A DNA stretch of 64,000 nt, from the NCBI RefSeq assembly GCF_900129295.1, contig NZ_FQUU01000008.1:62001-126000 (forward strand), in the 5' to 3' direction. This document shows positions 1-64,000 of this stretch, one piece after another. The DNA is from Flavisolibacter ginsengisoli DSM 18119 (GTDB lineage: Bacteria > Bacteroidota > Bacteroidia > Chitinophagales > Chitinophagaceae). The notes below the pieces were generated by a model. It saw only the letters and a program-made list of their open reading frames with translations. It had not been told where the DNA came from and searched no databases. The position numbers and the translations under genes are program-made. Position 1 is the first letter of the stretch, and every line of letters starts with the position of its first letter.

Positions 1-1130
1 TCCTCATTGATTAATCGTATAGGCTCACCTGCACCTGTTTCACCAATAATGATGTTATAACCAACTAATACAATAGCAAGAGTGGCTCCAACCCTGGCGG
101 TACTTAGCCCGAAGATCATCTGTCTTTCCAGGCTTGAAAGCCTGAATGTTTTTTGGGTTAAGAAGGCAGCAAGGAATTTTGAAAGAATACCCAGAATAAT
201 CATCACTGCGGCAACCTCCAGTGCACCCACCCCTTTAAAAAGGACCCGAAAGTCCACCAGCATTCCAACACTGATTAAAAAGAAGGGAATAAAGAAAGCA
301 TTGCCTACAAATTCTATCCGGTTCATCAAAGCAGAAGAATGAGGAATAAACCGGTTAAGGGCCAGTCCAGACAGAAAGGCGCCAATAATATGCTCCAACC
401 CTGCCAATTCTGCTATAAAGGATCCTAAGAATACCATTGCCAAAACGAAAATGTATTGTGATACAGGCTCGTCGAACTTTTTAAAGAACCACCTCGCTAT
501 AATAGGAAATAAGAAAAAAACTATGCACCCAAATATTATAGTGGCGATAGCAAGGTGAATCCAGAAACCTGCATTGATATCCCCACGTGTCATTCCTGTA
601 ACTCCTGCTAATACCAACAATGCCAATATATCAGTAATGATAGTGCCACCTATTGTTAGTGTTACTGACCGGATACGGGAAATACCATAGCGACTTGCAA
701 TTGGATAGGCCAACAAGGTATGAGATGCAAACATTGTAGCTAATAATAATGCGGAAGGAAGGTTATAATTTAAAATATAGTAAGCCGCCAGTGTACCCAG
801 TGTCATGGGCAATATGAAAGTAAACAATCCAAAGACAAGACTTTTAAAACGGTTTTTACGGAATTCTTCCAGGTCAATTTCAAGGCCTGCAGTAAACATT
901 ATATAGATCAAACCTACAGTTCCAAAAAGAACAATACTGCTGTCACGCAATAATAAGTTAAGGCCATAGGGACCAATTATTATTCCTGCTGCAATTAAAC
1001 CAATAATGTGAGGGATTTTAATCTTATTAAATAGAATAGGAGCAAAAAGGATTATAAAAAGGACCAGTGAAAAAATAATCACCGGGTTCGTTAATGGCAA
1101 ACTAAAATCCACGTCACTTAATAAGTACAT
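1..1130 (-). CDS. Cation:proton antiporter, Kef/CPA2 type (3' end cut by window edge)
   Basis: Inner-membrane monovalent cation/proton antiporter. The reverse strand reads open from an ATG at 1130 to the window edge, about 376 residues, so the C-terminus (any regulatory domain) is missing. The translation begins MYLLSDVDFSLPL and is a run of hydrophobic helices. Typical of the Na+/H+ exchanger fold are the early KIKIPHIIGLIAAG segment, the MFTAGLEIDL segment near residue 85 and the LEHIIGAFLSGLAL segment further on. The start lies 15 nt after the stop of the upstream lipoprotein gene, so the two are probably co-transcribed. The ion (K+ or Na+) cannot be read from the sequence, and whether a TrkA-N domain follows is unknown. 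Confidence 0.85.
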   Translation of the reverse strand, partial: MYLLSDVDFSLPLTNPVIIFSLVLFIILFAPILFNKIKIPHIIGLIAAGIIIGPYGLNLLLRDSSIVLFGTVGLIYIMFTAGLEIDLEEFRKNRFKSLVFGLFTFILPMTLGTLAAYYILNYNLPSALLLATMFASHTLLAYPIASRYGISRIRSVTLTIGGTIITDILALLVLAGVTGMTRGDINAGFWIHLAIATIIFGCIVFFLFPIIARWFFKKFDEPVSQYIFVLAMVFLGSFIAELAGLEHIIGAFLSGLALNRFIPHSSALMNRIEFVGNAFFIPFFLISVGMLVDFRVLFKGVGALEVAAVMIILGILSKFLAAFLTQKTFRLSSLERQMIFGLSTARVGATLAIVLVGYNIIIGETGAGEPIRLINE

Positions 1131-1145
1131 AAGTTTCCGGCTTTA

Positions 1146-1721
1146 TCATTTTTGTTTTGCCAATTGTAAAGAATAAACAACACGGCATTCATTATCACGG
1201 GCAATTTCTCTTTGCCCCTCCATATTTAGGTCATCAGTTATTTGCAGTCTTACTGTCATGCGGGTATTACTATTGGAATCTGCGCTGTCAGGATTTTCTT
1301 CTAATTCTATTATATTATTTGTAAAGTTTCCAATATATACTCTTACCAATTTATCTCCAGCCAGGGCATTGACAACAACCTTATTAGCCTGGTATGAAAT
1401 ATCCCATAATTCGGTTTTAGTATCACCTACTGCAGAGCCGGGACATGTAGCTAAAGTACAGGTCATTTTTACCGACCATTTCCCTATTATAACCGGATTA
1501 AAATTTCCAATTGTATCTGTCTTCAATGAACTATCTAACTTTTGCTCTCTTTTCGCCAATTCCTGCTCTTTGATCTCCAGTGTTTTTTCTTTCAACAGGA
1601 GCCGCTGCTCCTTTTCATTTAAAGCAATTTCCTTTTCATTTAATTCTCTTCGTTTTTTTTGTGAATCACAACCTGAAGTAAATAAAACCAGAATAAATAA
1701 AAGTATAGAGGTCCATTTCAT
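1146..1721 (-). CDS. Lipoprotein with a coiled-coil stalk, unknown function
   Basis: 191-residue exported protein that I do not recognise as a named family. An N-terminal lipoprotein signal ends in the lipobox LFTSGC (lipidated Cys near residue 18), and the protein should be membrane-anchored in the periplasm or outer membrane. Residues about 20-65 are a charged Glu/Lys-rich heptad-like stretch with the repeated element NEKE, predicted to be coiled coil. The C-terminal 120 residues look like a small beta domain beginning VIIGKWSVKMTC with several cysteines (CTLATCPG), resembling lipocalin-like sheets in general style only. It precedes the antiporter gene by 15 nt on the same strand, suggesting a two-gene operon. 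Confidence 0.7.
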   Translation of the reverse strand: MKWTSILLFILVLFTSGCDSQKKRRELNEKEIALNEKEQRLLLKEKTLEIKEQELAKREQKLDSSLKTDTIGNFNPVIIGKWSVKMTCTLATCPGSAVGDTKTELWDISYQANKVVVNALAGDKLVRVYIGNFTNNIIELEENPDSADSNSNTRMTVRLQITDDLNMEGQREIARDNECRVVYSLQLAKQK

Positions 1722-2123
1722 ATGGTTAAATCTTTAGACTAACTATTATCCTTGCTAAGGATTATAAAGTTAGCTTAACTAGGTGGCAATAATATCCAAC
1801 TAATATATTCTAATTAGCTTTTAATAAAAAAGCAATATGGGCTAACGCAGTTCATAAACCAAATAGAAACGGCTTTTCTTTAATGTCAGTTCAGCAAATA
1901 CTTAAGTATAATATGGCTACTTTATTTGATGTTACCAGGATCATTGTGTTGCAGCGCATATGCCTGATAGTAAAGTAAGTTAAGCGTAACATCGCGGCCT
2001 TTATTCTAATTTGTATGCGTTTGATAGAATAGGCCCAAGTTTGCAAACTATTTTATAGCTATAATAGAAAAGAGGCTAAATGCTGCTTTAGTCACAACAA
2101 TAGCCTCTTTATATTGTCTGCTA
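1722..2123. other. Intergenic region with one hairpin and a terminator
   Basis: No gene is supported here. A near-palindrome at 1739-1773 (arms CTAACT...CCTT and AAGG...AGTTAG, loop GCT) lies just upstream of the lipoprotein gene and could be an operator or leader hairpin; this is inference. The other structured element is the ppsA terminator at 2069-2110, annotated separately. The rest is A+T-rich with no convincing ORF. Confidence 0.4.
2069..2110 (-). terminator. Rho-independent-type terminator after ppsA
   Basis: Ten-base inverted repeat AAAGAGGCTA / TAGCCTCTTT with a 22-nt loop. Read on the minus strand it is followed by TTTTCTATT and begins 13 nt after the ppsA stop codon. The long loop makes it weaker than a standard terminator. 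Confidence 0.6.
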
Positions 2124-4583
2124 TTAACTGATCAATTCTCCTGACGATGAAATCACTTCCTTTGTTTTAAGCGTTTCCTGCTCAATGTAGTGAATCGCTT
2201 TCATTGTTTTTATTACAGAATCAGGGGTTACAGAAATAGAGTCTATTCCCATTTCAACCAGGAATTGTGCAAAATCAGGATAGTCGGAAGGACCCTGGCC
2301 GCAGATACCAACCTTCACTCCACACTGTTTTGCTGTTGTAATTAATTGGGAAAGCATTGATTTAACAGCCATGTTCCTTTCATCATATAAATGAGCCACT
2401 AAAGAGGAATCTCTATCAAGTCCCAGGGTTAACTGGGTTAAGTCATTAGAGCCAATTGAGAATCCATCAATATGTGCAGCGAACTCTTTAGCCATTATAA
2501 TATTAGAAGGTATTTCAGCCATAAGATAAAGTTCCAGTCCATCATTACCTGGTACAAGATCATATTCAGCCATTACTTCCTTTACTTTGATTAATTCCTC
2601 CACAGTTCGGCAAAAAGGAATCATTACTACTATATTCGTCAAGCCCATTTCTTCCCTTGCCTTTTTGATCGCTTTGCATTCTAATCCAAAGGCTGGCTTA
2701 TAATTATCTGAATAATATCGACTCGCACCTCTCCATCCAATCATTGGATTTTCTTCATGCGGTTCAAAATACTTTCCTCCCAGAAGGTTGTAATATTCGT
2801 TTGATTTAAAATCAGAAAATCTAACGATGACTTTATTAGGATAAAATGCTCCAGCTATCTTGGCAATTCCAAAAGAAAGTTTGGATATAAAAAAGTCTTC
2901 TTCATTTTTGAAACCTCTGATACTTGTCTTTATTGTTTGGGTAAGCTCTTTATCATTTAGCTCATGATGCTTTAATAAAGCCAAAGGATGAATACCAATA
3001 TAATTATTGATAATAAATTCTTCTCTTGCCAGTCCCACACCTTTATTGGGAATATGTGAAAAACGAAAAGCCAGGGATGGAGAAGCAACATTTAGCATCA
3101 GCTGTGTTTTGACTGCAGGAAGATCTACCAGTTTTGTTTCTATTACCTCGAAGGAAAGTTTTCCCTGGTAAACCATTCCGATATCACCTTCTGCGCATGA
3201 AATAGTAACCTCATCATCGTCGTTTAAAATACTGGTGGCGTTTCCACAACCTACAATTGCAGGAACTCCCATCTCCCTGGCTACAATAGCAGCATGGCAG
3301 GTTCTACCACCTTTATTGGTGACGATTGCTGAAGCCTTTTTCATGATAGGCTCCCAGTCCGGATCTGTCATATCAGTTACCAATACATCACCGTCTTTAA
3401 ATTCTTCCCCCTCCATTACTCTTTTGTCAAGTGAATACATGATCTTCACCTTACCGGATGCTATCTTATCTCCAACAGCAATGCCTTTTACTAATACAGG
3501 AGCCGTATTTGTGTGCATTACAAATTCAGTAAGTGTGTCATGGTCTTTTCTTGAGTGAATGGTCTCCGGCCTTGCCTGGACAATAAACAGATCACCAGAT
3601 AAACCATCCAATGCCCATTCTATATCCATTGGACACCAATGGCCTTTTAATTGAGAATAATATCCTTCGATATGTAATACCCATCGTGATAATTGAAGTA
3701 TTTTTTCATCATCCAGGCAAAACTCTTTCTGAGCCGCTTTATCTACCGGGATAATTTTTACTCTTTCATCCGGGTCATCTCCATATACCATCATCTGGTC
3801 TTTTATTCCGAGCTTCTTTTCAATGATGGATGCATACCCGGTTTTTAAGGTTGGTTTGAATACAATAAATTCATCTGGAGATACACTGCCCTGCACCACC
3901 ATCTCACCAAGTCCATAAGAACCATTGATTACAATGACATCTTTAAATCCGCTTTCTGTATCCAGAGAAAAGGCTACGCCGCTTGCACCCAAATCACTAC
4001 GAACCATTTTTTGAATACAAACTGAAAGACCTATTTCAAAATGGTCGTACTTAAAAGTCTCTCTATAGGAAATAGCCCTGTCTGTAAATAACGATGCAAA
4101 GCAGTTACGTACAGAATCCATCAATGCCGCGGGACCTCTAACGTTTAAATAAGTTTCCTGCTGACCTGCAAAAGAAGCATCTGGCAAGTCCTCGGCCGTT
4201 GCTGAAGAACGCACTGCCACATCAGTTCCTTCCTGGTCGTACCTTTTTGAAAGATCATAATAACAATCAATGATTTCCTGGCTAAGATGTGATGGAAAGC
4301 GGCCATTGCGAATGACATTACGTATCTGAAGTCCAGACCTGCGTAATGATTCAACCGATTTGTAATCGATCTGTTTTACCAGGGCCCTGATCTTTTCATC
4401 AAGGTTATTGTGCCTGATAAATTCCTGGTAAGCATTCACAGTAATTACAAATCCACCGGGAATACTTACACCCAATTTTGTGAGATTTTGAAGCATTTCG
4501 CCCAGGGAAGCATTTTTCCCTCCAACCAGGTCAATATCCTTCATACCAACCTGGTCCAATTGGACAACGTTTTTAGATAGCAT
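2124..4583 (-). CDS. ppsA: Phosphoenolpyruvate synthase
   Basis: Cytoplasmic enzyme converting pyruvate, ATP and water to phosphoenolpyruvate, AMP and phosphate, the entry step of gluconeogenesis from pyruvate. The 819 residues match the normal PpsA length and domain order. An N-terminal ATP-binding domain starts with LVGGKNASLGEML and contains VRSSATAEDLPDASFAGQQ. The swivelling phosphohistidine domain has GGRTCHAAIVARE, with His430 as the phosphocarrier. The C-terminal PEP/pyruvate TIM barrel has SNDLTQLTLGLDRD and the catalytic-Cys segment GICGQGPSD. ATG start at 4583; the gene stands alone and ends at a terminator. Fructose-1,6-bisphosphatase (38062-39093) is a second gluconeogenic enzyme in the window. 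Pyruvate phosphate dikinase is unlikely given the length and PpsA-type motifs. Confidence 0.96.
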   Translation of the reverse strand: MLSKNVVQLDQVGMKDIDLVGGKNASLGEMLQNLTKLGVSIPGGFVITVNAYQEFIRHNNLDEKIRALVKQIDYKSVESLRRSGLQIRNVIRNGRFPSHLSQEIIDCYYDLSKRYDQEGTDVAVRSSATAEDLPDASFAGQQETYLNVRGPAALMDSVRNCFASLFTDRAISYRETFKYDHFEIGLSVCIQKMVRSDLGASGVAFSLDTESGFKDVIVINGSYGLGEMVVQGSVSPDEFIVFKPTLKTGYASIIEKKLGIKDQMMVYGDDPDERVKIIPVDKAAQKEFCLDDEKILQLSRWVLHIEGYYSQLKGHWCPMDIEWALDGLSGDLFIVQARPETIHSRKDHDTLTEFVMHTNTAPVLVKGIAVGDKIASGKVKIMYSLDKRVMEGEEFKDGDVLVTDMTDPDWEPIMKKASAIVTNKGGRTCHAAIVAREMGVPAIVGCGNATSILNDDDEVTISCAEGDIGMVYQGKLSFEVIETKLVDLPAVKTQLMLNVASPSLAFRFSHIPNKGVGLAREEFIINNYIGIHPLALLKHHELNDKELTQTIKTSIRGFKNEEDFFISKLSFGIAKIAGAFYPNKVIVRFSDFKSNEYYNLLGGKYFEPHEENPMIGWRGASRYYSDNYKPAFGLECKAIKKAREEMGLTNIVVMIPFCRTVEELIKVKEVMAEYDLVPGNDGLELYLMAEIPSNIIMAKEFAAHIDGFSIGSNDLTQLTLGLDRDSSLVAHLYDERNMAVKSMLSQLITTAKQCGVKVGICGQGPSDYPDFAQFLVEMGIDSISVTPDSVIKTMKAIHYIEQETLKTKEVISSSGELIS

Positions 4584-4904
4584 AGCAATCGTTTAAATAG
4601 GTAAAGGCTGTAGGTGGACAGCTAATTGATACGGAAATGGAGAAGCTTGTAAAAATGTTTAAGAGAGGTCACCTGCAAGGGACATAATGAGATAAACATA
4701 CAGAGTACGTTCATCATTAAAATATTTGAAGGGAAAATCAGGTCGCATGGTTAGGACTACAAGATATAAACCTTTTTAATTGCAACGTTTATTCTTGTAC
4801 CATGTACACAATACTAAAATCATACCCGGTTGAAAAGGCCAAATTCCTGGTGTCTACACTTAAATTGTGGAATTAAGGTTAGCGCAATTAAAGAGTAAAT
4901 CTCA
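4584..4904. other. Intergenic region, no gene seen
   Basis: The 321 bp between ppsA and the upstream glycosidase gene hold no convincing ORF; the only plus-strand reading frame (from 4801) is 24 codons with no recognisable content. No clear promoter box for ppsA could be picked by eye, and no terminator with a T-tract is visible for the glycosidase gene. Confidence 0.35.
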
Positions 4905-7604
4905 TTATGGCGTTTTCTCGTTGACTTGAATAACTCTCATCATATCGATCATTGCCTGGTTGATTTCTACATTCATATTTTCATTCCAAGGCATGAAAGC
5001 CAGGGTTATTGCATGTTTTCCTTTGCTTAGGAAAACAGGAATGGTATTAGTCCAGCCCCAATCAGACCATACATCTTTTCCCCGTTGAGGAAATAATATG
5101 GTTGCTTGTTTTTTCCCATCAGCCAATAAGGTGCGGATGGCACATTTGTTTTCTGTATTTGTAGGGCCATTACCGTTGGCGTATTTAAAGTCAACCAGGT
5201 ATACGCCATCAGCCTTAATAGTTAAGGGTATTGTTAGTTCCCGGTTTTTTGTCTTACTTATTTCCACAAATCCTTTGCCTGAATAACCGCTGGAAGCCAT
5301 TTCAGATTTTGGAAATACATCTTCCATCTCAATGGTTGTAGCATATTTTTTATCAACAACAGCAATGGGTTGACTGGCAAAGGATTCAATTCCTTTTCTA
5401 TCAACAGCTACCACCTGGTATTCAGCATACACGCCTTCTTTAACAGGGTATTGCAAATCTGAAGCAGTTGTCAAAACTTTACCATTCTTAAGAATTTTAT
5501 ATGTCCGAGCTCCTGGTTCAGGTGACCATTGCAGTTTCCCATTTAAATAAGTTACATCCGGGGCCGGTAAACTAGTATAGTTAGCAACTTTATTGATGTT
5601 TTTAGCTATGAAAAGGTTATTCTTTAATATAATAGTTACCTGGTGCTTTCCTTCCAGGGTTACTGGAATTACAGGCTTAGATGGCTTGCCATCTACAAGG
5701 AAGCGACTGACCTGGTTTCCAAAGCCTTCCATTTTTATATTTAAAACTGCCCGCCTGTATTTAAAATTATTAAGGGTTCTTTGTCCTTTCAGGGATTCCG
5801 GAACAAAAGGCTGGAAACTGAGACCATCTTCATTCAATCTTATACCAAATAATACTTTATGTACAATACTAAGATTACCAGCCAGGCTCCAGAGCATATT
5901 ACTGGAGTTGATCTGTGTACCCGCAAAATCTCCGTTAGCTGCAACAAAATTCTCCTTATTGGTTACAAATAAAGCTACAGGCCTGTATATGGCCGCAATA
6001 CTCTCCATAACCGATTTTTCATTTTCTGCTTTAGCACTTGCCCATAACCAGTAAGTTTGAACAAAAGGCCATACCGCATTATTATGATATGGCGGGATAT
6101 TAGGTATTTGTGGAAATATGCAACTAATTCCAAAATCAGTGACAGGGGTATTAGACACTATTTTCTTTTGCTGTTCGGGACCTGCGATACCAAATAAAAT
6201 GGCTAATGCTTCCCCAAGTGCCTCTGACCTTGGAGATAGAGACATGCTATTTCTACCATATAAATATTGACCATAATAATTTTTACCAGGCATCCACAAA
6301 TATTGGTTCACACCTTTCTTGATCTTCTGCGCTATGGCAGCATACTTTTCAGCCACTTGTTTATGGCCCAATTCAGATGCCATCTTACTTAAAACCATAT
6401 TGGCCTGGTAATGAACTGCATTTGTTCCGAGGCATTCAGACTCTGCGATGTCAACTGGTTGCATCCATTTAGGATAGGTTTGTTCTCTCCAATCAAGAAA
6501 AGAAGATTCACCTTTTACCATTCCTGTTTTTGCATCATAAATGGTATTAAGATCATCATCAATAGAATTCTTTATAATCAAATAAGCCTGTTCCAACCAA
6601 TCTTTATCTCCTGTAGCCTTATATATTTCCCAGGCAGCCACAGCCCAGATCATTCGGTCTGAACTTACCGGCCATGCCCCACCTGTTCCAGTATCCTGGA
6701 TGATCTTTTTAGAAGAGGTTACTTTTTTCAACAAACTTTTAATTGCTACACGAGGCTGCAGGTATGCCATTGATAAAATAATACTATAACTAATATCCCT
6801 TGTCCAAACTCCTGCCCATTCTTTGCCTGTCCTGAAAGTACTGTCTGGTTCAATAGCATTAACCATTTCTTCTAGTGCCAGGTTATAAATAACATCTGAA
6901 ATAGGGAAGCCAGAGGAATACGATGGAAATGCAGAAACATCCCTGGATGCCTTCCAATGACTTGCTGTACCTTTCACATCACCAGGTTCATTTAGCTTGA
7001 TATTTAATTCGTAAATACCATCTCCATCCTCGTCATGTAATTGCAAGCCTTGATGATTAACAAGGTTATCGAAATCCCAGGTAAGCGGGGAAGTACTACC
7101 GGCAACATATACGCCCTTAAAATCTTCCTTATAGATCTTATCACCATTGAATGTGGTATAATAACCCTGTGTTTTAAATGCATTTATTACTTCCCTCATA
7201 TCTAACCTGATTTTGAGAGTAGTATTAGATGGCAAATAGCCATGTGATGAAGTGGTGTCTTTTAATTGTACACCGAATTTAATTATCGGTGTTTCAGCTA
7301 AACCATTTTTAGGTATCACCACAAAATGATGGTCTACTCCTGATTTCATTTCATTGTCCTTACCATTGATGCTGAATTTGAATGTAATAGCAGGACTCTT
7401 AAATTCATTTACAGGGCTTTGGTAATCAGAAATCAATTCCTTTTCTGAAATAGCTTTGGCAACAAATTTTCCCTGTACAACGCTGTCCTTATAGATAGTA
7501 TATTGATTGGTTTTCCAGATAATGTTATTCTCCTGGGCTAAAGCCACATTCAATATTATCATTATGCTCATTAAGGATAAGAAAGCGCGTAAAAGGATTT
7601 GCAT
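4905..7604 (-). CDS. Secreted six-hairpin glycoside hydrolase (glycogen-debranching/GH63-like) with Fn3 and CBM-like domains
   Basis: An 899-residue exported carbohydrate-active enzyme. A signal peptide (about residues 1-23, ending ALAQ) is followed by an N-terminal beta region of about 230 residues. The (alpha/alpha)6 catalytic domain spans about 240-640, with the segments AGVWTRDISYSIILSMAY, GGAWPVSSDRMIWAVAAWE, SSFLDWREQ and PYHNNAVWPFVQTYWLWA, typical of glycogen-debranching and GH63-type enzymes. A fibronectin type III-like domain follows (about 690-765), then a C-terminal jelly-roll resembling a CBM6/35 module (about 775-890, IEMEDVFPKSEM and a Trp-rich sheet). The substrate is probably an alpha-glucan or another alpha-linked oligosaccharide; the exact GH family was not resolved. 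There is no SusC/SusD pair nearby, so it is not part of a visible polysaccharide utilisation locus. Confidence 0.8.
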   Translation of the reverse strand: MQILLRAFLSLMSIMIILNVALAQENNIIWKTNQYTIYKDSVVQGKFVAKAISEKELISDYQSPVNEFKSPAITFKFSINGKDNEMKSGVDHHFVVIPKNGLAETPIIKFGVQLKDTTSSHGYLPSNTTLKIRLDMREVINAFKTQGYYTTFNGDKIYKEDFKGVYVAGSTSPLTWDFDNLVNHQGLQLHDEDGDGIYELNIKLNEPGDVKGTASHWKASRDVSAFPSYSSGFPISDVIYNLALEEMVNAIEPDSTFRTGKEWAGVWTRDISYSIILSMAYLQPRVAIKSLLKKVTSSKKIIQDTGTGGAWPVSSDRMIWAVAAWEIYKATGDKDWLEQAYLIIKNSIDDDLNTIYDAKTGMVKGESSFLDWREQTYPKWMQPVDIAESECLGTNAVHYQANMVLSKMASELGHKQVAEKYAAIAQKIKKGVNQYLWMPGKNYYGQYLYGRNSMSLSPRSEALGEALAILFGIAGPEQQKKIVSNTPVTDFGISCIFPQIPNIPPYHNNAVWPFVQTYWLWASAKAENEKSVMESIAAIYRPVALFVTNKENFVAANGDFAGTQINSSNMLWSLAGNLSIVHKVLFGIRLNEDGLSFQPFVPESLKGQRTLNNFKYRRAVLNIKMEGFGNQVSRFLVDGKPSKPVIPVTLEGKHQVTIILKNNLFIAKNINKVANYTSLPAPDVTYLNGKLQWSPEPGARTYKILKNGKVLTTASDLQYPVKEGVYAEYQVVAVDRKGIESFASQPIAVVDKKYATTIEMEDVFPKSEMASSGYSGKGFVEISKTKNRELTIPLTIKADGVYLVDFKYANGNGPTNTENKCAIRTLLADGKKQATILFPQRGKDVWSDWGWTNTIPVFLSKGKHAITLAFMPWNENMNVEINQAMIDMMRVIQVNEKTP

Positions 7605-7674
7605 TGTAAAAATTTAAGTGCTTATGCTAAAGGTCAGAAAAAAAGAAATACTATAACGCTGAAGTTGTAATGGT

Positions 7675-8787
7675 TTAAAAAAGATTAAGCTGGCCCGGTG
7701 CACATTTGCCATTTCCTTTACTTAACAGAGAGGGGAAATTAGAAATCGTAATACCCAGTAAACGGATCTTTGCTCCCTCGGGCTCTGTTTTTTCCAGAAG
7801 TTCCCTGGCAGCGGCAAGTATTGAATTGTGATCATTTAAACAGTCAGAAAATGACTTGCTACGGGTAATGATTTTGAAATCACTGTACTTGATCTTTACA
7901 GTAATGGTTTTCCCCTTCAGATTGTGTTTATCCAGGCGCCTGCAAACCGTTTCAGTAATTTTTTCCAATGCCAGTTCCATTTCTTCCAGTTTTGTAAGAT
8001 CATATGGAAAAGTATCTTCTGCTCCTATCGATTTGGTTTCTTGTTCTGGTTCAACTGGTCTATTATCAATTCCTCTCACTATTTTGTAGTAAAAGCTGCC
8101 TGCCTTGCCAAAATGCTTTCTCAATTCCTGCTCACTAAGCTTTTTAATGTCACCACCGGTATGCAGTCCTAAATTTTTCATCTTTTCCGCGGTTACCTTT
8201 CCTACCCCATGAAACTTTTCAACTGGTAGATCAGAAACAAATCTTTCTATCCTGGAAGGCCCAATAAAAGTGATGCCGTCAGGCTTATGCATATCAGATG
8301 CTATTTTAGCAATGAACTTATTAATAGATATTCCAGCAGAAGCCGTCAATCCCAATTCATTCCTTATAGCACCTTTTATTGCTGTTGCAATGTCTATTGC
8401 AGAACCAATACCCTGTTTATCAATTGTCACGTCAAGGTATGCTTCGTCGAGCGACAATGGCTCTATAATATCAGTATATCGCTCAAAGATGGCACGGACC
8501 TGCCTGGACACCTCTTTATATGCTTCAAAACGAGGCTTTACAAAAATAATCGCGGGGCACAACTGTATAGCTCTTTTAGAAGGCATGGCAGACCTGACAC
8601 CAAATTTCCTTGCTTCATAACTGGCAGTCGCCACAACTCCTCCACGCCCTTGGGGAGAACCTCCAACAGCAATAGGTTTCCCTCTTAAATCGGGGTTATC
8701 ACGTTGTTCCACCGAAGCATAGAATGCATCCATATCAATATGAATGATCTTCCTTAAAACTTTTGGGGTTTCCTCCACAATAGACAA
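7675..8787 (-). CDS. dinB: DNA polymerase IV (Y-family, translesion)
   Basis: Error-prone Y-family polymerase for translesion synthesis. Active-site carboxylates are visible: IHIDMDAFYASVEQ (Asp18, Asp20) and SLDEAYLD (Asp114, Glu115). Palm, thumb (HhH segment FHGVGKVTAEKM) and little-finger regions follow in order. The last residues, GQLNLF, form a canonical beta-clamp-binding motif. There is no ATG in a sensible position: the frame opens at a TTG at 8787 just after in-frame stops, with a GTG at 8778 as the alternative, and the conserved RKIIHID block starts only about 12 residues in. CAAGGGTA at 8791-8798 is a one-mismatch -7 box on this strand, favouring a very short leader. Confidence 0.95.
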   Translation of the reverse strand: MSIVEETPKVLRKIIHIDMDAFYASVEQRDNPDLRGKPIAVGGSPQGRGGVVATASYEARKFGVRSAMPSKRAIQLCPAIIFVKPRFEAYKEVSRQVRAIFERYTDIIEPLSLDEAYLDVTIDKQGIGSAIDIATAIKGAIRNELGLTASAGISINKFIAKIASDMHKPDGITFIGPSRIERFVSDLPVEKFHGVGKVTAEKMKNLGLHTGGDIKKLSEQELRKHFGKAGSFYYKIVRGIDNRPVEPEQETKSIGAEDTFPYDLTKLEEMELALEKITETVCRRLDKHNLKGKTITVKIKYSDFKIITRSKSFSDCLNDHNSILAAARELLEKTEPEGAKIRLLGITISNFPSLLSKGNGKCAPGQLNLF

Positions 8788-8911
8788 TTATCAAGGGTAA
8801 ATGTAAAGAAGGCTTAAATAATAAACCAGGATTCTAACAATGCATTTACTTTCAATCCACAAAGGATCTGTTAACAAAAGGCCTGGAAAAAAACCTTCCT
8901 GTTTAAATACT

Positions 8912-8919
8912 TACATTTG
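8912..8919 (+). promoter_or_regulatory. Bacteroidota -7 box TACATTTG
   Basis: Exact match to TAnnTTTG, ending 5 nt before the ATG at 8925. Transcription would start at or next to the start codon, implying an almost leaderless message. No convincing -33 TTG element is seen at normal spacing. Confidence 0.45.
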
Positions 8920-8924
8920 CTTTA

Positions 8925-9278
8925 ATGCGATTCTTGCTTTACATACTATTAGCTTCCTTTTATATCATTAACCCAGGACAGGTTAATGCAGGAATGCTTC
9001 CCTTAAACCAGGGAAAAATAGTATCTGGTAAATCAATTGAGCAATCTTCCGTTAGAAAGGATAAGTTAGGTCCAAAGCAATTTGCATCACTTACCACTAT
9101 TCCCCAAACAGGGATTAATTATGCTTCCTACCGCTACCACCCCTTTGAAAGATTTTTCTTTGAGGAGAGCCAATTTGGCAATGAGCGGGTAAGTAATACA
9201 AAGGAAATTCCGGAAAGTTTTAGGTTAACTAAACCTATCGCACTCCTTCTCATCTTTCCACATCATTATTTCTGGTAA
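8925..9278 (+). CDS. Small exported protein, unknown function
   Basis: 117 residues with a signal peptide (about 1-22, ending QVNA). The mature region has no motif I recognise. It carries a Tyr/Phe-rich patch (NYASYRYHPFERFFFEE) and a hydrophobic tail ending PHHYFW, which could anchor it or pair with a partner. The gene stands 137 nt from the divergent dinB gene and has its own -7 box directly upstream. Family and function are unknown; the signal peptide and promoter make it a credible gene. Confidence 0.55.
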   Translation: MRFLLYILLASFYIINPGQVNAGMLPLNQGKIVSGKSIEQSSVRKDKLGPKQFASLTTIPQTGINYASYRYHPFERFFFEESQFGNERVSNTKEIPESFRLTKPIALLLIFPHHYFW

Positions 9279-9348
9279 TTAAAAGTTTTAAGCATTTACA
9301 ACATTGTATTTGCCTGAATCACATTCATTAACTTTTTAATTATCATAC

Positions 9349-9870
9349 ATGTCTACAATACTTGTGGCACTAATAATCATTGCCATAATAGCAGCTATAA
9401 GCTTTGCTTTAATTTATTCCAGTAAACAGCACCAAAAGAAAATAACAGGTGAATTACTTTCCATCTGTAGCCATATGGCATCAGCGCATAATTTAAACTT
9501 TTCAAGCCAGGAGGTTTCCAGTAAACGCATCATTGGCGTAGATGGTATAACAAGAAAAATACTTATAGTAGAATATAGGGAAGAAAAGATAATCGAAACA
9601 CTGATTGCATTGGAAGAAGTAAAAAAATGTTCCGTAAAAAAGAACTATAACCAGGTTGAACAATTTCAGGGAGGTAATAAACCAGAAACTTTCCTTCAAT
9701 CCATTACCCTAGAATTTTCTTTTTGGAAAAACAAGCCGCCCTTTGAGATTTCTTTTTATGATAACATCACCAATCATATTTATGAAATGTCTGAACTGGA
9801 ATTAAAGGCAAGGGACTGGGAAAAAATGATTACAAAATTATTAATGTCAGAAACAAGGGAAAGGGCATAA
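9349..9870 (+). CDS. Single-pass membrane protein, unknown function
   Basis: 173 residues. The first 25 form one transmembrane helix (ILVALIIIAIIAAISFALIY) followed by a basic cytoplasmic stretch (SSKQHQKK). The rest is a soluble mixed alpha/beta domain containing ITLEFSFWKNKPPFEISFYD. No known family is recognised. It is followed directly on the same strand by the GreA-like gene (start 9946), and the two may be co-transcribed up to the terminator at 10363-10385. Confidence 0.65.
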   Translation: MSTILVALIIIAIIAAISFALIYSSKQHQKKITGELLSICSHMASAHNLNFSSQEVSSKRIIGVDGITRKILIVEYREEKIIETLIALEEVKKCSVKKNYNQVEQFQGGNKPETFLQSITLEFSFWKNKPPFEISFYDNITNHIYEMSELELKARDWEKMITKLLMSETRERA

Positions 9871-9945
9871 ATGCCCCTCCCAACTTTTCCATTCCGGGAG
9901 ATCGGACATAATCCAATTGTATTTATTCACCTCAATTTTACCATT

Positions 9946-10338
9946 ATGACTAAGACAAAAAATCAACTATTACTTAGAAAAGATGATTACGATATATTAA
10001 TTAACTGCATCAGAAGTGGCCAGGGCAAGACTGCCTTTGATCATCAGAATATAGAAGAACTGGAATCTGAATTAAAAAAGGCAAGACTGGTGCCGAAAGA
10101 TCAATTTCCTGGAAATGTAGTGCGGCTCAATTCCAGGGTCGTCATTAAGGAAGATAGTGGCAAGCAAATGGAATTAATGGTTGTCATTCCAGAACAGGCA
10201 AATATCAAAGAAAGAAAGATCTCAGTAATGGCCCCTATAGGAACAGCGCTCCTGGGATTTAAACAAGGCGAAAAAATTGCCTGGGAAGTACCCTCAGGCA
10301 AAAAGACTTTTACTATTGTAAAGGTTGTAAATGAATAA
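9946..10338 (+). CDS. GreA/GreB-family (Rnk-like) transcription elongation factor domain protein
   Basis: A 130-residue cytoplasmic protein with a short N-terminal helical part (LRKDDYDILINCIR) and a C-terminal GreA/GreB FKBP-like domain (VVIPEQANIKERKISVMAPIGTALLGFKQGEKIAWEVPSG, interrupted here only for length). The family binds RNA polymerase; Rnk-type members lack the long Gre coiled coil, as here. The frame is open from 9871, but the added 25 residues are unlike the family, and the ATG at 9946 starting MTKTKNQLLL fits the domain boundary. A strong terminator follows 24 nt after the stop. Confidence 0.8.
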   Translation: MTKTKNQLLLRKDDYDILINCIRSGQGKTAFDHQNIEELESELKKARLVPKDQFPGNVVRLNSRVVIKEDSGKQMELMVVIPEQANIKERKISVMAPIGTALLGFKQGEKIAWEVPSGKKTFTIVKVVNE

Positions 10339-10362
10339 CACCTATCATATTCTCATTACAAT

Positions 10363-10385
10363 AATGGCTCCCTGAAGGAGCCATT
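10363..10385. terminator. Bidirectional terminator between the GreA-like gene and tex
   Basis: Nine-base stem AATGGCTCC / GGAGCCATT with a 5-nt loop CTGAA, followed on the plus strand by TTATTTCTTT. It sits between convergent genes and can serve both. Confidence 0.8.
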
Positions 10386-10412
10386 TTATTTCTTTAAATT
10401 ATACCGGTAAGC

Positions 10413-12683
10413 CTAATCATTAAATTTCTTCTTAAGCTCCATAAGCTTGCTCTGAAATGGATTTAAAGGTTCTGGTTTTTTGCTGGTTGGTTTATTAACC
10501 TGAGGCCCTTTTCTTTCTAATCCAGTTTTTACTCCTTTGGCTTCCTGGCGGTTCTCATCTTTCATGGTTAAAGCGATACGCTTTCTGTTCACATCAACTT
10601 CAGTGATAGTCACCATTACTTTCTGGTTCAATTTCACTACCTCGTTTGGATCAGAAATAAAACGATTGCTTAATTGTGATAGGTGCACCAATCCATCTTG
10701 TTTTACACCTATATCTACGAAAGCCCCAAAATTTGTAATGTTTGTCACTATCCCTGGTACTTTCATGCCTACTTTCAGATCTCCTATAGATTTAATTGTT
10801 TCGTCAAATCTGAACTCCTCAATTTGTTCACGGGGGTCTCTGCCGGGCTTCTCTAATTCTTTCAGTATATCATCAATTGTAAATTCGCCGATGGTTTCAG
10901 AAATATATTGTTTTCGGTTGATCTGCTTTCTCAATTCCGATTTCCTAATCAGGTCTTCCAGGGTAGCCTGTACATCCCTGGCCATCTTTTCTACCACCTC
11001 GTAACTTTCCGGATGCACTGAGGAATTGTCCAGTGGATTTTGTGCATTTGGTATTCTTAAAAAACCAGCACATTGTTCAAATGTCTTTGGGCCCATCAGT
11101 GAAACCTTCTTTAATTCTTCCCTGCTTTTAAATGCTCCATGCTGCAAACGATATTGCACTATATTGTTGGCAAGGGTGGAAGTTATTCCTGATACATATT
11201 GCAATAAATGCTTGGAAGCAGTGTTTACGTCCACTCCTACAAAGTTCACAGCGCTTTCCACCACCCTATCCAATGCCTGTTTTAATTTTACCTGGTTTAC
11301 ATCATGCTGGTACTGGCCAACACCTATGGACTTGGGATCGATCTTTACCAATTCACTTAATGGATCAAGCAGCCTTCTGCCAATGCTAACAGCACCACGC
11401 ACTGTAACATCATGGTCAGGGAATTCTTCCCTTGCCACTTCCGAGGCTGAATAGATAGAAGCTCCACTTTCATTTACCTGGAATATCATTACATGTTTGC
11501 CAAAGTCAATGCTACGCACCAATTGTTCCGTTTCCCGTCCGGCAGTGCCATTGCCTATTCCTATTGCTTCAATTTCATATTTATCTACCAGATGTTTTAA
11601 TTCAGCAACGCTTTCCTGCCATTGATTTTGTGGTGGATGAGGATAAATGGCAGTATTATATACAAGATTTCCCTGGGCATCCAGGCAAACCAGTTTGCAA
11701 CCAGTACGGTATCCCGGATCAAGCGCAAGGACTTTTTTAGAGCCTAATGGTGAAGCCAGCAGAAGCTGGCGCAGATTTTCTGTAAACACATGAATGGCTT
11801 CTTCATCTGCCTTATTCTTACTTAACAAACGGAATTCGTTTTCAATAGAAGATTTCAGTAACCGGTTATAAGAATCTTCTATAGCTTTTTTAACTTCAGC
11901 TGAAGCAGCATTAGAGGCTTTTACAAAAATTCTTTCCAGCTCTTCAATTGCCAATTGTTTTTCTACACTGATATCCATCATCAGGTAACCTTCCTTTTCT
12001 CCACGCCTGATAGCCAATAGCCTGTGGGAAGGACATTGTGAAAGTGATTCTTTACACTCGAAGTAATCCCTGTACTTCTGGGCATCTTCCTCATCCTTCT
12101 TTGTAGATATAACCTTGGAGGTTACGGCAGCTGTTTCTGTAAATAGTTGCCTGACTTTTGCCCTGGCCTGCTCGTGCTCACTAATCCATTCAGCAATGAT
12201 ATCCCGGGCACCCTGCAAGGCTTCCTTTGAATCTTTCACATCATCTTTGATAAATTTAAGAGCTTCAGCTTCCACATCCCCGGCCATTTGTTCAAAAATG
12301 AGTTTGGCTAAAGGTTCAAGGCCTTTTTCAATAGCCTGGGTAGCCCTTGTTTTGCGTTTAGGCTTATAAGGAAGGTAAATGTCTTCCAGTTCAGTAGCAC
12401 TATAACAATCCTCAATTCTTGTTTTTAATTGAGGGGTGAGTTTGCCCAGTTCTTCGATCGTCTTCAAGACGGTTTCCTTTCGCTTATCCAGCTCTTTAAA
12501 ATAACTGATCTCCTCTACAACGTTACCAATAACTACTTCATCAAGGTTACCTGTAACTTCCTTTCTGTACCGTGCCATAAACGGAATAGTAGCTCCTTCA
12601 CTCTGTAACTGATCAATGCTATTTACCTGTTTTACTGCCAGGTTTAACTTTCCCGCAATTTGTTGTATGTATTTAAGCTCCAT
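10413..12683 (-). CDS. tex: Tex-family RNA-binding transcription accessory protein
   Basis: 756 residues, the usual length. The order of parts fits Tex: a helical N-terminal domain, a YqgF/RNase H-like domain near 325-450 (VLALDPGYRTGCKL, AIGIGNGTAGRETE), helix-hairpin-helix repeats near 490-570 (VNTASKHLLQYVSGI), and a C-terminal S1 RNA-binding domain near 645-715 (GIVTNITNFGAFVDIGVKQD). The tail is basic and Lys-rich. Tex proteins act on transcription or RNA in the cytoplasm; the precise role is not settled. ATG at 12683, with a TAGATTTG box 36 nt upstream on this strand. Confidence 0.95.
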   Translation of the reverse strand: MELKYIQQIAGKLNLAVKQVNSIDQLQSEGATIPFMARYRKEVTGNLDEVVIGNVVEEISYFKELDKRKETVLKTIEELGKLTPQLKTRIEDCYSATELEDIYLPYKPKRKTRATQAIEKGLEPLAKLIFEQMAGDVEAEALKFIKDDVKDSKEALQGARDIIAEWISEHEQARAKVRQLFTETAAVTSKVISTKKDEEDAQKYRDYFECKESLSQCPSHRLLAIRRGEKEGYLMMDISVEKQLAIEELERIFVKASNAASAEVKKAIEDSYNRLLKSSIENEFRLLSKNKADEEAIHVFTENLRQLLLASPLGSKKVLALDPGYRTGCKLVCLDAQGNLVYNTAIYPHPPQNQWQESVAELKHLVDKYEIEAIGIGNGTAGRETEQLVRSIDFGKHVMIFQVNESGASIYSASEVAREEFPDHDVTVRGAVSIGRRLLDPLSELVKIDPKSIGVGQYQHDVNQVKLKQALDRVVESAVNFVGVDVNTASKHLLQYVSGITSTLANNIVQYRLQHGAFKSREELKKVSLMGPKTFEQCAGFLRIPNAQNPLDNSSVHPESYEVVEKMARDVQATLEDLIRKSELRKQINRKQYISETIGEFTIDDILKELEKPGRDPREQIEEFRFDETIKSIGDLKVGMKVPGIVTNITNFGAFVDIGVKQDGLVHLSQLSNRFISDPNEVVKLNQKVMVTITEVDVNRKRIALTMKDENRQEAKGVKTGLERKGPQVNKPTSKKPEPLNPFQSKLMELKKKFND

Positions 12684-13025
12684 AGCTCACTTATTATAGG
12701 ATATTAATTGTAAGGGCTGCAAATCTAAAGGAAGCAGGGAATAATAAAATTTAGATTCTTTCAAATGGAGTAACTATACTACAGTAAGTAAATTATCCCT
12801 GAAGGCTTTGATTGCTAAGTGTAATCCTTTAGTTCAGGTTCTTCCTCTAATATGCTATGAATAATTTAATACAAATACCACCTTAATAACCAATCCATTA
12901 TTCTTAGTCAAATTTTGTTAATAAAGGTTAAAGACTGTTATGTATTAGCACTTAATACTGCCATTACTGTTGTAAATTACCCCCCTCATTGACTGCCTCA
13001 TTTACCTAACAATTAAAAATAGAAC
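12684..13025. other. Divergent promoter region between tex and the metalloprotease
   Basis: 342 bp, A+T-rich, no ORF supported. It holds the tex -7 box at 12720-12727. The plus-strand promoter of the protease gene could not be placed with confidence. Confidence 0.4.
12720..12727 (-). promoter_or_regulatory. Bacteroidota -7 box TAGATTTG for tex
   Basis: Reverse-strand match to TAnnTTTG, 36 nt before the tex ATG, giving a leader of roughly 30 nt. Confidence 0.4.
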
Positions 13026-15590
13026 ATGAATCGTCGCGTTGCTGTTGCTGTTGCAACCAGCTTACTGTTTTCATCTACCTTAACCTTTGCCCAGGAAACA
13101 CCTGCGCGTCCAGGTTCAGGAACTGTTACCCCTGGCAATTTTCCAGGATCTGGAAAGACTACTTCAAATAATAATGGGCCTAAGCCATATGCTGAAGTAA
13201 TTACTTCAAAAGCCAAAACAGATAAAGGATTATTTACCACTCACAGAGTGGAAGACAAATACTATTTTGACATTCCTGATTCTCTTCTTAACAGGGATAT
13301 CCTTGTAGTTAACCGCATTTCAAAAGCACCCGCCGGCGCACGTGCAGGATTTCTGGGTTATGCAGGAGACCAGATCTCAGATAATGTTATTTCCTTCGAA
13401 AAAGGCCCTAATAACAAGATTTTCCTCAGAAATATTTCTTACCAGGAAGTAGGAAGAGATTCTGCAGGCATGTTCCAGTCTGTTCGTAATTCCAACCTCC
13501 AACCTATTGCCGCTTCTTTTGATATCAAAGCGTTTTCAAAGGATTCGCTTACCAATACAAAAGGCTCTGTAATAGAAATGACAGATTATATAATGGGAGA
13601 TAATGATGTTCTTTTCTTTGATGCCCGCACCAAAAGAGCACTGGGACTTAATGCCTATCAGAAAGAGAACTCTTATATAAATGACGTAAGATCTTATCCA
13701 AAGAATATCGAAATCAAAACAGTAAAGACTTATATCCGATCCCAGGCACCAGCATTTGGATCAGGCTCGCCTGCTGCATCTTTTGGGCCTTCCGCAGGAA
13801 CGCCAACTACCTTTGAATTGAATAGCTCCATGGTTTTATTGCCCTCTACCGCAATGAAACCACGTTATTTTGATCCAAGAGTTGGATTCTTTGCAACAGG
13901 ATATACAGATTTTGACGCCAATCCCCAGGGAGTGGAAGAAATAAGGATGGTTACACGTTGGAGGCTTGAACCTAAGCCAGGGGATGTAGATAAGTATTTA
14001 AGAGGCGAATTGGTGGAACCTCAAAAACAGATCGTTTACTATATTGACCCTGCAACGCCAAGGAAATGGGTTCCATACCTCATCGCTGGTGTAAACGACT
14101 GGAATGCGGCCTTTGAAAAAGCCGGCTGGAAAAACGCGATCGTTGCAAAACTCCCTCCTACTGATGATTCTTCCTGGAGCCTTGAAGGTGCAGGATATTC
14201 AGCAATTGTATACAAACCATCCGATGTAGCTAATGCCAGTGGCCCCCACGTTCACGACCCAAGAAGTGGCGAGATCCTGGAATCGCATATAAACTGGTAC
14301 CACAATGTCATGAACCTTGTTCGTGACTGGTATTTTGTACAAACGGCAGCCGTAGACCCACGGGCAAGGTCACTTAGATTTCCTGATTCTTTAATGGGCC
14401 AACTGATACGTTTTGTTTCCTCACATGAGGTAGGTCATACATTGGGTTTGCGCCATAACTATGGATCGTCTTCAACCGTGCCTGTAGAAAACCTTCGCAA
14501 TAAAGCCTGGGTAGAAGCAAATGGACATACTCCTTCTATCATGGATTATGCCCGCTTTAACTATGTAGCTCAACCCGAGGACCATATTTCTGAAGTGGGT
14601 TTATTCCCTCGTATTGGCGACTATGATAAATGGGCCATTGAATGGGGTTATAGGTGGACACCGCCTTCTGTTACACCTGAACAGGAAGTGGCTTTAATGA
14701 ACAAAAAAACTATAGAGAAGCTTAAAGACAAGCGCTATTGGTTTGGCACAGAAACAGACCCTGATGATCCACGTGCACAAAATGAAGACCTTGGTGATAA
14801 TGCTATCACTGCAAGTAATTATGGTATAAAGAATCTGAAGCGTATTGTTGTGCAACTTCCGGAGTGGACAAAAGAACCCAATAAAGATTATTCAGGATTA
14901 AATGAGTTATATGGCCAGGTAGTAACCCAATTCAACAGGTATATGGGTCATGTGGCTAAAAATATAGGAGGCATAGAAACCACTCCTAAAATGGTTGAAG
15001 AACAGGGAACAGTGGTGGAATTTGTTTCACGCAGCAAGCAAAAAGAAGCTATGCAGTTTCTACAGTTACAATTATTCCAGACACCAAAATGGATTGTTGA
15101 TAATACCATTTCTGATTATACTGGCAGCAACAGGCTTACTACCATTAGTAATGTTCAGAATAATATATTAGGACGCCTGATTAATAACAACACGTTCAAT
15201 AAGCTTTTCCGTTTCGAAGAAGAAAATAAAAACGCTTACACAGCAACGGAAATGCTTACTGATCTGAGGAAAGGGATATGGAGCGAAATTGCAATTCATA
15301 AACCTGTAGATATTTACCGCAGGAGCCTGCAAAAATCCTTTGTAGAGAGCTTGAATAAGATCATTAATCCTGACCAGGCCGGATCATCTATTGTCCTGAC
15401 ACCTATAGGATTTTCAGCACCTTCATCCAGCAGTAAAACCTCAGATGCTATTTCTATTGCCAAGGCGCAGTTAAGAACGCTTTCAGCAGAAATCAAAGCT
15501 GCTCTTCCAGCTTATAAAGATGCCAATACCAGGGCACATTTACTGGATGTTCAGGATCGTATTACCGAGGCTTTGAACCCAAAAGATTAA
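13026..15590 (+). CDS. Secreted zinc-dependent metalloprotease (metzincin-type, DUF5117/DUF5118 architecture)
   Basis: 854-residue exported protease. A signal peptide (about 1-22, ending TFAQ) precedes an N-terminal region of about 300 residues of the DUF5118/DUF5117 kind (YFDIPDSLLNRDILVVNR). The catalytic domain has HEVGHTLGLRH at residues 467-477, the metzincin zinc signature HExxHxxGxxH (His467, His471, His477 as ligands, Glu468 as base). A Met-turn candidate follows in SIMDYARF. The C-terminal region holds a long helical part. Related proteins are common in Bacteroidota, acting in the periplasm, at the surface or extracellularly; no type IX sorting domain is evident at the C-terminus. 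Natural substrates are unknown. The gene stands alone, ending at a strong bidirectional terminator. Confidence 0.9.
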   Translation: MNRRVAVAVATSLLFSSTLTFAQETPARPGSGTVTPGNFPGSGKTTSNNNGPKPYAEVITSKAKTDKGLFTTHRVEDKYYFDIPDSLLNRDILVVNRISKAPAGARAGFLGYAGDQISDNVISFEKGPNNKIFLRNISYQEVGRDSAGMFQSVRNSNLQPIAASFDIKAFSKDSLTNTKGSVIEMTDYIMGDNDVLFFDARTKRALGLNAYQKENSYINDVRSYPKNIEIKTVKTYIRSQAPAFGSGSPAASFGPSAGTPTTFELNSSMVLLPSTAMKPRYFDPRVGFFATGYTDFDANPQGVEEIRMVTRWRLEPKPGDVDKYLRGELVEPQKQIVYYIDPATPRKWVPYLIAGVNDWNAAFEKAGWKNAIVAKLPPTDDSSWSLEGAGYSAIVYKPSDVANASGPHVHDPRSGEILESHINWYHNVMNLVRDWYFVQTAAVDPRARSLRFPDSLMGQLIRFVSSHEVGHTLGLRHNYGSSSTVPVENLRNKAWVEANGHTPSIMDYARFNYVAQPEDHISEVGLFPRIGDYDKWAIEWGYRWTPPSVTPEQEVALMNKKTIEKLKDKRYWFGTETDPDDPRAQNEDLGDNAITASNYGIKNLKRIVVQLPEWTKEPNKDYSGLNELYGQVVTQFNRYMGHVAKNIGGIETTPKMVEEQGTVVEFVSRSKQKEAMQFLQLQLFQTPKWIVDNTISDYTGSNRLTTISNVQNNILGRLINNNTFNKLFRFEEENKNAYTATEMLTDLRKGIWSEIAIHKPVDIYRRSLQKSFVESLNKIINPDQAGSSIVLTPIGFSAPSSSSKTSDAISIAKAQLRTLSAEIKAALPAYKDANTRAHLLDVQDRITEALNPKD

Positions 15591-15626
15591 TGTCAGGATA
15601 TGATCACTACTTACCGTGATTAATAT

Positions 15627-15666
15627 AAACTAAAAAGCACCCGGCGATCCGGGTGCTTTTTAGTTT
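15627..15666. terminator. Strong bidirectional terminator
   Basis: Perfect 18-bp stem whose core is GCACCCGG / CCGGGTGC with loop CGAT and flanking A and T tracts on each side. It lies between the convergent protease and glnS genes and can terminate both. Confidence 0.92.
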
Positions 15667-15683
15667 AAAAGACAATTTCAATA

Positions 15684-17354
15684 CTATCCTTTCAAAGGTG
15701 TGGCCTGCCCTGGCTTCCACGAATCTTTGAGGCTTACAGTTCTATTAAAGACCAACCTGCTATATGTATCCTTATTATCCAGGGTAAAATAACCCTTACG
15801 CAGGAACTGGTAGCGCTCATTGATCCTGGCATTCTTTAAAGCTGGCTCTGCAAAAGCTGTTGCCACCGTGTGCAGGGAATTATCATTGATATATTCTTTA
15901 AAGTCTCCCTCTTCGCTTGAAGGATCTTCAACCTTGAATAAACGGTCATACAATCGCACTTCTGCAGTAACTGCATTCTTTACTTCAACCCAATGCAATG
16001 TTCCTTTTACATTAATTCCTGATGTATCATGCCCACTGCGGCTTTCTGGAATATAGGTACAGTGTACTTCAGTCACATTGCCTGAATCATCTTTCACCAC
16101 TTCATCACAACGAATAATGTAAGCATATTTAAGCCTTACCATTCCGCCAGGAAACAATCGGAAATATTTCTTTGGAGGATTTTCCATAAAATCCTCTCTT
16201 TCGATGTACAACTCTTTTCCAAAAGGAATTTTTCTTGTCCCGCTATTTTCATCTTCTGGATTATCCTCTCCCTCCAGCCATTGGGTTTCTTCTGCAAAAT
16301 TTGTTATGATCACCTTTAGCGGATCAAAAACCACCATTCTCCTTAATGCTATTTTATTCAAATGTTCACGTACACAGAACTCAAGCAATCCAACATCACT
16401 TACATTTTCTCTTTTTGCAATGCCTACACGATCACAAAAATCACGTATAGCTTCAGGGGTATACCCCCTTCTGCGCATCCCACTAATGGTTGGCATTCTA
16501 GGGTCATCCCATCCATCTACATGCTTTTCATTCACCAATTGCAGTAGTTTCCTTTTACTCATTACTGTATAGGTGAGATTGCGCCTGGCAAATTCATATT
16601 GATGCGAAGGGTAGATCTCCAGTTTTTCTATCAGCCAATTGTATAATTCACGATGCGGTACAAACTCAAGCGTGCAAATAGAATGGGTTACTTTTTCAAT
16701 GCTGTCGCTTTGCCCGTGGGCAAAGTCATACATAGGATAAATACACCACTTATCCCCTGTCCTGTGATGATGCGCATGTTTGATGCGGTACAATACAGGA
16801 TCTCTCATCAGCATATTTGGATGCGCCATATCAATCCTGGCTCTTAAGGTTTTAGAACCATCAGGAAACTCTCCTGCTTTCATTCTTTGAAACAGGTCCA
16901 GGTTTTCAGCAATACTACGATCGCGGTATTTACTGTTTTTCCCTGGTTCAGTGGGGGTACCTTTAAGAGAGGCTATTTCCTCCGATGTAGAATCGTCCAC
17001 ATAAGCCAGTCCTTTATTAATAAGCTTTACAGCATATTCATACAATTCATCAAAATAATCCGAAGCATAGTGCTCATTCTGCCATTCAAAACCCAGCCAC
17101 TTGATATCTTCCTTAATACTATCTACATATTCTGTGTCCTCAGTTACCGGGTTGGTATCATCAAACCTTAAGTTTGTATATCCAGGGAATTTTTTTGTAA
17201 GCCCGAAATTCAGGCAAATGCTGGTGGCATGACCCATGTGCAGGTACCCATTTGGTTCAGGAGGAAACCTTGTAACTATAGATTTATACTTTCCGCTTTC
17301 CAGGTCTTCTTCAACTATTTCTTCTATAAAATTCAAATGCTTTTCTTCACTCAT
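15684..17354 (-). CDS. glnS: Glutamine--tRNA ligase
   Basis: Class I aminoacyl-tRNA synthetase charging tRNA-Gln with glutamine in the cytoplasm. 556 residues, normal for bacterial GlnRS. The HIGH-type motif appears as [13 protein letters not shown] near residue 31 and the KMSKS-type loop as VMSKRK. The anticodon-binding beta-barrels occupy the C-terminal 200 residues ([20 protein letters not shown]). GlnRS rather than GluRS is indicated by [13 protein letters not shown] and the overall length. Start ATG at 17354; a TATCTTTG box lies 22 nt upstream. Confidence 0.96.
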
Positions 17355-17375
17355 ACTTAATTATTGTAGCGGGTG

Positions 17376-17383
17376 CAAAGATA
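17376..17383 (-). promoter_or_regulatory. Bacteroidota -7 box TATCTTTG for glnS
   Basis: Reverse-strand match to TAnnTTTG, 22 nt upstream of the glnS ATG, implying a leader of about 15 nt. Confidence 0.5.
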
Positions 17384-17499
17384 AGCCTATAGTATGTATA
17401 GGTGTAATTACTACCCCGCTATTCCCTCATTCAATACCTGAAATGGAAACTTTTAAACCTGCTGCCCTATTGTGTGTAAGTTTACTATAGAAAGCCCAT

Positions 17500-18198
17500 A
17501 TGAATATAAGCAGCTTTAAATTCCATGGAAATCTTAATGATTTTATGTATCTGCCGGACAGGGATAGAATTATCAAGTATTCATATTCAGGCCATCCCAC
17601 CCTTAAAGATGCTATAGAAGCAATAGGTGTCCCTCACCCGGAAATTGGTGAAATAAAGGCTAACGGGCAAATTGTTTCACTATCTGAACCTTTAGAAAAC
17701 ACATCTTTTATAGAGGTGTTTCCTTTTGATCAAATGGTAGATGTGCCCCTGAAATTTATCCTTGATGTGCATTTAGGAAAATTAGCCCGTTTGCTAAGGT
17801 TGCTGGGTTTCGATGTATGGTATGATAATCAATACCTGGATAAGGAAATTATAAACCTCATAAAAATAGAGCAAAGGATCGTCCTTACCCGGGATATAGG
17901 ACTATTAAAACAAAGAGCAGTAGTATGGGGATATTGGCTTCGGTCACAAAATTCTTTCAGGCAATTGAAAGAAGTCTTCGACAGGTATCAATTAAAAAAA
18001 AGCGTACAGCCATTTTCGCGTTGTCTCCTTTGCAATGGACTTCTTCATACAGTTCAAAAAATAAATGTGCTGAACCTTTTACCTTCCCGTACACAACTTT
18101 TTTACAATGAATTTTTCCAATGCCAGGATTGTAAAAAGGTATACTGGAAGGGTTCACATTATGAAAGGATGCTACAACAGGTAAAGGATTTTATTTAA
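17500..18198 (+). CDS. Ubiquitin-like / Mut7-C RNase domain protein
   Basis: 232 residues joining two domains. Residues about 1-80 are a beta-grasp ubiquitin-like (Ub-Mut7C) domain. Residues about 84-225 are a Mut7-C (DUF82) domain with a PIN-like nuclease core: FILDVHLGKLARLLR (Asp89) and VLTRDIGLL (Asp132). A zinc ribbon follows, with CLLC (Cys175, Cys178) and CQDC (Cys208, Cys211). The family is predicted to be an RNase; the cellular substrate is unknown. The fusion itself is a known architecture. The stop overlaps the stop region of the convergent transglutaminase gene by 4 bp, so neither has room for a terminator. Confidence 0.85.
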   Translation: MNISSFKFHGNLNDFMYLPDRDRIIKYSYSGHPTLKDAIEAIGVPHPEIGEIKANGQIVSLSEPLENTSFIEVFPFDQMVDVPLKFILDVHLGKLARLLRLLGFDVWYDNQYLDKEIINLIKIEQRIVLTRDIGLLKQRAVVWGYWLRSQNSFRQLKEVFDRYQLKKSVQPFSRCLLCNGLLHTVQKINVLNLLPSRTQLFYNEFFQCQDCKKVYWKGSHYERMLQQVKDFI

Positions 18199-19232
18199 TT
18201 CCTGCCCCATTCTTTTGTTCTTGCAGCCAATGCGCTTTTCAATTCAAGCCTGTAACGCATAATCACATCATTGTTATACATCACATTTATCCATTGCACA
18301 TTAGGTGTATTTACCCGGAAGGAATATTTCAAACTGTGAGGCGTGCTATCAGATGCCATAAGATAAACTTCATTGACATTTCTTTCAATAATTGAAGAAT
18401 CAAAAAAGGGATCAGGAGATATATGTTTATCCCTCGATTTGTTGGTAATATTCACTTCAATATGTACCGTGTCGCCCAGGTATGCTTCCACAATACCATT
18501 AGAAGGAGAAACTTCGCCAATACTGTACTTTATAAAAGATTTACAATGAAAAGGCATTTTGCGAAATTCAGGTATGGAAGGTGGGTTGTCCATTAGCGTC
18601 CAATACAAATCTTCGGGGTAATGATCACGAATAAATTGTTCCGGCGGAGTAAGAAAATAAGTGTCATTAAGGCGTTGCACATATTGATCGGAATAAGTAA
18701 AATAGCCGCTAGCCCAGGTAACGTCCAATAAGTGCCAAGCACTATCAATCATTATCGCATTCCATGAATGGTTGGAACTAAACTTTCTGTTTCCCTGCAT
18801 ATACCCACGCGCATAACCGGAAATTATTTCTGAGCGCAAACCTGCATGATCGCATAAGGCTTTAAAAAGCTTCGCATAGCCATCACAAACTGCCATTCTC
18901 TTTTTAAGCACTTTTATAGCCGTCATCTCAATTGCCGATTTCCATTCCATGGTAGTGTCCTCTGGCTCGACTGAGTACTTTGACGAACCATTTCTTCTCT
19001 GGCTGCTGATTACAAATGTATTGTACGATATATGCTGTGCCACCCAACTGAATATAGCCCGTACTTTATCTACATCCTTTGTGTACGGAGCTATTAGAAG
19101 CTTTGATAAGGAATCAGGTGTTGGCGCATCGATACTGCCTACCCTCCAGTCTATATTGCTATAGTTCGAAAGAGATTGTGCTCCGGCTGTTCCAATAATA
19201 CACATAAACCATATGCTTAACAAAAACCTCAT
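18195..19232 (-). CDS. Exported transglutaminase-like protein
   Basis: 345 residues with a signal peptide (ending GTAGAQ near residue 19). The transglutaminase-like cysteine-protease core shows the full triad: Cys116 in VCDGYAKLFKALC, His155 in NHSWNAI, Asp170 in HLLDVTW. A C-terminal beta-sandwich-like domain of about 130 residues follows. Members act as peptidases, amidases or crosslinkers in the periplasm; the substrate cannot be inferred. The gene converges on the Mut7-C gene with a 4-bp overlap. Confidence 0.85.
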   Translation of the reverse strand: MRFLLSIWFMCIIGTAGAQSLSNYSNIDWRVGSIDAPTPDSLSKLLIAPYTKDVDKVRAIFSWVAQHISYNTFVISSQRRNGSSKYSVEPEDTTMEWKSAIEMTAIKVLKKRMAVCDGYAKLFKALCDHAGLRSEIISGYARGYMQGNRKFSSNHSWNAIMIDSAWHLLDVTWASGYFTYSDQYVQRLNDTYFLTPPEQFIRDHYPEDLYWTLMDNPPSIPEFRKMPFHCKSFIKYSIGEVSPSNGIVEAYLGDTVHIEVNITNKSRDKHISPDPFFDSSIIERNVNEVYLMASDSTPHSLKYSFRVNTPNVQWINVMYNNDVIMRYRLELKSALAARTKEWGRN

Positions 19233-19521
19233 AAGTCCTTAACCCCGTTCATTTATGATTGTATTGCAATTTCAGGCTTATTTTAAAGTTACTTAAGATT
19301 TTAACAAGTCCTGATGAGGCTTATAAATGGTCTTTAAAAAAGATGACCGGCAGTAGTATTTGCCTGTTAATGTTTTTAACATGCTTCATACGTAAAAATC
19401 GGCATTTCGTCCATCTTACTATTTACTTCGAAGTATTTCCATATAAACTTTGTAACCAGAAATGAGAACAATACGTCTCATATTTAAACAAAGAATTTAA
19501 AAACAACCTAAACTTAATTTT

Positions 19522-19959
19522 ATGAAACGGATCATTATCACCCTTACACTTGTATTAACACTGGCCTCAACTTATAGTTTCGCCACTGATGTAAAAGTTT
19601 CAAGCACTATTATGCAATCTTTCAAGGCAAGGTTTGCTGATGCAGAAAATGTATCCTGGTCTGTGACCAATGGATTTTATGTAGCTGACTTCACCCTGGA
19701 TGACAAAAAACAATACGCTTATTTCAATCCTGAAGGCGATTTAACGGTAATAGCAGAACCACTAACAATTAACCAACTTTCAAAAAAACAACAAGCTAAT
19801 CTTCGTAAAAGCTATAGCAATTACACTGTGGTAGACGTGTATAAATTAACAGACAATGAAGATGTTAAATACTTTGTTGTAGTTGAAGACAGTTCAAAAA
19901 AGATCATTTTAAAAACAACTACAAGCACATGGGATGTGCTGCAGGCTTCCAATAAATAA
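19522..19959 (+). CDS. Small periplasmic PepSY-like protein
   Basis: 145 residues with a signal peptide (about 1-22, ending SFAT). The mature domain (FKARFADAENVSWSVTNGFY, then beta strands with YAYFNPEGDL) resembles the PepSY-like/DUF2874 beta-lactamase-inhibitor-like fold common in Bacteroidota envelopes. Function unknown; a binding or inhibitor role is often assumed for the fold. Single gene with a clear terminator 23 nt after the stop. Confidence 0.75.
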   Translation: MKRIIITLTLVLTLASTYSFATDVKVSSTIMQSFKARFADAENVSWSVTNGFYVADFTLDDKKQYAYFNPEGDLTVIAEPLTINQLSKKQQANLRKSYSNYTVVDVYKLTDNEDVKYFVVVEDSSKKIILKTTTSTWDVLQASNK

Positions 19960-19982
19960 TATACCTCTGCATATAAACCAAG

Positions 19983-20003
19983 ACCCCAGTCAAAGACTGG
20001 GGT
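19983..20003 (+). terminator. Rho-independent terminator
   Basis: Nine-base stem ACCCCAGTC / GACTGGGGT, loop AAA, followed by TTTTATTTATT; 23 nt after the PepSY-like gene. Confidence 0.9.
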
Positions 20004-20207
20004 TTTTATTTATTAATACATGCTATACAAACGTTTTTGGAAACAATAAAATGTGGCTGCTAAATGGAAGTAAGGATCATTTCTTTTTGTCGTAGTTGCT
20101 TTGACGAAAGGCAGAATGTTAAAAAAAGTAATTGAGAGCACATTCATTAAGCTACCAGGTTAAATACAAGTCTAATTCTTTTAACCAACCCTTAAATAAA
20201 CGGTAGT

Positions 20208-20651
20208 ATGTTCAAAAATAAAATTTTACCAGCCTTCTTTCTGCTAAGCAGTTTATTTGTTCTTACCAATTGTACCAGGCAGGACACTGTTACAAGTGTT
20301 AACCAGATGGAAGGCACATGGGTAGTCACAGGCATATATTCTGATTATCCTTATGATTGGAATAATGATGGATACACAGAGACAGATATTTTTGACACCT
20401 ACAGCTATTGCCAAAAAGACATTTCTTTAAATTTTCAACGGAATGGTTATGGTCAATCAAGACAGGGATGTGATGCGCCCATTGAAAATATGAGCTGGCA
20501 ACTTTCCAATAACCGCCTTGATATTTCTATGCCCTCCGGTGACATCAACCTAAGCATTACTCAATTTGATGGAAATACTCTTCGTGGATATGACCAGGTT
20601 AATGTCAATGGCAGAACTTATAATATCAATTATACCTTAAGCAAACGCTGA
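20208..20651 (+). CDS. Lipocalin-like lipoprotein
   Basis: 147 residues. The signal peptide ends in a lipobox LTNC (Cys near residue 22), so the protein should be lipid-anchored. The mature part starts with a lipocalin-like signature, MEGTWVVTGIYSD, and alternates short beta strands. An acidic loop DWNNDGYTETD resembles an EF-hand/dockerin-type calcium loop, which is inference. Two cysteines (YCQKD and GCDAP) could form a disulfide. Ligand unknown. A long hairpin terminator follows. Confidence 0.7.
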   Translation: MFKNKILPAFFLLSSLFVLTNCTRQDTVTSVNQMEGTWVVTGIYSDYPYDWNNDGYTETDIFDTYSYCQKDISLNFQRNGYGQSRQGCDAPIENMSWQLSNNRLDISMPSGDINLSITQFDGNTLRGYDQVNVNGRTYNINYTLSKR

Positions 20652-20674
20652 TTAATAAGGCCTATTAAAAAAGA

Positions 20675-20716
20675 AAATGCTTATGTAAAAGATCAGAATC
20701 TTTTACATAAGCATTT
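20675..20716. terminator. Bidirectional hairpin terminator
   Basis: Stem of 18-19 bp (AAATGCTTATGTAAAAGA and its complement) with a tiny loop, between the convergent lipocalin-like and dienelactone hydrolase genes. The stem is A+T-rich, so strength is uncertain. Confidence 0.75.
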
Positions 20717-20729
20717 ATCCATATTATCC

Positions 20730-21587
20730 TTAATGAAAAATAGTGGCAAAAAAGGCCTTCATATCATTCCATGAGGCACTATCAGCAGCAGCATTATATT
20801 TAATAGGCATTTTAAATTGTTCGCCCTTTTTAGTAGCATCAGGATTAGTAAATGCATGGGTAGCACCAGGATATACTTTAAAGGTATAACTAGCCCCTAC
20901 AGAATCCATGCTTTTACGAAAGGCATCTACCTGTGATTGTGGAACAAAGCTATCAGCTCCCCCATGGCATATAAGTATCTTAGCTTTCAAAAGATCTTTA
21001 CGTGGAGGCACACCTTCCAAACCACCATGAAAACTTACTACACCATCCAGGTCGGAGCCTAGTTTAGCAGCATTTAAAACTACAGAACCACCAAAGCAAT
21101 AACCAATGGCTGCTGTTTGGGTAGTATCAGCCTGTGGATAGGTCTTTGCTTTTGCAAGAGCCGCATCAAGTCTTTCTTTGCCCATCTTTGGATTGGCATA
21201 AAACGGAGTGGCAGCTTTTTGCGCCTCTTCTGGGTTATCAGCTATTTTTCCATCTCCATACATATCCGCAGTCATGGCAAGGTAACCCAACTGCGCCAGT
21301 TGTTTGGCACGCATCCTTGGGTAATCAGTTATTCCCCACCATTCCGGAACCACAAGAACAATAGGCCTTTTACCCTGCTTTGATTCATCGTAGGTTACAT
21401 ACCCTTTTAATTTAGTCCCGTTGGCAGTATATTCAACTTCTTCTTCTTTGATGTTTGCGCTATCAGATAGTTGTGACTGCATACTGTCCTTCTTTTGCTC
21501 TGCATTCTTTTCATCAGGATTAGCATTGCCATTACAAGATATCATACCAATCGAGACTGCCAATGTAAGGAAGAAAAAAGATTTCAT
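20730..21587 (-). CDS. Dienelactone hydrolase family lipoprotein
   Basis: 285 residues with a lipoprotein signal (MISC, Cys18) and a polar linker. The alpha/beta-hydrolase domain carries the dienelactone hydrolase triad: Cys164 in GYCFGGS, Asp212 in GGADSFVP and His244 in GATHAFTNP. It would hydrolyse an ester or lactone, and being lipidated it should act in the envelope, unlike the cytoplasmic dienelactone hydrolases of aromatic degradation. Substrate unknown. Single minus-strand gene facing a terminator. Confidence 0.88.
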   Translation of the reverse strand: MKSFFFLTLAVSIGMISCNGNANPDEKNAEQKKDSMQSQLSDSANIKEEEVEYTANGTKLKGYVTYDESKQGKRPIVLVVPEWWGITDYPRMRAKQLAQLGYLAMTADMYGDGKIADNPEEAQKAATPFYANPKMGKERLDAALAKAKTYPQADTTQTAAIGYCFGGSVVLNAAKLGSDLDGVVSFHGGLEGVPPRKDLLKAKILICHGGADSFVPQSQVDAFRKSMDSVGASYTFKVYPGATHAFTNPDATKKGEQFKMPIKYNAAADSASWNDMKAFFATIFH

Positions 21588-21696
21588 ACCGTTGGTTTTT
21601 TTGATTTTATTGTATAACGATCTGGAAGCTACAAAGTTCAGAAATTGCCATAAATTGATAACGGATATATTTATACGAATACATTATAGCAACAAA

Positions 21697-21727
21697 ATAG
21701 CCATGCATTCAAGGAACACATGGCTAT
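21697..21727 (-). terminator. Terminator after the DUF-like gene at 21745
   Basis: Nine-base stem ATAGCCATG / CATGGCTAT with a 13-nt loop, followed on the minus strand by TTTTG. It lies 17 nt after the stop of the minus-strand gene. Confidence 0.55.
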
Positions 21728-21744
21728 CTTTTGATCACTAAAAA

Positions 21745-22206
21745 CTAATCTAATTTGCCCTGGGTAACTTTTTTATGTATTTCCACTTCTTTCATAAACT
21801 CACCTGTATCATCATCTGCATATAACCCATAAGCATCTACTAATGTACCCTTATTGCCATCCGCTGTTTCTATGGCATATAACACAGACATATCATCCGG
21901 GTTAGAAATCCCTTCAAACCGAAAAAAATTGGCTGCCATAACATCTTTAGACTTGTATTTCTTTTTACTGTCTTTTATAGACAACAGCTTTCCCTTTTCT
22001 ACCCTGAACTGATCTGTATAACCTTTAGCTTCAAGGCGTTTCAGGCAGACTTCCATATCAGTCATTTCTGTGGCCCTGTCATTTGCCTCAGTATATTTTT
22101 CACTCCTGGTATCTTTTGCATTTGTTGAATCCAATTGATCTTTATCTGCTATTCGCATAAAAATGGGTTTTGATGTCTTAGCAACTACCAAAATAGTGCC
22201 TGCCAT
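21745..22206 (-). CDS. Conserved protein of the family often mislabelled phosphoribosylpyrophosphate synthetase
   Basis: About 153 residues from an ATG at 22206; the frame also opens at a GTG at 22215 and has another ATG at 22158, so the start is uncertain. The C-terminal 100 residues (MEVCLKRLEAKGYTDQF, FFRFEGISNPDDMSVLYAIE, GTLVDAYGLYAD) match a short Bacteroidota family that, from memory, often carries a phosphoribosylpyrophosphate synthetase label. No PRPP-binding loop or PRPP synthetase domain is present, so that name is not supported. Function unknown. It lies about 30 nt after the methyltransferase stop on the same strand, probably co-transcribed. Confidence 0.65.
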   Translation of the reverse strand: MAGTILVVAKTSKPIFMRIADKDQLDSTNAKDTRSEKYTEANDRATEMTDMEVCLKRLEAKGYTDQFRVEKGKLLSIKDSKKKYKSKDVMAANFFRFEGISNPDDMSVLYAIETADGNKGTLVDAYGLYADDDTGEFMKEVEIHKKVTQGKLD

Positions 22207-22236
22207 TTTTAGCACCCCGGAAGGATCTTATAATGA

Positions 22237-23046
22237 TCATTTTTTGATAGCCTGTATTAACAAAGCCTGCAGAGGCATGACTGAACCGTACTGGTCAACC
22301 TGTGCCTTTATTTCCTCGTGGAGTTTATGTCGTACTTCTTGCTGCAAATCAACAGGTTTTTTAGCAAGAAAAGTACTTAGTGGAGAACCATCTACAAATC
22401 CAATGACCACATCATCTACATTTTTTAACTCTGTTGTCTTCATAACAACATCTATAGAGATGTTTACAAATCCTGCCTTTGAAAGCTTGTCCCTGATCTC
22501 GTCTTTATCAAAATAAGAATAAGGTCCTTTTTTTAAAAAATCAGGAGCTTCATCCTTAAACAGCTCATCCATAACCTTATTTAAGATAAAAACCCTGGGA
22601 TTGTAGATCATATTATCCCACACACTGAAAATATATGCGCCTCCTTCTTCCAGAACTCTGAATGCTTCTTTAAATGCCACTTCTTTATCCGGAAAGAACA
22701 TAACTCCAAACTGGCAGATCACATGGTCAAAACTGTTTTGCTTAAAAGGCAGTTGCTGTGCATCCGCCTGCAGCCATTGAACCCTATTATTGATTATATG
22801 AGACTTTGCTTCAGCAATCATATCAGGATTCAGATCTGTTGCTACTAAACTTCCATCACTGGGTAATAAGGATAGAAGGTGCCGTGTTAGCCTTCCGGTG
22901 CCGCATGCTATTTCCAACACATTTTTTAAATGCCTGGCTTGAAGTCTTTCCACCAGGTCCAGCGCATAGGTTTCAAATAAAAGGGGACCAAGATATTTAT
23001 CGTAGTTAGCAGGCACAGAACCTGCAAATGCTGTAAGAGATGACAT
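22237..23046 (-). CDS. Class I SAM-dependent methyltransferase
   Basis: 269-residue cytoplasmic methyltransferase of the UbiE/Methyltransf_11 kind. Motif I is VLEIACGTGRLTRHLL (near residue 41), with the acidic end of strand 2 in LVATDLNPDM and motif post-I in WLQADAQQLPF. DHVICQFGVMFFPD matches the family's strand-4 region. The substrate-binding C-terminal part is variable, so the acceptor is unknown. The gene precedes the short family protein at 21745. Confidence 0.85.
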   Translation of the reverse strand: MSSLTAFAGSVPANYDKYLGPLLFETYALDLVERLQARHLKNVLEIACGTGRLTRHLLSLLPSDGSLVATDLNPDMIAEAKSHIINNRVQWLQADAQQLPFKQNSFDHVICQFGVMFFPDKEVAFKEAFRVLEEGGAYIFSVWDNMIYNPRVFILNKVMDELFKDEAPDFLKKGPYSYFDKDEIRDKLSKAGFVNISIDVVMKTTELKNVDDVVIGFVDGSPLSTFLAKKPVDLQQEVRHKLHEEIKAQVDQYGSVMPLQALLIQAIKK

Positions 23047-23113
23047 AACCAGGAAGTTTTATTTCAAAAAACCATACTTAAACAATGTCTGTTTTATGGC
23101 CTGTGCAAAGCTA

Positions 23114-23121
23114 TACATTTG
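23114..23121 (+). promoter_or_regulatory. Bacteroidota -7 box TACATTTG
   Basis: Exact TAnnTTTG match 18 nt before the ATG at 23140. Its last bases are the TTG that opens the longer reading frame at 23119, so that upstream start cannot be in the message and the ATG at 23140 is preferred. Confidence 0.55.
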
Positions 23122-23139
23122 CATTTTGAACAGCACACC

Positions 23140-23571
23140 ATGACCATAAAAATAATAAATCAGGACACTGCTGAATACAGGAAAATGATAGAACTCCGCA
23201 TTACAGCTCTTCTTTCACCAATAGGTGTGCCTGCCCATTATATAGTTCCGGAAAAAGAAAAGAATGATATATTGATAGCAGCAATGGAACAGGGTGAAAT
23301 GATTGGTTGTTGTATTTTGACACCCATTGATAATGAACAGATTCAACTTAGGCAAATGGCAGTGCATCCTGACCACCAGGGAAAGGGTATTGGAGCACAA
23401 ATCATACTATTCGCGGAGCAGACAGCCAGGCTGAATGGATTTTCAATACTAAGCATGAATGCACGAAACCCTGTAATTGGATTTTATGAAAAAAGCGGGT
23501 ATGTAATTACCGGTAATGAGTTTTTTGAAGTTGGTATTGCCCACCATAAAATGAAAAAGCAACTCTCGTAA
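23140..23571 (+). CDS. GNAT family N-acetyltransferase
   Basis: 143 residues. The acetyl-CoA-binding motif A is clear: QMAVHPDHQGKGIGAQII (near residues 72-89), followed by a helix and the typical NARNPVIGFYEKSGY segment of strand 5 to helix 4. It transfers an acyl group from acyl-CoA to an unknown amine. The start was set at the ATG 23140 because a -7 box occupies 23114-23121. Divergent from the methyltransferase gene across about 93 bp. Confidence 0.88.
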   Translation: MTIKIINQDTAEYRKMIELRITALLSPIGVPAHYIVPEKEKNDILIAAMEQGEMIGCCILTPIDNEQIQLRQMAVHPDHQGKGIGAQIILFAEQTARLNGFSILSMNARNPVIGFYEKSGYVITGNEFFEVGIAHHKMKKQLS

Positions 23572-23637
23572 TACCACTCATGTATAATCCGTTTTTATTG
23601 ATCACCATATTTGATAAGTTTAATACAAACTGCTGTT

Positions 23638-24141
23638 ATGAAATTTTACTTACTCCTTCTTGCAAATATTTGTTTAATTACTGTTTATGGGCAAAACACT
23701 TCTCCAGCTCCATGCGCTTCCCCTGGTGCATCCCAGTTTGATTTCTGGATAGGTAGCTGGACAGCTACATGGGCCGATACGCTTCATGGGACCAATATCA
23801 TTGAAAAAAAGTTTGGTAACTGCACGGTGCATGAAAACTTTTATGATCCAAACAATAATTACCATGGAGAAAGCTGGAGCGTCTATAATCCTTCTACTAA
23901 ACAATGGAATCAAACCTGGGTCGATAACAAGGGTGGTTACATCGCACTTACAGGCGCAATGGAAGAAGGAAAAATGATTTTAAAGACAGGTGAAATGCAA
24001 ACTCCTAAAGGCAAGAAACAAATGCGCATGGTTTATTATAATATCCAACCCGATTCTTTCGATTGGAGTTGGGATGCATCTGTTGATGGAGGCCTGACAT
24101 GGAAGCCTTCCTGGCAAATACACTATACCAGGAAAAAGTAA
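23638..24141 (+). CDS. Exported FDFWxGxW-motif protein (DUF1579-like), unknown function
   Basis: 167 residues from the ATG at 23638; the frame opens upstream at 23611, but only the later start gives a clean signal peptide (MKFYLLLLANICLITVYGQ). The mature protein starts with SQFDFWIGSWTATW, the hallmark of a beta-barrel-like family seen in many bacteria, and ends with repeated Trp-rich strands (FDWSWDASVDGGLTWKPSW). Probably a small beta-barrel ligand-binding protein in the periplasm; the ligand is unknown. Confidence 0.7.
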   Translation: MKFYLLLLANICLITVYGQNTSPAPCASPGASQFDFWIGSWTATWADTLHGTNIIEKKFGNCTVHENFYDPNNNYHGESWSVYNPSTKQWNQTWVDNKGGYIALTGAMEEGKMILKTGEMQTPKGKKQMRMVYYNIQPDSFDWSWDASVDGGLTWKPSWQIHYTRKK

Positions 24142-24238
24142 AATGGTATTATAACCTGTCATTGCCTGGCAGTACCCGGAAAACTTAGCATAGGGATATA
24201 TGAACCTGGTAAGGTTAAAATTTACAGCTTCAAGTACT

Positions 24239-24967
24239 TTAGGTTTCTCTTAGTACCAGCGCATCCAATCCTGTGAGGCCAATGCTTTTCTTGGACATAA
24301 ATCCTTCGCCATACTTCACGCCAATTCTTTTGCCAAGCAACCTGGCCCTGGATACTATGGCCTCCATAAATTCAGGGTTTGATAAATAGCTCTGTGGCTC
24401 ATTACTATTAGGATCGTGGAATTGTGTTTTATAAGCCTTTATCGATTCCATACGCTGCTCCCACACATCACTTACATCAATGATAAAGTCAGGTTCAAAA
24501 AAACGATCCTGTATATAATGCAATAGCATTTTAGGGCGCCATCTTTCCTGTTCTTTTCCTTCATATTCAGTCTTCACCTGGCGTAAGCCCGAAATAAAAC
24601 AGGCATCATAGGTTAGCCACCCTCCTTTGCCATGATCAGGGTGTCTATCCTCAAGGATATTCCCGATAACGATCTCGGGCCGGTATTTACGAATCATTTT
24701 CACCAGTTCCAATTGGTGGGCTTCATCATTAACAAAGAAACCATCCCGCATTTTCAGGTTTTCCCTTGCCGAAACACCCATGATACGGGCAGCATCAGCC
24801 GCTTCCTGGTACCGGGTATCAATAGTTCCCCTGGTACCTAATTCTCCCTGGGTAAGATCAATAATGCCAACTTTTTTTCCCTTTCTTATTTCATTGATCA
24901 AGGTTCCGGAGCATCCCAGTTCCACATCATCAGGGTGAGATCCTACCGCTAATACATCCAATTTCAT
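24239..24967 (-). CDS. bshB1: Bacillithiol biosynthesis deacetylase BshB1
   Basis: Zinc-dependent LmbE/PIG-L-family deacetylase that removes acetyl from GlcNAc-malate, the second step of bacillithiol synthesis. 242 residues. The metal-binding signature is VGSHPDDVELGCSGT (His12, Asp14, Asp15) and the second histidine site is EDRHPDHGKGG. TQGELGTRGT near residue 40 is typical of BshB1. BshC (53831-55426) and a YfiT/BstA-like protein (36256-36783) in the same window support the pathway. Single gene on its strand; GAAAGATA at 24972-24979 is a near-match -7 box just upstream. Confidence 0.93.
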   Translation of the reverse strand: MKLDVLAVGSHPDDVELGCSGTLINEIRKGKKVGIIDLTQGELGTRGTIDTRYQEAADAARIMGVSARENLKMRDGFFVNDEAHQLELVKMIRKYRPEIVIGNILEDRHPDHGKGGWLTYDACFISGLRQVKTEYEGKEQERWRPKMLLHYIQDRFFEPDFIIDVSDVWEQRMESIKAYKTQFHDPNSNEPQSYLSNPEFMEAIVSRARLLGKRIGVKYGEGFMSKKSIGLTGLDALVLRET

Positions 24968-25118
24968 GGCGGAAAGATAAGAAAACTGCCATATCCTGAT
25001 TTTAAGGGCGTTGTTAGCATGACAAAAAAAGTAAACCCTATAACAGTATAAATAATGCTTCTTTTTAATGTAATCTTATTCCAAAATGTAGGACTATATC
25101 GAGGTAATGTCCTTCAAT

Positions 25119-25173
25119 TATGCAACGGCTATGTAACGCCTATGTAACGGCTTTGTGCCGCCTATGTAACGGC
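25119..25173 (+). repeat. Five tandem copies of an 11-bp unit, consensus TATGTAACGGC
   Basis: Units at 25119, 25130, 25141, 25152 and 25163. Copies 3 and 5 equal the consensus; copy 1 has one change (C for T), copy 2 one (C for G) and copy 4 is diverged (TTTGTGCCGCC). The 11-bp period is close to one helical turn, so one face of the helix would show the same bases. Function unknown. Confidence 0.85.
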
Positions 25174-25297
25174 TCTTTAAAGAGGGGGTAAAAAGGCGTT
25201 GGAAAGTCAGGTCAAACGTTGGGGATAGACTTTTTAAATTTATAATTGGGATATTTTTCATATTGATGGTCTATCGTTTTTAACTAAAAAATGTCTT

Positions 25298-25399
25298 ATG
25301 GAAAGAATATATTCATTTAAGCCAAATGACCATGAACTGGATACAGGTAATTCAATAACCTGGTGGCAGAATAAAAAAGCAATTATGAGTGGGAAGTAG
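25298..25399 (+). CDS. Doubtful 33-residue ORF
   Basis: ATG at 25298 to TAG at 25399, beginning MERIYSFKPNDHELDTG and containing an SITWWQNKKA segment. No family recognised, no signal peptide. It could be a small soluble peptide or a gene remnant; recorded because the region is otherwise empty. Confidence 0.2.
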   Translation: MERIYSFKPNDHELDTGNSITWWQNKKAIMSGK

Positions 25400-25474
25400 T
25401 ACTAATATTTACCGGGTTTAATGAAGTATCAAGAACAATACCTTCCAGCTTTGATAATCAACCTTTCAACCGCA

Positions 25475-25515
25475 ATTTTGCCTTTTGAGTTTTGACTTTT
25501 TACTTATCACTTATC
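25475..25515. repeat. Low-complexity TTTTGAC-type tract
   Basis: Degenerate short repeats of TTTTGCC, TTTTGAG, TTTTGAC, TTTTTAC and CTTATCA run directly into the stop codon of the DUF4294 gene. Such pyrimidine-rich tracts are, from memory, common between Bacteroidota genes. Confidence 0.5.
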
Positions 25516-26179
25516 GTCCCGGCCTATACCCCGGCTTGTAAGCATTGTTATACCATGAGCCATTGATCTCCTGTACTATGGCATCGATCTGTCGATCTGT
25601 AGGATTGGTTTGAATGTCAAATTCCTGCTTTAAGCTACTTCCAAAAAAGAAGGCAACCGTCTGGTATAATCTTGCATTGAAGCCACCGCGGTAATCCTTA
25701 ATGATCTCGTAACAATTATTGCCTGTTTCCCGGTATATTAACTTCATGAGTACCTTACCCTGGTACACCGATAGATTGGAAAGGGGTTCTGTGAATTTAT
25801 CCTTGAGTTCTTTTTCCCTCGACTTTATGTAAGCTTTGCGGTCTCTTTTAGCGTTGATACCTACCAGTTGACTATTTACATCATTAATGATAGTAGCTGC
25901 TGATTTAGCATACGGAAGTGTAACATATACTGCATTACGCAGCCTGTTGTATGCTGCCAGAACCTTAGCTAGTTCATCGGGTGATAATTTAGAGACATAG
26001 ACCATATCCATTTCACCATATGGCATCCATTCTCCATTATAATAAATAGCCGGAACTACTATAGTATCATTAACACCCCATTTGGTCGGATTGGGATGTG
26101 AAGAATCTTCCTGCGCCCTGCAGTCCTGTGCTGTGCCAACAAGGATAAAAAATAAGAGTATGGAAATTATCCGGGGCAT
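25511..26179 (-). CDS. DUF4294 domain exported protein
   Basis: 222 residues from the ATG at 26179, which gives a proper signal peptide (MPRIISILLFFILVGTAQ, cleaved near CRAQ). The frame is open 15 codons further upstream, but those add a non-signal segment. The mature part (IVVPAIYYNGEWMPYGEMD, VYVTLPYAKSAATIINDVN, LSVYQGKVLMKLIYRETGN) matches DUF4294, a Bacteroidota-restricted family of unknown function. It is rich in Arg/Lys helices and ends NNAYKPGYRPGR. Monocistronic as far as can be seen. Confidence 0.82.
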   Translation of the reverse strand: MPRIISILLFFILVGTAQDCRAQEDSSHPNPTKWGVNDTIVVPAIYYNGEWMPYGEMDMVYVSKLSPDELAKVLAAYNRLRNAVYVTLPYAKSAATIINDVNSQLVGINAKRDRKAYIKSREKELKDKFTEPLSNLSVYQGKVLMKLIYRETGNNCYEIIKDYRGGFNARLYQTVAFFFGSSLKQEFDIQTNPTDRQIDAIVQEINGSWYNNAYKPGYRPGR

Positions 26180-26318
26180 ACTTAAATATACAAATGAAAC
26201 TGGCCTTTTAAAACAGACAAGCAAGTTAAAAGAAATGCTGTTTAAGAAAGGCTAAATTTCCATATAAGTCTGAAGCTGCCGGTTAAGGATATTTACCCCA
26301 GGTCACTTCTATAAAAGT

Positions 26319-28895
26319 TTACACTTCAAAAGCTTTTTCCTGGACCCCAGCCATTTTTACTCCCTTTTCTTTGCCACTGGTTTTTTTCCTGTTGCCCTGG
26401 ATGCGCCAGGCCATGCTGATCATAAAGCCCAGGACCATAATCAATGTCCCTAACCATAGAAGGTTGATAAAGGGAAATTTATACGCTTTAAGCGTAACAT
26501 ATTGCATAATGGCATCAGATTCCTTCACTCCAAGCGTAATCTTTTTACCGTCAACCTTTTGCAACTGCATCACCAGGCTTTCCTGGAGAACCGTATCGGG
26601 TTGGGCAAAAACAGTTCCCTTAAGATTAATAACAGTTGGTTTTATAGTGAAAATGGAAGAGGTCTTTGAAATGACCTTAATTGTAGCGACCGAAGCGCTG
26701 TCATTGGCACCAAATTCCACACCTGGAATGTTTTTAATTGATGAAACATCTTCCAGCACAGCAAAACCCTTAGAATAGAAAACTGTATCTCCTATTGCCA
26801 CTTCCCTCGATTTAAAGGAAGTTGTATCCTCATTTGCCTTGGAGGGATCTGGAAGAGAAGTTATATAAGTAAATATATCATGTGTAAGGTAATGTTTGGC
26901 GTCAGGATTTGCCATCAGTCCTTCATTACCCTTATAATTGACAAATGCATTTGGCGCAAGGGAAAAGCTTTCTTTACCGTCTTTTTCAAATTTTAGGCGA
27001 TAATACCACAATGGTTTTTTGGGATGTGCAGAGTCCTTGTCGTATGTAACGGTGAACTCTCCCATTTTTGTTGGTACACCCTTGATCAGTGTGAGGTTCT
27101 CACCTGGCTTTTCTTTGCTCCCTTCACCGAAATTCAGGAAGATGCCGGTGGTATTGTGTGAAATAACTTCCTTCTTAGAAGAGGATATAAGAATACCTGT
27201 CAGCATCATGGCAAAGCCCACGTGAGCTATAGCCCCACCAGCCTTTTTAAGTACGCCTTTTTGCCCGGTAAAAATATAACTGCCGTTGGCTATCAAAGAG
27301 TAAACAGAAGCCAGGAGGGCCAGCCAAATGGCTCCAAGGTAGCCAATGCCATGCTCCCGGTAATCGATGTTACCAAAAGCCAGTACCAATCCACCAGCCA
27401 CTAAACCAATAATGGCAGGAATGATCATTTTTTTAAAGAAAGGTTTGCCAGTTGTCTTGTACTTTAAATACATACCAATGGCAGTAAGGGAACCTATTAT
27501 GATAGCTACAAAGATCTGTATGCGGTTGTAGGCAAAAGCAGCGTCCTCTCCTACGGCAAAGGCCTTAAAGGTTTTATCATTGCCTGTAAATAACCCGGCG
27601 ATTTTATTAAATACGGGCACCGAAGTCATGGCAATAATGACAATGGCTGAAAGGAATAATACCAATGAGCCTATAAACATCCAGAACTCCCTGGAAGAAC
27701 CTTCTTCTTCTTTAGCTATAAAAGGAATGTGTTTATACCTTTTGAAGAACAGGACAAAAGAAGGCAATAAAAATATGAGCAACAGCCCCCTTAAATGCCA
27801 TTTGGTAATGCCTTCACCGGTGAAAGCATGTACAGAGGTTTCCTGGAGGTCGCCACTACGTGTGAGGTAAGTAGAATATAAAACCAGCAGAAATGAAAGG
27901 ATAAAGAACAGGTTCGTTGTACGTAATGCATTCCCGGTGTGCCTGTATATAAGCAGTGTATGCACACCAGCCACCAATACCATCCAGGGGACAAGCGAAG
28001 CGTTTTCCACCGGATCCCATGCCCAGTATCCACCAAAGTTTAAGGATTCATAGGCCCATGCAGCACCCATCATGATTCCAAGGCCAAGGATACCTGCCGA
28101 AAACAAAGCCCAGGGAAGTGCTGCCTTTGTCCATTCTGTAAATCGTTTTGTCCATAAGCCACCAATGGCAAAAGCAAAAGGAACTATGGTAGACGCAAAC
28201 CCTAGAAACAATACAGGAGGATGAATGACCATCCAGTAATTCTGCAATAAAGGGTTGAGGTCATTGCCATCTTTAATAAGAGAAAGATAGTCCTGGCGCA
28301 TCATTCCATCTGCACCATAGAAAACCGGTGCATTGTCTAGAACCCCGGAATTTCGTAGTAATATAAAAGGATTAGAACCTGATTTTAAACCAAAAAAACT
28401 AATACCCAACAACATGGTTGCCAGGCAGAATTGGGCAAAACTAATCACTGTCATCACTGGTCCTTCCCATTCCTTTTCCCGCCAAATGATGACGAGCCCC
28501 AGTACACAATGCCATATACTCCATAAGAGAAAACTACCTTCCTGGCCTTCCCAGAAGCAGCTTAGCAAGTATTTCATCTCGAGGGATAAACTACTGTGCT
28601 GCCAGGCATACTTGTATTCAAAGAGGTGATTACTGATGATATAAAACAGTGTGACAAAAACAGCAAAAACAGAGATAGCTTCCGTTATAAAAAAGATCCT
28701 TGCCAGTTTTCTCCAGGCGGTGTTTACAGATAGGCTTCCGGTTCCTTTCAATGCATTCCCTGCATTATTATAGAATGCGCCTTTTTGCACACTTAAGAAA
28801 TAGCTGACTGTGGCACCAATAGAAGCAACTAGAGAAAGCAATAAAAAGAAGTGGCCTAACTGGCCGGGCAATAAATGCTCACCAATAAAATTCAT
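26319..28895 (-). CDS. ccsA: Cytochrome c assembly protein CcmF/CcsA (heme lyase)
   Basis: 858-residue polytopic inner-membrane protein of the CcmF/NrfE/CcsA superfamily that attaches heme to apocytochrome c. The Trp-rich heme-handling motif is clear: FGGYWAWDPVENASLVPWM near residue 290. Many transmembrane helices and a large C-terminal periplasmic domain (about residues 590-800) are present. It overlaps no gene but lies 6 nt from the CcmE gene, the expected order in which CcmE hands heme to CcmF. The symbol ccmF would serve equally; the family borders are not sharp. CcmA-D are not in this window. Confidence 0.92.
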   Translation of the reverse strand: MNFIGEHLLPGQLGHFFLLLSLVASIGATVSYFLSVQKGAFYNNAGNALKGTGSLSVNTAWRKLARIFFITEAISVFAVFVTLFYIISNHLFEYKYAWQHSSLSLEMKYLLSCFWEGQEGSFLLWSIWHCVLGLVIIWREKEWEGPVMTVISFAQFCLATMLLGISFFGLKSGSNPFILLRNSGVLDNAPVFYGADGMMRQDYLSLIKDGNDLNPLLQNYWMVIHPPVLFLGFASTIVPFAFAIGGLWTKRFTEWTKAALPWALFSAGILGLGIMMGAAWAYESLNFGGYWAWDPVENASLVPWMVLVAGVHTLLIYRHTGNALRTTNLFFILSFLLVLYSTYLTRSGDLQETSVHAFTGEGITKWHLRGLLLIFLLPSFVLFFKRYKHIPFIAKEEEGSSREFWMFIGSLVLFLSAIVIIAMTSVPVFNKIAGLFTGNDKTFKAFAVGEDAAFAYNRIQIFVAIIIGSLTAIGMYLKYKTTGKPFFKKMIIPAIIGLVAGGLVLAFGNIDYREHGIGYLGAIWLALLASVYSLIANGSYIFTGQKGVLKKAGGAIAHVGFAMMLTGILISSSKKEVISHNTTGIFLNFGEGSKEKPGENLTLIKGVPTKMGEFTVTYDKDSAHPKKPLWYYRLKFEKDGKESFSLAPNAFVNYKGNEGLMANPDAKHYLTHDIFTYITSLPDPSKANEDTTSFKSREVAIGDTVFYSKGFAVLEDVSSIKNIPGVEFGANDSASVATIKVISKTSSIFTIKPTVINLKGTVFAQPDTVLQESLVMQLQKVDGKKITLGVKESDAIMQYVTLKAYKFPFINLLWLGTLIMVLGFMISMAWRIQGNRKKTSGKEKGVKMAGVQEKAFEV

Positions 28896-28901
28896 TCCTG
28901 A

Positions 28902-29327
28902 TCAATATTTATTTGTACTTGCGCTATCGCTTGTTGGGAGACTTTTCTGGGCAACCTTCATATCATCCTTGTACTTAGAAGGGCATTTCATTTGCAGTTT
29001 GGTACATTCAAAATAACCATCACGCATATAACCGTTAAGGTCAATACCATCGCTTTTTTCTATATCAGTTGGTTTGGCATTTTTATAGACAACCTTACTG
29101 CGCTTACCTTGCTGGTCTGTAGCATAAAAAACGGTGAGGTTAGGATTTTTCAATCCGTCATATTCAATGGGAGTATTCTTATCCAGTTGAACCTTAACAA
29201 CGACGAAATCCTTTTTCTGGGAAGCTGTGCTGAAAGTTTCCTGTGTAGTTAGGTCTTTTATAAAAAAAGACATGCCCACAATACCACCGATGACCAGGAG
29301 TAAAAGTACAATATGAATTTTTTTCAT
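28902..29327 (-). CDS. ccmE: Cytochrome c maturation heme chaperone CcmE, CxxxY variant
   Basis: 141 residues: one N-terminal transmembrane helix (IVLLLLVIGGIVGMSFFI), an OB-fold periplasmic domain, and a flexible tail. CcmE normally binds heme through a His in HxxxY; here the site reads KCPSKYKDD, i.e. Cys115 and Tyr119, the CxxxY form reported in archaea and some bacteria. It lies directly upstream of ccsA/ccmF on the minus strand (6 nt gap), so the two form an operon. A TAACTTTG box is 86 nt upstream. Confidence 0.9.
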   Translation of the reverse strand: MKKIHIVLLLLVIGGIVGMSFFIKDLTTQETFSTASQKKDFVVVKVQLDKNTPIEYDGLKNPNLTVFYATDQQGKRSKVVYKNAKPTDIEKSDGIDLNGYMRDGYFECTKLQMKCPSKYKDDMKVAQKSLPTSDSASTNKY

Positions 29328-29647
29328 CTCGGAACAGTTGTTTTAAGCCAGGAAACATTCTGGTAACTTAAACGGGCTATGACACCAAATTGTTTACACT
29401 AAGTGGCCTTGGCAAAGTTAGAGCAAAAAGGTTCTCGCCCACCCGGTTCATGTTCCTAATTGCTCAATTGAAACCCTTTTTCACAAAACTATAATGGGAT
29501 AGGTTAGAAATAAACCTGTATGTATAACTGTATTTTGTCCTGACCTAAAAGAAACATTAAACTTTCGCACTTTAGTTAAAGCATAGGGCCATGAATAGCA
29601 AAAGAACGTCAAAGCTTCCTATCTTGCACCGCTTTTAACTATCAAAC
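29328..29647. other. Divergent promoter region between ccmE and the arginase-family gene
   Basis: 320 bp with no ORF. It includes a minus-strand -7 box for ccmE (29413-29420). On the plus strand TATCTTG near 29620 resembles a truncated -7 box for the arginase-family gene. Confidence 0.35.
29413..29420 (-). promoter_or_regulatory. Bacteroidota -7 box TAACTTTG for ccmE
   Basis: Reverse-strand TAnnTTTG match 86 nt before the ccmE ATG. No clear -33 element. Confidence 0.3.
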
Positions 29648-30694
29648 ATGACCGATCTTTCAAATTTTGATCCCAATGATGCCGGGAACCCCAACAATAA
29701 CATTTTTGGACTCCCATTTTCTGAAGATGATGCCAGGCTGGTGATCATTCCCATTCCATGGGAGGTAACCGTGAGTTTTGGTGCAGGAACTGCCCGTTCC
29801 GCAGAGCAGATCATGCGTGCATCCCTCCAGGTAGACCTATTTGATCCAGAGGTAGTCGATGGCTGGAAACAAGGTTTTTTTATGAAAGAGACAGACCGTA
29901 AGGTGCTGTTAAAAAGTGATTACCTCCGTAAAGAAGCTGAGCTTTATATAGACTATATATCAAAAGGTGATATTGTGGCCAATAACCAGTTCATGTGTAA
30001 AACATTGAAGGAAGTTAACGAGGGCGGTTACTTTTTAAATAATTGGGTTTATCACCAGACCAGGGAACTTTTAGAAAAAGGTAAATTGGTGGCTCTCCTT
30101 GGTGGAGATCACAGCACACCCCTGGGCTTTATGAAAGCCATTGGTGAGAAACATGGCGATTTTGGCATTATTCAAATTGATGCGCATTGCGACTTAAGGG
30201 AAGGATATGAAGGGTTTGTTTATTCCCATGCCAGTATTATGTACAATGCACTGAAAGAAGTGCCACAACTGCAAAAACTTGTTCAGGTAGGGATAAGGGA
30301 TTATTCTGAAGGTGAGCATGAATTTATAAAACAGAATTCAGAAAGGGTAAAAACCTATTTTGATGCTGATATCAGGGCAAGACAATATGAAGGTGAAAGC
30401 TTTAGGCAGGTAGTGGATGAAATTGTGAGCCAGCTGCCTCAAAAAGTATACATCAGCTTTGACATTGACGGTTTGGACCCTAAGCTTTGCCCTAATACAG
30501 GTACACCTGTACAAGGTGGGTTTGAAACAGAACAGGTATTTTATATATTTAAAAAGATACTACAGTCCGGACGACAGATCATTGGATTTGATTTAAGTGA
30601 AGTAAGTACCAGTGAGAATTACTGGGATGCAAATGTCGGTGCCCGGGTTTTATTTAAATTGTGCAACCTGCTGGTAGCCAGCAACCCGGTTTAA
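29648..30694 (+). CDS. Arginase/agmatinase family (ureohydrolase) enzyme
   Basis: 348-residue binuclear-manganese hydrolase. All metal ligands are seen: GGDHS (His155), DAHCD (Asp178, His180, Asp182) and SFDIDGLDP (about Asp273, Asp275). The family splits guanidino groups, releasing urea from agmatine or arginine, or formamide from formiminoglutamate; the substrate cannot be told apart here. The start MTDLSNFDPN is the first ATG. The next gene begins 2 nt after the stop, a tight pair. Confidence 0.9.
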   Translation: MTDLSNFDPNDAGNPNNNIFGLPFSEDDARLVIIPIPWEVTVSFGAGTARSAEQIMRASLQVDLFDPEVVDGWKQGFFMKETDRKVLLKSDYLRKEAELYIDYISKGDIVANNQFMCKTLKEVNEGGYFLNNWVYHQTRELLEKGKLVALLGGDHSTPLGFMKAIGEKHGDFGIIQIDAHCDLREGYEGFVYSHASIMYNALKEVPQLQKLVQVGIRDYSEGEHEFIKQNSERVKTYFDADIRARQYEGESFRQVVDEIVSQLPQKVYISFDIDGLDPKLCPNTGTPVQGGFETEQVFYIFKKILQSGRQIIGFDLSEVSTSENYWDANVGARVLFKLCNLLVASNPV

Positions 30695-30696
30695 AT

Positions 30697-31320
30697 ATGT
30701 ACAGCATTACGGTAAAGATAGATGGTATAGAAAGTAAAAGACGCAGCGCTGGGTTATTGCATATTGTTACTGGTTTCTTTCTTATTGCCAAAGGTTCTGA
30801 TTATTACCGTTTGTTGAATTTCCAGGGATTTATTACCCTTCTTCCCATTTTTGCCGTTGCAGGTATTTCATTGTTTTATGGCTTTTTCAGAAGAAAGGTT
30901 GATGTATTTGCTAAATACAATTCCCTGGTCCGGGTTCTGCAGATCATCACTTTCCTGGTGCTTGGAATAGCTATGATGAACAGGGGTACTACATGGGATT
31001 ATGCAGGTTTATTTTTATTTGCTTTTTTATGTTTACTGCTTTTATTATCGGAAAAAAGGATCTTCAAGGAAACCACCTTATTCTTTGATGAAAAGGGTGT
31101 AATGATTCCAGGTAACTATAAGGACCACCTGGTAAGCTGGGAGGAATTGAATGAGGTTATCATCAGGGAAGATTTCCTGACTTTATTTCATGTAAAGAAA
31201 AAATATTTGCAATACCAGGTAATGCAGGACCTCTCCACCCTGGAAGTAGCAAAGATCAATGCCTTTTGCAGGGAGCAGATAGAAAAAGCTGAAGCCGGAG
31301 TTAATAAGCTGACGAGTTAA
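30697..31320 (+). CDS. Integral membrane protein with a C-terminal cytosolic domain, unknown function
   Basis: 207 residues from the ATG at 30697; the open frame extends upstream into the arginase-family gene but the ATG is 2 nt after that gene's stop. About four transmembrane helices (around residues 20-120) precede a cytosolic domain resembling a bacterial PH-like domain (LFFDEKGVMIPGNYKDHLVSWEELNEVII), the only recognisable hint. No enzyme motif. Probably co-transcribed with the ureohydrolase gene; function unknown. Confidence 0.6.
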   Translation: MYSITVKIDGIESKRRSAGLLHIVTGFFLIAKGSDYYRLLNFQGFITLLPIFAVAGISLFYGFFRRKVDVFAKYNSLVRVLQIITFLVLGIAMMNRGTTWDYAGLFLFAFLCLLLLLSEKRIFKETTLFFDEKGVMIPGNYKDHLVSWEELNEVIIREDFLTLFHVKKKYLQYQVMQDLSTLEVAKINAFCREQIEKAEAGVNKLTS

Positions 31321-31378
31321 TGAAGGCAAACAGTTTGCTGTATTTGATTGTAATGGAAAGGGTTTTAAAAAATTAATT

Positions 31379-32665
31379 ATGTCTCCATTCATTTTATATT
31401 CTGATGGGAAAGGGTCCATTTTCGAGGACCAGAGTTTATACGTGGTAGGAAGAAGTGGCTGGGACGCCATGCCTATACCTTCCGATGAATGGGTAGAGTT
31501 ACCCAAGGGTGGACAGTTGTATGAATTACCAGGCCGAAGAGGAATTGGAATAGATGTAAAGACTGGTGAAATGCGGTTGTGTGATAAAGGATGGGCTGTA
31601 GCTGCTTTTATTCCACCAGCGCATACGGGCTTCTATTTGGCAGCCTATGAAACGGCTCCCGACGCACCTACCCTTCCCCTGTTTTGTTACACAGCAGTGG
31701 GTTGGCATGACAATAAATTCTTTGTACCAGCCACGCGTATTGAAAACGACATCCGGCAGGAATGTGGCGGGTTCGATGAAAACAAAATAGAAACTGGAGT
31801 AGAACAGCTTTTGAAGGCTTATCCCCATAACAGGCTGGTAGCCCATCTTGCCAACAATTGTGCACTCACTTATCATTGCCCGGCTGCAAGAAATTATTTT
31901 ATTGGCAGATGGGAATGTCCTATTCCTTCATCCCCTGCCTGTAATGCCAACTGTGTAGGATGCATATCCTTCCAACCTGAAGAGGAAACCATAGTTTCTA
32001 CGCAGGATCGTTTAACCTTTAAACCTACTGCGGCTGAAATAGTTGAATATACCGTGCCGCACCTGGAAACTGCCCCATTCCCTATAGTCAGCTTTGGACA
32101 GGGATGTGAGGGAGAACCATTGCTGATGTGGGAAACTATCAGGGAATCAATCATTGAGATCAGGAAACATACTTCAAAAGGAAGTATTAATATCAATACT
32201 AACGGTTCTAAGCCCAATGCTGTAAAAGCTTTGTGCGAGGTAGGATTGAATAGTATAAGGGTAAGCACCAATTCTGCAAGGCCCGAAATCTATTTGCCAT
32301 ATTACCGGCCCAATAATTACCAGTTTGAGGATATCATAGAAAGCCTTAAAGTAGTAAAGTCTTTTGGTGGATGGACCTCTATAAACTATTTTGTTTTTCC
32401 AGGCATGACCGACTCAGTGGCTGAATATGAAGCATTGCGACAATTGATCATTGATACAGATCTTGACATGATACAATGGAGGAATTTTAATATTGATCCT
32501 GACTGGTATTTAGGAAAGATTGGTGTGATAGATTCAGGGGAAATTTTAGGAATGAAACAATTGATGCAACTGCTAAAAGAAGAATTCCCCCAATTAAAAT
32601 ATGGCTATTTCAATCCACCTATGGAAAGAATAAAAGGCCAGTACGATATCGATTTCGCCCATTGA
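31379..32665 (+). CDS. Uncharacterised radical SAM protein with an N-terminal extension
   Basis: 428 residues. The 4Fe-4S cluster motif CNANCVGC (Cys188, Cys192, Cys195) is the classic CxxxCxxC. Later elements fit the TIM barrel: FGQGCEGEPLLMWET, then NINTNGSKPNAVKALCEVGL, then RVSTNSARPE. About 175 residues precede the cluster motif and hold extra cysteines (Cys161, Cys167, Cys180), giving an unusual N-terminal domain. The reaction is unknown; no precursor peptide or carrier protein is adjacent. It lies 58 nt downstream of the membrane-protein gene and ends at a bidirectional terminator. Confidence 0.82.
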   Translation: MSPFILYSDGKGSIFEDQSLYVVGRSGWDAMPIPSDEWVELPKGGQLYELPGRRGIGIDVKTGEMRLCDKGWAVAAFIPPAHTGFYLAAYETAPDAPTLPLFCYTAVGWHDNKFFVPATRIENDIRQECGGFDENKIETGVEQLLKAYPHNRLVAHLANNCALTYHCPAARNYFIGRWECPIPSSPACNANCVGCISFQPEEETIVSTQDRLTFKPTAAEIVEYTVPHLETAPFPIVSFGQGCEGEPLLMWETIRESIIEIRKHTSKGSININTNGSKPNAVKALCEVGLNSIRVSTNSARPEIYLPYYRPNNYQFEDIIESLKVVKSFGGWTSINYFVFPGMTDSVAEYEALRQLIIDTDLDMIQWRNFNIDPDWYLGKIGVIDSGEILGMKQLMQLLKEEFPQLKYGYFNPPMERIKGQYDIDFAH

Positions 32666-32671
32666 AAATAG

Positions 32672-32703
32672 ACATACCTGCCAGGGTTTACAGGCAGGTA
32701 TGT
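32672..32703. terminator. Bidirectional terminator
   Basis: Eleven-base stem ACATACCTGCC / GGCAGGTATGT with a 10-nt loop, A-rich on one side and TTATTTT on the other, between the convergent radical SAM and CHRD genes. Confidence 0.85.
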
Positions 32704-32719
32704 TTATTTTGAAAGGTAA

Positions 32720-33196
32720 TTATTGAGCAGAAACCTGTGCTCTTATTTCTCCGCCTCCATTGTTGGTTGTATGAACATTATAATACCATTTCCCGGCCAG
32801 GAGGTCTGCTTCCTGTGTATCATTTAAGGTAGCAGAGCCCGTATATGATCCGGAGGCTGCAGAGGTGAAACCTGTAATTCCTAAGGCAACACCAGCATTG
32901 GCACCTGCAAGGGCTGGGCCGTGAAAGTGCATAAGTGTTGCCGGACCTGAAAGGCCTGTCCAGGTAACAGTGTAGTTAAGCAGGTTAGTACTGGAATTAT
33001 AGCTTCCGGTTACTGAACCCGAACCGGCTGTTGTTACTGCAGGTACTTCCTGGCTACCAGAAGCAGTGCCGCTCAGAGTATAATCAACTTTAGGTGCCGG
33101 GTTATTGTTATTATTGTCCTTACTGCAACCGATGCCTGCCAATAAAGAACCCACCATTAAAAATGCAGTACAAAAATTAAGAGCCTTGTTTACCAT
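32720..33196 (-). CDS. CHRD domain lipoprotein
   Basis: 158 residues from the ATG at 33196; the open frame reaches 33304 but the extra 36 residues carry no signal. The lipobox GIGC (Cys near residue 24) is followed by an Asn-rich linker. The CHRD (chordin-like) domain runs from SGTASGSQEVPAV through NLLNYTVTWTGL and MHFHGPA to WYYNVHTTNNGGGEIRAQV. The histidines in the HFHG and NVHT elements are typical. The role of bacterial CHRD proteins is unclear; this one should sit in the outer membrane. Confidence 0.85.
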   Translation of the reverse strand: MVNKALNFCTAFLMVGSLLAGIGCSKDNNNNNPAPKVDYTLSGTASGSQEVPAVTTAGSGSVTGSYNSSTNLLNYTVTWTGLSGPATLMHFHGPALAGANAGVALGITGFTSAASGSYTGSATLNDTQEADLLAGKWYYNVHTTNNGGGEIRAQVSAQ

Positions 33197-33461
33197 AGAT
33201 TTCGTTTTAATAGTTAAGTGGTAATGACTATGTCTTTGAAGGTATTCAGCATATACATACGTAGAAAACTGCAACGGGTTGCTATATCCAGTAAATAGCT
33301 GCACTTAAATGTTAAAACATGGCCTTGATCTATAGTTTACAGGGCAATTTGTCTAACTTTTGCACCGTTAAAGAGTCAAAACTACAAAGGCTGGCGACAG
33401 TTCTGCTACCAGGATACCCATTAATTCTATTGTACAGGCGACTGTTTACCACCTGAACTTT

Positions 33462-33469
33462 TATATTTG
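33462..33469 (+). promoter_or_regulatory. Bacteroidota -7 box TATATTTG
   Basis: Exact TAnnTTTG match ending 1 nt before the first ATG of the frame (33471). Transcription would begin near 33476, past that ATG, so the next ATG at 33489 is the usable start. Confidence 0.5.
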
Positions 33470-33488
33470 TATGAACAACCATTTATCC

Positions 33489-34337
33489 ATGTCAGCTGAT
33501 TTCGAGAGGCAAAAAAATTTACAAGCTTCAGGTATAACCGCAGGAATAGCGGTTGCCCTCCTTTTTATTTTTATATGGGTAAAGTTTGCCATTCCTCATG
33601 AAGAGGTGCCACCAGTTGATGAATATGTAGAAGTAAACCTGGGAAGTGGTGATCAGGGATTTGGTTCCGACCAGCCTTTACTGCCCGGAGACCCGGCACC
33701 TGCCCAACAAACAAGCTATACACCGCCTCAACCTGTTCAATCAAATGAAGAAGCAGTAAAGGACGTTAGTTCTGATGAGACCAGCCATGATGCTCCTCCT
33801 GTAATTAAACCTGCTGTCAGTAAACCTGAGGCCACTAAAATAAATTCTGAAAGCAAAGTCGTTAAATCAAAAGCCACAAATCCGCAACCTGTCATTACAC
33901 AAGCTCCTCCAAGACCAAGAGCAGTACTTGGAAGAACCGTCGGTGGCAATGGCAACGGGGGTAATGGTGCAGATAGTTATAAACCTGGTGGCAATGAAGG
34001 TATAGCTGGCGGAAATGGCGACCAGGGCAGACCTGGTGGTGATCCTAATGGAAGAAATTATAATGGTGCGCCAAGAAACTTCGGAGTAAAAGTGCTGAGT
34101 ATTCCCAACCAGACATTTGAAGATGATTTTAACCAGAATGCTAAAATAGCAATGGATATAGTGGTAAATGAGAATGGCAAGGTTGTATCTGCCAATTATC
34201 AACCAAAGGGATCTACCGGTACAGCCACAGAGAAAATGAAAGACATTGCACGCAAAAGAGCCTTCGAATTAAAATTCCCTACATCAGATGAAGGGCAAAA
34301 AGGAACTGTCATCTTTAATTTTAAAGTAAGAGGATAA
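33489..34337 (+). CDS. TonB-like energy transducer protein
   Basis: 282 residues from the ATG at 33489 (a longer frame opens at 33471 but the -7 box sits against it). A short cytosolic N-terminus is followed by one transmembrane helix (ITAGIAVALLFIFIWV), a Pro/Lys-rich periplasmic linker (residues about 60-140), a Gly/Asn-rich stretch (about 145-190) and a C-terminal TonB-type domain with VVNENGKVVSANYQPKG. It should connect inner-membrane proton motive force to the outer membrane or divisome. No exbB/exbD neighbours are in the window. folC follows 25 nt later. Confidence 0.8.
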   Translation: MSADFERQKNLQASGITAGIAVALLFIFIWVKFAIPHEEVPPVDEYVEVNLGSGDQGFGSDQPLLPGDPAPAQQTSYTPPQPVQSNEEAVKDVSSDETSHDAPPVIKPAVSKPEATKINSESKVVKSKATNPQPVITQAPPRPRAVLGRTVGGNGNGGNGADSYKPGGNEGIAGGNGDQGRPGGDPNGRNYNGAPRNFGVKVLSIPNQTFEDDFNQNAKIAMDIVVNENGKVVSANYQPKGSTGTATEKMKDIARKRAFELKFPTSDEGQKGTVIFNFKVRG

Positions 34338-34349
34338 GCCCCACAGCAA

Positions 34350-34357
34350 TACTTTTG
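34350..34357 (+). promoter_or_regulatory. Bacteroidota -7 box TACTTTTG at folC
   Basis: Exact TAnnTTTG match 5 nt before the GTG that opens the conserved FolC N-terminus. An internal, nearly leaderless start is implied, unless folC is read only from the upstream gene's transcript. Confidence 0.35.
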
Positions 34358-34362
34358 CCGAT

Positions 34363-35670
34363 GTGAATTATTCAGAAACAATAGACTACCTGTATCATAA
34401 GCTGCCTTTATTCAGCCGCGTCGGCAGTGCGGCTTTTAAAAAAGACCTGACCAATACAAGGATCCTTTGTGAATATTTAGGCAATCCACAGCAACAATTC
34501 AAATCTGTTCATGTAGGTGGCACCAATGGCAAGGGTTCTGTAAGCCATATGCTTGCCTCAGTTTTTCAATCAAGCGGCTATACTACAGGTTTATATACTT
34601 CACCACATCTCTATGACTTCAGGGAAAGGATAAGAGTGAATGGCCAGGTGGCTGACGAAGATTACGTTATTTCATTCGTGGAAAAGATCAAGCCTGTTAT
34701 AGAAGATATACAGCCCTCTTTCTTTGAGATCACAGTTGCTATGGCCTTTGACTATTTTGCTCAAAAGAAAGTTGAAATGGCCATAGTGGAAGTAGGGCTT
34801 GGAGGAAGATTGGACAGCACCAATATCATTACTCCGGAGTTATCTGTTATTACCAATATTGGCTGGGATCATATGAACATGCTGGGCAATTCGCTGGAAG
34901 AAATTGCGGCAGAAAAAGCCGGGATCATTAAAGAAGGTGTTCCAGTTGTTATTGGTGAAAGAAAAAAAGAAACGGACCCGGTTTTCTTAGATCAATCCAT
35001 CAAAAAAAACAGTTCCATAGCATTTGCAGAAGATCAATACAATTTGATCTCCCAGGAATGGAAGAACAACCATACAATCATTACAGTAAAAAAAGAAGGC
35101 CAGGGTGTCCGTTCATTTGAACTGGATCTGCCTGGGGTATACCAGCAAAAAAACCTGCTGACAGTATTGAATGCACTGGATATTTTACAAAAGGATGGAT
35201 ACCAAATTACCGAGGCAAGTATTCATGAAGGACTCAAGAATGTCAGGCAGCTAACCGGGCTAATGGGAAGGTGGGAAATACTTCGCGAACGACCTATTGT
35301 TATCCTTGAAGTAGCGCATAATAAAGATGGCATGGAACAAATGCTGCAGCATTTAAAACTATTGTCTTTTGATAAACTCCATATGGTAATTGGTATGGTA
35401 AAGGATAAGGATGCCGCCCAGGTGCTTTCATTATTGCCCAGTGATGCCAGATATTATTTTACCCAGGCTCACATTCCAAGGGCATTACCTGCAGAGGAAC
35501 TAAAAGAAAAAGCTGCGAATTTTTCACTCACAGGTAAAGTTTATAGTGATGTGAATGAAGCACTTCACGAAGCACTACATAATATATCAATGGATGATCT
35601 TATAATAGTTTGCGGTAGTATTTTCCTTGTGGCAGAGGTCAATAAGGATTTAATACTTCAGAATGCCTAA
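34363..35670 (+). CDS. folC: Bifunctional folylpolyglutamate synthase / dihydrofolate synthase
   Basis: 435-residue Mur-ligase-family enzyme that glutamylates dihydropteroate and folates in the cytoplasm. The P-loop is HVGGTNGKGSVSHML near residue 50; the second signature MAIVEVGLGGRLDSTN and the TNIGWDHMNMLG segment follow. The C-terminal ligase domain starts with GRWEILRERPIVILEVAHN. The start is GTG at 34363 (MNYSETIDYLYHKLP is the usual FolC N-terminus); the ATG two bases earlier is out of frame. The 3' end overlaps the convergent Nudix gene by 21 bp. Confidence 0.94.
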   Translation: MNYSETIDYLYHKLPLFSRVGSAAFKKDLTNTRILCEYLGNPQQQFKSVHVGGTNGKGSVSHMLASVFQSSGYTTGLYTSPHLYDFRERIRVNGQVADEDYVISFVEKIKPVIEDIQPSFFEITVAMAFDYFAQKKVEMAIVEVGLGGRLDSTNIITPELSVITNIGWDHMNMLGNSLEEIAAEKAGIIKEGVPVVIGERKKETDPVFLDQSIKKNSSIAFAEDQYNLISQEWKNNHTIITVKKEGQGVRSFELDLPGVYQQKNLLTVLNALDILQKDGYQITEASIHEGLKNVRQLTGLMGRWEILRERPIVILEVAHNKDGMEQMLQHLKLLSFDKLHMVIGMVKDKDAAQVLSLLPSDARYYFTQAHIPRALPAEELKEKAANFSLTGKVYSDVNEALHEALHNISMDDLIIVCGSIFLVAEVNKDLILQNA

Positions 35671-36195
35671 CCTTTCCAACGCGTAGAATATGGATGCTGA
35701 GTGTAAAGCCTGAACAATTTTGTTTTCCCTGATTAATTGTTTAACCTCTTCAATGGAATAGATTACAACTTCAATATCTTCTGTATCATCCAGTTTTTGC
35801 TTATCTACCTTTATCCCTTCCCTGGCAATGAACATGTGCATATAGTTATTAGAGGTGGCAGGATTGGCACAAAGCTTTCCAATAAACTCAAAAGATTCAA
35901 ATGTATATCCGGTTTCCTCCATAAGTTCCCTGGCTATAGCTCTCTCAGGCGTTTCACCTTTATCTACCACACCTCCCGGAAGTTCAGTGCTCACTACTCC
36001 AAGACCATGGCGGTATTGTTTAACCATAACCACCTCCCCTTCTTTAGTAAGTGCAAAAGCACTTACCCAATTAGGATACTCCAGCGTATAATACGCTGGC
36101 ATAATCCTGCCATCGGGCAATTCACACTTTTCCTTTCTAATGGTTAACCATGGCTCATTGAACAGGTATTCGGAATTTAAAACTTTCCAATGCAT
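35650..36195 (-). CDS. Nudix hydrolase
   Basis: 181 residues. The Nudix box is complete: GGVVDKGETPERAIARELMEETGY (Gx5Ex7REUxEExGU). YTLEYPNWVSAFALTKEGEVV and MVKQYRHGL upstream fit the ADP-ribose/nucleoside-diphosphate sugar pyrophosphatase group, a subgroup call that is inference. Last gene of the minus-strand fbp cluster; its 3' end overlaps folC by 21 bp. Confidence 0.88.
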   Translation of the reverse strand: MHWKVLNSEYLFNEPWLTIRKEKCELPDGRIMPAYYTLEYPNWVSAFALTKEGEVVMVKQYRHGLGVVSTELPGGVVDKGETPERAIARELMEETGYTFESFEFIGKLCANPATSNNYMHMFIAREGIKVDKQKLDDTEDIEVVIYSIEEVKQLIRENKIVQALHSASIFYALERLGILKY

Positions 36196-36255
36196 ATTAT
36201 TCTATTGCTGCCAATGCTGAATGACAATTTAATAAAGCTAACACGTACAATATTC

Positions 36256-36783
36256 CTACCAACCCATTCTTTCACGAAGTGAAGTAATATGTGCTGCATG
36301 ATGTCTTCCGTGCCATGCATACATCCCTAACAGCAACCAAAGGGTTATTTCCTTTTTATGTTCCGGATGGTACACGGTCTTATCCCAATCCTCCCTGGTA
36401 AAGCTTTTTAAAAACTCGTACCAACGCTTATGAAGCGCAAACAAAAGTGTGGTGGAGATATTTACAGGAAGGTTCTTTACATCAGCAGTAGTTGCCCATA
36501 ACTTTTCTTCGTAAGGTCTTATTGTAGGATTGTTTTCTGTATAGCCAAGCTTAAACCTGATATAGGCGTTCATATGACTGTCAGCAATATGGTGTACCAA
36601 TTGATGCACTGTCCATCCGCCTTCCCTGTAGGGAGTTTGCAATTGCTGTTCATCCAGGTTTAGAATGGCATTTTCAATAGCATCAGGAAAAAACCTGATA
36701 TCTGACAACCATTGTTCTTTTAATTCGTCTGAATATGGCTTTGGTTCATATTTCCCAACGGGATAACGGGGATCTGTACTCAT
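36256..36783 (-). CDS. YfiT/BstA-type DinB-superfamily bacillithiol transferase
   Basis: 175 residues from the ATG at 36783; the frame extends two codons to a TTG, which is not needed. The four-helix DinB/YfiT metal site is visible as VHHIADSHMN and WHGRHHAAHI. The start, DPRYPVGKYEPKPYS, is typical of the YfiT family, whose members are proposed metal-dependent bacillithiol S-transferases. bshB1 and bshC in the window fit that role. It lies 60 nt before the Nudix gene in the same direction. Confidence 0.85.
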   Translation of the reverse strand: MSTDPRYPVGKYEPKPYSDELKEQWLSDIRFFPDAIENAILNLDEQQLQTPYREGGWTVHQLVHHIADSHMNAYIRFKLGYTENNPTIRPYEEKLWATTADVKNLPVNISTTLLFALHKRWYEFLKSFTREDWDKTVYHPEHKKEITLWLLLGMYAWHGRHHAAHITSLRERMGW

Positions 36784-36855
36784 AATCAAATATTGGTAAA
36801 TAAAGCTTTGCTAGTTTATAATGTTCCTTCGTTTCAAATACTTACAGCCCTTGCC

Positions 36856-37290
36856 TTAGGAAACGATCTCCAATAACTCAATGTCGAAAACCAATGTTGC
36901 TCCCCCGGGGATGCCACCTGTTCCATAATCACCATATGCCAGGTCAGAAGGTATCCACAGTCGCCACATGCTGCCCACTGGCATTAATGGAACTACTTGT
37001 TGCCAACCTTTGATAAGAGAAGTAAGCGGTGCTGTAAATGGTTGATTGCGCTTGAAAGAACTATCAAATTCTTTACCATCCAGGAGCGCACCCCTGTAAT
37101 GTGCTTTCACTTTACTGTTCGGTTGAGGCTTTGGTCCATTACCTTCTTTCAACACCTGGTATTGAATACCATTTGGTAGTTCAGTCACACCTTCATTGTT
37201 TTTGTTGGCAGACATAAACTGCATACCTGCTTCTTTTTCTGCCTGTAGCTTCTCTTCGCGGTGCCCGCGTAATTTATCTTGTAATCCCAT
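36856..37290 (-). CDS. FKBP-type peptidyl-prolyl cis-trans isomerase
   Basis: 144 residues; an N-terminal helical leader (LRGHREEKLQAEKEAG) precedes the FKBP domain: VKAHYRGALLDGKEFDSSF, then VPLMPVGSMWRLWIPSDLAYG and GATLVFDIELLEI. There is no signal peptide, so a cytoplasmic folding helper is expected. It is 10 nt downstream of the ABC ATPase gene. Confidence 0.92.
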   Translation of the reverse strand: MGLQDKLRGHREEKLQAEKEAGMQFMSANKNNEGVTELPNGIQYQVLKEGNGPKPQPNSKVKAHYRGALLDGKEFDSSFKRNQPFTAPLTSLIKGWQQVVPLMPVGSMWRLWIPSDLAYGDYGTGGIPGGATLVFDIELLEIVS

Positions 37291-37300
37291 ATGTTTATTT

Positions 37301-38062
37301 TTATTCTTCTCTTAATGTGCGACCCGTAAGATGAATAAATACATCTTCAAGGTTTGCCTTTTTAACTTCCTTGGGGCGTTCAAACCCGGTCGCTACTAAT
37401 TCGTCAATAAGTTTGTCAGGTGTATTCATAGCAACAATTTTACCACTGTCCACAATAGCCACCCTATCGCAGAGGTATTCCGCTTCGTCAAGGTAATGTG
37501 TAGTCAATATTACAGTAGTCCCCTTTTTCCTGATATCACGTATTAACTCCCAGAGATTTCTCCTGGCCTGCGGATCGAGTCCTGTTGTGGGCTCATCGAG
37601 AAATATGATCCGGGGATCATTGATCATGGTGGTAGCTATAGAAAAACGTTGCTTTTGTCCACCGCTTAACTCCTTCACTTTTGACTTTGCTTTATCGCGG
37701 AGGTTCACCCTGTCGAGTAATTCCATGGCGTTAGCCTCACGGTTGTACAGCCCGGCAAATAAGTCTATCAACTCTACTAAATTAAGAACAGGATAGAAGC
37801 CGCTGGTCTGTAATTGAACACCTATGATCTTTTTAATCTCATTAGGATCCTTATCAATGTCCAATCCATCAACGATCACTTTACCGCTTGTCTTCTCTCT
37901 CAGGGTTTCAATGATCTCGAGTGTAGTTGACTTACCGGCTCCATTTGGCCCCAATAATCCGAAAATCTCTCCTTCATGCACATCAAATGAGATGCCCTTA
38001 ACGGCTTCAAAATTCCCATAGTTCTTCACCAGGTTTTGAACTGATATAATTGTTCTTTCCAT
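37301..38062 (-). CDS. ABC transporter ATP-binding protein (no permease nearby)
   Basis: 253 residues with Walker A GLLGPNGAGKST (near residue 40), signature LSGGQKQR, Walker B IIFLDEPTTGLDP and the H-loop TTHYLDEAE. This is the drug/antibiotic-exporter or CcmA-like ATPase class. No permease gene lies next to it: the neighbours are fbp (stop and start share one base, TAATG) and the FKBP gene. The permease partner must be elsewhere, or the ATPase has another role. Confidence 0.9.
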   Translation of the reverse strand: MERTIISVQNLVKNYGNFEAVKGISFDVHEGEIFGLLGPNGAGKSTTLEIIETLREKTSGKVIVDGLDIDKDPNEIKKIIGVQLQTSGFYPVLNLVELIDLFAGLYNREANAMELLDRVNLRDKAKSKVKELSGGQKQRFSIATTMINDPRIIFLDEPTTGLDPQARRNLWELIRDIRKKGTTVILTTHYLDEAEYLCDRVAIVDSGKIVAMNTPDKLIDELVATGFERPKEVKKANLEDVFIHLTGRTLREE

Positions 38063-39093
38063 TATTTTACTGTTTCTAACCGGGGATGCAGGTATCCTTC
38101 CAGTTCTTCCATCATTTTTTTACTTCCTACAAAAAATGGCGCCCGCTGGTGAAGTTCTGTTGGCTGGATATCCAATATGGATACTTCACCATTGGATGAT
38201 TTTCCTCCTGCCACTTCCACTATGAAGGCAAAAGGATTGCATTCATATAACAACCGGAGTTTTCCTTTAGGCTTTTCAATGGTTCCGGGATACATAAAGA
38301 TACCGCCCTTGATCAGGTTCCTGTGTACATCGGCTACCATGCTTCCAATATATCGCTGCGTATAGGGACCACCGGTGTCTTTGCATTTATGCTGGCACTC
38401 TGTTATATATTTTTTCACTCCATCTGCATATTGGAAAAAGTTTCCATGATTAACAGAATATATTTTACCCCATTCAGGACATTTAATGTCGGGATGACTA
38501 AGACAAAACTCTCCAATTGATGGATCAAGGGTGAAGCCATTGACTCCTCTCCTTGTAGCATATACCATCATAGTCGATGATCCGTAGATCACATATCCTG
38601 CAGCTACCTGGTTGATACCCTTTTGCAAAAAGTCTTCTTTTGTTACAGGGGTGCCTCTTTCGGTAACCCTCCTGTAAATTCCGAAAATAGTCCCGATAGA
38701 AACATTTACATCTATATTACCACTTCCGTCCAATGGATCGAACATGCATATGTACTTGGAGTTACGGCTTACTGCATCATCAAATGCAACATAATCATCC
38801 AATTCTTCACTGGCAATACCCGCACAACTAACACCCCTTTGCAATACACCCATAAACTGGTTATTGGCATAGATATCCAGTTTTTTCACTTCTTCTCCCT
38901 GCACGTTAGTACTTCCATGGTCGCCAAGGATGTCCACCAATCCTGCTTTATTTACTTCCACATTGACTCTTTTAGCAGCAAGTCCAATATCACGAAGAAG
39001 CGAACTTAATTCTCCTGTGGCATGTGGAAATTGCCGCAGTGACTGGATGGTAAATTCATCAAGGGTCGAGATTTGTCGGTTTATAGGGTTCAT
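38062..39093 (-). CDS. fbp: Class I fructose-1,6-bisphosphatase
   Basis: Gluconeogenic phosphatase hydrolysing fructose 1,6-bisphosphate to fructose 6-phosphate; cytoplasmic. 343 residues, normal for the class. The metal/phosphate site reads [20 protein letters not shown], and the substrate-loop region shows [23 protein letters not shown]. Together with ppsA it marks gluconeogenesis. It heads the minus-strand cluster with the ABC, FKBP, BstA and Nudix genes; the box at 39113-39120 lies 20 nt upstream. Confidence 0.96.
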
Positions 39094-39112
39094 GCAATCG
39101 TTTTAATGGAGA

Positions 39113-39120
39113 CAAAAGTA
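39113..39120 (-). promoter_or_regulatory. Bacteroidota -7 box TACTTTTG for fbp
   Basis: Reverse-strand exact match to TAnnTTTG, 20 nt before the fbp ATG; leader of about 13 nt. Confidence 0.5.
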
Positions 39121-39201
39121 AGGCTAATAGAGATTTAATATGGGATAGTTGATTACTATGCATAAGTGACGAAAGTTTTATTTCAAAGTCCTCATTTTAC
39201 A

Positions 39202-39209
39202 CATCTTTG
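39202..39209 (+). promoter_or_regulatory. Bacteroidota -7-like box CATCTTTG for aspartokinase
   Basis: One mismatch from TAnnTTTG, 7 nt before the ATG at 39216. It covers the TTG (39207) that begins the longer reading frame, arguing against that start. Confidence 0.35.
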
Positions 39210-39215
39210 CAAACT

Positions 39216-40493
39216 ATGAAGGTTTTCAAATTTGGGGGCGCATCTGTAGGCACTGCTGAAAGAATAAAAACTGTTGGGGATATCCTGAAGGACAATGCAA
39301 ATGAAAAGCTACTTGTGGTTATATCAGCTATGGGCAAAACAACCAATGCACTGGAAAAAGTGGCTGAAGCTTTTTTTGCCGGGGATAAGGATTCTGCTAT
39401 ATCTCTTTTTAAGGATATAAAAGAAAACCATATTTCCATCGCCCGCCAACTGGTAAATAATGCAGATGGAAATTCGGCTGACACTGCTTACCTCGAGGAC
39501 TTCTTCACAGAAATAGAATGGTTATTGCATGACAGGCCTGTAAGGAATTATGATTATTACTACGACCAGATTGTATGCGTGGGTGAATTACTTTCAACAG
39601 CCATAGTCAGTAATTATTTAAATAATGCAGGGGTACCTAATAAATGGGTGGATGTAAGAGATGTTATCCGGACTGACGACAATTTCAGAGATGCTATTAT
39701 TGACTGGACCTTTACTGCAGAAAGGGTAAAGCAACAAATAGAGCCATTATTCAATGGTGATACTATAGTGATCACCCAGGGATTTATAGGAGCAACCGAT
39801 GAAAATGAAAGTACTACACTTGGCAGGGAAGGAAGTGATTATACAGCTGCTGTATTTGCCAATCTATTAAACGCAGAAAGCCAGACTATCTGGAAAGATG
39901 TAAAAGGTGTAATGAATGCCGACCCCAAGGAATATAAGGACGCCCAATGGATAAAAGAGCTGAACTACAGGGAAGTTATTGAAATGGCTTACTATGGCGC
40001 ACAGGTCATTCACCCAAAGACCATCAAACCCCTGCAAAACAAAAACATTCCCTTGTTTGTACGTTCCTTTTTGCACCCCAAAGAAACCGGCACCTGCATT
40101 CATAATAAAACGATCAACCAACTCCCTCCCATTATTGTTTATAAACAAAACCAGGCGTTGGTGCAATTAAATTCCAGGGACTTTTCATTTGTTGGAGAAG
40201 GATTGACCGCAGAACTCTATAAGATGTTTGAACAAATAAAGTTCAAACCAAACCTTACTCAAAATGGTGCGATCAGTCTTTTATGCGTAGTTGATGGCCA
40301 TGCTGAAAAGATCAATGAACTGGCCATGGAAGCTTCAAAGCTTTTTGATGTGCAGGTAACCAAAGGATTGACCTTGCTTACTATAAGGCATTATAATGAA
40401 GGCCTGGTGAAAGAACTATGTGGCGAAGGGCAAATAATATTGAAACAGCAAACTCCTGAAACTATCCAGGTGTTAATTTCTAATGATAAATAA
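39216..40493 (+). CDS. lysC: Aspartate kinase
   Basis: Phosphorylates aspartate in the first step of lysine/threonine/methionine synthesis; cytoplasmic. 425 residues, monofunctional. The start MKVFKFGGASVG is the usual N-terminal ATP site; later GREGSDYTAAVFANLL (near residue 210) and WKDVKGVMNADPK match the kinase fold. Two ACT-type repeats end the protein (RDFSFVGEGLTAELY, and the TRHYNEGL-like end). The frame opens at a TTG at 39207, but a -7 box covers it. Regulation by lysine or threonine cannot be read here. The gene converges on the hydrolase gene with 11 bp between. Confidence 0.93.
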   Translation: MKVFKFGGASVGTAERIKTVGDILKDNANEKLLVVISAMGKTTNALEKVAEAFFAGDKDSAISLFKDIKENHISIARQLVNNADGNSADTAYLEDFFTEIEWLLHDRPVRNYDYYYDQIVCVGELLSTAIVSNYLNNAGVPNKWVDVRDVIRTDDNFRDAIIDWTFTAERVKQQIEPLFNGDTIVITQGFIGATDENESTTLGREGSDYTAAVFANLLNAESQTIWKDVKGVMNADPKEYKDAQWIKELNYREVIEMAYYGAQVIHPKTIKPLQNKNIPLFVRSFLHPKETGTCIHNKTINQLPPIIVYKQNQALVQLNSRDFSFVGEGLTAELYKMFEQIKFKPNLTQNGAISLLCVVDGHAEKINELAMEASKLFDVQVTKGLTLLTIRHYNEGLVKELCGEGQIILKQQTPETIQVLISNDK

Positions 40494-40504
40494 GCCCGGG
40501 GGAA

Positions 40505-41146
40505 TTAGTTGAATATCCCGCTAAGTATTTTATTGATCTCTGAAGAACGGTTTAAAACCATTAAATGCCCTGCGCCTGGAATGACGAATGTAGGCCGGGT
40601 GAAACGCCTGGGAAGTATTTCATCCCTGCTACCATGGATATGAATGATATTTACTGGAATATTTTCCATTTGCCAGTTTACTATTGCTTCCATTCCCCAC
40701 CGGATAAAAGATACATCTGCCTTGCTGATCATATTTCGGATCAGCTTTTTATCTTCTTTAGATTCAGAAGTAAAAAACCGTTTTACTACAGCTCCTTTTA
40801 AAAAGAATGAAACAGGAAGTATCCTGTGCAATTTGATCCGGGCAAGATATCGATAGTATGGTGGAAGGTGATTGGAGACAGGGATGCTAGAGATCAGCAC
40901 CAGGTGTTCTGGTTTCGCGTAGTTGGCAATTTCTGCAGCTATCATACCCCCCATTGATACCCCTATCAATGAAAAGGATTCTGTAAAATCAATTTTTTTT
41001 GACAAGCGCAGAGAATACGAAGACAATGATTCATTTTCCAAAGGGGGAATCCAATCTATAAATACAGGTTCAAACCCCGCAGGTAAATGAATATGCCTGA
41101 ATACACTTCTATCAGCACCAAGGCCACTAAAGAAATAAACTTTCAC
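40505..41146 (-). CDS. Alpha/beta hydrolase
   Basis: 213 residues starting at a GTG (41146). The nucleophile elbow is GVSMGGMIA (Ser near residue 64); the acid loop HIHGSRDEILPRR and the terminal His in IPGAGHLMVLNRS complete a triad. It lacks a lid of great length. Substrate unknown. It follows the L,D-transpeptidase gene by 9 nt, likely co-transcribed. Confidence 0.85.
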   Translation of the reverse strand: MKVYFFSGLGADRSVFRHIHLPAGFEPVFIDWIPPLENESLSSYSLRLSKKIDFTESFSLIGVSMGGMIAAEIANYAKPEHLVLISSIPVSNHLPPYYRYLARIKLHRILPVSFFLKGAVVKRFFTSESKEDKKLIRNMISKADVSFIRWGMEAIVNWQMENIPVNIIHIHGSRDEILPRRFTRPTFVIPGAGHLMVLNRSSEINKILSGIFN

Positions 41147-41155
41147 CTTAAGTGT

Positions 41156-42307
41156 TTACTGTATAAGAAAGCTTTGCTTCATTTTCTTAGCTACAGGATT
41201 GTCATTTAAAATAGCAGGCTGCCAGGTAGGCATTTGTTCCAAAACTGTGATCAATTCATCATCAAACTCTTCGCTCACACCATTCAGCACCTTGAAGTTG
41301 GTAGGTGTGCCGTCTTTATCTACAATAAATTCGATCATTACATTAGCCTTCTTTTTTCCATCTGGCAATGAAGGAACAAGGGCTTTGCCCATCTTATCAA
41401 GGTACTTTAAAAAATTGTCTCCACCACCGGGGAACTGTGGCCATTGTCCTACCACGTCTGCCAGTTCTGTAATATTCCTTGTCCTGTGGGGCATTGGATT
41501 TCTTTTGGGTTTTTCAACTGTTGCACTTGCCACTTTTTTTGATAACCCATCATATACATAGTCACCATTACTACTGGTCATAATAACAGGCAGTTGGTGG
41601 GTGATCTCAAAATGATCATATACACTTTCCAACTGGTCAGCAAAGGACTTTAGTTGGCTGTCATTCTTTTCCAGGTTCGCCAGGTAAGTGGCGCTTCTTT
41701 TATTATTATACCGGACAGGATAAATATGCACAGGGATGTAGTCCTGCCCATTATTGCGGGCATAGGCAGCTAAGATATAAATCTCATCAATCTGTTTATC
41801 CGTAACAGGTATGCACCCCACTGTAACACAACTTCCATGTATATAGATATCTCCCCCCGGATTAATGGAATCGCTTAATATTTTGTCAGAGGCATTGGGA
41901 TAGTTCAATCCCAGTGACAAATAATAGGCACTATTAGGGTTAAATTCATTGATATAGTAAAATCCTTCAGGCACCTGGTAGTCTCCCTGCATACGCTTGG
42001 GCCCAAGTGTACCTGCCAAAGCACATATTCTATAGGTTTTAAAAAGTTTGAAGGGCTCCTTACGTTCATTTTTAATCCATACCTCCATTTCGCCATCGTA
42101 TTTAAAAGAGCGGATATAAACATACCGGGCAGGCCAGGAAAGCCCTTTTGCGGCAAATTGTTTTTGCAGGGTATCTTCTTTTCGCTTCAGCGCATCACCC
42201 GGGCGGGGTAATGCCCTTTGGTAATCAACAAAGGAAGCACTGGGCCCCTGGCTGAAAACAGGCGCAGCTATTAAAATAAATAATACGGCGACTAAAAGGT
42301 TTTTCAT
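41156..42307 (-). CDS. Exported L,D-transpeptidase with a TonB-type C-terminal domain
   Basis: 383 residues. After a signal peptide (ending APVFSQ near residue 20) comes a YkuD/L,D-transpeptidase domain with IHGSCVTVGCIPVTD (His157 and catalytic Cys165). Residues about 290-383 resemble the TonB C-terminal fold: WPQFPGGGDNFLKYLD, FIVDKDGTPTNFKVLNGV and WQPAILNDNPV. L,D-transpeptidases crosslink or modify peptidoglycan in the periplasm; a TonB-type domain would add a protein-binding module. No transmembrane helix follows the signal, so this is not a TonB energy transducer. The hydrolase gene lies 9 nt downstream. Confidence 0.85.
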   Translation of the reverse strand: MKNLLVAVLFILIAAPVFSQGPSASFVDYQRALPRPGDALKRKEDTLQKQFAAKGLSWPARYVYIRSFKYDGEMEVWIKNERKEPFKLFKTYRICALAGTLGPKRMQGDYQVPEGFYYINEFNPNSAYYLSLGLNYPNASDKILSDSINPGGDIYIHGSCVTVGCIPVTDKQIDEIYILAAYARNNGQDYIPVHIYPVRYNNKRSATYLANLEKNDSQLKSFADQLESVYDHFEITHQLPVIMTSSNGDYVYDGLSKKVASATVEKPKRNPMPHRTRNITELADVVGQWPQFPGGGDNFLKYLDKMGKALVPSLPDGKKKANVMIEFIVDKDGTPTNFKVLNGVSEEFDDELITVLEQMPTWQPAILNDNPVAKKMKQSFLIQ

Positions 42308-42628
42308 TGAATGACAGCTTTAGAATGAAGCAAGTTCTGGTTATAAATGTAAAGAAAACTATAATATGCTGAAACAGAACTCGGTAAGCCGCCAACTTGC
42401 TTCGGTAAGGCCTGCCTAATATACCTGGTAAATGGACATTTCACTTCATCTGCTGAATAGAAAAGCCATAGCTCCTACCTATTAACGCTATACCTACGCC
42501 CATGATACTGCGTAGTGATTACGCAGTATCATGGGCGTAGATAGGGCTTTGGTATACCGGAGGTAGGAAGAAGATCCTTACAAACCCGATGTAACCAGGT
42601 ATTGCTAAATTTTGTTATTATTTATAAG
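42308..42628. other. Intergenic region dominated by a long hairpin
   Basis: 321 bp between two minus-strand genes, with no ORF. Most of its structure is the hairpin at 42474-42567. No separate promoter for the L,D-transpeptidase gene could be picked by eye. Confidence 0.45.
42474..42567. repeat. Long imperfect palindrome with a perfect 21-bp core stem
   Basis: Core arms 42494-42514 and 42520-42540 are perfect complements (CTACGCCCATGATACTGCGTA) around loop GTGAT. Outer arms CCTACCT (42474-42480) and AGGTAGG (42561-42567), plus GCTATAC and GGTATAC, extend it. There is no T-tract, so it is not a plain terminator. Pieces recur at the end of the window (63952-63971), indicating a dispersed repeat family. 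Confidence 0.8.
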
Positions 42629-43762
42629 TTATAAGTTTCCCCGGGCAGCTTGTTCCCTTTCGATTGCCTCAAATAGAGCTTTAAAATTCCCCTTTCCAAA
42701 ACTTTTAGCCCCCTTTCGCTGTATGATCTCAAAGAAAAGCGTAGGCCTGTCCTGAACCGGTTTAGAAAATAATTGCAACAGGTAACCTTCGTTGTCCCTG
42801 TCAACTAAAATCCCCAATTCTTTTAAGGGCTCCAGGTCTTCATCGATATGTCCTACCCTGTCCAGCAGGTCATCATAATAGCTATTGGGTACTTTCAGAA
42901 ATTCCACACCCCTGCTCATCAGGTCCTTTACAGTTTTTACAATATCATGTGTGGCCAATGCTACGTGCTGCACTCCTTCGCCATTATAAAATTCAAGGTA
43001 CTCTTCTACCTGCGATTTTTTCTTTCCTTCCGCAGGTTCGTTAATTGGAAATTTAACATACCCGTTCCCGTTACTCATAACCTTGCTCATCAGGGCTGAA
43101 TATTCCGTTGAAATATCCTCATCATCGAAACTGAGAATATTTTTAAAGCCCATTACATCTTCATAGAATTTAACCCATGGGTTCATTTGGTTCCAGCCAA
43201 CATTACCAACACAATGATCAACATATAACAAACCCGTATCGGCAGGGGCAAAATGAGGATTGCTCCATGGCTTAAACCCAGGTAAGAATGCACCTTTGTA
43301 GTTTTTTCTTTCAATGAATAAATGTACAGTGTCTCCATATGTATGTATCCCACTCATCACTACTTGGCCTGCTTCATCTCTCAATTGTTGGGGAGCCAAA
43401 TAAGACTGGCCACCTCTTTTGGTAGTTTGTTCCCAGGCACTTGTTGCATCATCTACCATTAAAGCCAGGAATTTAACCCCATCACCATGTTTATATATAT
43501 GGTCAGCTATTTCATTTCCTGGTCTTATAGGAGTAGTAAGCACGAAGGTTAGTTTATGCTGTCGTACAGCATAACTTACTTTATCTTTTATACCTGTTTC
43601 AGGTCCTGCATAAGCCAATGCCTGGAAACCAAAAGCGCTCATGTAATAATGGGCAGCCTGTTTGGCATTGCCTACATAAAATTCAACATAATCGGTGCCT
43701 TGCAGAGGTAAGAAATCGGTTTGGGTATTAGTATTTTCCTTTTGAATAGCAGCAATCGACAT
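42629..43762 (-). CDS. hpd: 4-hydroxyphenylpyruvate dioxygenase
   Basis: Fe(II) enzyme turning 4-hydroxyphenylpyruvate into homogentisate in tyrosine breakdown. 377 residues with two vicinal-oxygen-chelate halves. The C-terminal metal ligands lie in LYVDHCVGNV (His), QHVALATHDI (His) and LFFEIIQRKG (Glu). The GNLF-type product loop appears as KSFGKGNFKALFEAIE. ATG at 43762. Homogentisate dioxygenase, the usual partner, is not adjacent. Confidence 0.95.
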   Translation of the reverse strand: MSIAAIQKENTNTQTDFLPLQGTDYVEFYVGNAKQAAHYYMSAFGFQALAYAGPETGIKDKVSYAVRQHKLTFVLTTPIRPGNEIADHIYKHGDGVKFLALMVDDATSAWEQTTKRGGQSYLAPQQLRDEAGQVVMSGIHTYGDTVHLFIERKNYKGAFLPGFKPWSNPHFAPADTGLLYVDHCVGNVGWNQMNPWVKFYEDVMGFKNILSFDDEDISTEYSALMSKVMSNGNGYVKFPINEPAEGKKKSQVEEYLEFYNGEGVQHVALATHDIVKTVKDLMSRGVEFLKVPNSYYDDLLDRVGHIDEDLEPLKELGILVDRDNEGYLLQLFSKPVQDRPTLFFEIIQRKGAKSFGKGNFKALFEAIEREQAARGNL

Positions 43763-43831
43763 AGTATACGTTTTAATTATCTATTGTAAAATTAAGGCAC
43801 AATACCAGTTTAGCCAGCCAATTATATTATG

Positions 43832-43839
43832 TATTATTG
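43832..43839 (+). promoter_or_regulatory. Bacteroidota -7-like box TATTATTG
   Basis: One mismatch from TAnnTTTG, 15 nt before the ATG at 43855; it contains the TTG (43837) of the longer reading frame. Confidence 0.3.
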
Positions 43840-43854
43840 CGAAAACTACTACTT

Positions 43855-44475
43855 ATGAAAAAACGGTTCGTTACCCCTTTTGTATTATTGATAGGTTTGA
43901 TAGCAGGTGCCCAGGAAACAAAAACTACTATGCAAAAAGCAGCCGATGATATCTGTGGTTGCCTGAATAAAGTTAAATACGACCCGGCCAAAGTACAGGA
44001 ATATAAAGATGCAGCCATGAATTGTTTTACCACAGGAGCCATGGAACATGTTGTACAGCTAGCTGAAGAAAGAGGGCTTGATGTCAGTGACCAAACGGCC
44101 ATGAGGGACCTTGGTGTAGAAATAGGTAAGGAATTACTAAAGCAAAAATGTGCAAGCTATCTTGAATTCGCTAAGATATCGGCAAATGAAAAGAAGGATG
44201 ACCAAGATGCAGTTAAGGAAACTATTACTTCCGGAAAGCTGTTGAAAGTTGATAAAAAGGATTTCGTATACCTCACTGTAAAAGATGCCTCAAACAGGGA
44301 GCATAATTTTATATGGCTTGAGTACTTTGATGGTTCCGAAAATTACTTTGGTGATAAACTGAACTCATTAATAGGTAAAGAAATTGCCATTTCATGGATA
44401 GAAAAAGAAGTGTACCTACCAAAGGCTAATAATTATTTTAAATTAAAAGAGATCAGTAAAATCAAAACAAAATAA
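43855..44475 (+). CDS. Exported protein of unknown function
   Basis: 206 residues from the ATG at 43855, giving a signal peptide (MKKRFVTPFVLLIGLIAGAQ). The frame also opens at a TTG at 43837, but the added residues precede a complete signal. The first mature part is helical with Cys pairs (ICGCLNKV, MNCFTTG, LKQKCASY); the C-terminal third looks like an OB/SH3-like beta domain (KLLKVDKKDFVYLTVKDASN). Function unknown; a strong terminator follows. Confidence 0.65.
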   Translation: MKKRFVTPFVLLIGLIAGAQETKTTMQKAADDICGCLNKVKYDPAKVQEYKDAAMNCFTTGAMEHVVQLAEERGLDVSDQTAMRDLGVEIGKELLKQKCASYLEFAKISANEKKDDQDAVKETITSGKLLKVDKKDFVYLTVKDASNREHNFIWLEYFDGSENYFGDKLNSLIGKEIAISWIEKEVYLPKANNYFKLKEISKIKTK

Positions 44476-44495
44476 AGTGATTACAAACCTTCTTC

Positions 44496-44518
44496 AAAGG
44501 CAGCATAAAGCTGCCTTT
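44496..44518 (+). terminator. Rho-independent terminator
   Basis: Nine-base stem AAAGGCAGC / GCTGCCTTT with loop ATAAA, followed by TGCATTTTATTT; 20 nt after the stop. Confidence 0.88.
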
Positions 44519-44541
44519 TGCATTTTATTTATTTTATTAGT

Positions 44542-45801
44542 TTAAAAGCCAAAAGGATATGTTTCGGGCACCTTTATATCATTTGGCTTCAGATGCAATG
44601 GATGCAGCGCCCGGGTTGTATCAAGGAATACAAAAGCATCATAACGCTGCGACATAACTGATGGGACGTAATTTCCATGCCTTTCTCTTTCAGGGTTATA
44701 CACCACCCCTATAGCGCGATGCCTGATGGAGGTGTCGTATTTTCTTTGCATATCCGAAGTATTAAATAATAAGTAATGGTCGCGGGGATTTTCTTTATGC
44801 AACTGGTACTCTATGCTTCCTTCCCTGGCGCCCGGCACTTCCATTTCTTCCATCAGTGCACCCCATGCTTCACCTGCTATAACTGATCCCTGGTAACATC
44901 CGAAGCCCACGAGGTAAACATTGTTAATCCCATATTGCTCACGAGCGAGTTGGCCAATGTTTACCATGCCCCCTCTTTTCATATCTGTAGCCCTGGCATC
45001 TCCGATATGTGTGTTGTGCTCCCAAACAATGGCCTTTGCCATTTTTCCGTGGAAGACCCTAAGCCGGTCAAGTGTTTCCATCATATGCCTGTCCCTCACA
45101 TTCCAGCTTTCATTATCAAAACCCATCATGGCCGTGTAATACTTTTCAGCATTAACTGCTATCAAGGCATTTTGTTCCGTATTAAATCCGGCTTCGGGGT
45201 CGCCATCAAGAAACTGTGCCCGCAAACGCACCTCTTTTAATAGTTCCATCACCTTATCCCTGCAGGAATGTTCTGTAAGGGAGTAACGGGCATATAGCTG
45301 TTCATCCTCTTCATACGGCTCAAAACACTTGATGGCCCGTTTAACAGCATCTGCTGCCTGTATATCTTCTTTTTCCAGATATTCAAGCATTTGCTTCATT
45401 GAATCCCAAAGGCTGTAAACATCCAATCCGTAAAAACCTATTTTTCTATTTATTGGTTTTATGTCGTTGTATTCTTTAAGCCATTCAGCAAGGGCGGCTA
45501 TTTCCCAGTTAGCCCACATCCATGTAGGCCAACGATCAAAGCCTTTTAAAATAGTTTGAATATCATCACCTCCATCCTGGTAACCTTTGATGTAACGGTT
45601 GATCCTGTAACAGTCAGGCCAGTCACCTTCTACCCCGATAAAGTTGAATCCTTTTTCCCTGATCAACCTTTTGGTAATGGCGGTGCGCCAGGTATAAAAC
45701 TCGTGTGTTCCATGTGATGCTTCCCCTAACATAACAACTTCTGCATCTGCAATATCATCCATCAAAGCGTCCAGGTCTTTAGATGTTTGGAGCTCATACA
45801 T
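44542..45801 (-). CDS. Erythromycin esterase family protein
   Basis: 419 residues of the EreA/ChaN-like superfamily. The hallmark GEASHGTHEFYTWR (His near residue 30) is followed by FIGVEGDWPDCYRINRYI, then WEHNTHIGDARATDM with the second active-site histidine region. Characterised members open macrolide lactones, but most relatives in the environment have unknown substrates, so resistance should not be assumed. There is no signal peptide. Monocistronic. Confidence 0.85.
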   Translation of the reverse strand: MYELQTSKDLDALMDDIADAEVVMLGEASHGTHEFYTWRTAITKRLIREKGFNFIGVEGDWPDCYRINRYIKGYQDGGDDIQTILKGFDRWPTWMWANWEIAALAEWLKEYNDIKPINRKIGFYGLDVYSLWDSMKQMLEYLEKEDIQAADAVKRAIKCFEPYEEDEQLYARYSLTEHSCRDKVMELLKEVRLRAQFLDGDPEAGFNTEQNALIAVNAEKYYTAMMGFDNESWNVRDRHMMETLDRLRVFHGKMAKAIVWEHNTHIGDARATDMKRGGMVNIGQLAREQYGINNVYLVGFGCYQGSVIAGEAWGALMEEMEVPGAREGSIEYQLHKENPRDHYLLFNTSDMQRKYDTSIRHRAIGVVYNPERERHGNYVPSVMSQRYDAFVFLDTTRALHPLHLKPNDIKVPETYPFGF

Positions 45802-45940
45802 ATGATTCCATTTCTATATTTAGCACAACTCTCAAGCCAAAGAAATACTTATTAATAACCTGGTTAATGTAAGGAAAAGCCAAATTAAACTGCAGCTATC
45901 CGGAGGGCTAAAACGGTAGTAATAAACTACAAACAGTTAC

Positions 45941-45948
45941 TATCTTCG
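45941..45948 (+). promoter_or_regulatory. Bacteroidota -7-like box TATCTTCG for purK
   Basis: One mismatch from TAnnTTTG, 5 nt before the purK ATG at 45953, implying an extremely short leader. The same TTCG variant occurs before rpmB. Confidence 0.35.
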
Positions 45949-45952
45949 CCGC

Positions 45953-47074
45953 ATGTTAAAAGTGGGCATTTTAGGGGGTGGACAATTGGGAAGAATGTTA
46001 TTGCAGACAGCTGCAAATTACCCTGTAGAAACACATGTATTGGAAAATGATGATGAATGCCCGGCAGCGCACCTGTGCCGGTATTTTATAAAAGGCAATA
46101 TACGTGACTATGAGACTGTTTACCACTTTGGAAAAGGTCTTGATGCTGTCACTATAGAAATTGAGAATGTCAATCTTGAGGCTTTGGAAAGACTCGAAGC
46201 TGAAGGCGTGAAGGTATTTCCCAAACCCTCCGTGCTCAGGATTATTAAGAATAAAGTACGCCAGAAAGAATATTACCTCGAACATGGCATTCCTACTGCA
46301 GAATTTGCCATAATAACTAACAAAAACGAAATCGGCCAATTACCTCACCTGTTGCCGGCAGTACAAAAACTGGCAGAGGGTGGTTATGATGGCCGGGGAG
46401 TCCAGGTAATAGACAACTTATCGGATAGTCATTTGTTCTTTGATGAACATAGTGTGCTGGAAAAGAAAATCAAAATAAAAAAAGAGATCGCCCAGATAGT
46501 AGCTGTGGACCAGTTGGGTAAAACAGCACTGTACCCGCCGGTAGAGATGATGTTTAATAAGGATTTGAACCAATTGGATTTCCAGCTATGCCCTGCAGAT
46601 ATTCCGCAACAGGTGTTATGGAAAGTGGAAGCCATTGCCTTAACGGTAGTTCGCAATTTTAATTCCCCAGGTCTGTTTGCAGTAGAATTGTTTGTTGACG
46701 AGAATAACGAGGTCTTTGTAAATGAAACAGCACCCAGGGTACACAATAGCGGTCATCATACCATTGAGGCTCATTATTCATCCCAGTTTGATATGCTTTG
46801 GCGGATTATATTGGGCTATCCCCTTGGTAATACCAAATACCTGTTTCCATCAATTATGGTCAATATCATTGGAGGAGAAGGTCATTCCGGTAAGGCGAAA
46901 TATATAGGGCTGAATGAAGTATTAAAAATAGACAACGCATTTGTTCATATATATGGAAAAGCTGAGACAAGGCCCGGAAGGAAGATGGGTCATGTAACTA
47001 TTATCAGTAATGAAAAGCAAGACCTCATTCATAAAGCCAATAAGATCAGGCAAACCATAAATGTAGTTTCCTAA
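45953..47074 (+). CDS. purK: N5-carboxyaminoimidazole ribonucleotide synthase
   Basis: ATP-grasp enzyme of purine synthesis, converting AIR, ATP and bicarbonate to N5-CAIR, the substrate of PurE. 373 residues. The start VGILGGGQLGRML is typical. The ATP-grasp core shows VQKLAEGGYDGRGVQVI and NETAPRVHNSGHHTIEA. Its functional partner purE lies 6.2 kb downstream on the same strand, separated by the RND operon and the four-helix-bundle cassette, though the two are often adjacent in bacteria. Confidence 0.95.
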   Translation: MLKVGILGGGQLGRMLLQTAANYPVETHVLENDDECPAAHLCRYFIKGNIRDYETVYHFGKGLDAVTIEIENVNLEALERLEAEGVKVFPKPSVLRIIKNKVRQKEYYLEHGIPTAEFAIITNKNEIGQLPHLLPAVQKLAEGGYDGRGVQVIDNLSDSHLFFDEHSVLEKKIKIKKEIAQIVAVDQLGKTALYPPVEMMFNKDLNQLDFQLCPADIPQQVLWKVEAIALTVVRNFNSPGLFAVELFVDENNEVFVNETAPRVHNSGHHTIEAHYSSQFDMLWRIILGYPLGNTKYLFPSIMVNIIGGEGHSGKAKYIGLNEVLKIDNAFVHIYGKAETRPGRKMGHVTIISNEKQDLIHKANKIRQTINVVS

Positions 47075-47177
47075 GGTCATCATTTATATTGACCGCTTAT
47101 CAAGCGGTTAAGGTTAATTAAGGTTAATCAAATGATTCTTAGGCTTTTTTTAAAGGCGCTTTTCCTGTAGAAGAGGC

Positions 47178-47185
47178 TATTTTTG
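47178..47185 (+). promoter_or_regulatory. Bacteroidota -7 box TATTTTTG for the efflux operon
   Basis: Exact TAnnTTTG match 28 nt before the GTG at 47213, giving a leader of about 21 nt and marking the efflux operon as transcribed independently of purK. Confidence 0.4.
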
Positions 47186-47212
47186 ACGTTCTAACATCAA
47201 TTGACATACCAA

Positions 47213-48289
47213 GTGAAAGTTTTTTATCCCATTTATCTATTATTATTTTTCGCAACCCTTTCCATTCAATTAAGCTCTTGCAGCAGTAAACGCAAGGAAG
47301 AAGCCCAGGCAAAACAAAAAATGGGTAATAAGCCCCCTGTTCCCCGGGTAGATGTTTTTGTAGTGCAATCACAAACAGTAAGTGAATCGCTGCAAATACC
47401 TGGAACGATTGTATCAGAGGACGCAACAGAAATACACCCTGAAGTTTCAGGCAGAATTATAAACCTGAATGTAAGGGAAGGCAATTTTGTTAGTAAAGGT
47501 GCTGTACTTGCCAAATTATATGATGCAGATCTGCAGGCACAAAAAAGAAAGTTACAGGTACAACTCCAGATAGCACAGCAAACATCAGGTCGTCATGAAA
47601 AACTATTGGAAATTGGTGGTATCAGCAAAGAAGATTATGCTGCCAGCGCCCTGCAGGTAAGTAATCTGCGTGCTGACCTTGACATCATCAATACCTCGAT
47701 AGCCAAAACGGTTATCCGTGCACCTTTTAGCGGCAAACTTGGTTTAAAGGATATAAGCACAGGCGCTTATGTTACCCCTCAATCTGTAATAGCAACTATT
47801 CAAAAAACTGCAGATCTAAAGATCGATTTTAACCTTCCTGAGAAATATGCCAACCAGGTTCATAAGGGACAATATGTCAATTTTACGGTTGAAGGCAGTG
47901 ATCGCAATTATACAGCTGTCATCTCTGCTACAGAATCCGGGATAGATCAAAATTCCAGGACATTAGTGATGAGGGCCCAGGTAAAGGGAAATATTGCCGG
48001 GCTAACGCCTGGAAATTTTGCCAAGGTTAAGATGAATTTCCAACCGGATCCTAATGCCCTTTTAATACCTTCACAAGCTATTATTCCACAGGCAAGGGGT
48101 AAGAAAGTTATTGTTGCAAGGAACGGCATTGCCGACTTTGTTGATGTGACAACAGGGGTTAGGGATTCTTCCATGGTCCAGGTAACTACTGGATTGAAAA
48201 AAGGGGATACAGTTGTTGTTACAGGCCTTCTTACAGTAAAAGCAAAGGCGCCGATTGTAGTCAATAAGGTTATAAACAAGCAAAGCTAA
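47213..48289 (+). CDS. RND efflux periplasmic adaptor lipoprotein (MFP)
   Basis: 358 residues from a GTG at 47213 starting MKVFYPIYLLLFF; the frame opens at a TTG at 47201. A lipoprotein signal ends in LSSC (about residue 23). Then come the membrane-fusion-protein elements: barrel-sandwich halves (EIHPEVSGRIINLNVREGNF and IRAPFSGKLGLKDISTGAYV), an alpha-hairpin between them, and a beta-barrel (TAVISATESGIDQNSRTLVM). It links the inner-membrane pump to the outer-membrane channel. First gene of the adaptor-pump-channel operon. Confidence 0.93.
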   Translation: MKVFYPIYLLLFFATLSIQLSSCSSKRKEEAQAKQKMGNKPPVPRVDVFVVQSQTVSESLQIPGTIVSEDATEIHPEVSGRIINLNVREGNFVSKGAVLAKLYDADLQAQKRKLQVQLQIAQQTSGRHEKLLEIGGISKEDYAASALQVSNLRADLDIINTSIAKTVIRAPFSGKLGLKDISTGAYVTPQSVIATIQKTADLKIDFNLPEKYANQVHKGQYVNFTVEGSDRNYTAVISATESGIDQNSRTLVMRAQVKGNIAGLTPGNFAKVKMNFQPDPNALLIPSQAIIPQARGKKVIVARNGIADFVDVTTGVRDSSMVQVTTGLKKGDTVVVTGLLTVKAKAPIVVNKVINKQS

Positions 48290-48316
48290 AGGCTATTGTT
48301 TCAGTAGTTATTTATG

Positions 48317-48336
48317 GACTGCAGCAGCCTGCAGTC
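48317..48336 (+). promoter_or_regulatory. Intercistronic hairpin in the efflux operon
   Basis: Perfect 8-bp stem GACTGCAG / CTGCAGTC with loop CAGC in the 79-nt gap between adaptor and pump. There is no T-tract. It could be an RNA processing or stability element that sets adaptor-to-pump ratio; this is inference. Confidence 0.35.
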
Positions 48337-48368
48337 TGTGTTCAAATGTCGATCTTAACTAATTAACG

Positions 48369-51300
48369 ATGAACATAAGTGAACTTTCATTAAAGCGGCC
48401 AGTTTTAGCCATTGTGATGAGCATCCTGATCGTAGTGTTTGGGATCATTGGGTTTAAGTTCCTTGGCATACGCGATTATCCTGCCATTGATCCTCCTAAT
48501 ATCAATGTACGCACCTCCTATCCTGGCGCCAACCCGGATATTATAGAATCTCAAATAACCGAGCCTCTTGAAAAAGCAATAAACGGTATTGCAGGCATCA
48601 AGAATATTACATCTTCCAGTAATGCAGGCTCCAGCAATATAAATGTAGAATTTGATCTTGGCGTGGACCTGGAAGCTGCAGCTAATGACGTAAGGGATAA
48701 GGTTTCCCAGGCATTAAGATCTCTTCCTTCTGACCTCGATGCACCGCCTGTTGTATCAAAAGCTGATGCCAGTTCAGATGCCATTATCTCCATGACTGTT
48801 CAAAGTTCTACTAAGAACCAGCTTGAACTTACCGAATGGGGAAATAACGTATTGCTCGAAAGATTGCAAACCATTCCCGGGGTAAGTGGTATACAGATAT
48901 GGGGCGAAAAAAGATATGCTATGCGTATCTGGTTCAAGCCCGATATGCTAACTGCTTACAAATTAACCCCACTGGATGTTCAGAATGCTTTACTTAGGGA
49001 AAATGTTGAATTACCATCAGGTAAGATCTCAGGTAATGCAACAGAACTCTCAGTAAGGACTTTTGGAAAATTAAACACAGAAGAAGAGTTCAATAATATT
49101 ATTATAAAGAATGTAAACGGAAGTGATATTAAGGTAAAGGATGTTGGCGAAGCAGTTCTGGGCCCTGAGAACGAGGAATCACAATTAAGAGAAAGTGGCA
49201 TACCCATGATTGCCCTTGCCATTGTTCCCCAACCTGGTTCTAATTATGTATCTATCTCTGATGAGTTTTATAAAAGGTATGAGCAGATCAAAAAGGAAAT
49301 GCCTGAAGACATCAAGCTGAATATAGCGCTTGACCAGACTAAGTTCATTAAGAAATCAATATCCGAAGTAGAAGAAACACTGATCATTTCCCTTGTATTG
49401 GTAATTCTTATCATTTACCTTTTCTTCAGAGACTGGCTTATCGCCATCAGGCCCTTGATTGACATCCCGGTATCTCTTATCGGAGCTTTCTTTATCATGT
49501 ATATCTGTGGGTTTACCATAAATGTACTTACCCTTCTGGCCATAGTTTTAGCAACAGGACTTGTAGTGGATGACGGGATAGTGGTAACAGAGAATATTTA
49601 TAAAAGAATGGAAAAGGGCATGAATAAGTGGCAGGCGGCCAAAGAGGGATCTAAGGAGATCTACTTTGCAGTTATTGCTACATCCATAACACTTGCCGTC
49701 GTTTTCCTTCCTATCGTATTTCTCCAGGGATTTGTTGGTCGATTATTCCGGGAATTTGGAATAGTGGTAGCAGGAGCGGTATTAATATCTGCTTTTGTTT
49801 CACTTACGCTTACCCCTGTTCTGAATGTTAAGATGACAAGGAAAAACATTCACCAGCATTCCTGGTTCTATACCAGAACGGAACCTTTCTTCAGGTGGAT
49901 GGAAGACAGCTATAAAAATGCGCTTAGCCGTTTCATGAAAGTGCGCTGGATAGCATTTGTGATCATTGCTATTTGCGGAGGAATCATATATTTTCTAGGC
50001 AAAGGAATTCCATCGGAACTTGCACCAATGGAAGACAGGAGCCAATTCAGGCTTGCACTTACGGCACCTGAGGGTACAGCTTATGATTACATGGATGATT
50101 ATGTGCAGAGAGTTACCAACTTCATGTTGGATTCTGTCCCTGAAAAAGAAACAGTGCTTTCTATTACAGCACCAGGATTTATTAGCGGTGCTACCAATTC
50201 AGGTATGGTGCGTGTAACCCTGGTTGATCCTAAAGACAGGACCCGCTCTCAAAAGGAGATTGTTGCCATGGTCAACAAGAACTTATCCATGTTTAATGAA
50301 GGAAGAGCGTTTGCTATTGAGGAACAAACCATCCAGGTCAATCGTCGGGGTGGGCAGCCTGTTCAATTTGTAATACAAAATAACAATTTCGATAAGCTGG
50401 CACAAGTCCTTCCTGCATTTATTGAGGCAGCTGGTAACAATCCTGTATTGCAGGGAGTAGATGCAGACCTGAAGTTTAATAAGCCCGAATTACGGATCAA
50501 TGTGAATCGTCTTAAAGCCAGTGAATTGGGTGTTAGCGTGGAAGATGTATCGCAAACACTTCAACTGGCATTGAGTAATCGTCGCATGGGTTATTTTACC
50601 AAGGAAGGCAAGCAATATGGTGTATATGGCCAGGTGGCAAGATCTGACAGGGATGATCCTACGGACTTAAAAGCACTTTATGTCAGAAATCAAAAAGGTG
50701 AAATGATTGGACTGGACAACCTGGTAAGTTTTGAAGAAGCTACCACCCCATCAACTATCTATCACTTCAACCGCTTTAAATCTGCAACTATTTCAGCAGG
50801 TTTGGCGCCTGGTAAGACCATTGGGGATGGCATTCAAGCCATGCAGCAGATAGCTGATAAATTACTGGATGATACCTATACTACCTCACTGGCTGGTAAT
50901 AGCCGTGATTTCCAAGAAAGCTCAAGCAATATTGGTTTTGCTTTTTTCCTTGCCCTGGGTCTTATATTCCTGATCCTGGCAGCACAGTTTGAAAGCTTCA
51001 TAGATCCATTTATAATAATGGTGACAGTACCGCTGGCTATTGCAGGTGCAGTATTATCCCTTTGGCTATTTGACCAGACCTTAAATATATTTTCAGAGAT
51101 TGGCATGATCATGCTGATAGGCCTTGTTACCAAAAATGGTATCCTTATTGTTGAATTTGCCAATCAAAGCCGAATCAACGGCATGAATAAAGCTGATGCT
51201 GTAATTTATGCTTCATCTCAGCGCCTTAGACCTATCCTCATGACCAGTCTAGCTATGACCCTTGGAGCTTTACCAATTGCTTTGTCTCTTGGAGCAGCCG

Positions 51301-51482
51301 CAACAAGCAGGATTCCACTGGGTATTGTAATGGTAGGTGGTATCATGTTTTCCCTTGTATTGACCTTATTTGTAATCCCTGCTATGTATTCTTACCTTTC
51401 TTCCAATAAAAAAAGAAATGAACTGGAAGTATTGGAAGAAGAACAGCTGAAGGAAAAAGAACATGCACAATTATTACATTAA
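48369..51482 (+). CDS. RND multidrug efflux pump permease (AcrB/HAE1 type)
   Basis: 1037-residue inner-membrane proton-driven pump. The N-terminus (SLKRPVLAIVMSILIVVFG) is standard for the AcrB class. The proton-relay aspartates lie in LATGLVVDDGIVVTEN (Asp401, Asp402). Twelve transmembrane segments and two large periplasmic loops fit the length; GLVTKNGILIVEFANQ marks the second half. It exports hydrophobic drugs or cell products; heavy-metal (CusA) type is unlikely given the motifs. Its stop shares one base with the TolC-family gene start (TAATG). Confidence 0.95.
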   Translation: MNISELSLKRPVLAIVMSILIVVFGIIGFKFLGIRDYPAIDPPNINVRTSYPGANPDIIESQITEPLEKAINGIAGIKNITSSSNAGSSNINVEFDLGVDLEAAANDVRDKVSQALRSLPSDLDAPPVVSKADASSDAIISMTVQSSTKNQLELTEWGNNVLLERLQTIPGVSGIQIWGEKRYAMRIWFKPDMLTAYKLTPLDVQNALLRENVELPSGKISGNATELSVRTFGKLNTEEEFNNIIIKNVNGSDIKVKDVGEAVLGPENEESQLRESGIPMIALAIVPQPGSNYVSISDEFYKRYEQIKKEMPEDIKLNIALDQTKFIKKSISEVEETLIISLVLVILIIYLFFRDWLIAIRPLIDIPVSLIGAFFIMYICGFTINVLTLLAIVLATGLVVDDGIVVTENIYKRMEKGMNKWQAAKEGSKEIYFAVIATSITLAVVFLPIVFLQGFVGRLFREFGIVVAGAVLISAFVSLTLTPVLNVKMTRKNIHQHSWFYTRTEPFFRWMEDSYKNALSRFMKVRWIAFVIIAICGGIIYFLGKGIPSELAPMEDRSQFRLALTAPEGTAYDYMDDYVQRVTNFMLDSVPEKETVLSITAPGFISGATNSGMVRVTLVDPKDRTRSQKEIVAMVNKNLSMFNEGRAFAIEEQTIQVNRRGGQPVQFVIQNNNFDKLAQVLPAFIEAAGNNPVLQGVDADLKFNKPELRINVNRLKASELGVSVEDVSQTLQLALSNRRMGYFTKEGKQYGVYGQVARSDRDDPTDLKALYVRNQKGEMIGLDNLVSFEEATTPSTIYHFNRFKSATISAGLAPGKTIGDGIQAMQQIADKLLDDTYTTSLAGNSRDFQESSSNIGFAFFLALGLIFLILAAQFESFIDPFIIMVTVPLAIAGAVLSLWLFDQTLNIFSEIGMIMLIGLVTKNGILIVEFANQSRINGMNKADAVIYASSQRLRPILMTSLAMTLGALPIALSLGAAATSRIPLGIVMVGGIMFSLVLTLFVIPAMYSYLSSNKKRNELEVLEEEQLKEKEHAQLLH

Positions 51483-52798
51483 TGAGACTAAAGAATATTG
51501 CACTGGCCTGTAGTTGTTTGATCGGATTTATTGCAAAGGCCCAAAGACCATTAAGTGTAGAAGAGGCTATTGCCACTTCACTTGCCAACAATTACGATAT
51601 ACAGCTTTCCAGGAATGATTCTGCATTGGCTGCTTTGGATTATGCATTTGCGGATTATGCATTTTATCCCAGGCTGAATGCTAATGGAGGCGTCAACTTC
51701 AATAATAATAACCAGAAGCAGGTGCTTGCAGATGGAACCAAGCGTGAAAGTAAAGGAGTCAAATCCAATGTGGCTACTGCATCTTTAAATCTGAACTGGA
51801 CCCTATTTGATGGTCTGAAGATGTTTATAACCCGTCGCAGGTTAGGGCAAATGGTGGAACTGGGAGAATTGCAGATAAAGAACCAGGTTATAGCAAGTGT
51901 TGCAGACCTGATGCGCACCTACTATGATATAAGCCGCCAGCAACAACAATTGAAAGCCGTTGAAGAACAGATGCAGTTAAGTAGTGAACGCCTTAAACTT
52001 GCGCAGTATAAATTTGAAGTTGGAACAGGCACTAAATCAGATGTGTTGCAGGCACAAATTGATTATAATGCCCAGAAGTCACAACAGCTAACACAACAAA
52101 CCAATATTCTCAAACTGAAGGAGCAGCTGAATAATTTACTGGCCATCCCTTTGAACAATGATTTTACCGTATTAGATACCATTCCAATTCATACCGGGTT
52201 GACATTGGACTCTATCCAGGGTAGCCTAACAGCAACGAATCCACAGTTGCTGTTGGCGCAAAAAAGCCTTGATATTGCCGGACTTGCTTTGCAGGAACGC
52301 AGAGCTGAGAGATTACCCACTGTAAGTTTTAATTCGGCTTATAATTTTAATAGAACAGATAATAAAAGCGTTGTTAATCCATTTCAACCCTTGTTCAGTC
52401 AAAACAAAGGATTGAACTATGGTTTTACAGCTACTATTCCCATCTTTAATGGTTACCTCACCCGCAGGAATATAAGGGCTGCCGAACTGGATATACAATA
52501 CCAGCAGCTAGCTTATAAAAGAAACCTGGCGCAAATCAATACAAGTGTGGCAACTGCTTACAGGGATTATACTTTATACCAGCAAACTCTTTTATTGGAA
52601 GAAGATAATATCAAGCTCGTAAGGGAAAATCTTTTTATTGCCCAGGAACGTTACCGTCTTGGGGTAACAACTTTTCTTGAAATGCGTACTGCCGAACAAA
52701 GCCTTGCAGATGCTACCAATCGACTTATCCAGGCGCGCTATAACACCAAGGTAGCCGAGATAGAATTATTGAGATTGAGAGGCGACCTGGTAAAATAG
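51482..52798 (+). CDS. TolC family outer-membrane efflux protein
   Basis: 438 residues with a signal peptide (ending AKAQ near residue 19). Two long coiled-coil repeats of the outer-membrane-efflux fold are seen (ISRQQQQLKAVEEQMQLSSE with KFEVGTGTKSDVLQAQIDYN; later ENLFIAQERYRLGVTTFLE). It forms the outer channel for the RND pump. Its TAG stop (52796-52798) is the first three bases of the left inverted repeat of the four-helix-bundle cassette. Confidence 0.94.
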   Translation: MRLKNIALACSCLIGFIAKAQRPLSVEEAIATSLANNYDIQLSRNDSALAALDYAFADYAFYPRLNANGGVNFNNNNQKQVLADGTKRESKGVKSNVATASLNLNWTLFDGLKMFITRRRLGQMVELGELQIKNQVIASVADLMRTYYDISRQQQQLKAVEEQMQLSSERLKLAQYKFEVGTGTKSDVLQAQIDYNAQKSQQLTQQTNILKLKEQLNNLLAIPLNNDFTVLDTIPIHTGLTLDSIQGSLTATNPQLLLAQKSLDIAGLALQERRAERLPTVSFNSAYNFNRTDNKSVVNPFQPLFSQNKGLNYGFTATIPIFNGYLTRRNIRAAELDIQYQQLAYKRNLAQINTSVATAYRDYTLYQQTLLLEEDNIKLVRENLFIAQERYRLGVTTFLEMRTAEQSLADATNRLIQARYNTKVAEIELLRLRGDLVK

Positions 52799-52828
52799 TT
52801 TCTTGTTTTTGGTTTATAGTTTCTTGTT
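52796..52828 (+). repeat. Left 33-bp inverted repeat
   Basis: Begins with the TAG stop of the TolC-family gene. It contains two copies of TAGTTTCTTGTT (52796-52807 and 52817-52828) 21 bp apart. The reverse complement of the right repeat matches it except at one base. Confidence 0.9.
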
Positions 52829-52856
52829 GTAGCTTCATCGCGCATTATTCACTCTT

Positions 52857-53261
52857 ATGGCAACTATCAATAAGTTTGAAGAGCTGGAGATATGGCAATT
52901 ATCCAGGAAGTTCTATAAAAGTTTATCTCCGGTAATAGAAATTCTTAAAAACAATAAAGAGTATCGTTTTGCAGAGCAAATGAGATCTGCTTCAGGTTCA
53001 GTAATGGATAATATTGCTGAAGGTTTTGAAAGAAGTAGCAGGCTTGAATTTTTGAATTCACTTGGTATTTCAAAAGGCGAAGTGGGTGAATTAAAGTCTC
53101 AACTCTATCGCTGCCTTGATAATAATTATATCAATTCCGAAGAATTTAATACACTTTATAGTGAAGCGGATATTTTATCACGTAAAATCGCTTCTTTTAT
53201 TATTTATTTAAATTCTGCAGAGCATAAAGGACTAAAATTTAAAGACAGACTGAAATCATGA
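52857..53261 (+). CDS. Four-helix-bundle protein (23S rRNA intervening-sequence/S23 family)
   Basis: 134 residues, normal for the family. The start FEELEIWQLSRKFYKSL and the RSASGSVMDNIAEGFERSS segment are its hallmarks. Homologues are encoded inside 23S rRNA intervening sequences and, in many genomes, as stand-alone genes; a four-helix bundle that forms pentamers is known from structures. Molecular function is unsettled; relatives include the Avd accessory protein of diversity-generating retroelements, but no reverse transcriptase is near. The TGA overlaps the purE ATG (ATGA), so the two are translationally coupled. It lies between inverted repeats. Confidence 0.9.
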   Translation: MATINKFEELEIWQLSRKFYKSLSPVIEILKNNKEYRFAEQMRSASGSVMDNIAEGFERSSRLEFLNSLGISKGEVGELKSQLYRCLDNNYINSEEFNTLYSEADILSRKIASFIIYLNSAEHKGLKFKDRLKS

Positions 53262-53806
53262 ATGAACAAGAAACTATAAACCAAAAACCAGAAACTATTG
53301 TTGTTGGCATCGTTATGGGCAGTGACAGTGATCTTCCTGTGATGCAGGCCGCAGCTGATATACTAACATATTTTGAAATCAGTTTTGAACTTACAGTAGT
53401 GTCGGCCCACCGTACACCATTGCGTATGGTGGAATATGCTTCCGGAGCTAAAGATCGTGGATTGAAACTGATCATAGCAGGTGCTGGAGGTGCTGCGCAT
53501 TTACCAGGCATGCTAGCTTCCATTACTTCACTACCTGTAATAGGAGTTCCTATCAAATCAAGTAATTCAATTGATGGCTGGGATTCTATTCTATCTATTT
53601 TGCAAATGCCCAATGGAGTACCCGTTGCCACTGTTGCTTTAAATGCCTCAAGAAATGCCGGCATACTGGCCGCGCAGTTCATTGGTGCTTTTGACCAAAA
53701 CATAGCTGAAAAGGTTGCTGCCTATAAAGAAAAAATGAATAAAGAAGTATTGGAAAAAGTGCAGCATTTGCAATCTGCTGGCTGGCCCAATACCTTCGAT
53801 AAATAA
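53258..53806 (+). CDS. purE: N5-carboxyaminoimidazole ribonucleotide mutase
   Basis: Purine-synthesis mutase converting N5-CAIR to CAIR. 182 residues; the core is VVGIVMGSDSDLPVMQAA, VVSAHRTPLRMVEYA and IAGAGGAAHLPGMLA, with the catalytic His in SAHRTP. PurE usually starts a few residues before the GIVMGSDSD block. Here residues 3-13 are encoded by the right inverted repeat of the cassette, and no other in-frame ATG, GTG or TTG precedes the first strand, so ATG 53258 must be used. PurK is 6.2 kb upstream. Confidence 0.95.
   Translation: MNEQETINQKPETIVVGIVMGSDSDLPVMQAAADILTYFEISFELTVVSAHRTPLRMVEYASGAKDRGLKLIIAGAGGAAHLPGMLASITSLPVIGVPIKSSNSIDGWDSILSILQMPNGVPVATVALNASRNAGILAAQFIGAFDQNIAEKVAAYKEKMNKEVLEKVQHLQSAGWPNTFDK
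53265..53297 (-). repeat. Right 33-bp inverted repeat, inside purE
   Basis: Reverse complement of the left repeat apart from one base (32/33). It lies wholly inside the purE coding sequence, encoding about residues 3-13 (QETINQKPET). Confidence 0.9.
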
Positions 53807-53830
53807 AGACTTGTTTAGCCTTAAGAAGAC

Positions 53831-55426
53831 TTATGATTCGATAAGTACCATAAACTCCTGTTCCAGGGCCAAAGAATGCTTGTATAATTGATCAATAAAT
53901 GTTTTGCCCCATTTAGCATAAAAGCTGCTAAAGTTTTCTTTTCTCTCCTGCAATCCATTGGCAGGGAATAATGCAGATTTCAGATGCTGGATGCCCCTCT
54001 CTTCATCTGTGTATTTTCGTTTTTCTGCCCGAAGCATTTTTTTCTCAAGCTCCTGGAGATATCTTAAGGACCTGGCTTCAAGTGCAGCTACATGCTTACC
54101 TAACGTTGGATCTATAGCTACTGCCTGCGTTTTAAGGTCATTATAAAAAGCATTCGCTTTTTGAAAGTTGCTATTTAAAGACACCTGGTTTGTTGACTTT
54201 CTTTCAACCACCAGGTTCATTAAATCAACAGGTGATTTAAAAATGTCAGGGATAGAAAGATCTAAACTGGTTATCTTTTGTTTCCATTTCTTTTCAAGAA
54301 TTAAGAAAGAATTTCTTAACACCAAAACAGGGTATACTACTTTGTAATATTCAAAAAGGTCTTTTAATTGAAGCCAGTAAGCTAACTCACCTCCCCCGCC
54401 AATAAATACCAGGTTAGGCAAAATAGTTTCCTGGAACAACCCTCTTAATATTACATTAGGACTAAATCGTTCAGGATGGTTTGATAGTTCTGCCCTGATC
54501 TCATCCGCTGAAAAACTAAGTGTTGTATTATGTACAAGAAAAGATTCTTCTTTCCTGATTATGCGTTCCCGTATGTCACCCTTCAAATAAAAAAGGTTGA
54601 TCTCTCTTGGATGCGCCTGGACGTTATAGTGTTCTTCCAGCTTTTTAGAGGTTTGTTGTACTATATTGGCTGAAGTATTTTGAAATAACTCCTGGTCAAA
54701 TAATGATATCATCTGGGCTTTATATGCAGGATGGTCAGGAATGAGTACCACCAATCCATATTCCCCATATAAATGGTTCACCAGCTCAAAAGTTGCTGTC
54801 TGAATATCCTTGCCTGCGCTATAACAACTTCGCAATAAGTCAATTACTTCTGCGCCATGCTTTTCCACTATTAATTGCCCTTCCAGTTCATCTATTAACT
54901 GCACCAGGCTTTTATCAACAACCATTCGGCCTACTGCTCCCTTTTGTTCCTTTTTCCACTCTATTTTCTTCCCGTCTACATAAGTATGGTTTAATTCAGC
55001 AAAGTCAGCATCTTCTGAGCCCATATAATAAACAGGCACAAAATCAAACCCAGTCAATTCCTGTTGTAATACTTTAGCCAATTTTATAGTATGGAGAATC
55101 TTATAAATAAAATACAGTGGGCCAGTAAACAGGTTAGGCTGATGGGCGGTGCAAATTGTAAAACAATTATCATTAGCCAGCTTTTTAATATTATTTATTA
55201 CTTCTGTGTTGGCCTGAATATGATCATACTGTTCCAATAATGTTCGAACGAGTGTGTTCCGGTCAATGATTTGAACTTGTTTCTGCTTTATTGTTTCTGC
55301 AATACCATTTAATGTTGGGCTTTCTGCATAAAAAGAACGCAACTTTTCATCTCCTTTAAGGTAATCGAGAGCAATTTTGGAAAAGGCGTTGGTCTGGCTA
55401 TAAGGGATGCGCTGTTCAGCAAACAT
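53831..55426 (-). CDS. bshC: Putative cysteine ligase BshC (bacillithiol synthesis)
   Basis: 531 residues matching BshC, which adds cysteine to GlcN-malate in the last step of bacillithiol synthesis. The N-terminal Rossmann-like part has CTAHQPNLFTGPLYFIYKILH and GFDFVPVYYMGSEDADFAELNH; GRMVVDKSL and the C-terminal coiled-coil (ALEARSLRYLQELEKKMLRAEKRK) are typical of the family. It follows the aldehyde dehydrogenase gene by 46 nt on the same strand, probably one transcript. Earlier steps: bshB1 at 24239; BshA is not in the window. Confidence 0.93.
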   Translation of the reverse strand: MFAEQRIPYSQTNAFSKIALDYLKGDEKLRSFYAESPTLNGIAETIKQKQVQIIDRNTLVRTLLEQYDHIQANTEVINNIKKLANDNCFTICTAHQPNLFTGPLYFIYKILHTIKLAKVLQQELTGFDFVPVYYMGSEDADFAELNHTYVDGKKIEWKKEQKGAVGRMVVDKSLVQLIDELEGQLIVEKHGAEVIDLLRSCYSAGKDIQTATFELVNHLYGEYGLVVLIPDHPAYKAQMISLFDQELFQNTSANIVQQTSKKLEEHYNVQAHPREINLFYLKGDIRERIIRKEESFLVHNTTLSFSADEIRAELSNHPERFSPNVILRGLFQETILPNLVFIGGGGELAYWLQLKDLFEYYKVVYPVLVLRNSFLILEKKWKQKITSLDLSIPDIFKSPVDLMNLVVERKSTNQVSLNSNFQKANAFYNDLKTQAVAIDPTLGKHVAALEARSLRYLQELEKKMLRAEKRKYTDEERGIQHLKSALFPANGLQERKENFSSFYAKWGKTFIDQLYKHSLALEQEFMVLIES

Positions 55427-55472
55427 GGTTTAAAATTAAAACAACCAGTCATTCAAAATTGTTAACTATCAA

Positions 55473-56972
55473 TTATTCTGGAAACCTTCCTACAGGATTT
55501 TTGGTCAACTGGTTATTGACAGTTCTCCAGATATGTAATGGATTTTCATTTTTTAATGCATCAGGCAATAGTTCATTCTCCCAATTTTGATAACAAACAG
55601 GCCTTGCAAAACGCCTGATACCGTCTGCTCCAACTGCGGTAAAACGGCTATCTGTAGTAGCTGGATAAGGTCCACCATGATGCATGCCAATAGCAACATC
55701 CACTCCCGTCGGCACGCCATTCATCACCAGTCGCCCAGCTCTCTCTTTTAAAGTATTGATCAATTGTGGCCTATCCCTAATTTCCTCAGAAGTTCCTATA
55801 ATAGTTGCAGTCAACTGGCCTTCCAGGGCTTTAGCCACTTCAATCATTTCATCTACATCACTACATTTAACCAATAAGGAGTATGTACCAAAAACCTCCT
55901 TGTGCAATAATGGATTATTCAGAAATGACTTTGCTTTGACTGTTGCAATGGTCGGGAGGCTTTGTAATTCATTCTCTTCATATTTGGCTGTTGCAATAAC
56001 TTTCACATCATTTTGTTGTAATGCAGCATTTCTTTTTTCATGAAAGCTTTTTGCAATACTCGGATGCAGCATCTTTACAGGTGGCACTTTTTCCACTTCC
56101 AATTCCAGGTAGTCTCTAAATTTCAATAAGGATTCATTATCAATGCCTACAAGTATGCCTGGATTCGTACAAAACTGTCCCGCACTTAAGGTAATGGATG
56201 TAGCTAATTGCGATGCAATAGCTTTTGCATCCTGCCTTAGTTTTCCGGGCAATAAGAATACAGGATTTACACTACCCATTTCCGCAAACACAGGTATGGG
56301 TACAGGTCTTCGGGCGCCAATATCAAATAAAGCCCTTCCACCTTCCAACGACCCGGTAAATCCAACGGCCTTAGTTAAAGGGTGCTCGACCAATTCTTTA
56401 CCCACTTCAAAGGAAGTACCATGGATATGGATAAAAATGTCTTCAGGCATATTAAGCGCATGAAGCGCTTTTTTAATAATTGCAGCTACCAAATCCGAAG
56501 TTTCAGCATGTGCTGGGTGGGCTTTTACAATAACCGAACAACCCGCAGCAAGGGCGCAAGCAGTATCACCTCCCGCGGTTGAATAGGCAAAGGGAAAATT
56601 CGATGCTCCAAAAACAATAACTGGACCAAGAGGAATGAGCATTTTACGCAGATCTGGTTTAACTGGGCTTTTGCTCTTATCTGCCGTATCTATCCTGGCA
56701 TCTAACCAGGTCCCATCAATACACGCCTCTGCATAAGATTCTAATTGAAATATGGTTCTTTTTAATTCTGATTGTAGCCGGGCAGCATCAAGATTTGTCT
56801 CTTTTGCCGCAACTGGTATCAAGTTGGCTGCACCTTTATTTAGTTCATGTGCAATAGTCGCCATCAACTCTGCCCTTTTTGTGAGTGGGTATTCTTTATA
56901 CACTTGAAATGCCTGCCATGAAAGTTGTAAGGCCTGGTCTATTTCCCCTTTTGTAGCATCCTCAAATCCCAT
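55473..56972 (-). CDS. NADP-type aldehyde dehydrogenase (ketoglutarate semialdehyde dehydrogenase-like)
   Basis: 499 residues of the ALDH superfamily. The catalytic Cys is in LSAGQFCTNPGILVG, and the base region is FAEMGSVNPVFLLPG; FTGSLEGGRALFD binds the cofactor. The early LIPLGPVIVFGASNFPFAYS segment is typical of alpha-ketoglutaric semialdehyde dehydrogenases in sugar-acid and hydroxyproline catabolism. No sugar-acid genes are adjacent, so the pathway is not established. Upstream of bshC in the same direction. Confidence 0.9.
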   Translation of the reverse strand: MGFEDATKGEIDQALQLSWQAFQVYKEYPLTKRAELMATIAHELNKGAANLIPVAAKETNLDAARLQSELKRTIFQLESYAEACIDGTWLDARIDTADKSKSPVKPDLRKMLIPLGPVIVFGASNFPFAYSTAGGDTACALAAGCSVIVKAHPAHAETSDLVAAIIKKALHALNMPEDIFIHIHGTSFEVGKELVEHPLTKAVGFTGSLEGGRALFDIGARRPVPIPVFAEMGSVNPVFLLPGKLRQDAKAIASQLATSITLSAGQFCTNPGILVGIDNESLLKFRDYLELEVEKVPPVKMLHPSIAKSFHEKRNAALQQNDVKVIATAKYEENELQSLPTIATVKAKSFLNNPLLHKEVFGTYSLLVKCSDVDEMIEVAKALEGQLTATIIGTSEEIRDRPQLINTLKERAGRLVMNGVPTGVDVAIGMHHGGPYPATTDSRFTAVGADGIRRFARPVCYQNWENELLPDALKNENPLHIWRTVNNQLTKNPVGRFPE

Positions 56973-57113
56973 ATTGTTTTTTTGTAAAGTTCCGTAATTG
57001 AGATGGAATCATCCGTTACCTATAGTCGTACTTATTTAAGCCCTTCATCTCCCTTTTAACATAGTGTTATGGCTAAATGGCCTTTTTCTCCTGTCAAATA
57101 CATAAACACCACT

Positions 57114-57197
57114 ATGAGAATTGAATTATTTATTACCCTTATAACCTTTGCCAGTTTGCTGGTCTTTTATAAAAGAAGAAATCTAAATGATTTGTAA
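57114..57197 (+). CDS. Single-helix membrane microprotein A (27 residues)
   Basis: Starts MRIELFITLITFASLLV and ends KRRNLNDL: a short N-terminus, one hydrophobic helix (about residues 5-19), then a basic cytosolic tail. It aligns without gaps with the second ORF 131 nt downstream: MRIE, Leu8-like hydrophobics, a shared FxxLLxxYK core (residues 12-20 alignment) and LN near position 24. A paralogous pair at this short length argues for real coding. Function unknown. Confidence 0.5.
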   Translation: MRIELFITLITFASLLVFYKRRNLNDL

Positions 57198-57328
57198 ACT
57201 ATTTTATTTGGAACAATTCATTTTAAACTAATAACACTCCATTCAGTTTCTTCATTTATATAACACTAAACAATTGGAATTTTAAATGGTTAAATCAAAT
57301 AATAGCACCATAAAAAATACCGATTATT

Positions 57329-57427
57329 ATGAGAATAGAATTCTACGCCTTATTAGTACTGTTGTTTTGCTTCCTTTTATATTATAAACAAAAACAACTT
57401 AATAAAGAAATTGAAAGCCGTATCTGA
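57329..57427 (+). CDS. Single-helix membrane microprotein B (32 residues)
   Basis: Starts MRIEFYALLVLLFCFLLYY and continues KQKQLNKEIESRI. Same layout as the ORF at 57114: identical MRIE start, one membrane helix, then Lys-rich tail with LN at the same spacing. It ends 31 nt before the stop of the convergent KirBac gene. A small regulatory subunit or leader role is possible but there is no direct evidence. Confidence 0.5.
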   Translation: MRIEFYALLVLLFCFLLYYKQKQLNKEIESRI

Positions 57428-57458
57428 GAATAGATATACAGTTGTTCTGATTTTCTAA

Positions 57459-58415
57459 TTATAAATCTACGGGTTCGTAATGATTTAATTTATTCAGTTC
57501 AAGTATGGTTGTCATGCCATCTTCTGATTCGTGATACATAGGTTTAAATTTCGCACCCCATATGATCTCTTCGTAAGTATAAGAAGTGCGCCTCATCACT
57601 ACATTTGAAAAAATGGGATTGAAACCTGACACCTGCACAAGTACCTCAACATCAGCTTTCTCCAGGTCTTCATTTGTAAAGTCTATCAGTGGGCTTTGCT
57701 CATCAATAGGATGTACTACCGTCCAATTCATATTGAACATATCTACCCTTGAGCGCTCAAGTCCCAACTTATAAAAAGCATACTCTGGTTTTCCATCTTT
57801 CAACATAACATAGGAAAGGTTTACTACCACCTGCACATCGCTTAAGTGATGATTGCTTTTGTAGGGTACAAGACGAAACATAAGCGCCTTGCCGCTTCTA
57901 TATGGGGCTATCAAGGCGTGTTCACTAAAATCAATATAGGCCTGGGGTCTTGTAAACCTTCCGTATAATAAGCCAGTGACAAGGGCGAAGAACAACCACC
58001 CACCCATTGCCTGTATCGATGCCAGGATATCCGAACTATCACCTATGGGATTTATCCTTCCGTAACCTACTGTAGTAAAGGTTTGTGTACTGAAATAAAA
58101 CAATTCCCTGGCCCTGCTCCAATATCCCGTGGATACAAGACCTTGCAATTGGTCTTCCCCTATCATAAAATAACCAACAGCAAAAAGAAGGTTCACCACC
58201 AGGTAAAACAGCAAGACAAGCGTAATAAATTTTAACCAGGAAATCTCAAGCAGGTAGGAATAAAAGCTTGCTCTTTTAAAATAAGGAGCACCTGTTTTTT
58301 TTAAATTGAAAGAGCCATCCTTATTCATAAACCGCCCACCAAATTGCCCTGGTTGATTTCCAAAGCCAGTGTCAGGATTTGTAGTTGAATAATGATCTAC
58401 CATTGAAGAAGCCAT
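57459..58415 (-). CDS. Inward-rectifier potassium channel (KirBac type)
   Basis: 318 residues. The slide-helix/TM1 region (SYLLEISWLKFITLVLLFYLVVNLLF) precedes the pore helix and K+ selectivity filter TTVGYGRINP, then TM2 (MGGWLFFALVTGLLYGRF). The C-terminal 170 residues are the Kir cytoplasmic immunoglobulin-like domain (LMFRLVPYKSNHHLSDVQV, TYEEIIWGAKFKPMY). It forms a tetrameric inner-membrane K+ channel. The start is ATG 58415, with Met5 (58403) as an alternative. The two micro-ORFs run towards its 3' end. Confidence 0.93.
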   Translation of the reverse strand: MASSMVDHYSTTNPDTGFGNQPGQFGGRFMNKDGSFNLKKTGAPYFKRASFYSYLLEISWLKFITLVLLFYLVVNLLFAVGYFMIGEDQLQGLVSTGYWSRARELFYFSTQTFTTVGYGRINPIGDSSDILASIQAMGGWLFFALVTGLLYGRFTRPQAYIDFSEHALIAPYRSGKALMFRLVPYKSNHHLSDVQVVVNLSYVMLKDGKPEYAFYKLGLERSRVDMFNMNWTVVHPIDEQSPLIDFTNEDLEKADVEVLVQVSGFNPIFSNVVMRRTSYTYEEIIWGAKFKPMYHESEDGMTTILELNKLNHYEPVDL

Positions 58416-59102
58416 AATGATTGTTTGCTGTATAAATGTAAATCAATGAATACGGATTCAGATTAACAAAAACTAACAAATAACTATATAGGTTTATTCC
58501 TTCTCAATTCCTGTCTGAGATTCAGCAGTTCATCCATGTGTTTATTGCCTTGAGCTTAAGGCGCCATTACTTTCGCTACAGATTATACCTTATCCCAATG
58601 ATAATTAAAAGTAAATATGATTAACCAGGTAAAGCATCTTATCACCAAAACCGTAAAATTATTAAAATGGTCAACGCTTACAACCTGTGCCTTGATAGAA
58701 GCAAACAGGCAAATAAATGTTCCGGCTGCGATTATTGTCGCCAGTCGATAAAAGAAAATAACGCGCCTGATTCTTTGCCTGTGATAGGCTTATATGCCGC
58801 CGAGGCAAGTACCTACTACCAATATTTCCAATCATGGTTCTATTCAGAAAACCAGGATAAAAAGAAAATATAGGAAACACTGTTTTGCGATCATTATACA
58901 TCCTTTAGTATTAATCTCAAATTGAATACTTAAATACTTTATATAGCTAATTAGGTTTTGACTCATTTAGTTTTTTCTACCTTTCTATACGCTCAGAAAA
59001 GTATTCCGATTTTCTCTTTGTACAGGTTAGCTTTTCTCCAGGTTTAAAAGAAATGTTTAACAATGAATTCTTTAAAACAACCCATATTAATATTAGTTTT
59101 AT
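58416..59102. other. Long intergenic region, largely unexplained
   Basis: 687 bp. One plus-strand ORF (58667-58873) is possible but weak; a minus-strand frame overlaps it. A short minus-strand frame near 58486-58539 (MDELLNLRQELRRNKPI) looks like a remnant. No RNA gene or repeat is recognised. Confidence 0.35.
58667..58873 (+). CDS. Doubtful 68-residue Cys-cluster ORF
   Basis: Begins MVNAYNLCLDRSKQAN and holds four cysteines in the first 25 residues (including CSGCDYC), then an aromatic C-terminus (YYQYFQSWFY). The Cys cluster might bind metal, but no family is recognised, another frame on the opposite strand is of similar length, and there is no clear promoter. Confidence 0.22.
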   Translation: MVNAYNLCLDRSKQANKCSGCDYCRQSIKENNAPDSLPVIGLYAAEASTYYQYFQSWFYSENQDKKKI

Positions 59103-59483
59103 ATGGGTATGCAAAGAATAACATCCATATTCTTTCTAGTAATTTTCGCCACTACTTACACTGATTTAGGGCAACTGGTTAAATTACCCATACTGGTTCA
59201 GCATTATTTTTCCCATTATCAGAAGAATCCTGTTTCATTCTTCAATTATCTGCAAGAGCATTATACTTATCACGGAGATGATGGCGATAATAAAGAAGAT
59301 ATGCAGCTTCCTTTTAAATTGGCTGTACCTGCACCTTCTTTAGTAGCAAGTTTACCTTCAGCTGGGCAGGAAACAATTGAAACACCTCCTGTTAACCAGG
59401 ATACTAAGTTCTTTCCACCAATATCTTTTGTTGCTTCAATCCAGGTATTCTCCATTTTTCATCCTCCACGTACTGTCTGTTAA
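59103..59483 (+). CDS. Exported small protein of a Bacteroidota family, unknown function
   Basis: 126 residues with a signal peptide or anchor (ITSIFFLVIFATTYTDLG) followed by LVKLPILVQHYFSHYQ and SFFNYLQEHY, then an acidic stretch and MQLPFK, ending in FHPPRTVC. From memory, proteins of this pattern in Bacteroidota often precede heavy-metal efflux (CusA-type) genes and share the QHYFxH...HY...LPFK pattern. No such efflux genes are here; the next gene is a membrane protein 42 nt later. ATG at 59103, with 59109 as an alternative. Confidence 0.65.
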   Translation: MGMQRITSIFFLVIFATTYTDLGQLVKLPILVQHYFSHYQKNPVSFFNYLQEHYTYHGDDGDNKEDMQLPFKLAVPAPSLVASLPSAGQETIETPPVNQDTKFFPPISFVASIQVFSIFHPPRTVC

Positions 59484-59525
59484 CCAGGTTATTTATTATT
59501 AATTAATTCCTTAAAAGACAGTATT

Positions 59526-60047
59526 ATGAACGCTTCCCAAATACATTTGGCACTTACCCATGTGCCAGTAGTTTTATCATTTATTGGCCTAGTCATATTA
59601 AGCATTGGACTGCTTAAGAAAAATGAAACAATTACCAAAACCTCCTTTTACCTGTTGTTGGCCGCAGGCATTTTTACAGTACCTGTTTATTTAACAGGAG
59701 AAGGAACTGAGGAGGCTGTAGAAAATCTCCCCGGAGTTTCAGAGTCTATAATTTCAAAACATGAAGATGTTGCCAATCTCACATTGATTGTCATCTCCTT
59801 AACTGCTTTAATGGCACTTTCAGGAATTGTGTTTTATTCCAGAAGGATAATAGGAAAGCTGGCCCGCACTAGTGTTTTTATTTTATCATTGATTTCAGCT
59901 GGAGCCATGGCTCAAACAGCACACCTTGGGGGATCAATCAGGCATACTGAAATCAGATCCGGAGTTGCAACTGTAAGTGATCAGAATACAGAAAACGGAT
60001 CAAATCAGAATGAGGCTCGGGGAACAGATACTAAAGATGAGGACTAA
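59526..60047 (+). CDS. Four-helix integral membrane protein, DUF2231-like
   Basis: 173 residues with about four transmembrane helices: the N-terminus IHLALTHVPVVLSFIGLVI (a His in helix 1), then LLLAAGIFTVPVYLTGE, LTLIVISLTALMALSGIVFY and SVFILSLISAGAMAQTAHLGG. The C-terminus is polar and acidic (TDTKDED). The helix-1 His and TGE/HEDV segments resemble DUF2231-type membrane proteins, possibly heme-binding, which is inference. Strong bidirectional terminator directly after the stop. Confidence 0.72.
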   Translation: MNASQIHLALTHVPVVLSFIGLVILSIGLLKKNETITKTSFYLLLAAGIFTVPVYLTGEGTEEAVENLPGVSESIISKHEDVANLTLIVISLTALMALSGIVFYSRRIIGKLARTSVFILSLISAGAMAQTAHLGGSIRHTEIRSGVATVSDQNTENGSNQNEARGTDTKDED

Positions 60048-60072
60048 AAAAGAGGGCCAAGGCCCTCTTTTT
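60047..60072. terminator. Bidirectional terminator
   Basis: Stem of 11-12 bp AAAAAGAGGGCC / GGCCCTCTTTTT with a minimal loop, between the membrane protein gene and the convergent rimO. A and T tracts flank it on both sides. Confidence 0.9.
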
Positions 60073-60073
60073 C

Positions 60074-61381
60074 TTATACTAATTCACCTTCAAGATCATA
60101 ATCATATGCTCTTGTGATCTTTACATTATAAAAATTACCTGGCTGCAATTTCTTGTCAGTCTGAATAATAACTTCATTATCAACTTCGACACTGTCAAAC
60201 TCTGTACGTCCCAGGTATCTACCTGCTTCTTTTTTATCTACCAATACCTTCAGCGTTTGTCCTAGCTTTTCCTGGTTCTTTTCATAGCTGATCTCTTGCT
60301 GAACAGCCATAATGTCTTCAGCCCTACGTTGTTTTTCATCGGCCGGAACATCATCTACCAGCCCATAAGCGGATGTGTTTTCCTCATGAGAATAGGTAAA
60401 AATGCCCACCCTGTCAAAACGCTGACGTTCCAGGAAACCTTTCAGTTCTTCCACATCCTCCAGTGTCTCGCCCGGAAAACCAGTAATAAGCGTAGTGCGG
60501 ATACAAATGCCTGGAACGGTTTGCCTGATATTAACGATCAGATCTTCCATTTCAGCACGGGTAATATTGCGACGCATGGCCTTCAGCATATTATCTGCAG
60601 CATGCTGCAATGGCATATCCAGGTACTTGCAGATGTTATCCCGCTCCTGCATTACTTCAAGGATTTCCATTGGAAACTTATGAGGATATGCATAATGGAG
60701 ACGGATCCATTCTATTCCAGGGATATCACTTAATCTTTTTAAAAGGTCCGGAAGCATCCTTTTCTTATATAGGTCCAGGCCATAATAGGTTAACTCCTGG
60801 GCTATTAGCAAGATCTCTTTCACACCCCGGCGGGCCAGGCTCTCAGCTTCCTTAACCAGGTCTTCTATAGATCGACTGGTATGTTGGCCACGCATTAGGG
60901 GAATAGCGCAAAACGCACAGGTTCTGTTACATCCTTCCGCTATCTTTAAATAGGCATAGTGCGATGGTGTGGCCAAAAGACGTTCTCCAAGCAGTTCAGA
61001 CTTATAATCAGCTTCAAATTTCTTTAAGATAAGGGGGAGTTCCATGGTGCCAAACCAGGCATCCACTTCAGGAATCGTTTGTTCCAGGTCTTCACGATAA
61101 CGCTGACTGAGGCATCCCGTAACATAAACTTTATCCAGTCGTCCCTTTTGTTTCAGGTTTACCTGCTCAAGGATGGTATTTATTGATTCTTCTTTGGCCT
61201 TATCTATAAAACCACAAGTATTAACAATAACTATATTATGATCCTTTTTGCCACTTTCATGAACCACATCTATTTCATTGGCGAGTAACTGGCCACTTAG
61301 GACCTCACTGTCCACCATGTTTTTACTACAACCAAGAGTGATTATATTGACTTTATCCTTTTTGAGGGTTTTTGATTTCAT
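60074..61381 (-). CDS. rimO: Ribosomal protein S12 methylthiotransferase
   Basis: 435-residue radical SAM enzyme that adds a methylthio group to an aspartate of ribosomal protein uS12. The N-terminal UPF0004 domain has ITLGCSKNMVDSEVLSGQL (cluster Cys) with NTCGFIDKAKEES and VTGCLSQRY. The radical SAM cluster is AEGCNRTCAFCAIP. The C-terminal TRAM domain follows (LKVLVDKKEAGRYLGRTEFD). NMVDSE and FID distinguish RimO from MiaB. Start ATG at 61381, with TACCTTTG just upstream. Confidence 0.96.
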   Translation of the reverse strand: MKSKTLKKDKVNIITLGCSKNMVDSEVLSGQLLANEIDVVHESGKKDHNIVIVNTCGFIDKAKEESINTILEQVNLKQKGRLDKVYVTGCLSQRYREDLEQTIPEVDAWFGTMELPLILKKFEADYKSELLGERLLATPSHYAYLKIAEGCNRTCAFCAIPLMRGQHTSRSIEDLVKEAESLARRGVKEILLIAQELTYYGLDLYKKRMLPDLLKRLSDIPGIEWIRLHYAYPHKFPMEILEVMQERDNICKYLDMPLQHAADNMLKAMRRNITRAEMEDLIVNIRQTVPGICIRTTLITGFPGETLEDVEELKGFLERQRFDRVGIFTYSHEENTSAYGLVDDVPADEKQRRAEDIMAVQQEISYEKNQEKLGQTLKVLVDKKEAGRYLGRTEFDSVEVDNEVIIQTDKKLQPGNFYNVKITRAYDYDLEGELV

Positions 61382-61389
61382 GCGAGGCG

Positions 61390-61397
61390 CAAAGGTA
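61390..61397 (-). promoter_or_regulatory. Bacteroidota -7 box TACCTTTG for rimO
   Basis: Exact reverse-strand TAnnTTTG match 8 nt before the rimO ATG; the message would be almost leaderless. Confidence 0.5.
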
Positions 61398-61632
61398 GGC
61401 AGATTCCATCTTTAGCCCTGTTTAGAAATTGGTAAATAGAAATCGCGAATTATTAGAACTGCCAACCTCTTAAATCAATCAATGCCTGTGTCTTAAATGA
61501 ATAAGGAAACCAGGTCCATACACGGTTGGGATAATTAGCTTAAAACATCCTTCCTAAATAAAAAGTCTTACTAGTGAATGACCATGGAAGTACTTAAAGC
61601 ACCACCTAAACGTTATTATTAAATAAGGTCCA

Positions 61633-62586
61633 CTATTTGTTGATACTGAATATACTATCTACAAATTCATGCTTATCAAAAATGAGCAGATCCTCCATTT
61701 TTTCGCCTACACCAATGAACTTAACGGGTATTTTGAATTGGTTTGCAATGGCCAATACCACTCCGCCTTTAGCAGTGCCATCAAGTTTGGTAATGGCCAG
61801 GGCGGTTACGTCCGTAGCTGCGGTAAAGTGCTTTGCCTGTTCCAATGCATTCTGCCCCGTTGATCCATCAAGTACCAATAGCACTTCATGGGGAGCTCCT
61901 GGAATTACCTTTTGTACGCTCCTTTTGATCTTACTTAGCTCTTCCATCAAATGGGCCTTATTGTGAAGACGTCCCGCAGTATCTATTAACACCACATCCG
62001 TACCCCGGGCAATTGCACTTTGAACCGTATCGAAAGCAACAGCAGCCGGATCTGAACCCATTGCCTGCTTCACAATAGGCACGCCAGTGCGATCCGACCA
62101 GATGGTTAACTGGTCAACAGCCGCCGCCCTGAATGTATCTGCAGCTCCTAAAAGCACTGATTTACCAGCCTTTTTAAAATTATAAGCAAGCTTTCCTATA
62201 GTAGTGGTCTTTCCTACTCCGTTTACTCCAACTACCAGTATTACATAGGGTTTGTGAGGAATGTCTGAAGTAAAATCATAAGAAGCTTCCCCAACCAGCA
62301 TTTCTTTAATTTCTTCTTGAAGTATGCTGTTTAATTCACTGGTATTAAGGTATTTATCTCTTACAACTCGTTGTTCAATACGATCAATAATGGCTACAGT
62401 TGTTTCAATGCCCACATCAGCCGTCACCAATGCCTCTTCCAGGTCATCAAGCACTTCCTCGTCTACCGTGCTTTTTCCGGCAATAGCTTTTGAAACTTTA
62501 GAAAAGAAGTTTTCCTTGGTTTTCTGAAGTCCTTCATCCAGGCTTTCCTTTTCTTTTTTACCAAATATCTTATTGAAAAATCCCAT
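61633..62586 (-). CDS. ftsY: Signal recognition particle receptor FtsY
   Basis: 317-residue SRP-receptor GTPase that brings ribosome-nascent chains to the membrane. An N domain of helices is followed by the G domain: GVNGVGKTTTIGKLA (P-loop), DTFRAAAVDQL, VLIDTAGRLHNKAHLMEEL and TKLDGTAKGG, with the end GVGEKMEDLLIFD. There is no long acidic A domain, as usual in this phylum. ATG at 62586; it lies downstream of the ribosomal protein genes on the same strand, separated by a terminator. Confidence 0.97.
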   Translation of the reverse strand: MGFFNKIFGKKEKESLDEGLQKTKENFFSKVSKAIAGKSTVDEEVLDDLEEALVTADVGIETTVAIIDRIEQRVVRDKYLNTSELNSILQEEIKEMLVGEASYDFTSDIPHKPYVILVVGVNGVGKTTTIGKLAYNFKKAGKSVLLGAADTFRAAAVDQLTIWSDRTGVPIVKQAMGSDPAAVAFDTVQSAIARGTDVVLIDTAGRLHNKAHLMEELSKIKRSVQKVIPGAPHEVLLVLDGSTGQNALEQAKHFTAATDVTALAITKLDGTAKGGVVLAIANQFKIPVKFIGVGEKMEDLLIFDKHEFVDSIFSINK

Positions 62587-62778
62587 AATCTTGGCTCCTT
62601 TTGCTGATTGTTATTCTAATCCTCATTTGCTTTGAGGCCTTTTTTAATATGTTTGCCCTATCCATTATTTATCTGCTAGATAGCCTAAAACTGAAAACAC
62701 CAGCTTCGGGGTCTGCAAGATACAATAGGAATATATATTCCTGTTAAGAACAAAGTGCAGTCCTTGCCTCAAATAACA

Positions 62779-62802
62779 AAAGCCGTCCGGTTGGACAGCT
62801 TT
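62779..62802 (-). terminator. Terminator of the rpmB-rpmG-DUF4295 operon
   Basis: On the minus strand, a 10-bp stem AAAGCTGTCC / GGACGGCTTT (one G-U pair) with loop AACC, followed by TTGTTATTTG. It lies 24 nt after the DUF4295 stop. Confidence 0.75.
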
Positions 62803-62825
62803 AGGAAAATTTACTAACCCTTAAT

Positions 62826-62999
62826 TTATTTCTGCGCTAAAAAATCCTTCACTTTATCCTTGTGAATGATAGCCTCTTTAAAGGTATAAGCACCAGTTTT
62901 AGGGCTACGCACAGCTTTGATAACTTTTGACCAGTTCTTTGCTTCAGCGGCTGCCCTGGCATCTTTAGATTTAATCGCGGTTTTTGCTGCTTTTGCCAT
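62826..62999 (-). CDS. DUF4295 protein, probable 50S ribosomal protein bL38
   Basis: 57 residues, starting MAKAAKTAIKSKDARA and ending HKDKVKDFLAQK; very basic. DUF4295 is Bacteroidota-specific and sits next to rpmG and rpmB. From memory, a Flavobacterium ribosome structure assigned DUF4295 as the additional large-subunit protein bL38. It lies 72 nt after rpmG in the same direction. Confidence 0.85.
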   Translation of the reverse strand: MAKAAKTAIKSKDARAAAEAKNWSKVIKAVRSPKTGAYTFKEAIIHKDKVKDFLAQK

Positions 63000-63071
63000 G
63001 ACTTATAAGTTGATATATTGATTAGTTGACAGGCATTCCTAAATGACCATGAGCCACTAGGGTAAACCTAA

Positions 63072-63254
63072 TTACTTAATTTCTTTATGAACAGTAACTT
63101 TCTTCAGGTTTGGATTGAATTTCTTCAGCTCCAAACGCTCTGGATTGTTCTTTTTGTTCTTTTCAGTGATATAACGGCTGGTACCAGGCACGCTCGTAGT
63201 TTTTTGCTCAGTGCATTCCAGAATTACCTGTACACGGTTTCCTTTCTTTGCCAT
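63072..63254 (-). CDS. rpmG: 50S ribosomal protein bL33
   Basis: 60 residues; starts [18 protein letters not shown] and includes [21 protein letters not shown], the bL33 pattern. It has a single Cys, so it is the form without the zinc-binding Cys pairs. It sits between rpmB and the DUF4295 gene. Confidence 0.96.
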
Positions 63255-63295
63255 TGTTGATTGATTTGAAAATTTAAAAATTAGCCATCAGCTAA

Positions 63296-63532
63296 TTAAA
63301 TATGTTGACCCTGAGCTCTCAGCTCTTTTACAACGGTTAATAAACCTCTTTTATTGATAGTACGGATACCATCTGCAGTAAGTTTTAAAGTGATCCACTT
63401 ATTCTCTTCTGCTAAGAAAAACTTCTTTGTTTGCAAATTGGGTAGAAAACGACGCTTGGTTTTAATGTTTGAGTGAGAAACAGAATTACCTGCGATTGGC
63501 GTTTTACCCGTTACCTGACATACTCGCGCCAT
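63296..63532 (-). CDS. rpmB: 50S ribosomal protein bL28
   Basis: 78 residues; MARVCQVTGKTPIAGNSVSH is the typical start, with NIKTKRRFLPNLQ and a basic end. First gene of the rpmB-rpmG-DUF4295 operon. A TACCTTCG box lies 22 nt upstream. Confidence 0.97.
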   Translation of the reverse strand: MARVCQVTGKTPIAGNSVSHSNIKTKRRFLPNLQTKKFFLAEENKWITLKLTADGIRTINKRGLLTVVKELRAQGQHI

Positions 63533-63553
63533 GACTTGGAAAATTTTGGAGGG

Positions 63554-63561
63554 CGAAGGTA
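63554..63561 (-). promoter_or_regulatory. Bacteroidota -7-like box TACCTTCG for rpmB
   Basis: One mismatch from TAnnTTTG on the minus strand, 22 nt before the rpmB ATG. The TTCG variant matches the purK box. Confidence 0.4.
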
Positions 63562-63620
63562 AGGGAAAATGGGCAATGAGCGTAAGGCAAATTGAGAAAT
63601 TTTCATCTGTTTAGAAAATA

Positions 63621-63857
63621 TTAGCAATAATTTTCAGCCACTCTGTCATTTACCTGTATAATTTGGTCCAAACCAATGTGAATACCTGCATCAGTTTCTA
63701 TCATATCCCGCTCAGAAACGGTACTCATATCAATAATCCGGGTCTTTAAAATAGAAACGCCCCCATCTACCGACCTGAACTTAATAATACAGGGTCTTCT
63801 AAGATCCATTTGTTCTTCCAGGTACTCTTTGAATGCTGTTGATGGATGATTCACCAT
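63621..63857 (-). CDS. Small protein with an Sm/Rof-like beta fold, unknown function
   Basis: 78 residues. A helical start (AFKEYLEEQMDLRRPC) precedes short beta strands (IIKFRSVDGGVSILKTRIID, then MIETDAGIHIGLDQIIQVND) in a pattern like the Rho-binding Rof/YaeO or Sm-like barrels. That resemblance is structural guesswork, not a family match. It lies 88 nt upstream of rpmB on the same strand and separated by the rpmB promoter. Confidence 0.55.
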   Translation of the reverse strand: MVNHPSTAFKEYLEEQMDLRRPCIIKFRSVDGGVSILKTRIIDMSTVSERDMIETDAGIHIGLDQIIQVNDRVAENYC

Positions 63858-63951
63858 ATTTCTTTTTCTGCAATAAAGATACCATTTAGTGCAGGCTCCT
63901 TTTTATATAACAATTACTTCCCTCCTGTTTACTACATAGGAAAGCCATGGG

Positions 63952-64000
63952 AAAGCCCTATCTCCGGTATAGCTACGGTATAGATACTCCGTACCCGCAC
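63952..64000. repeat. Partial copy of the dispersed hairpin repeat at the window end
   Basis: AAAGCCCTATCT (63952-63963) is identical to the reverse complement of 42539-42550, and CCTATCTCCGGTATA (63957-63971) matches the reverse complement of 42553-42567 at 14 of 15 bases. A short inverted pair TACGG / CCGTA (63974-63978 and 63989-63993) follows. The element runs off the window. Confidence 0.65.

Follow-up and report, generated by a model that had tools for sequence, protein, structure and literature searches.

In REP/RAYT systems, a gene is bracketed by inverted copies of a repeat. The TnpA-REP proteins are HuH enzymes, the REPs are palindromes preceded by a conserved motif, and the protein groups and their repeats are described as having co-evolved (parts of PMC8266576). 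These systems, also treated under the names TnpA-REP, REPIN and REPtron, are the closest working analogue of the locus presented here, a gene being tied in both cases to a short repeat dispersed in the genome.

Two proteins are also of relevance for the comparison. The DGR accessory protein Avd is a pentameric four-helix bundle that is related to S23/IVP proteins and binds nucleic acid, and it works together with a reverse transcriptase and template/variable repeats. TRAP forms a ring, each subunit of which binds one of a series of regularly spaced short repeats; with an unrelated fold, 11 subunits and triplet repeats, it can be likened to IVP by analogy only.

The 23S rRNA intervening sequences (IVS) with an S23p/IVP ORF hold a lone PF05635-type ORF between inverted repeats of about 30 bp, for a total of about 430-500 nt, that of Coxiella having a 28-bp stem and 428 nt, and PF05635 proteins are described as being without known function (parts of PMC4990558). 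Besides, direct repeats of the heptamer TAACTGA were reported in Beggiatoaceae, Cyanobacteria and some Bacteroidetes, where these 7-mer arrays lie just upstream of start codons, are patchily distributed and have no evident spreading mechanism (MacGregor 2015, parts of PMC4679880). The terms S23, four helix, 23S rRNA and intervening are absent from the main text of that paper, which does not make the link with IVP. Similarly, a literature search without preprints and with few subscription papers found no published link between IVP and heptamer or tandem repeats. The IVP gene described below and its flanking repeats, which recur in other bacteria, suggest an undescribed repeat-reading protein system.

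Anatomy of the locus

The window, i.e. the whole stretch of 64,000 nucleotides that was analysed, corresponds to G000:C51:62001-126000 of a 4.68-Mb draft genome. It holds, between a TolC-like gene and purE, an IVP gene that is bordered on each side by an array of five heptads (Table 1). The IVP protein is well above the cut-offs of both PF05635 (99.4 bits, cut-off 33.8, 1.7e-28), its sole Pfam match, and TIGR02436 (91.2 bits, curated cut-off 24). A 33-bp inverted repeat matching at 32 positions had been claimed around this gene in the preliminary description and is borne out: the arms, at 52794-52828 and 53265-53299, are 35 nt long, match at 34 of 35 positions (97% complementary) and are 436 nt apart, and the best inverted-repeat score at the locus is 32, whereas ten shuffles of the flanks averaged 8.9 and did not exceed 15.

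Table 1. Features of the IVP locus, in positions of the window
Feature	Position	Strand	Basis
TolC-like outer-membrane efflux protein gene	51482..52798	+	ORF; PF02321; TIGR01844 below its cut-off
Left array, five GTT-core heptads: GTTTCTT GTTTTTG GTTTATA GTTTCTT GTTGTAG	52798..52832	+	
IVP gene, 134 aa, 23S_rRNA_IVP / four helix bundle protein	52857..53261	+	PF05635, TIGR02436; PDB 2gsc, 2rld
Right array, five GTT-core heptads read inward: GTTTCTG GTTTTTG GTTTATA GTTTCTT GTTCATT	53261..53295 (53295 down to 53261)	-	
purE	53258..53806	+	ORF; PF00731; TIGR01162

Between the arms, neither the ORFs nor the Pfam matches include a transposase gene. The 502-bp unit of the preliminary description does not stand free between genes: the TolC-like stop codon TAG (52796-52798) shares its final base with the start of the left array, the right array constitutes, on the plus strand, codons 2-13 of purE, and the purE ATG overlaps the IVP stop codon (ATGA). 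In the same way, the direct repeat of 21-bp period that had been noted in each arm exists as a spacing but is really 3 x 7, or three heptads, so that the description of the arms as 21-bp repeats is rejected in favour of heptad units. These units, their count of five and the matching of protein and repeat had previously been missed. Two more period-7 arrays are present in the window (25474-25517 and 42609-42638), with no IVP ORF found within 250 bp of them.

A genome-wide search, which had been proposed as a check, reveals that the repeat is not unique to the locus, uniqueness having been one of the refuting conditions set in advance: there are 25 BLAST places at E<=0.001, three of which are the cassette itself and its two cross-matching arms.

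Comparison with the described systems

As in REP/RAYT systems, the IVP gene of the window is thus bracketed by inverted copies of a dispersed repeat. In contrast, IVP is a four-helix-bundle protein whose Pfam matches (PF05635 only) include no HuH (Y1) transposase, and its repeat consists of units in tandem, commonly five of them, solo copies consisting of tandem heptads followed by a TTTAGGT tail, without a palindrome.

The cassette also shares with the 23S rRNA IVS a lone ORF of the PF05635 type, a similar size and inverted repeats able to form a long stem, but it lies between a TolC-like gene and purE instead of in a 23S rRNA helix, and its arms are five-unit arrays that are also dispersed in the genome. 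No Rfam match was obtained at the cassette, the one match outside it being at chance level, and no rRNA-embedded IVP was present in the 20 loci scanned among the 80 of the cross-phylum set described below. In view of the like architecture, the comparison suggests that the 23S rRNA IVS may be one placement of the same element. As for the TAACTGA system, it has one fixed heptamer in the parts of PMC4679880 cited above, whereas the window unit is GTTTNNN and differs from TAACTGA. As regards the reverse transcriptase that accompanies Avd, the two genes adjoining the IVP gene are TolC-like and purE.

Inverted arms at IVP genes in general

The observation of inverted repeats around IVP is confirmed as real and general. 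Among 59 IVP ORFs, 42 have an inverted repeat with a score of at least 14 within about 220 bp and 17 score lower, compared to 8 of 300 control ORFs reaching this score, sampled from 561 other ORFs of the same sequence. The 59 ORFs come from 61 sources, namely the window and 60 stretches, mostly of 16 kb, drawn from score-ranked lists without taking every row and, for all but two, chosen around IVP genes. Enlargement of this set, with which it overlaps, to 170 loci gave 102 armed ones, with a best period of 7 in 72, of 8 in 25 and another in 5. Finally, a cross-phylum set without matched control, made of the best 80 of 589 loci from Acidobacteriota, Planctomycetota, Pseudomonadota, Bacillota and others, has 46 loci at or above a score of 14 and 34 below. 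The link between repeat and IVP, whose absence had been named in advance as what would refute the idea, is therefore a general one. PF05635 itself is present in 86 of 116 genomes of the family.

Arrays of period 7 are concentrated at these genes: of the 188 detected in the 1.01 Mb of the 61 sources, 65 lie within 250 bp of an IVP ORF, i.e. in about 53 kb, the number of arrays far from IVP being inflated by two stretches (L130 and L131) chosen for their arrays rather than for an IVP gene. They form the main periodic class in these sources: period 12 gave 82 arrays and period 8 gave 54, while none of the remaining periods from 4 to 12 exceeded 19.

Near position 7839 of another stretch of the window's genome (L126, G000:C30:69500-85500), a divergent IVP gene has a weak inverted repeat only (score 11); by eye, it adjoins an apparent signal recognition particle RNA, upstream of a transaldolase-like gene.

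Repeat units and protein lineage

The units of the arrays match the lineage of the IVP protein. A single fixed repeat for all IVP genes is rejected, as a search for AAAC heptads alone gave none beside the other IVP loci examined. Unit length, 7 or 8, tracks the IVP tree with 9 changes against 20.8 after shuffling (0 of 500 shuffles as low), in a tree of 95 rows that has many unresolved forks and long branches and from which 7 of the 102 loci, with another or unclear period, were dropped. Besides, for pairs at different junctions, arm similarity rises with IVP similarity (Mantel r 0.157, a value that none of 300 permutations attained), being 8.07 for the 258 pairs at an IVP identity of at least 55% compared to 4.85-5.21 below, although some of these "different" junctions may be shared ones missed by the flank comparison.

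In the window's own lineage, window-type IVPs (40-53% identical) mostly have GTT-core heptads at various junctions, 5 of 33 entries having no chain of three GTT on either side, and the non-core heptad positions vary between loci while agreeing between the two arms. The matching extends to arrays distant from any IVP, which resemble the arms of their own genome's IVPs: among 121 such arrays, the 100 with same-genome arms to compare have a mean percentile of 0.69 and 33 of them are in the top 5%, genomes with several arm loci having more chances to match.

Number of units

Five is a common count of units. In the own genome of the window, 40 sites, including the two window arms, exactly match four GTTT heptads followed by GTT, and none of the 40 reaches a sixth GTT, as checked among the matches with up to two mismatches. 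A backward control pattern has no exact match in this genome and, when two mismatches are allowed, 25 matches compared to 76; it also has matches in other genomes (65 in G057 and 61 in G129), perhaps to other heptad arrays. In 32 solo copies, the left boundary is sharp and falls on the first unit, and the tail, TTTAGGTNGNAGAG, is conserved. Shorter arrays are present as well, in the C43 region of the genome.

The same count recurs elsewhere. At the TolC-purE junction, the four loci bearing an IVP have five GTT units in 8 of 8 arms, and at a Flavobacterium-type junction exactly five AG at 8-nt spacing are found in 46 of 58 arms, these sequences being related and non-independent. The 66 arms of the window clade are more diverse, with five units in 22, four in 14, three in 7, more than five in 10 and fewer than three in 13, and some arrays elsewhere count 10 or more. 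At the end of a contig, the 19 overlapping exact matches in G131:C11:2-158 are one GTT array of about 23 units.

On the protein side, the two PDB matches, 2gsc and 2rld, have five chains each, and a Xanthomonas protein is described as a toroidal homopentamer (part of PMC4990558). One subunit would read one unit.

Proposed mechanism

The best explanation, held with middling confidence, is a REP/RAYT-like system in which an IVP pentamer recognises five-unit arrays. IVP would be a ring-shaped homopentamer reading its own kind of tandem array, typically of five units, each 7 or 8 bases long, whose core depends on the lineage (GTT in that of the window, AG in others), at one unit per subunit. Two inverted arrays would bracket the IVP gene, while single arrays and IVP-less inverted pairs would be dispersed in the genomes with a matching IVP. 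By acting in trans, IVP would cause array-bounded pieces to be copied or homogenised, those landing after a stop codon and ahead of the following start codon being tolerated. To our knowledge, IVP has no known catalytic or transposase motif, and it may need host replication or recombination to drive the spread. The anatomy, the frequent count of five, the matching of protein and repeat and the joint occurrence of arrays and IVP are observed, whereas we infer the binding of the array by IVP, the reading of one unit per subunit and the IVP-driven spread.

A broader reading can be put forward more tentatively, and falls short of even confidence. Across phyla, five-subunit IVP rings would read five units of 7 or 8 bases, lineages would shift the core and length of the unit, and matched arrays, as inverted pairs at IVP and as solo copies, would spread at operon junctions. 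One and the same system would then underlie free-standing IVP genes, the IVS of 23S rRNA and the heptamer repeats known from several phyla. A candidate partner sequence makes the function of PF05635 proteins testable by one binding assay, and this might be a case in which the number of subunits of a protein determines how many times a DNA unit is repeated. Heptamer repeats, for which the parts of PMC4679880 cited above see no evident spreading mechanism, may also be explained in this way.

Junctions with and without an IVP gene

The preliminary description had proposed a cassette mobilised in trans, which is supported in part, and a comparison with relatives. The repeat is indeed dispersed, its link with IVP is general, and the TolC-purE junction lacks IVP in 16 relatives, 14 of which belong to the same genus, but related IVPs are found at this junction in three other genera (71, 67 and 54% identical in L404, L405 and L406, respectively), so that the IVP-less junctions may be losses. 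Neither a precise empty site nor a target duplication could be demonstrated, the IVP-less junctions being too diverged or containing other elements. No transposition event was seen, and no two almost identical IVP cassettes were noticed in one genome. Among these 16 junctions, both arrays are retained in three (5/5, 5/5 and 5/6 units), the right array only in three and neither in ten. This series would fit the loss of IVP leaving its arrays behind, or a stepwise gain, and does not prove insertion.

The Flavobacterium-type junction, whose genus label is read from a like junction in named Flavobacterium loci, holds different IVP lineages in different genomes. An octad-type IVP is present in the loci best matching the query, in 28 of 30 of which the IVP ORF was read, whereas L292 and L296 have IVPs 50-52% identical to that of the window, with GTTT units, and in further genomes the place is taken by inverted heptads without IVP or by an inverted element that is unrelated. 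In this survey, 2 of 20 stretches were without anchor and one had a run of N. The IVP gene at this junction has a median dN/dS of 0.073 (range 0.022-0.166; 101 related pairs from 28 sequences), which is purifying selection, as on a working protein that is retained because either the host or the element needs it.

The individual loci of this junction also show other arrangements. In L303 (G332:C4:188500-189700), an octad-type IVP cassette is followed by the 3' end of a partial second IVP and then by another right arm, an arrangement that resembles the outcome of recombination between two cassettes. The IVP-less inverted heptads (AAGAGCC AAGATAA-like) of L284, L286, L287, L288, L289, L300 and L302 span about 90 nt and are also terminator-like. 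In L285, L291, L293 and L298, the IVP-less inverted element has CCTCTCC...GGAGAGG-like ends and seems to be a separate repeat family.

The first alternative to the REP/RAYT-like system is a host regulator, in which IVP would bind five-unit arrays in mRNA in a TRAP-like manner and control termination, stability or translation at operon junctions, the arrays spreading as useful sites. The positions of the cassettes speak for it: 57 of 84 armed ones lie between two consecutive genes of like strand, after the stop codon of the first and before the start codon of the second, and, among the arms having such a neighbour, the edge is within 12 nt of the codon in 50 of 70 left and 41 of 64 right ones. 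Low dN/dS and long retention at one junction would also fit a host function, and the same junctions recur in different genera, namely TolC-purE and, by eye, argC-argD, hisD-hisC and leuB. However, presence is patchy, one junction can carry different IVP lineages, the arms persist without IVP at TolC-purE of L025, L029 and L032, and the target genes appear, by eye, unrelated. A host regulator is considered as possible but rather unlikely.

Possible pairing of the arms in RNA

An RNA folding back on itself had also been suggested for the locus. The transcript of the window locus does form a long hairpin when folded (-136.6 kcal/mol, z -5.47; none of 100 shuffles did as well), but across the family the arms are not enriched in mismatches compatible with G-U pairing on the sense strand: 49 against 69 antisense in 122 loci (p 0.08), next to 179 transversions, and even fewer, 15 against 53, at the Flavobacterium junction. 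In the 24 cassettes of the latter set, the agreement between left and right units is 0.653 in register and 0.599 out of register. With no G-U excess and this slight register effect, it is unlikely that RNA pairing generally accounts for the likeness of the arms.

These data bear on a second alternative to IVP-driven spread, i.e. an RNA intervening sequence outside rRNA, whose arms would pair in the transcript, with excision of the IVP part by RNase III and tolerance of the insert by the operons. The architecture is the same as that of the 23S rRNA IVS, the size is similar and the hairpin folds well. On the other hand, besides the G-U mismatches, the arrays of the own genome are mostly partnerless, with just 2 inverted pairs within 900 bp around 30 array loci, which leaves this alternative improbable.

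Co-occurrence of arrays and IVP across genomes

Arrays and IVP co-occur across genomes. Stretches sampled at a contig start or a fixed coordinate, and thus blind to arrays, contain 19 period-7 arrays in 298 kb from 20 genomes with 9-16 PF05635 matches and none in 328 kb from 20 genomes without PF05635; contig 2 was used for three of the IVP-rich genomes, once to avoid a known IVP gene. Arrays are borne by 9 of the 20 IVP-rich genomes compared to 0 of the 20 IVP-free ones (p 0.0012, relatedness uncorrected), and the period-12 control is alike in both, with 44 in the IVP-free and 36 in the IVP-rich set. No IVP ORF was found inside the sampled stretches of the 20 IVP-rich genomes.

A similar picture emerges from 112 genomes of the family, for which the counts of GTT matches and of IVPs are assumed to come from the same genomes, every genome named in one being in the other. 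Of the 31 genomes with a window-type IVP, 15 have at least five exact GTT matches, overlapping ones in a long array being counted separately, compared to 5 of the 81 that lack such an IVP (p 1.3e-6, relatedness uncorrected); at least one match is present in 21 of 31 and 17 of 81, respectively. Co-occurrence of the repeats with the matching gene, as known from REP/RAYT, is thus also found here, relatedness being uncorrected, with exceptions in the 10 of 31 genomes that have a window-type IVP but no exact match and in the 17 of 81 that have a match without it.

A third alternative would be MITE-like arrays moved by another enzyme acting in trans, IVP being cargo. This would account for the dispersal of solo arrays and IVP-less inverted pairs, as well as for a protein in which we know of no catalytic motif, but not for the absence of arrays from the stretches of IVP-free genomes, nor for an array core and period that track the IVP lineage, and it is therefore deemed very doubtful. 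Finally, slippage-prone microsatellites adjoining IVP by accident have next to no probability, even though one survey, cited in PMC4679880, found heptanucleotides to outnumber the other classes of long simple repeats in most of its genomes. The control ORFs, the period controls, the IVP-free genomes, the recurrent number of five units and the fact that the two arms are inverted with respect to each other all speak against such an accident.

In the own genome of the window, one stretch (L131, G000:C43:20001-36000) contains a dense cluster of GTT arrays, all in one direction, together with two AAGTCAA-like arrays that resemble the arms of L125, another IVP of this genome.
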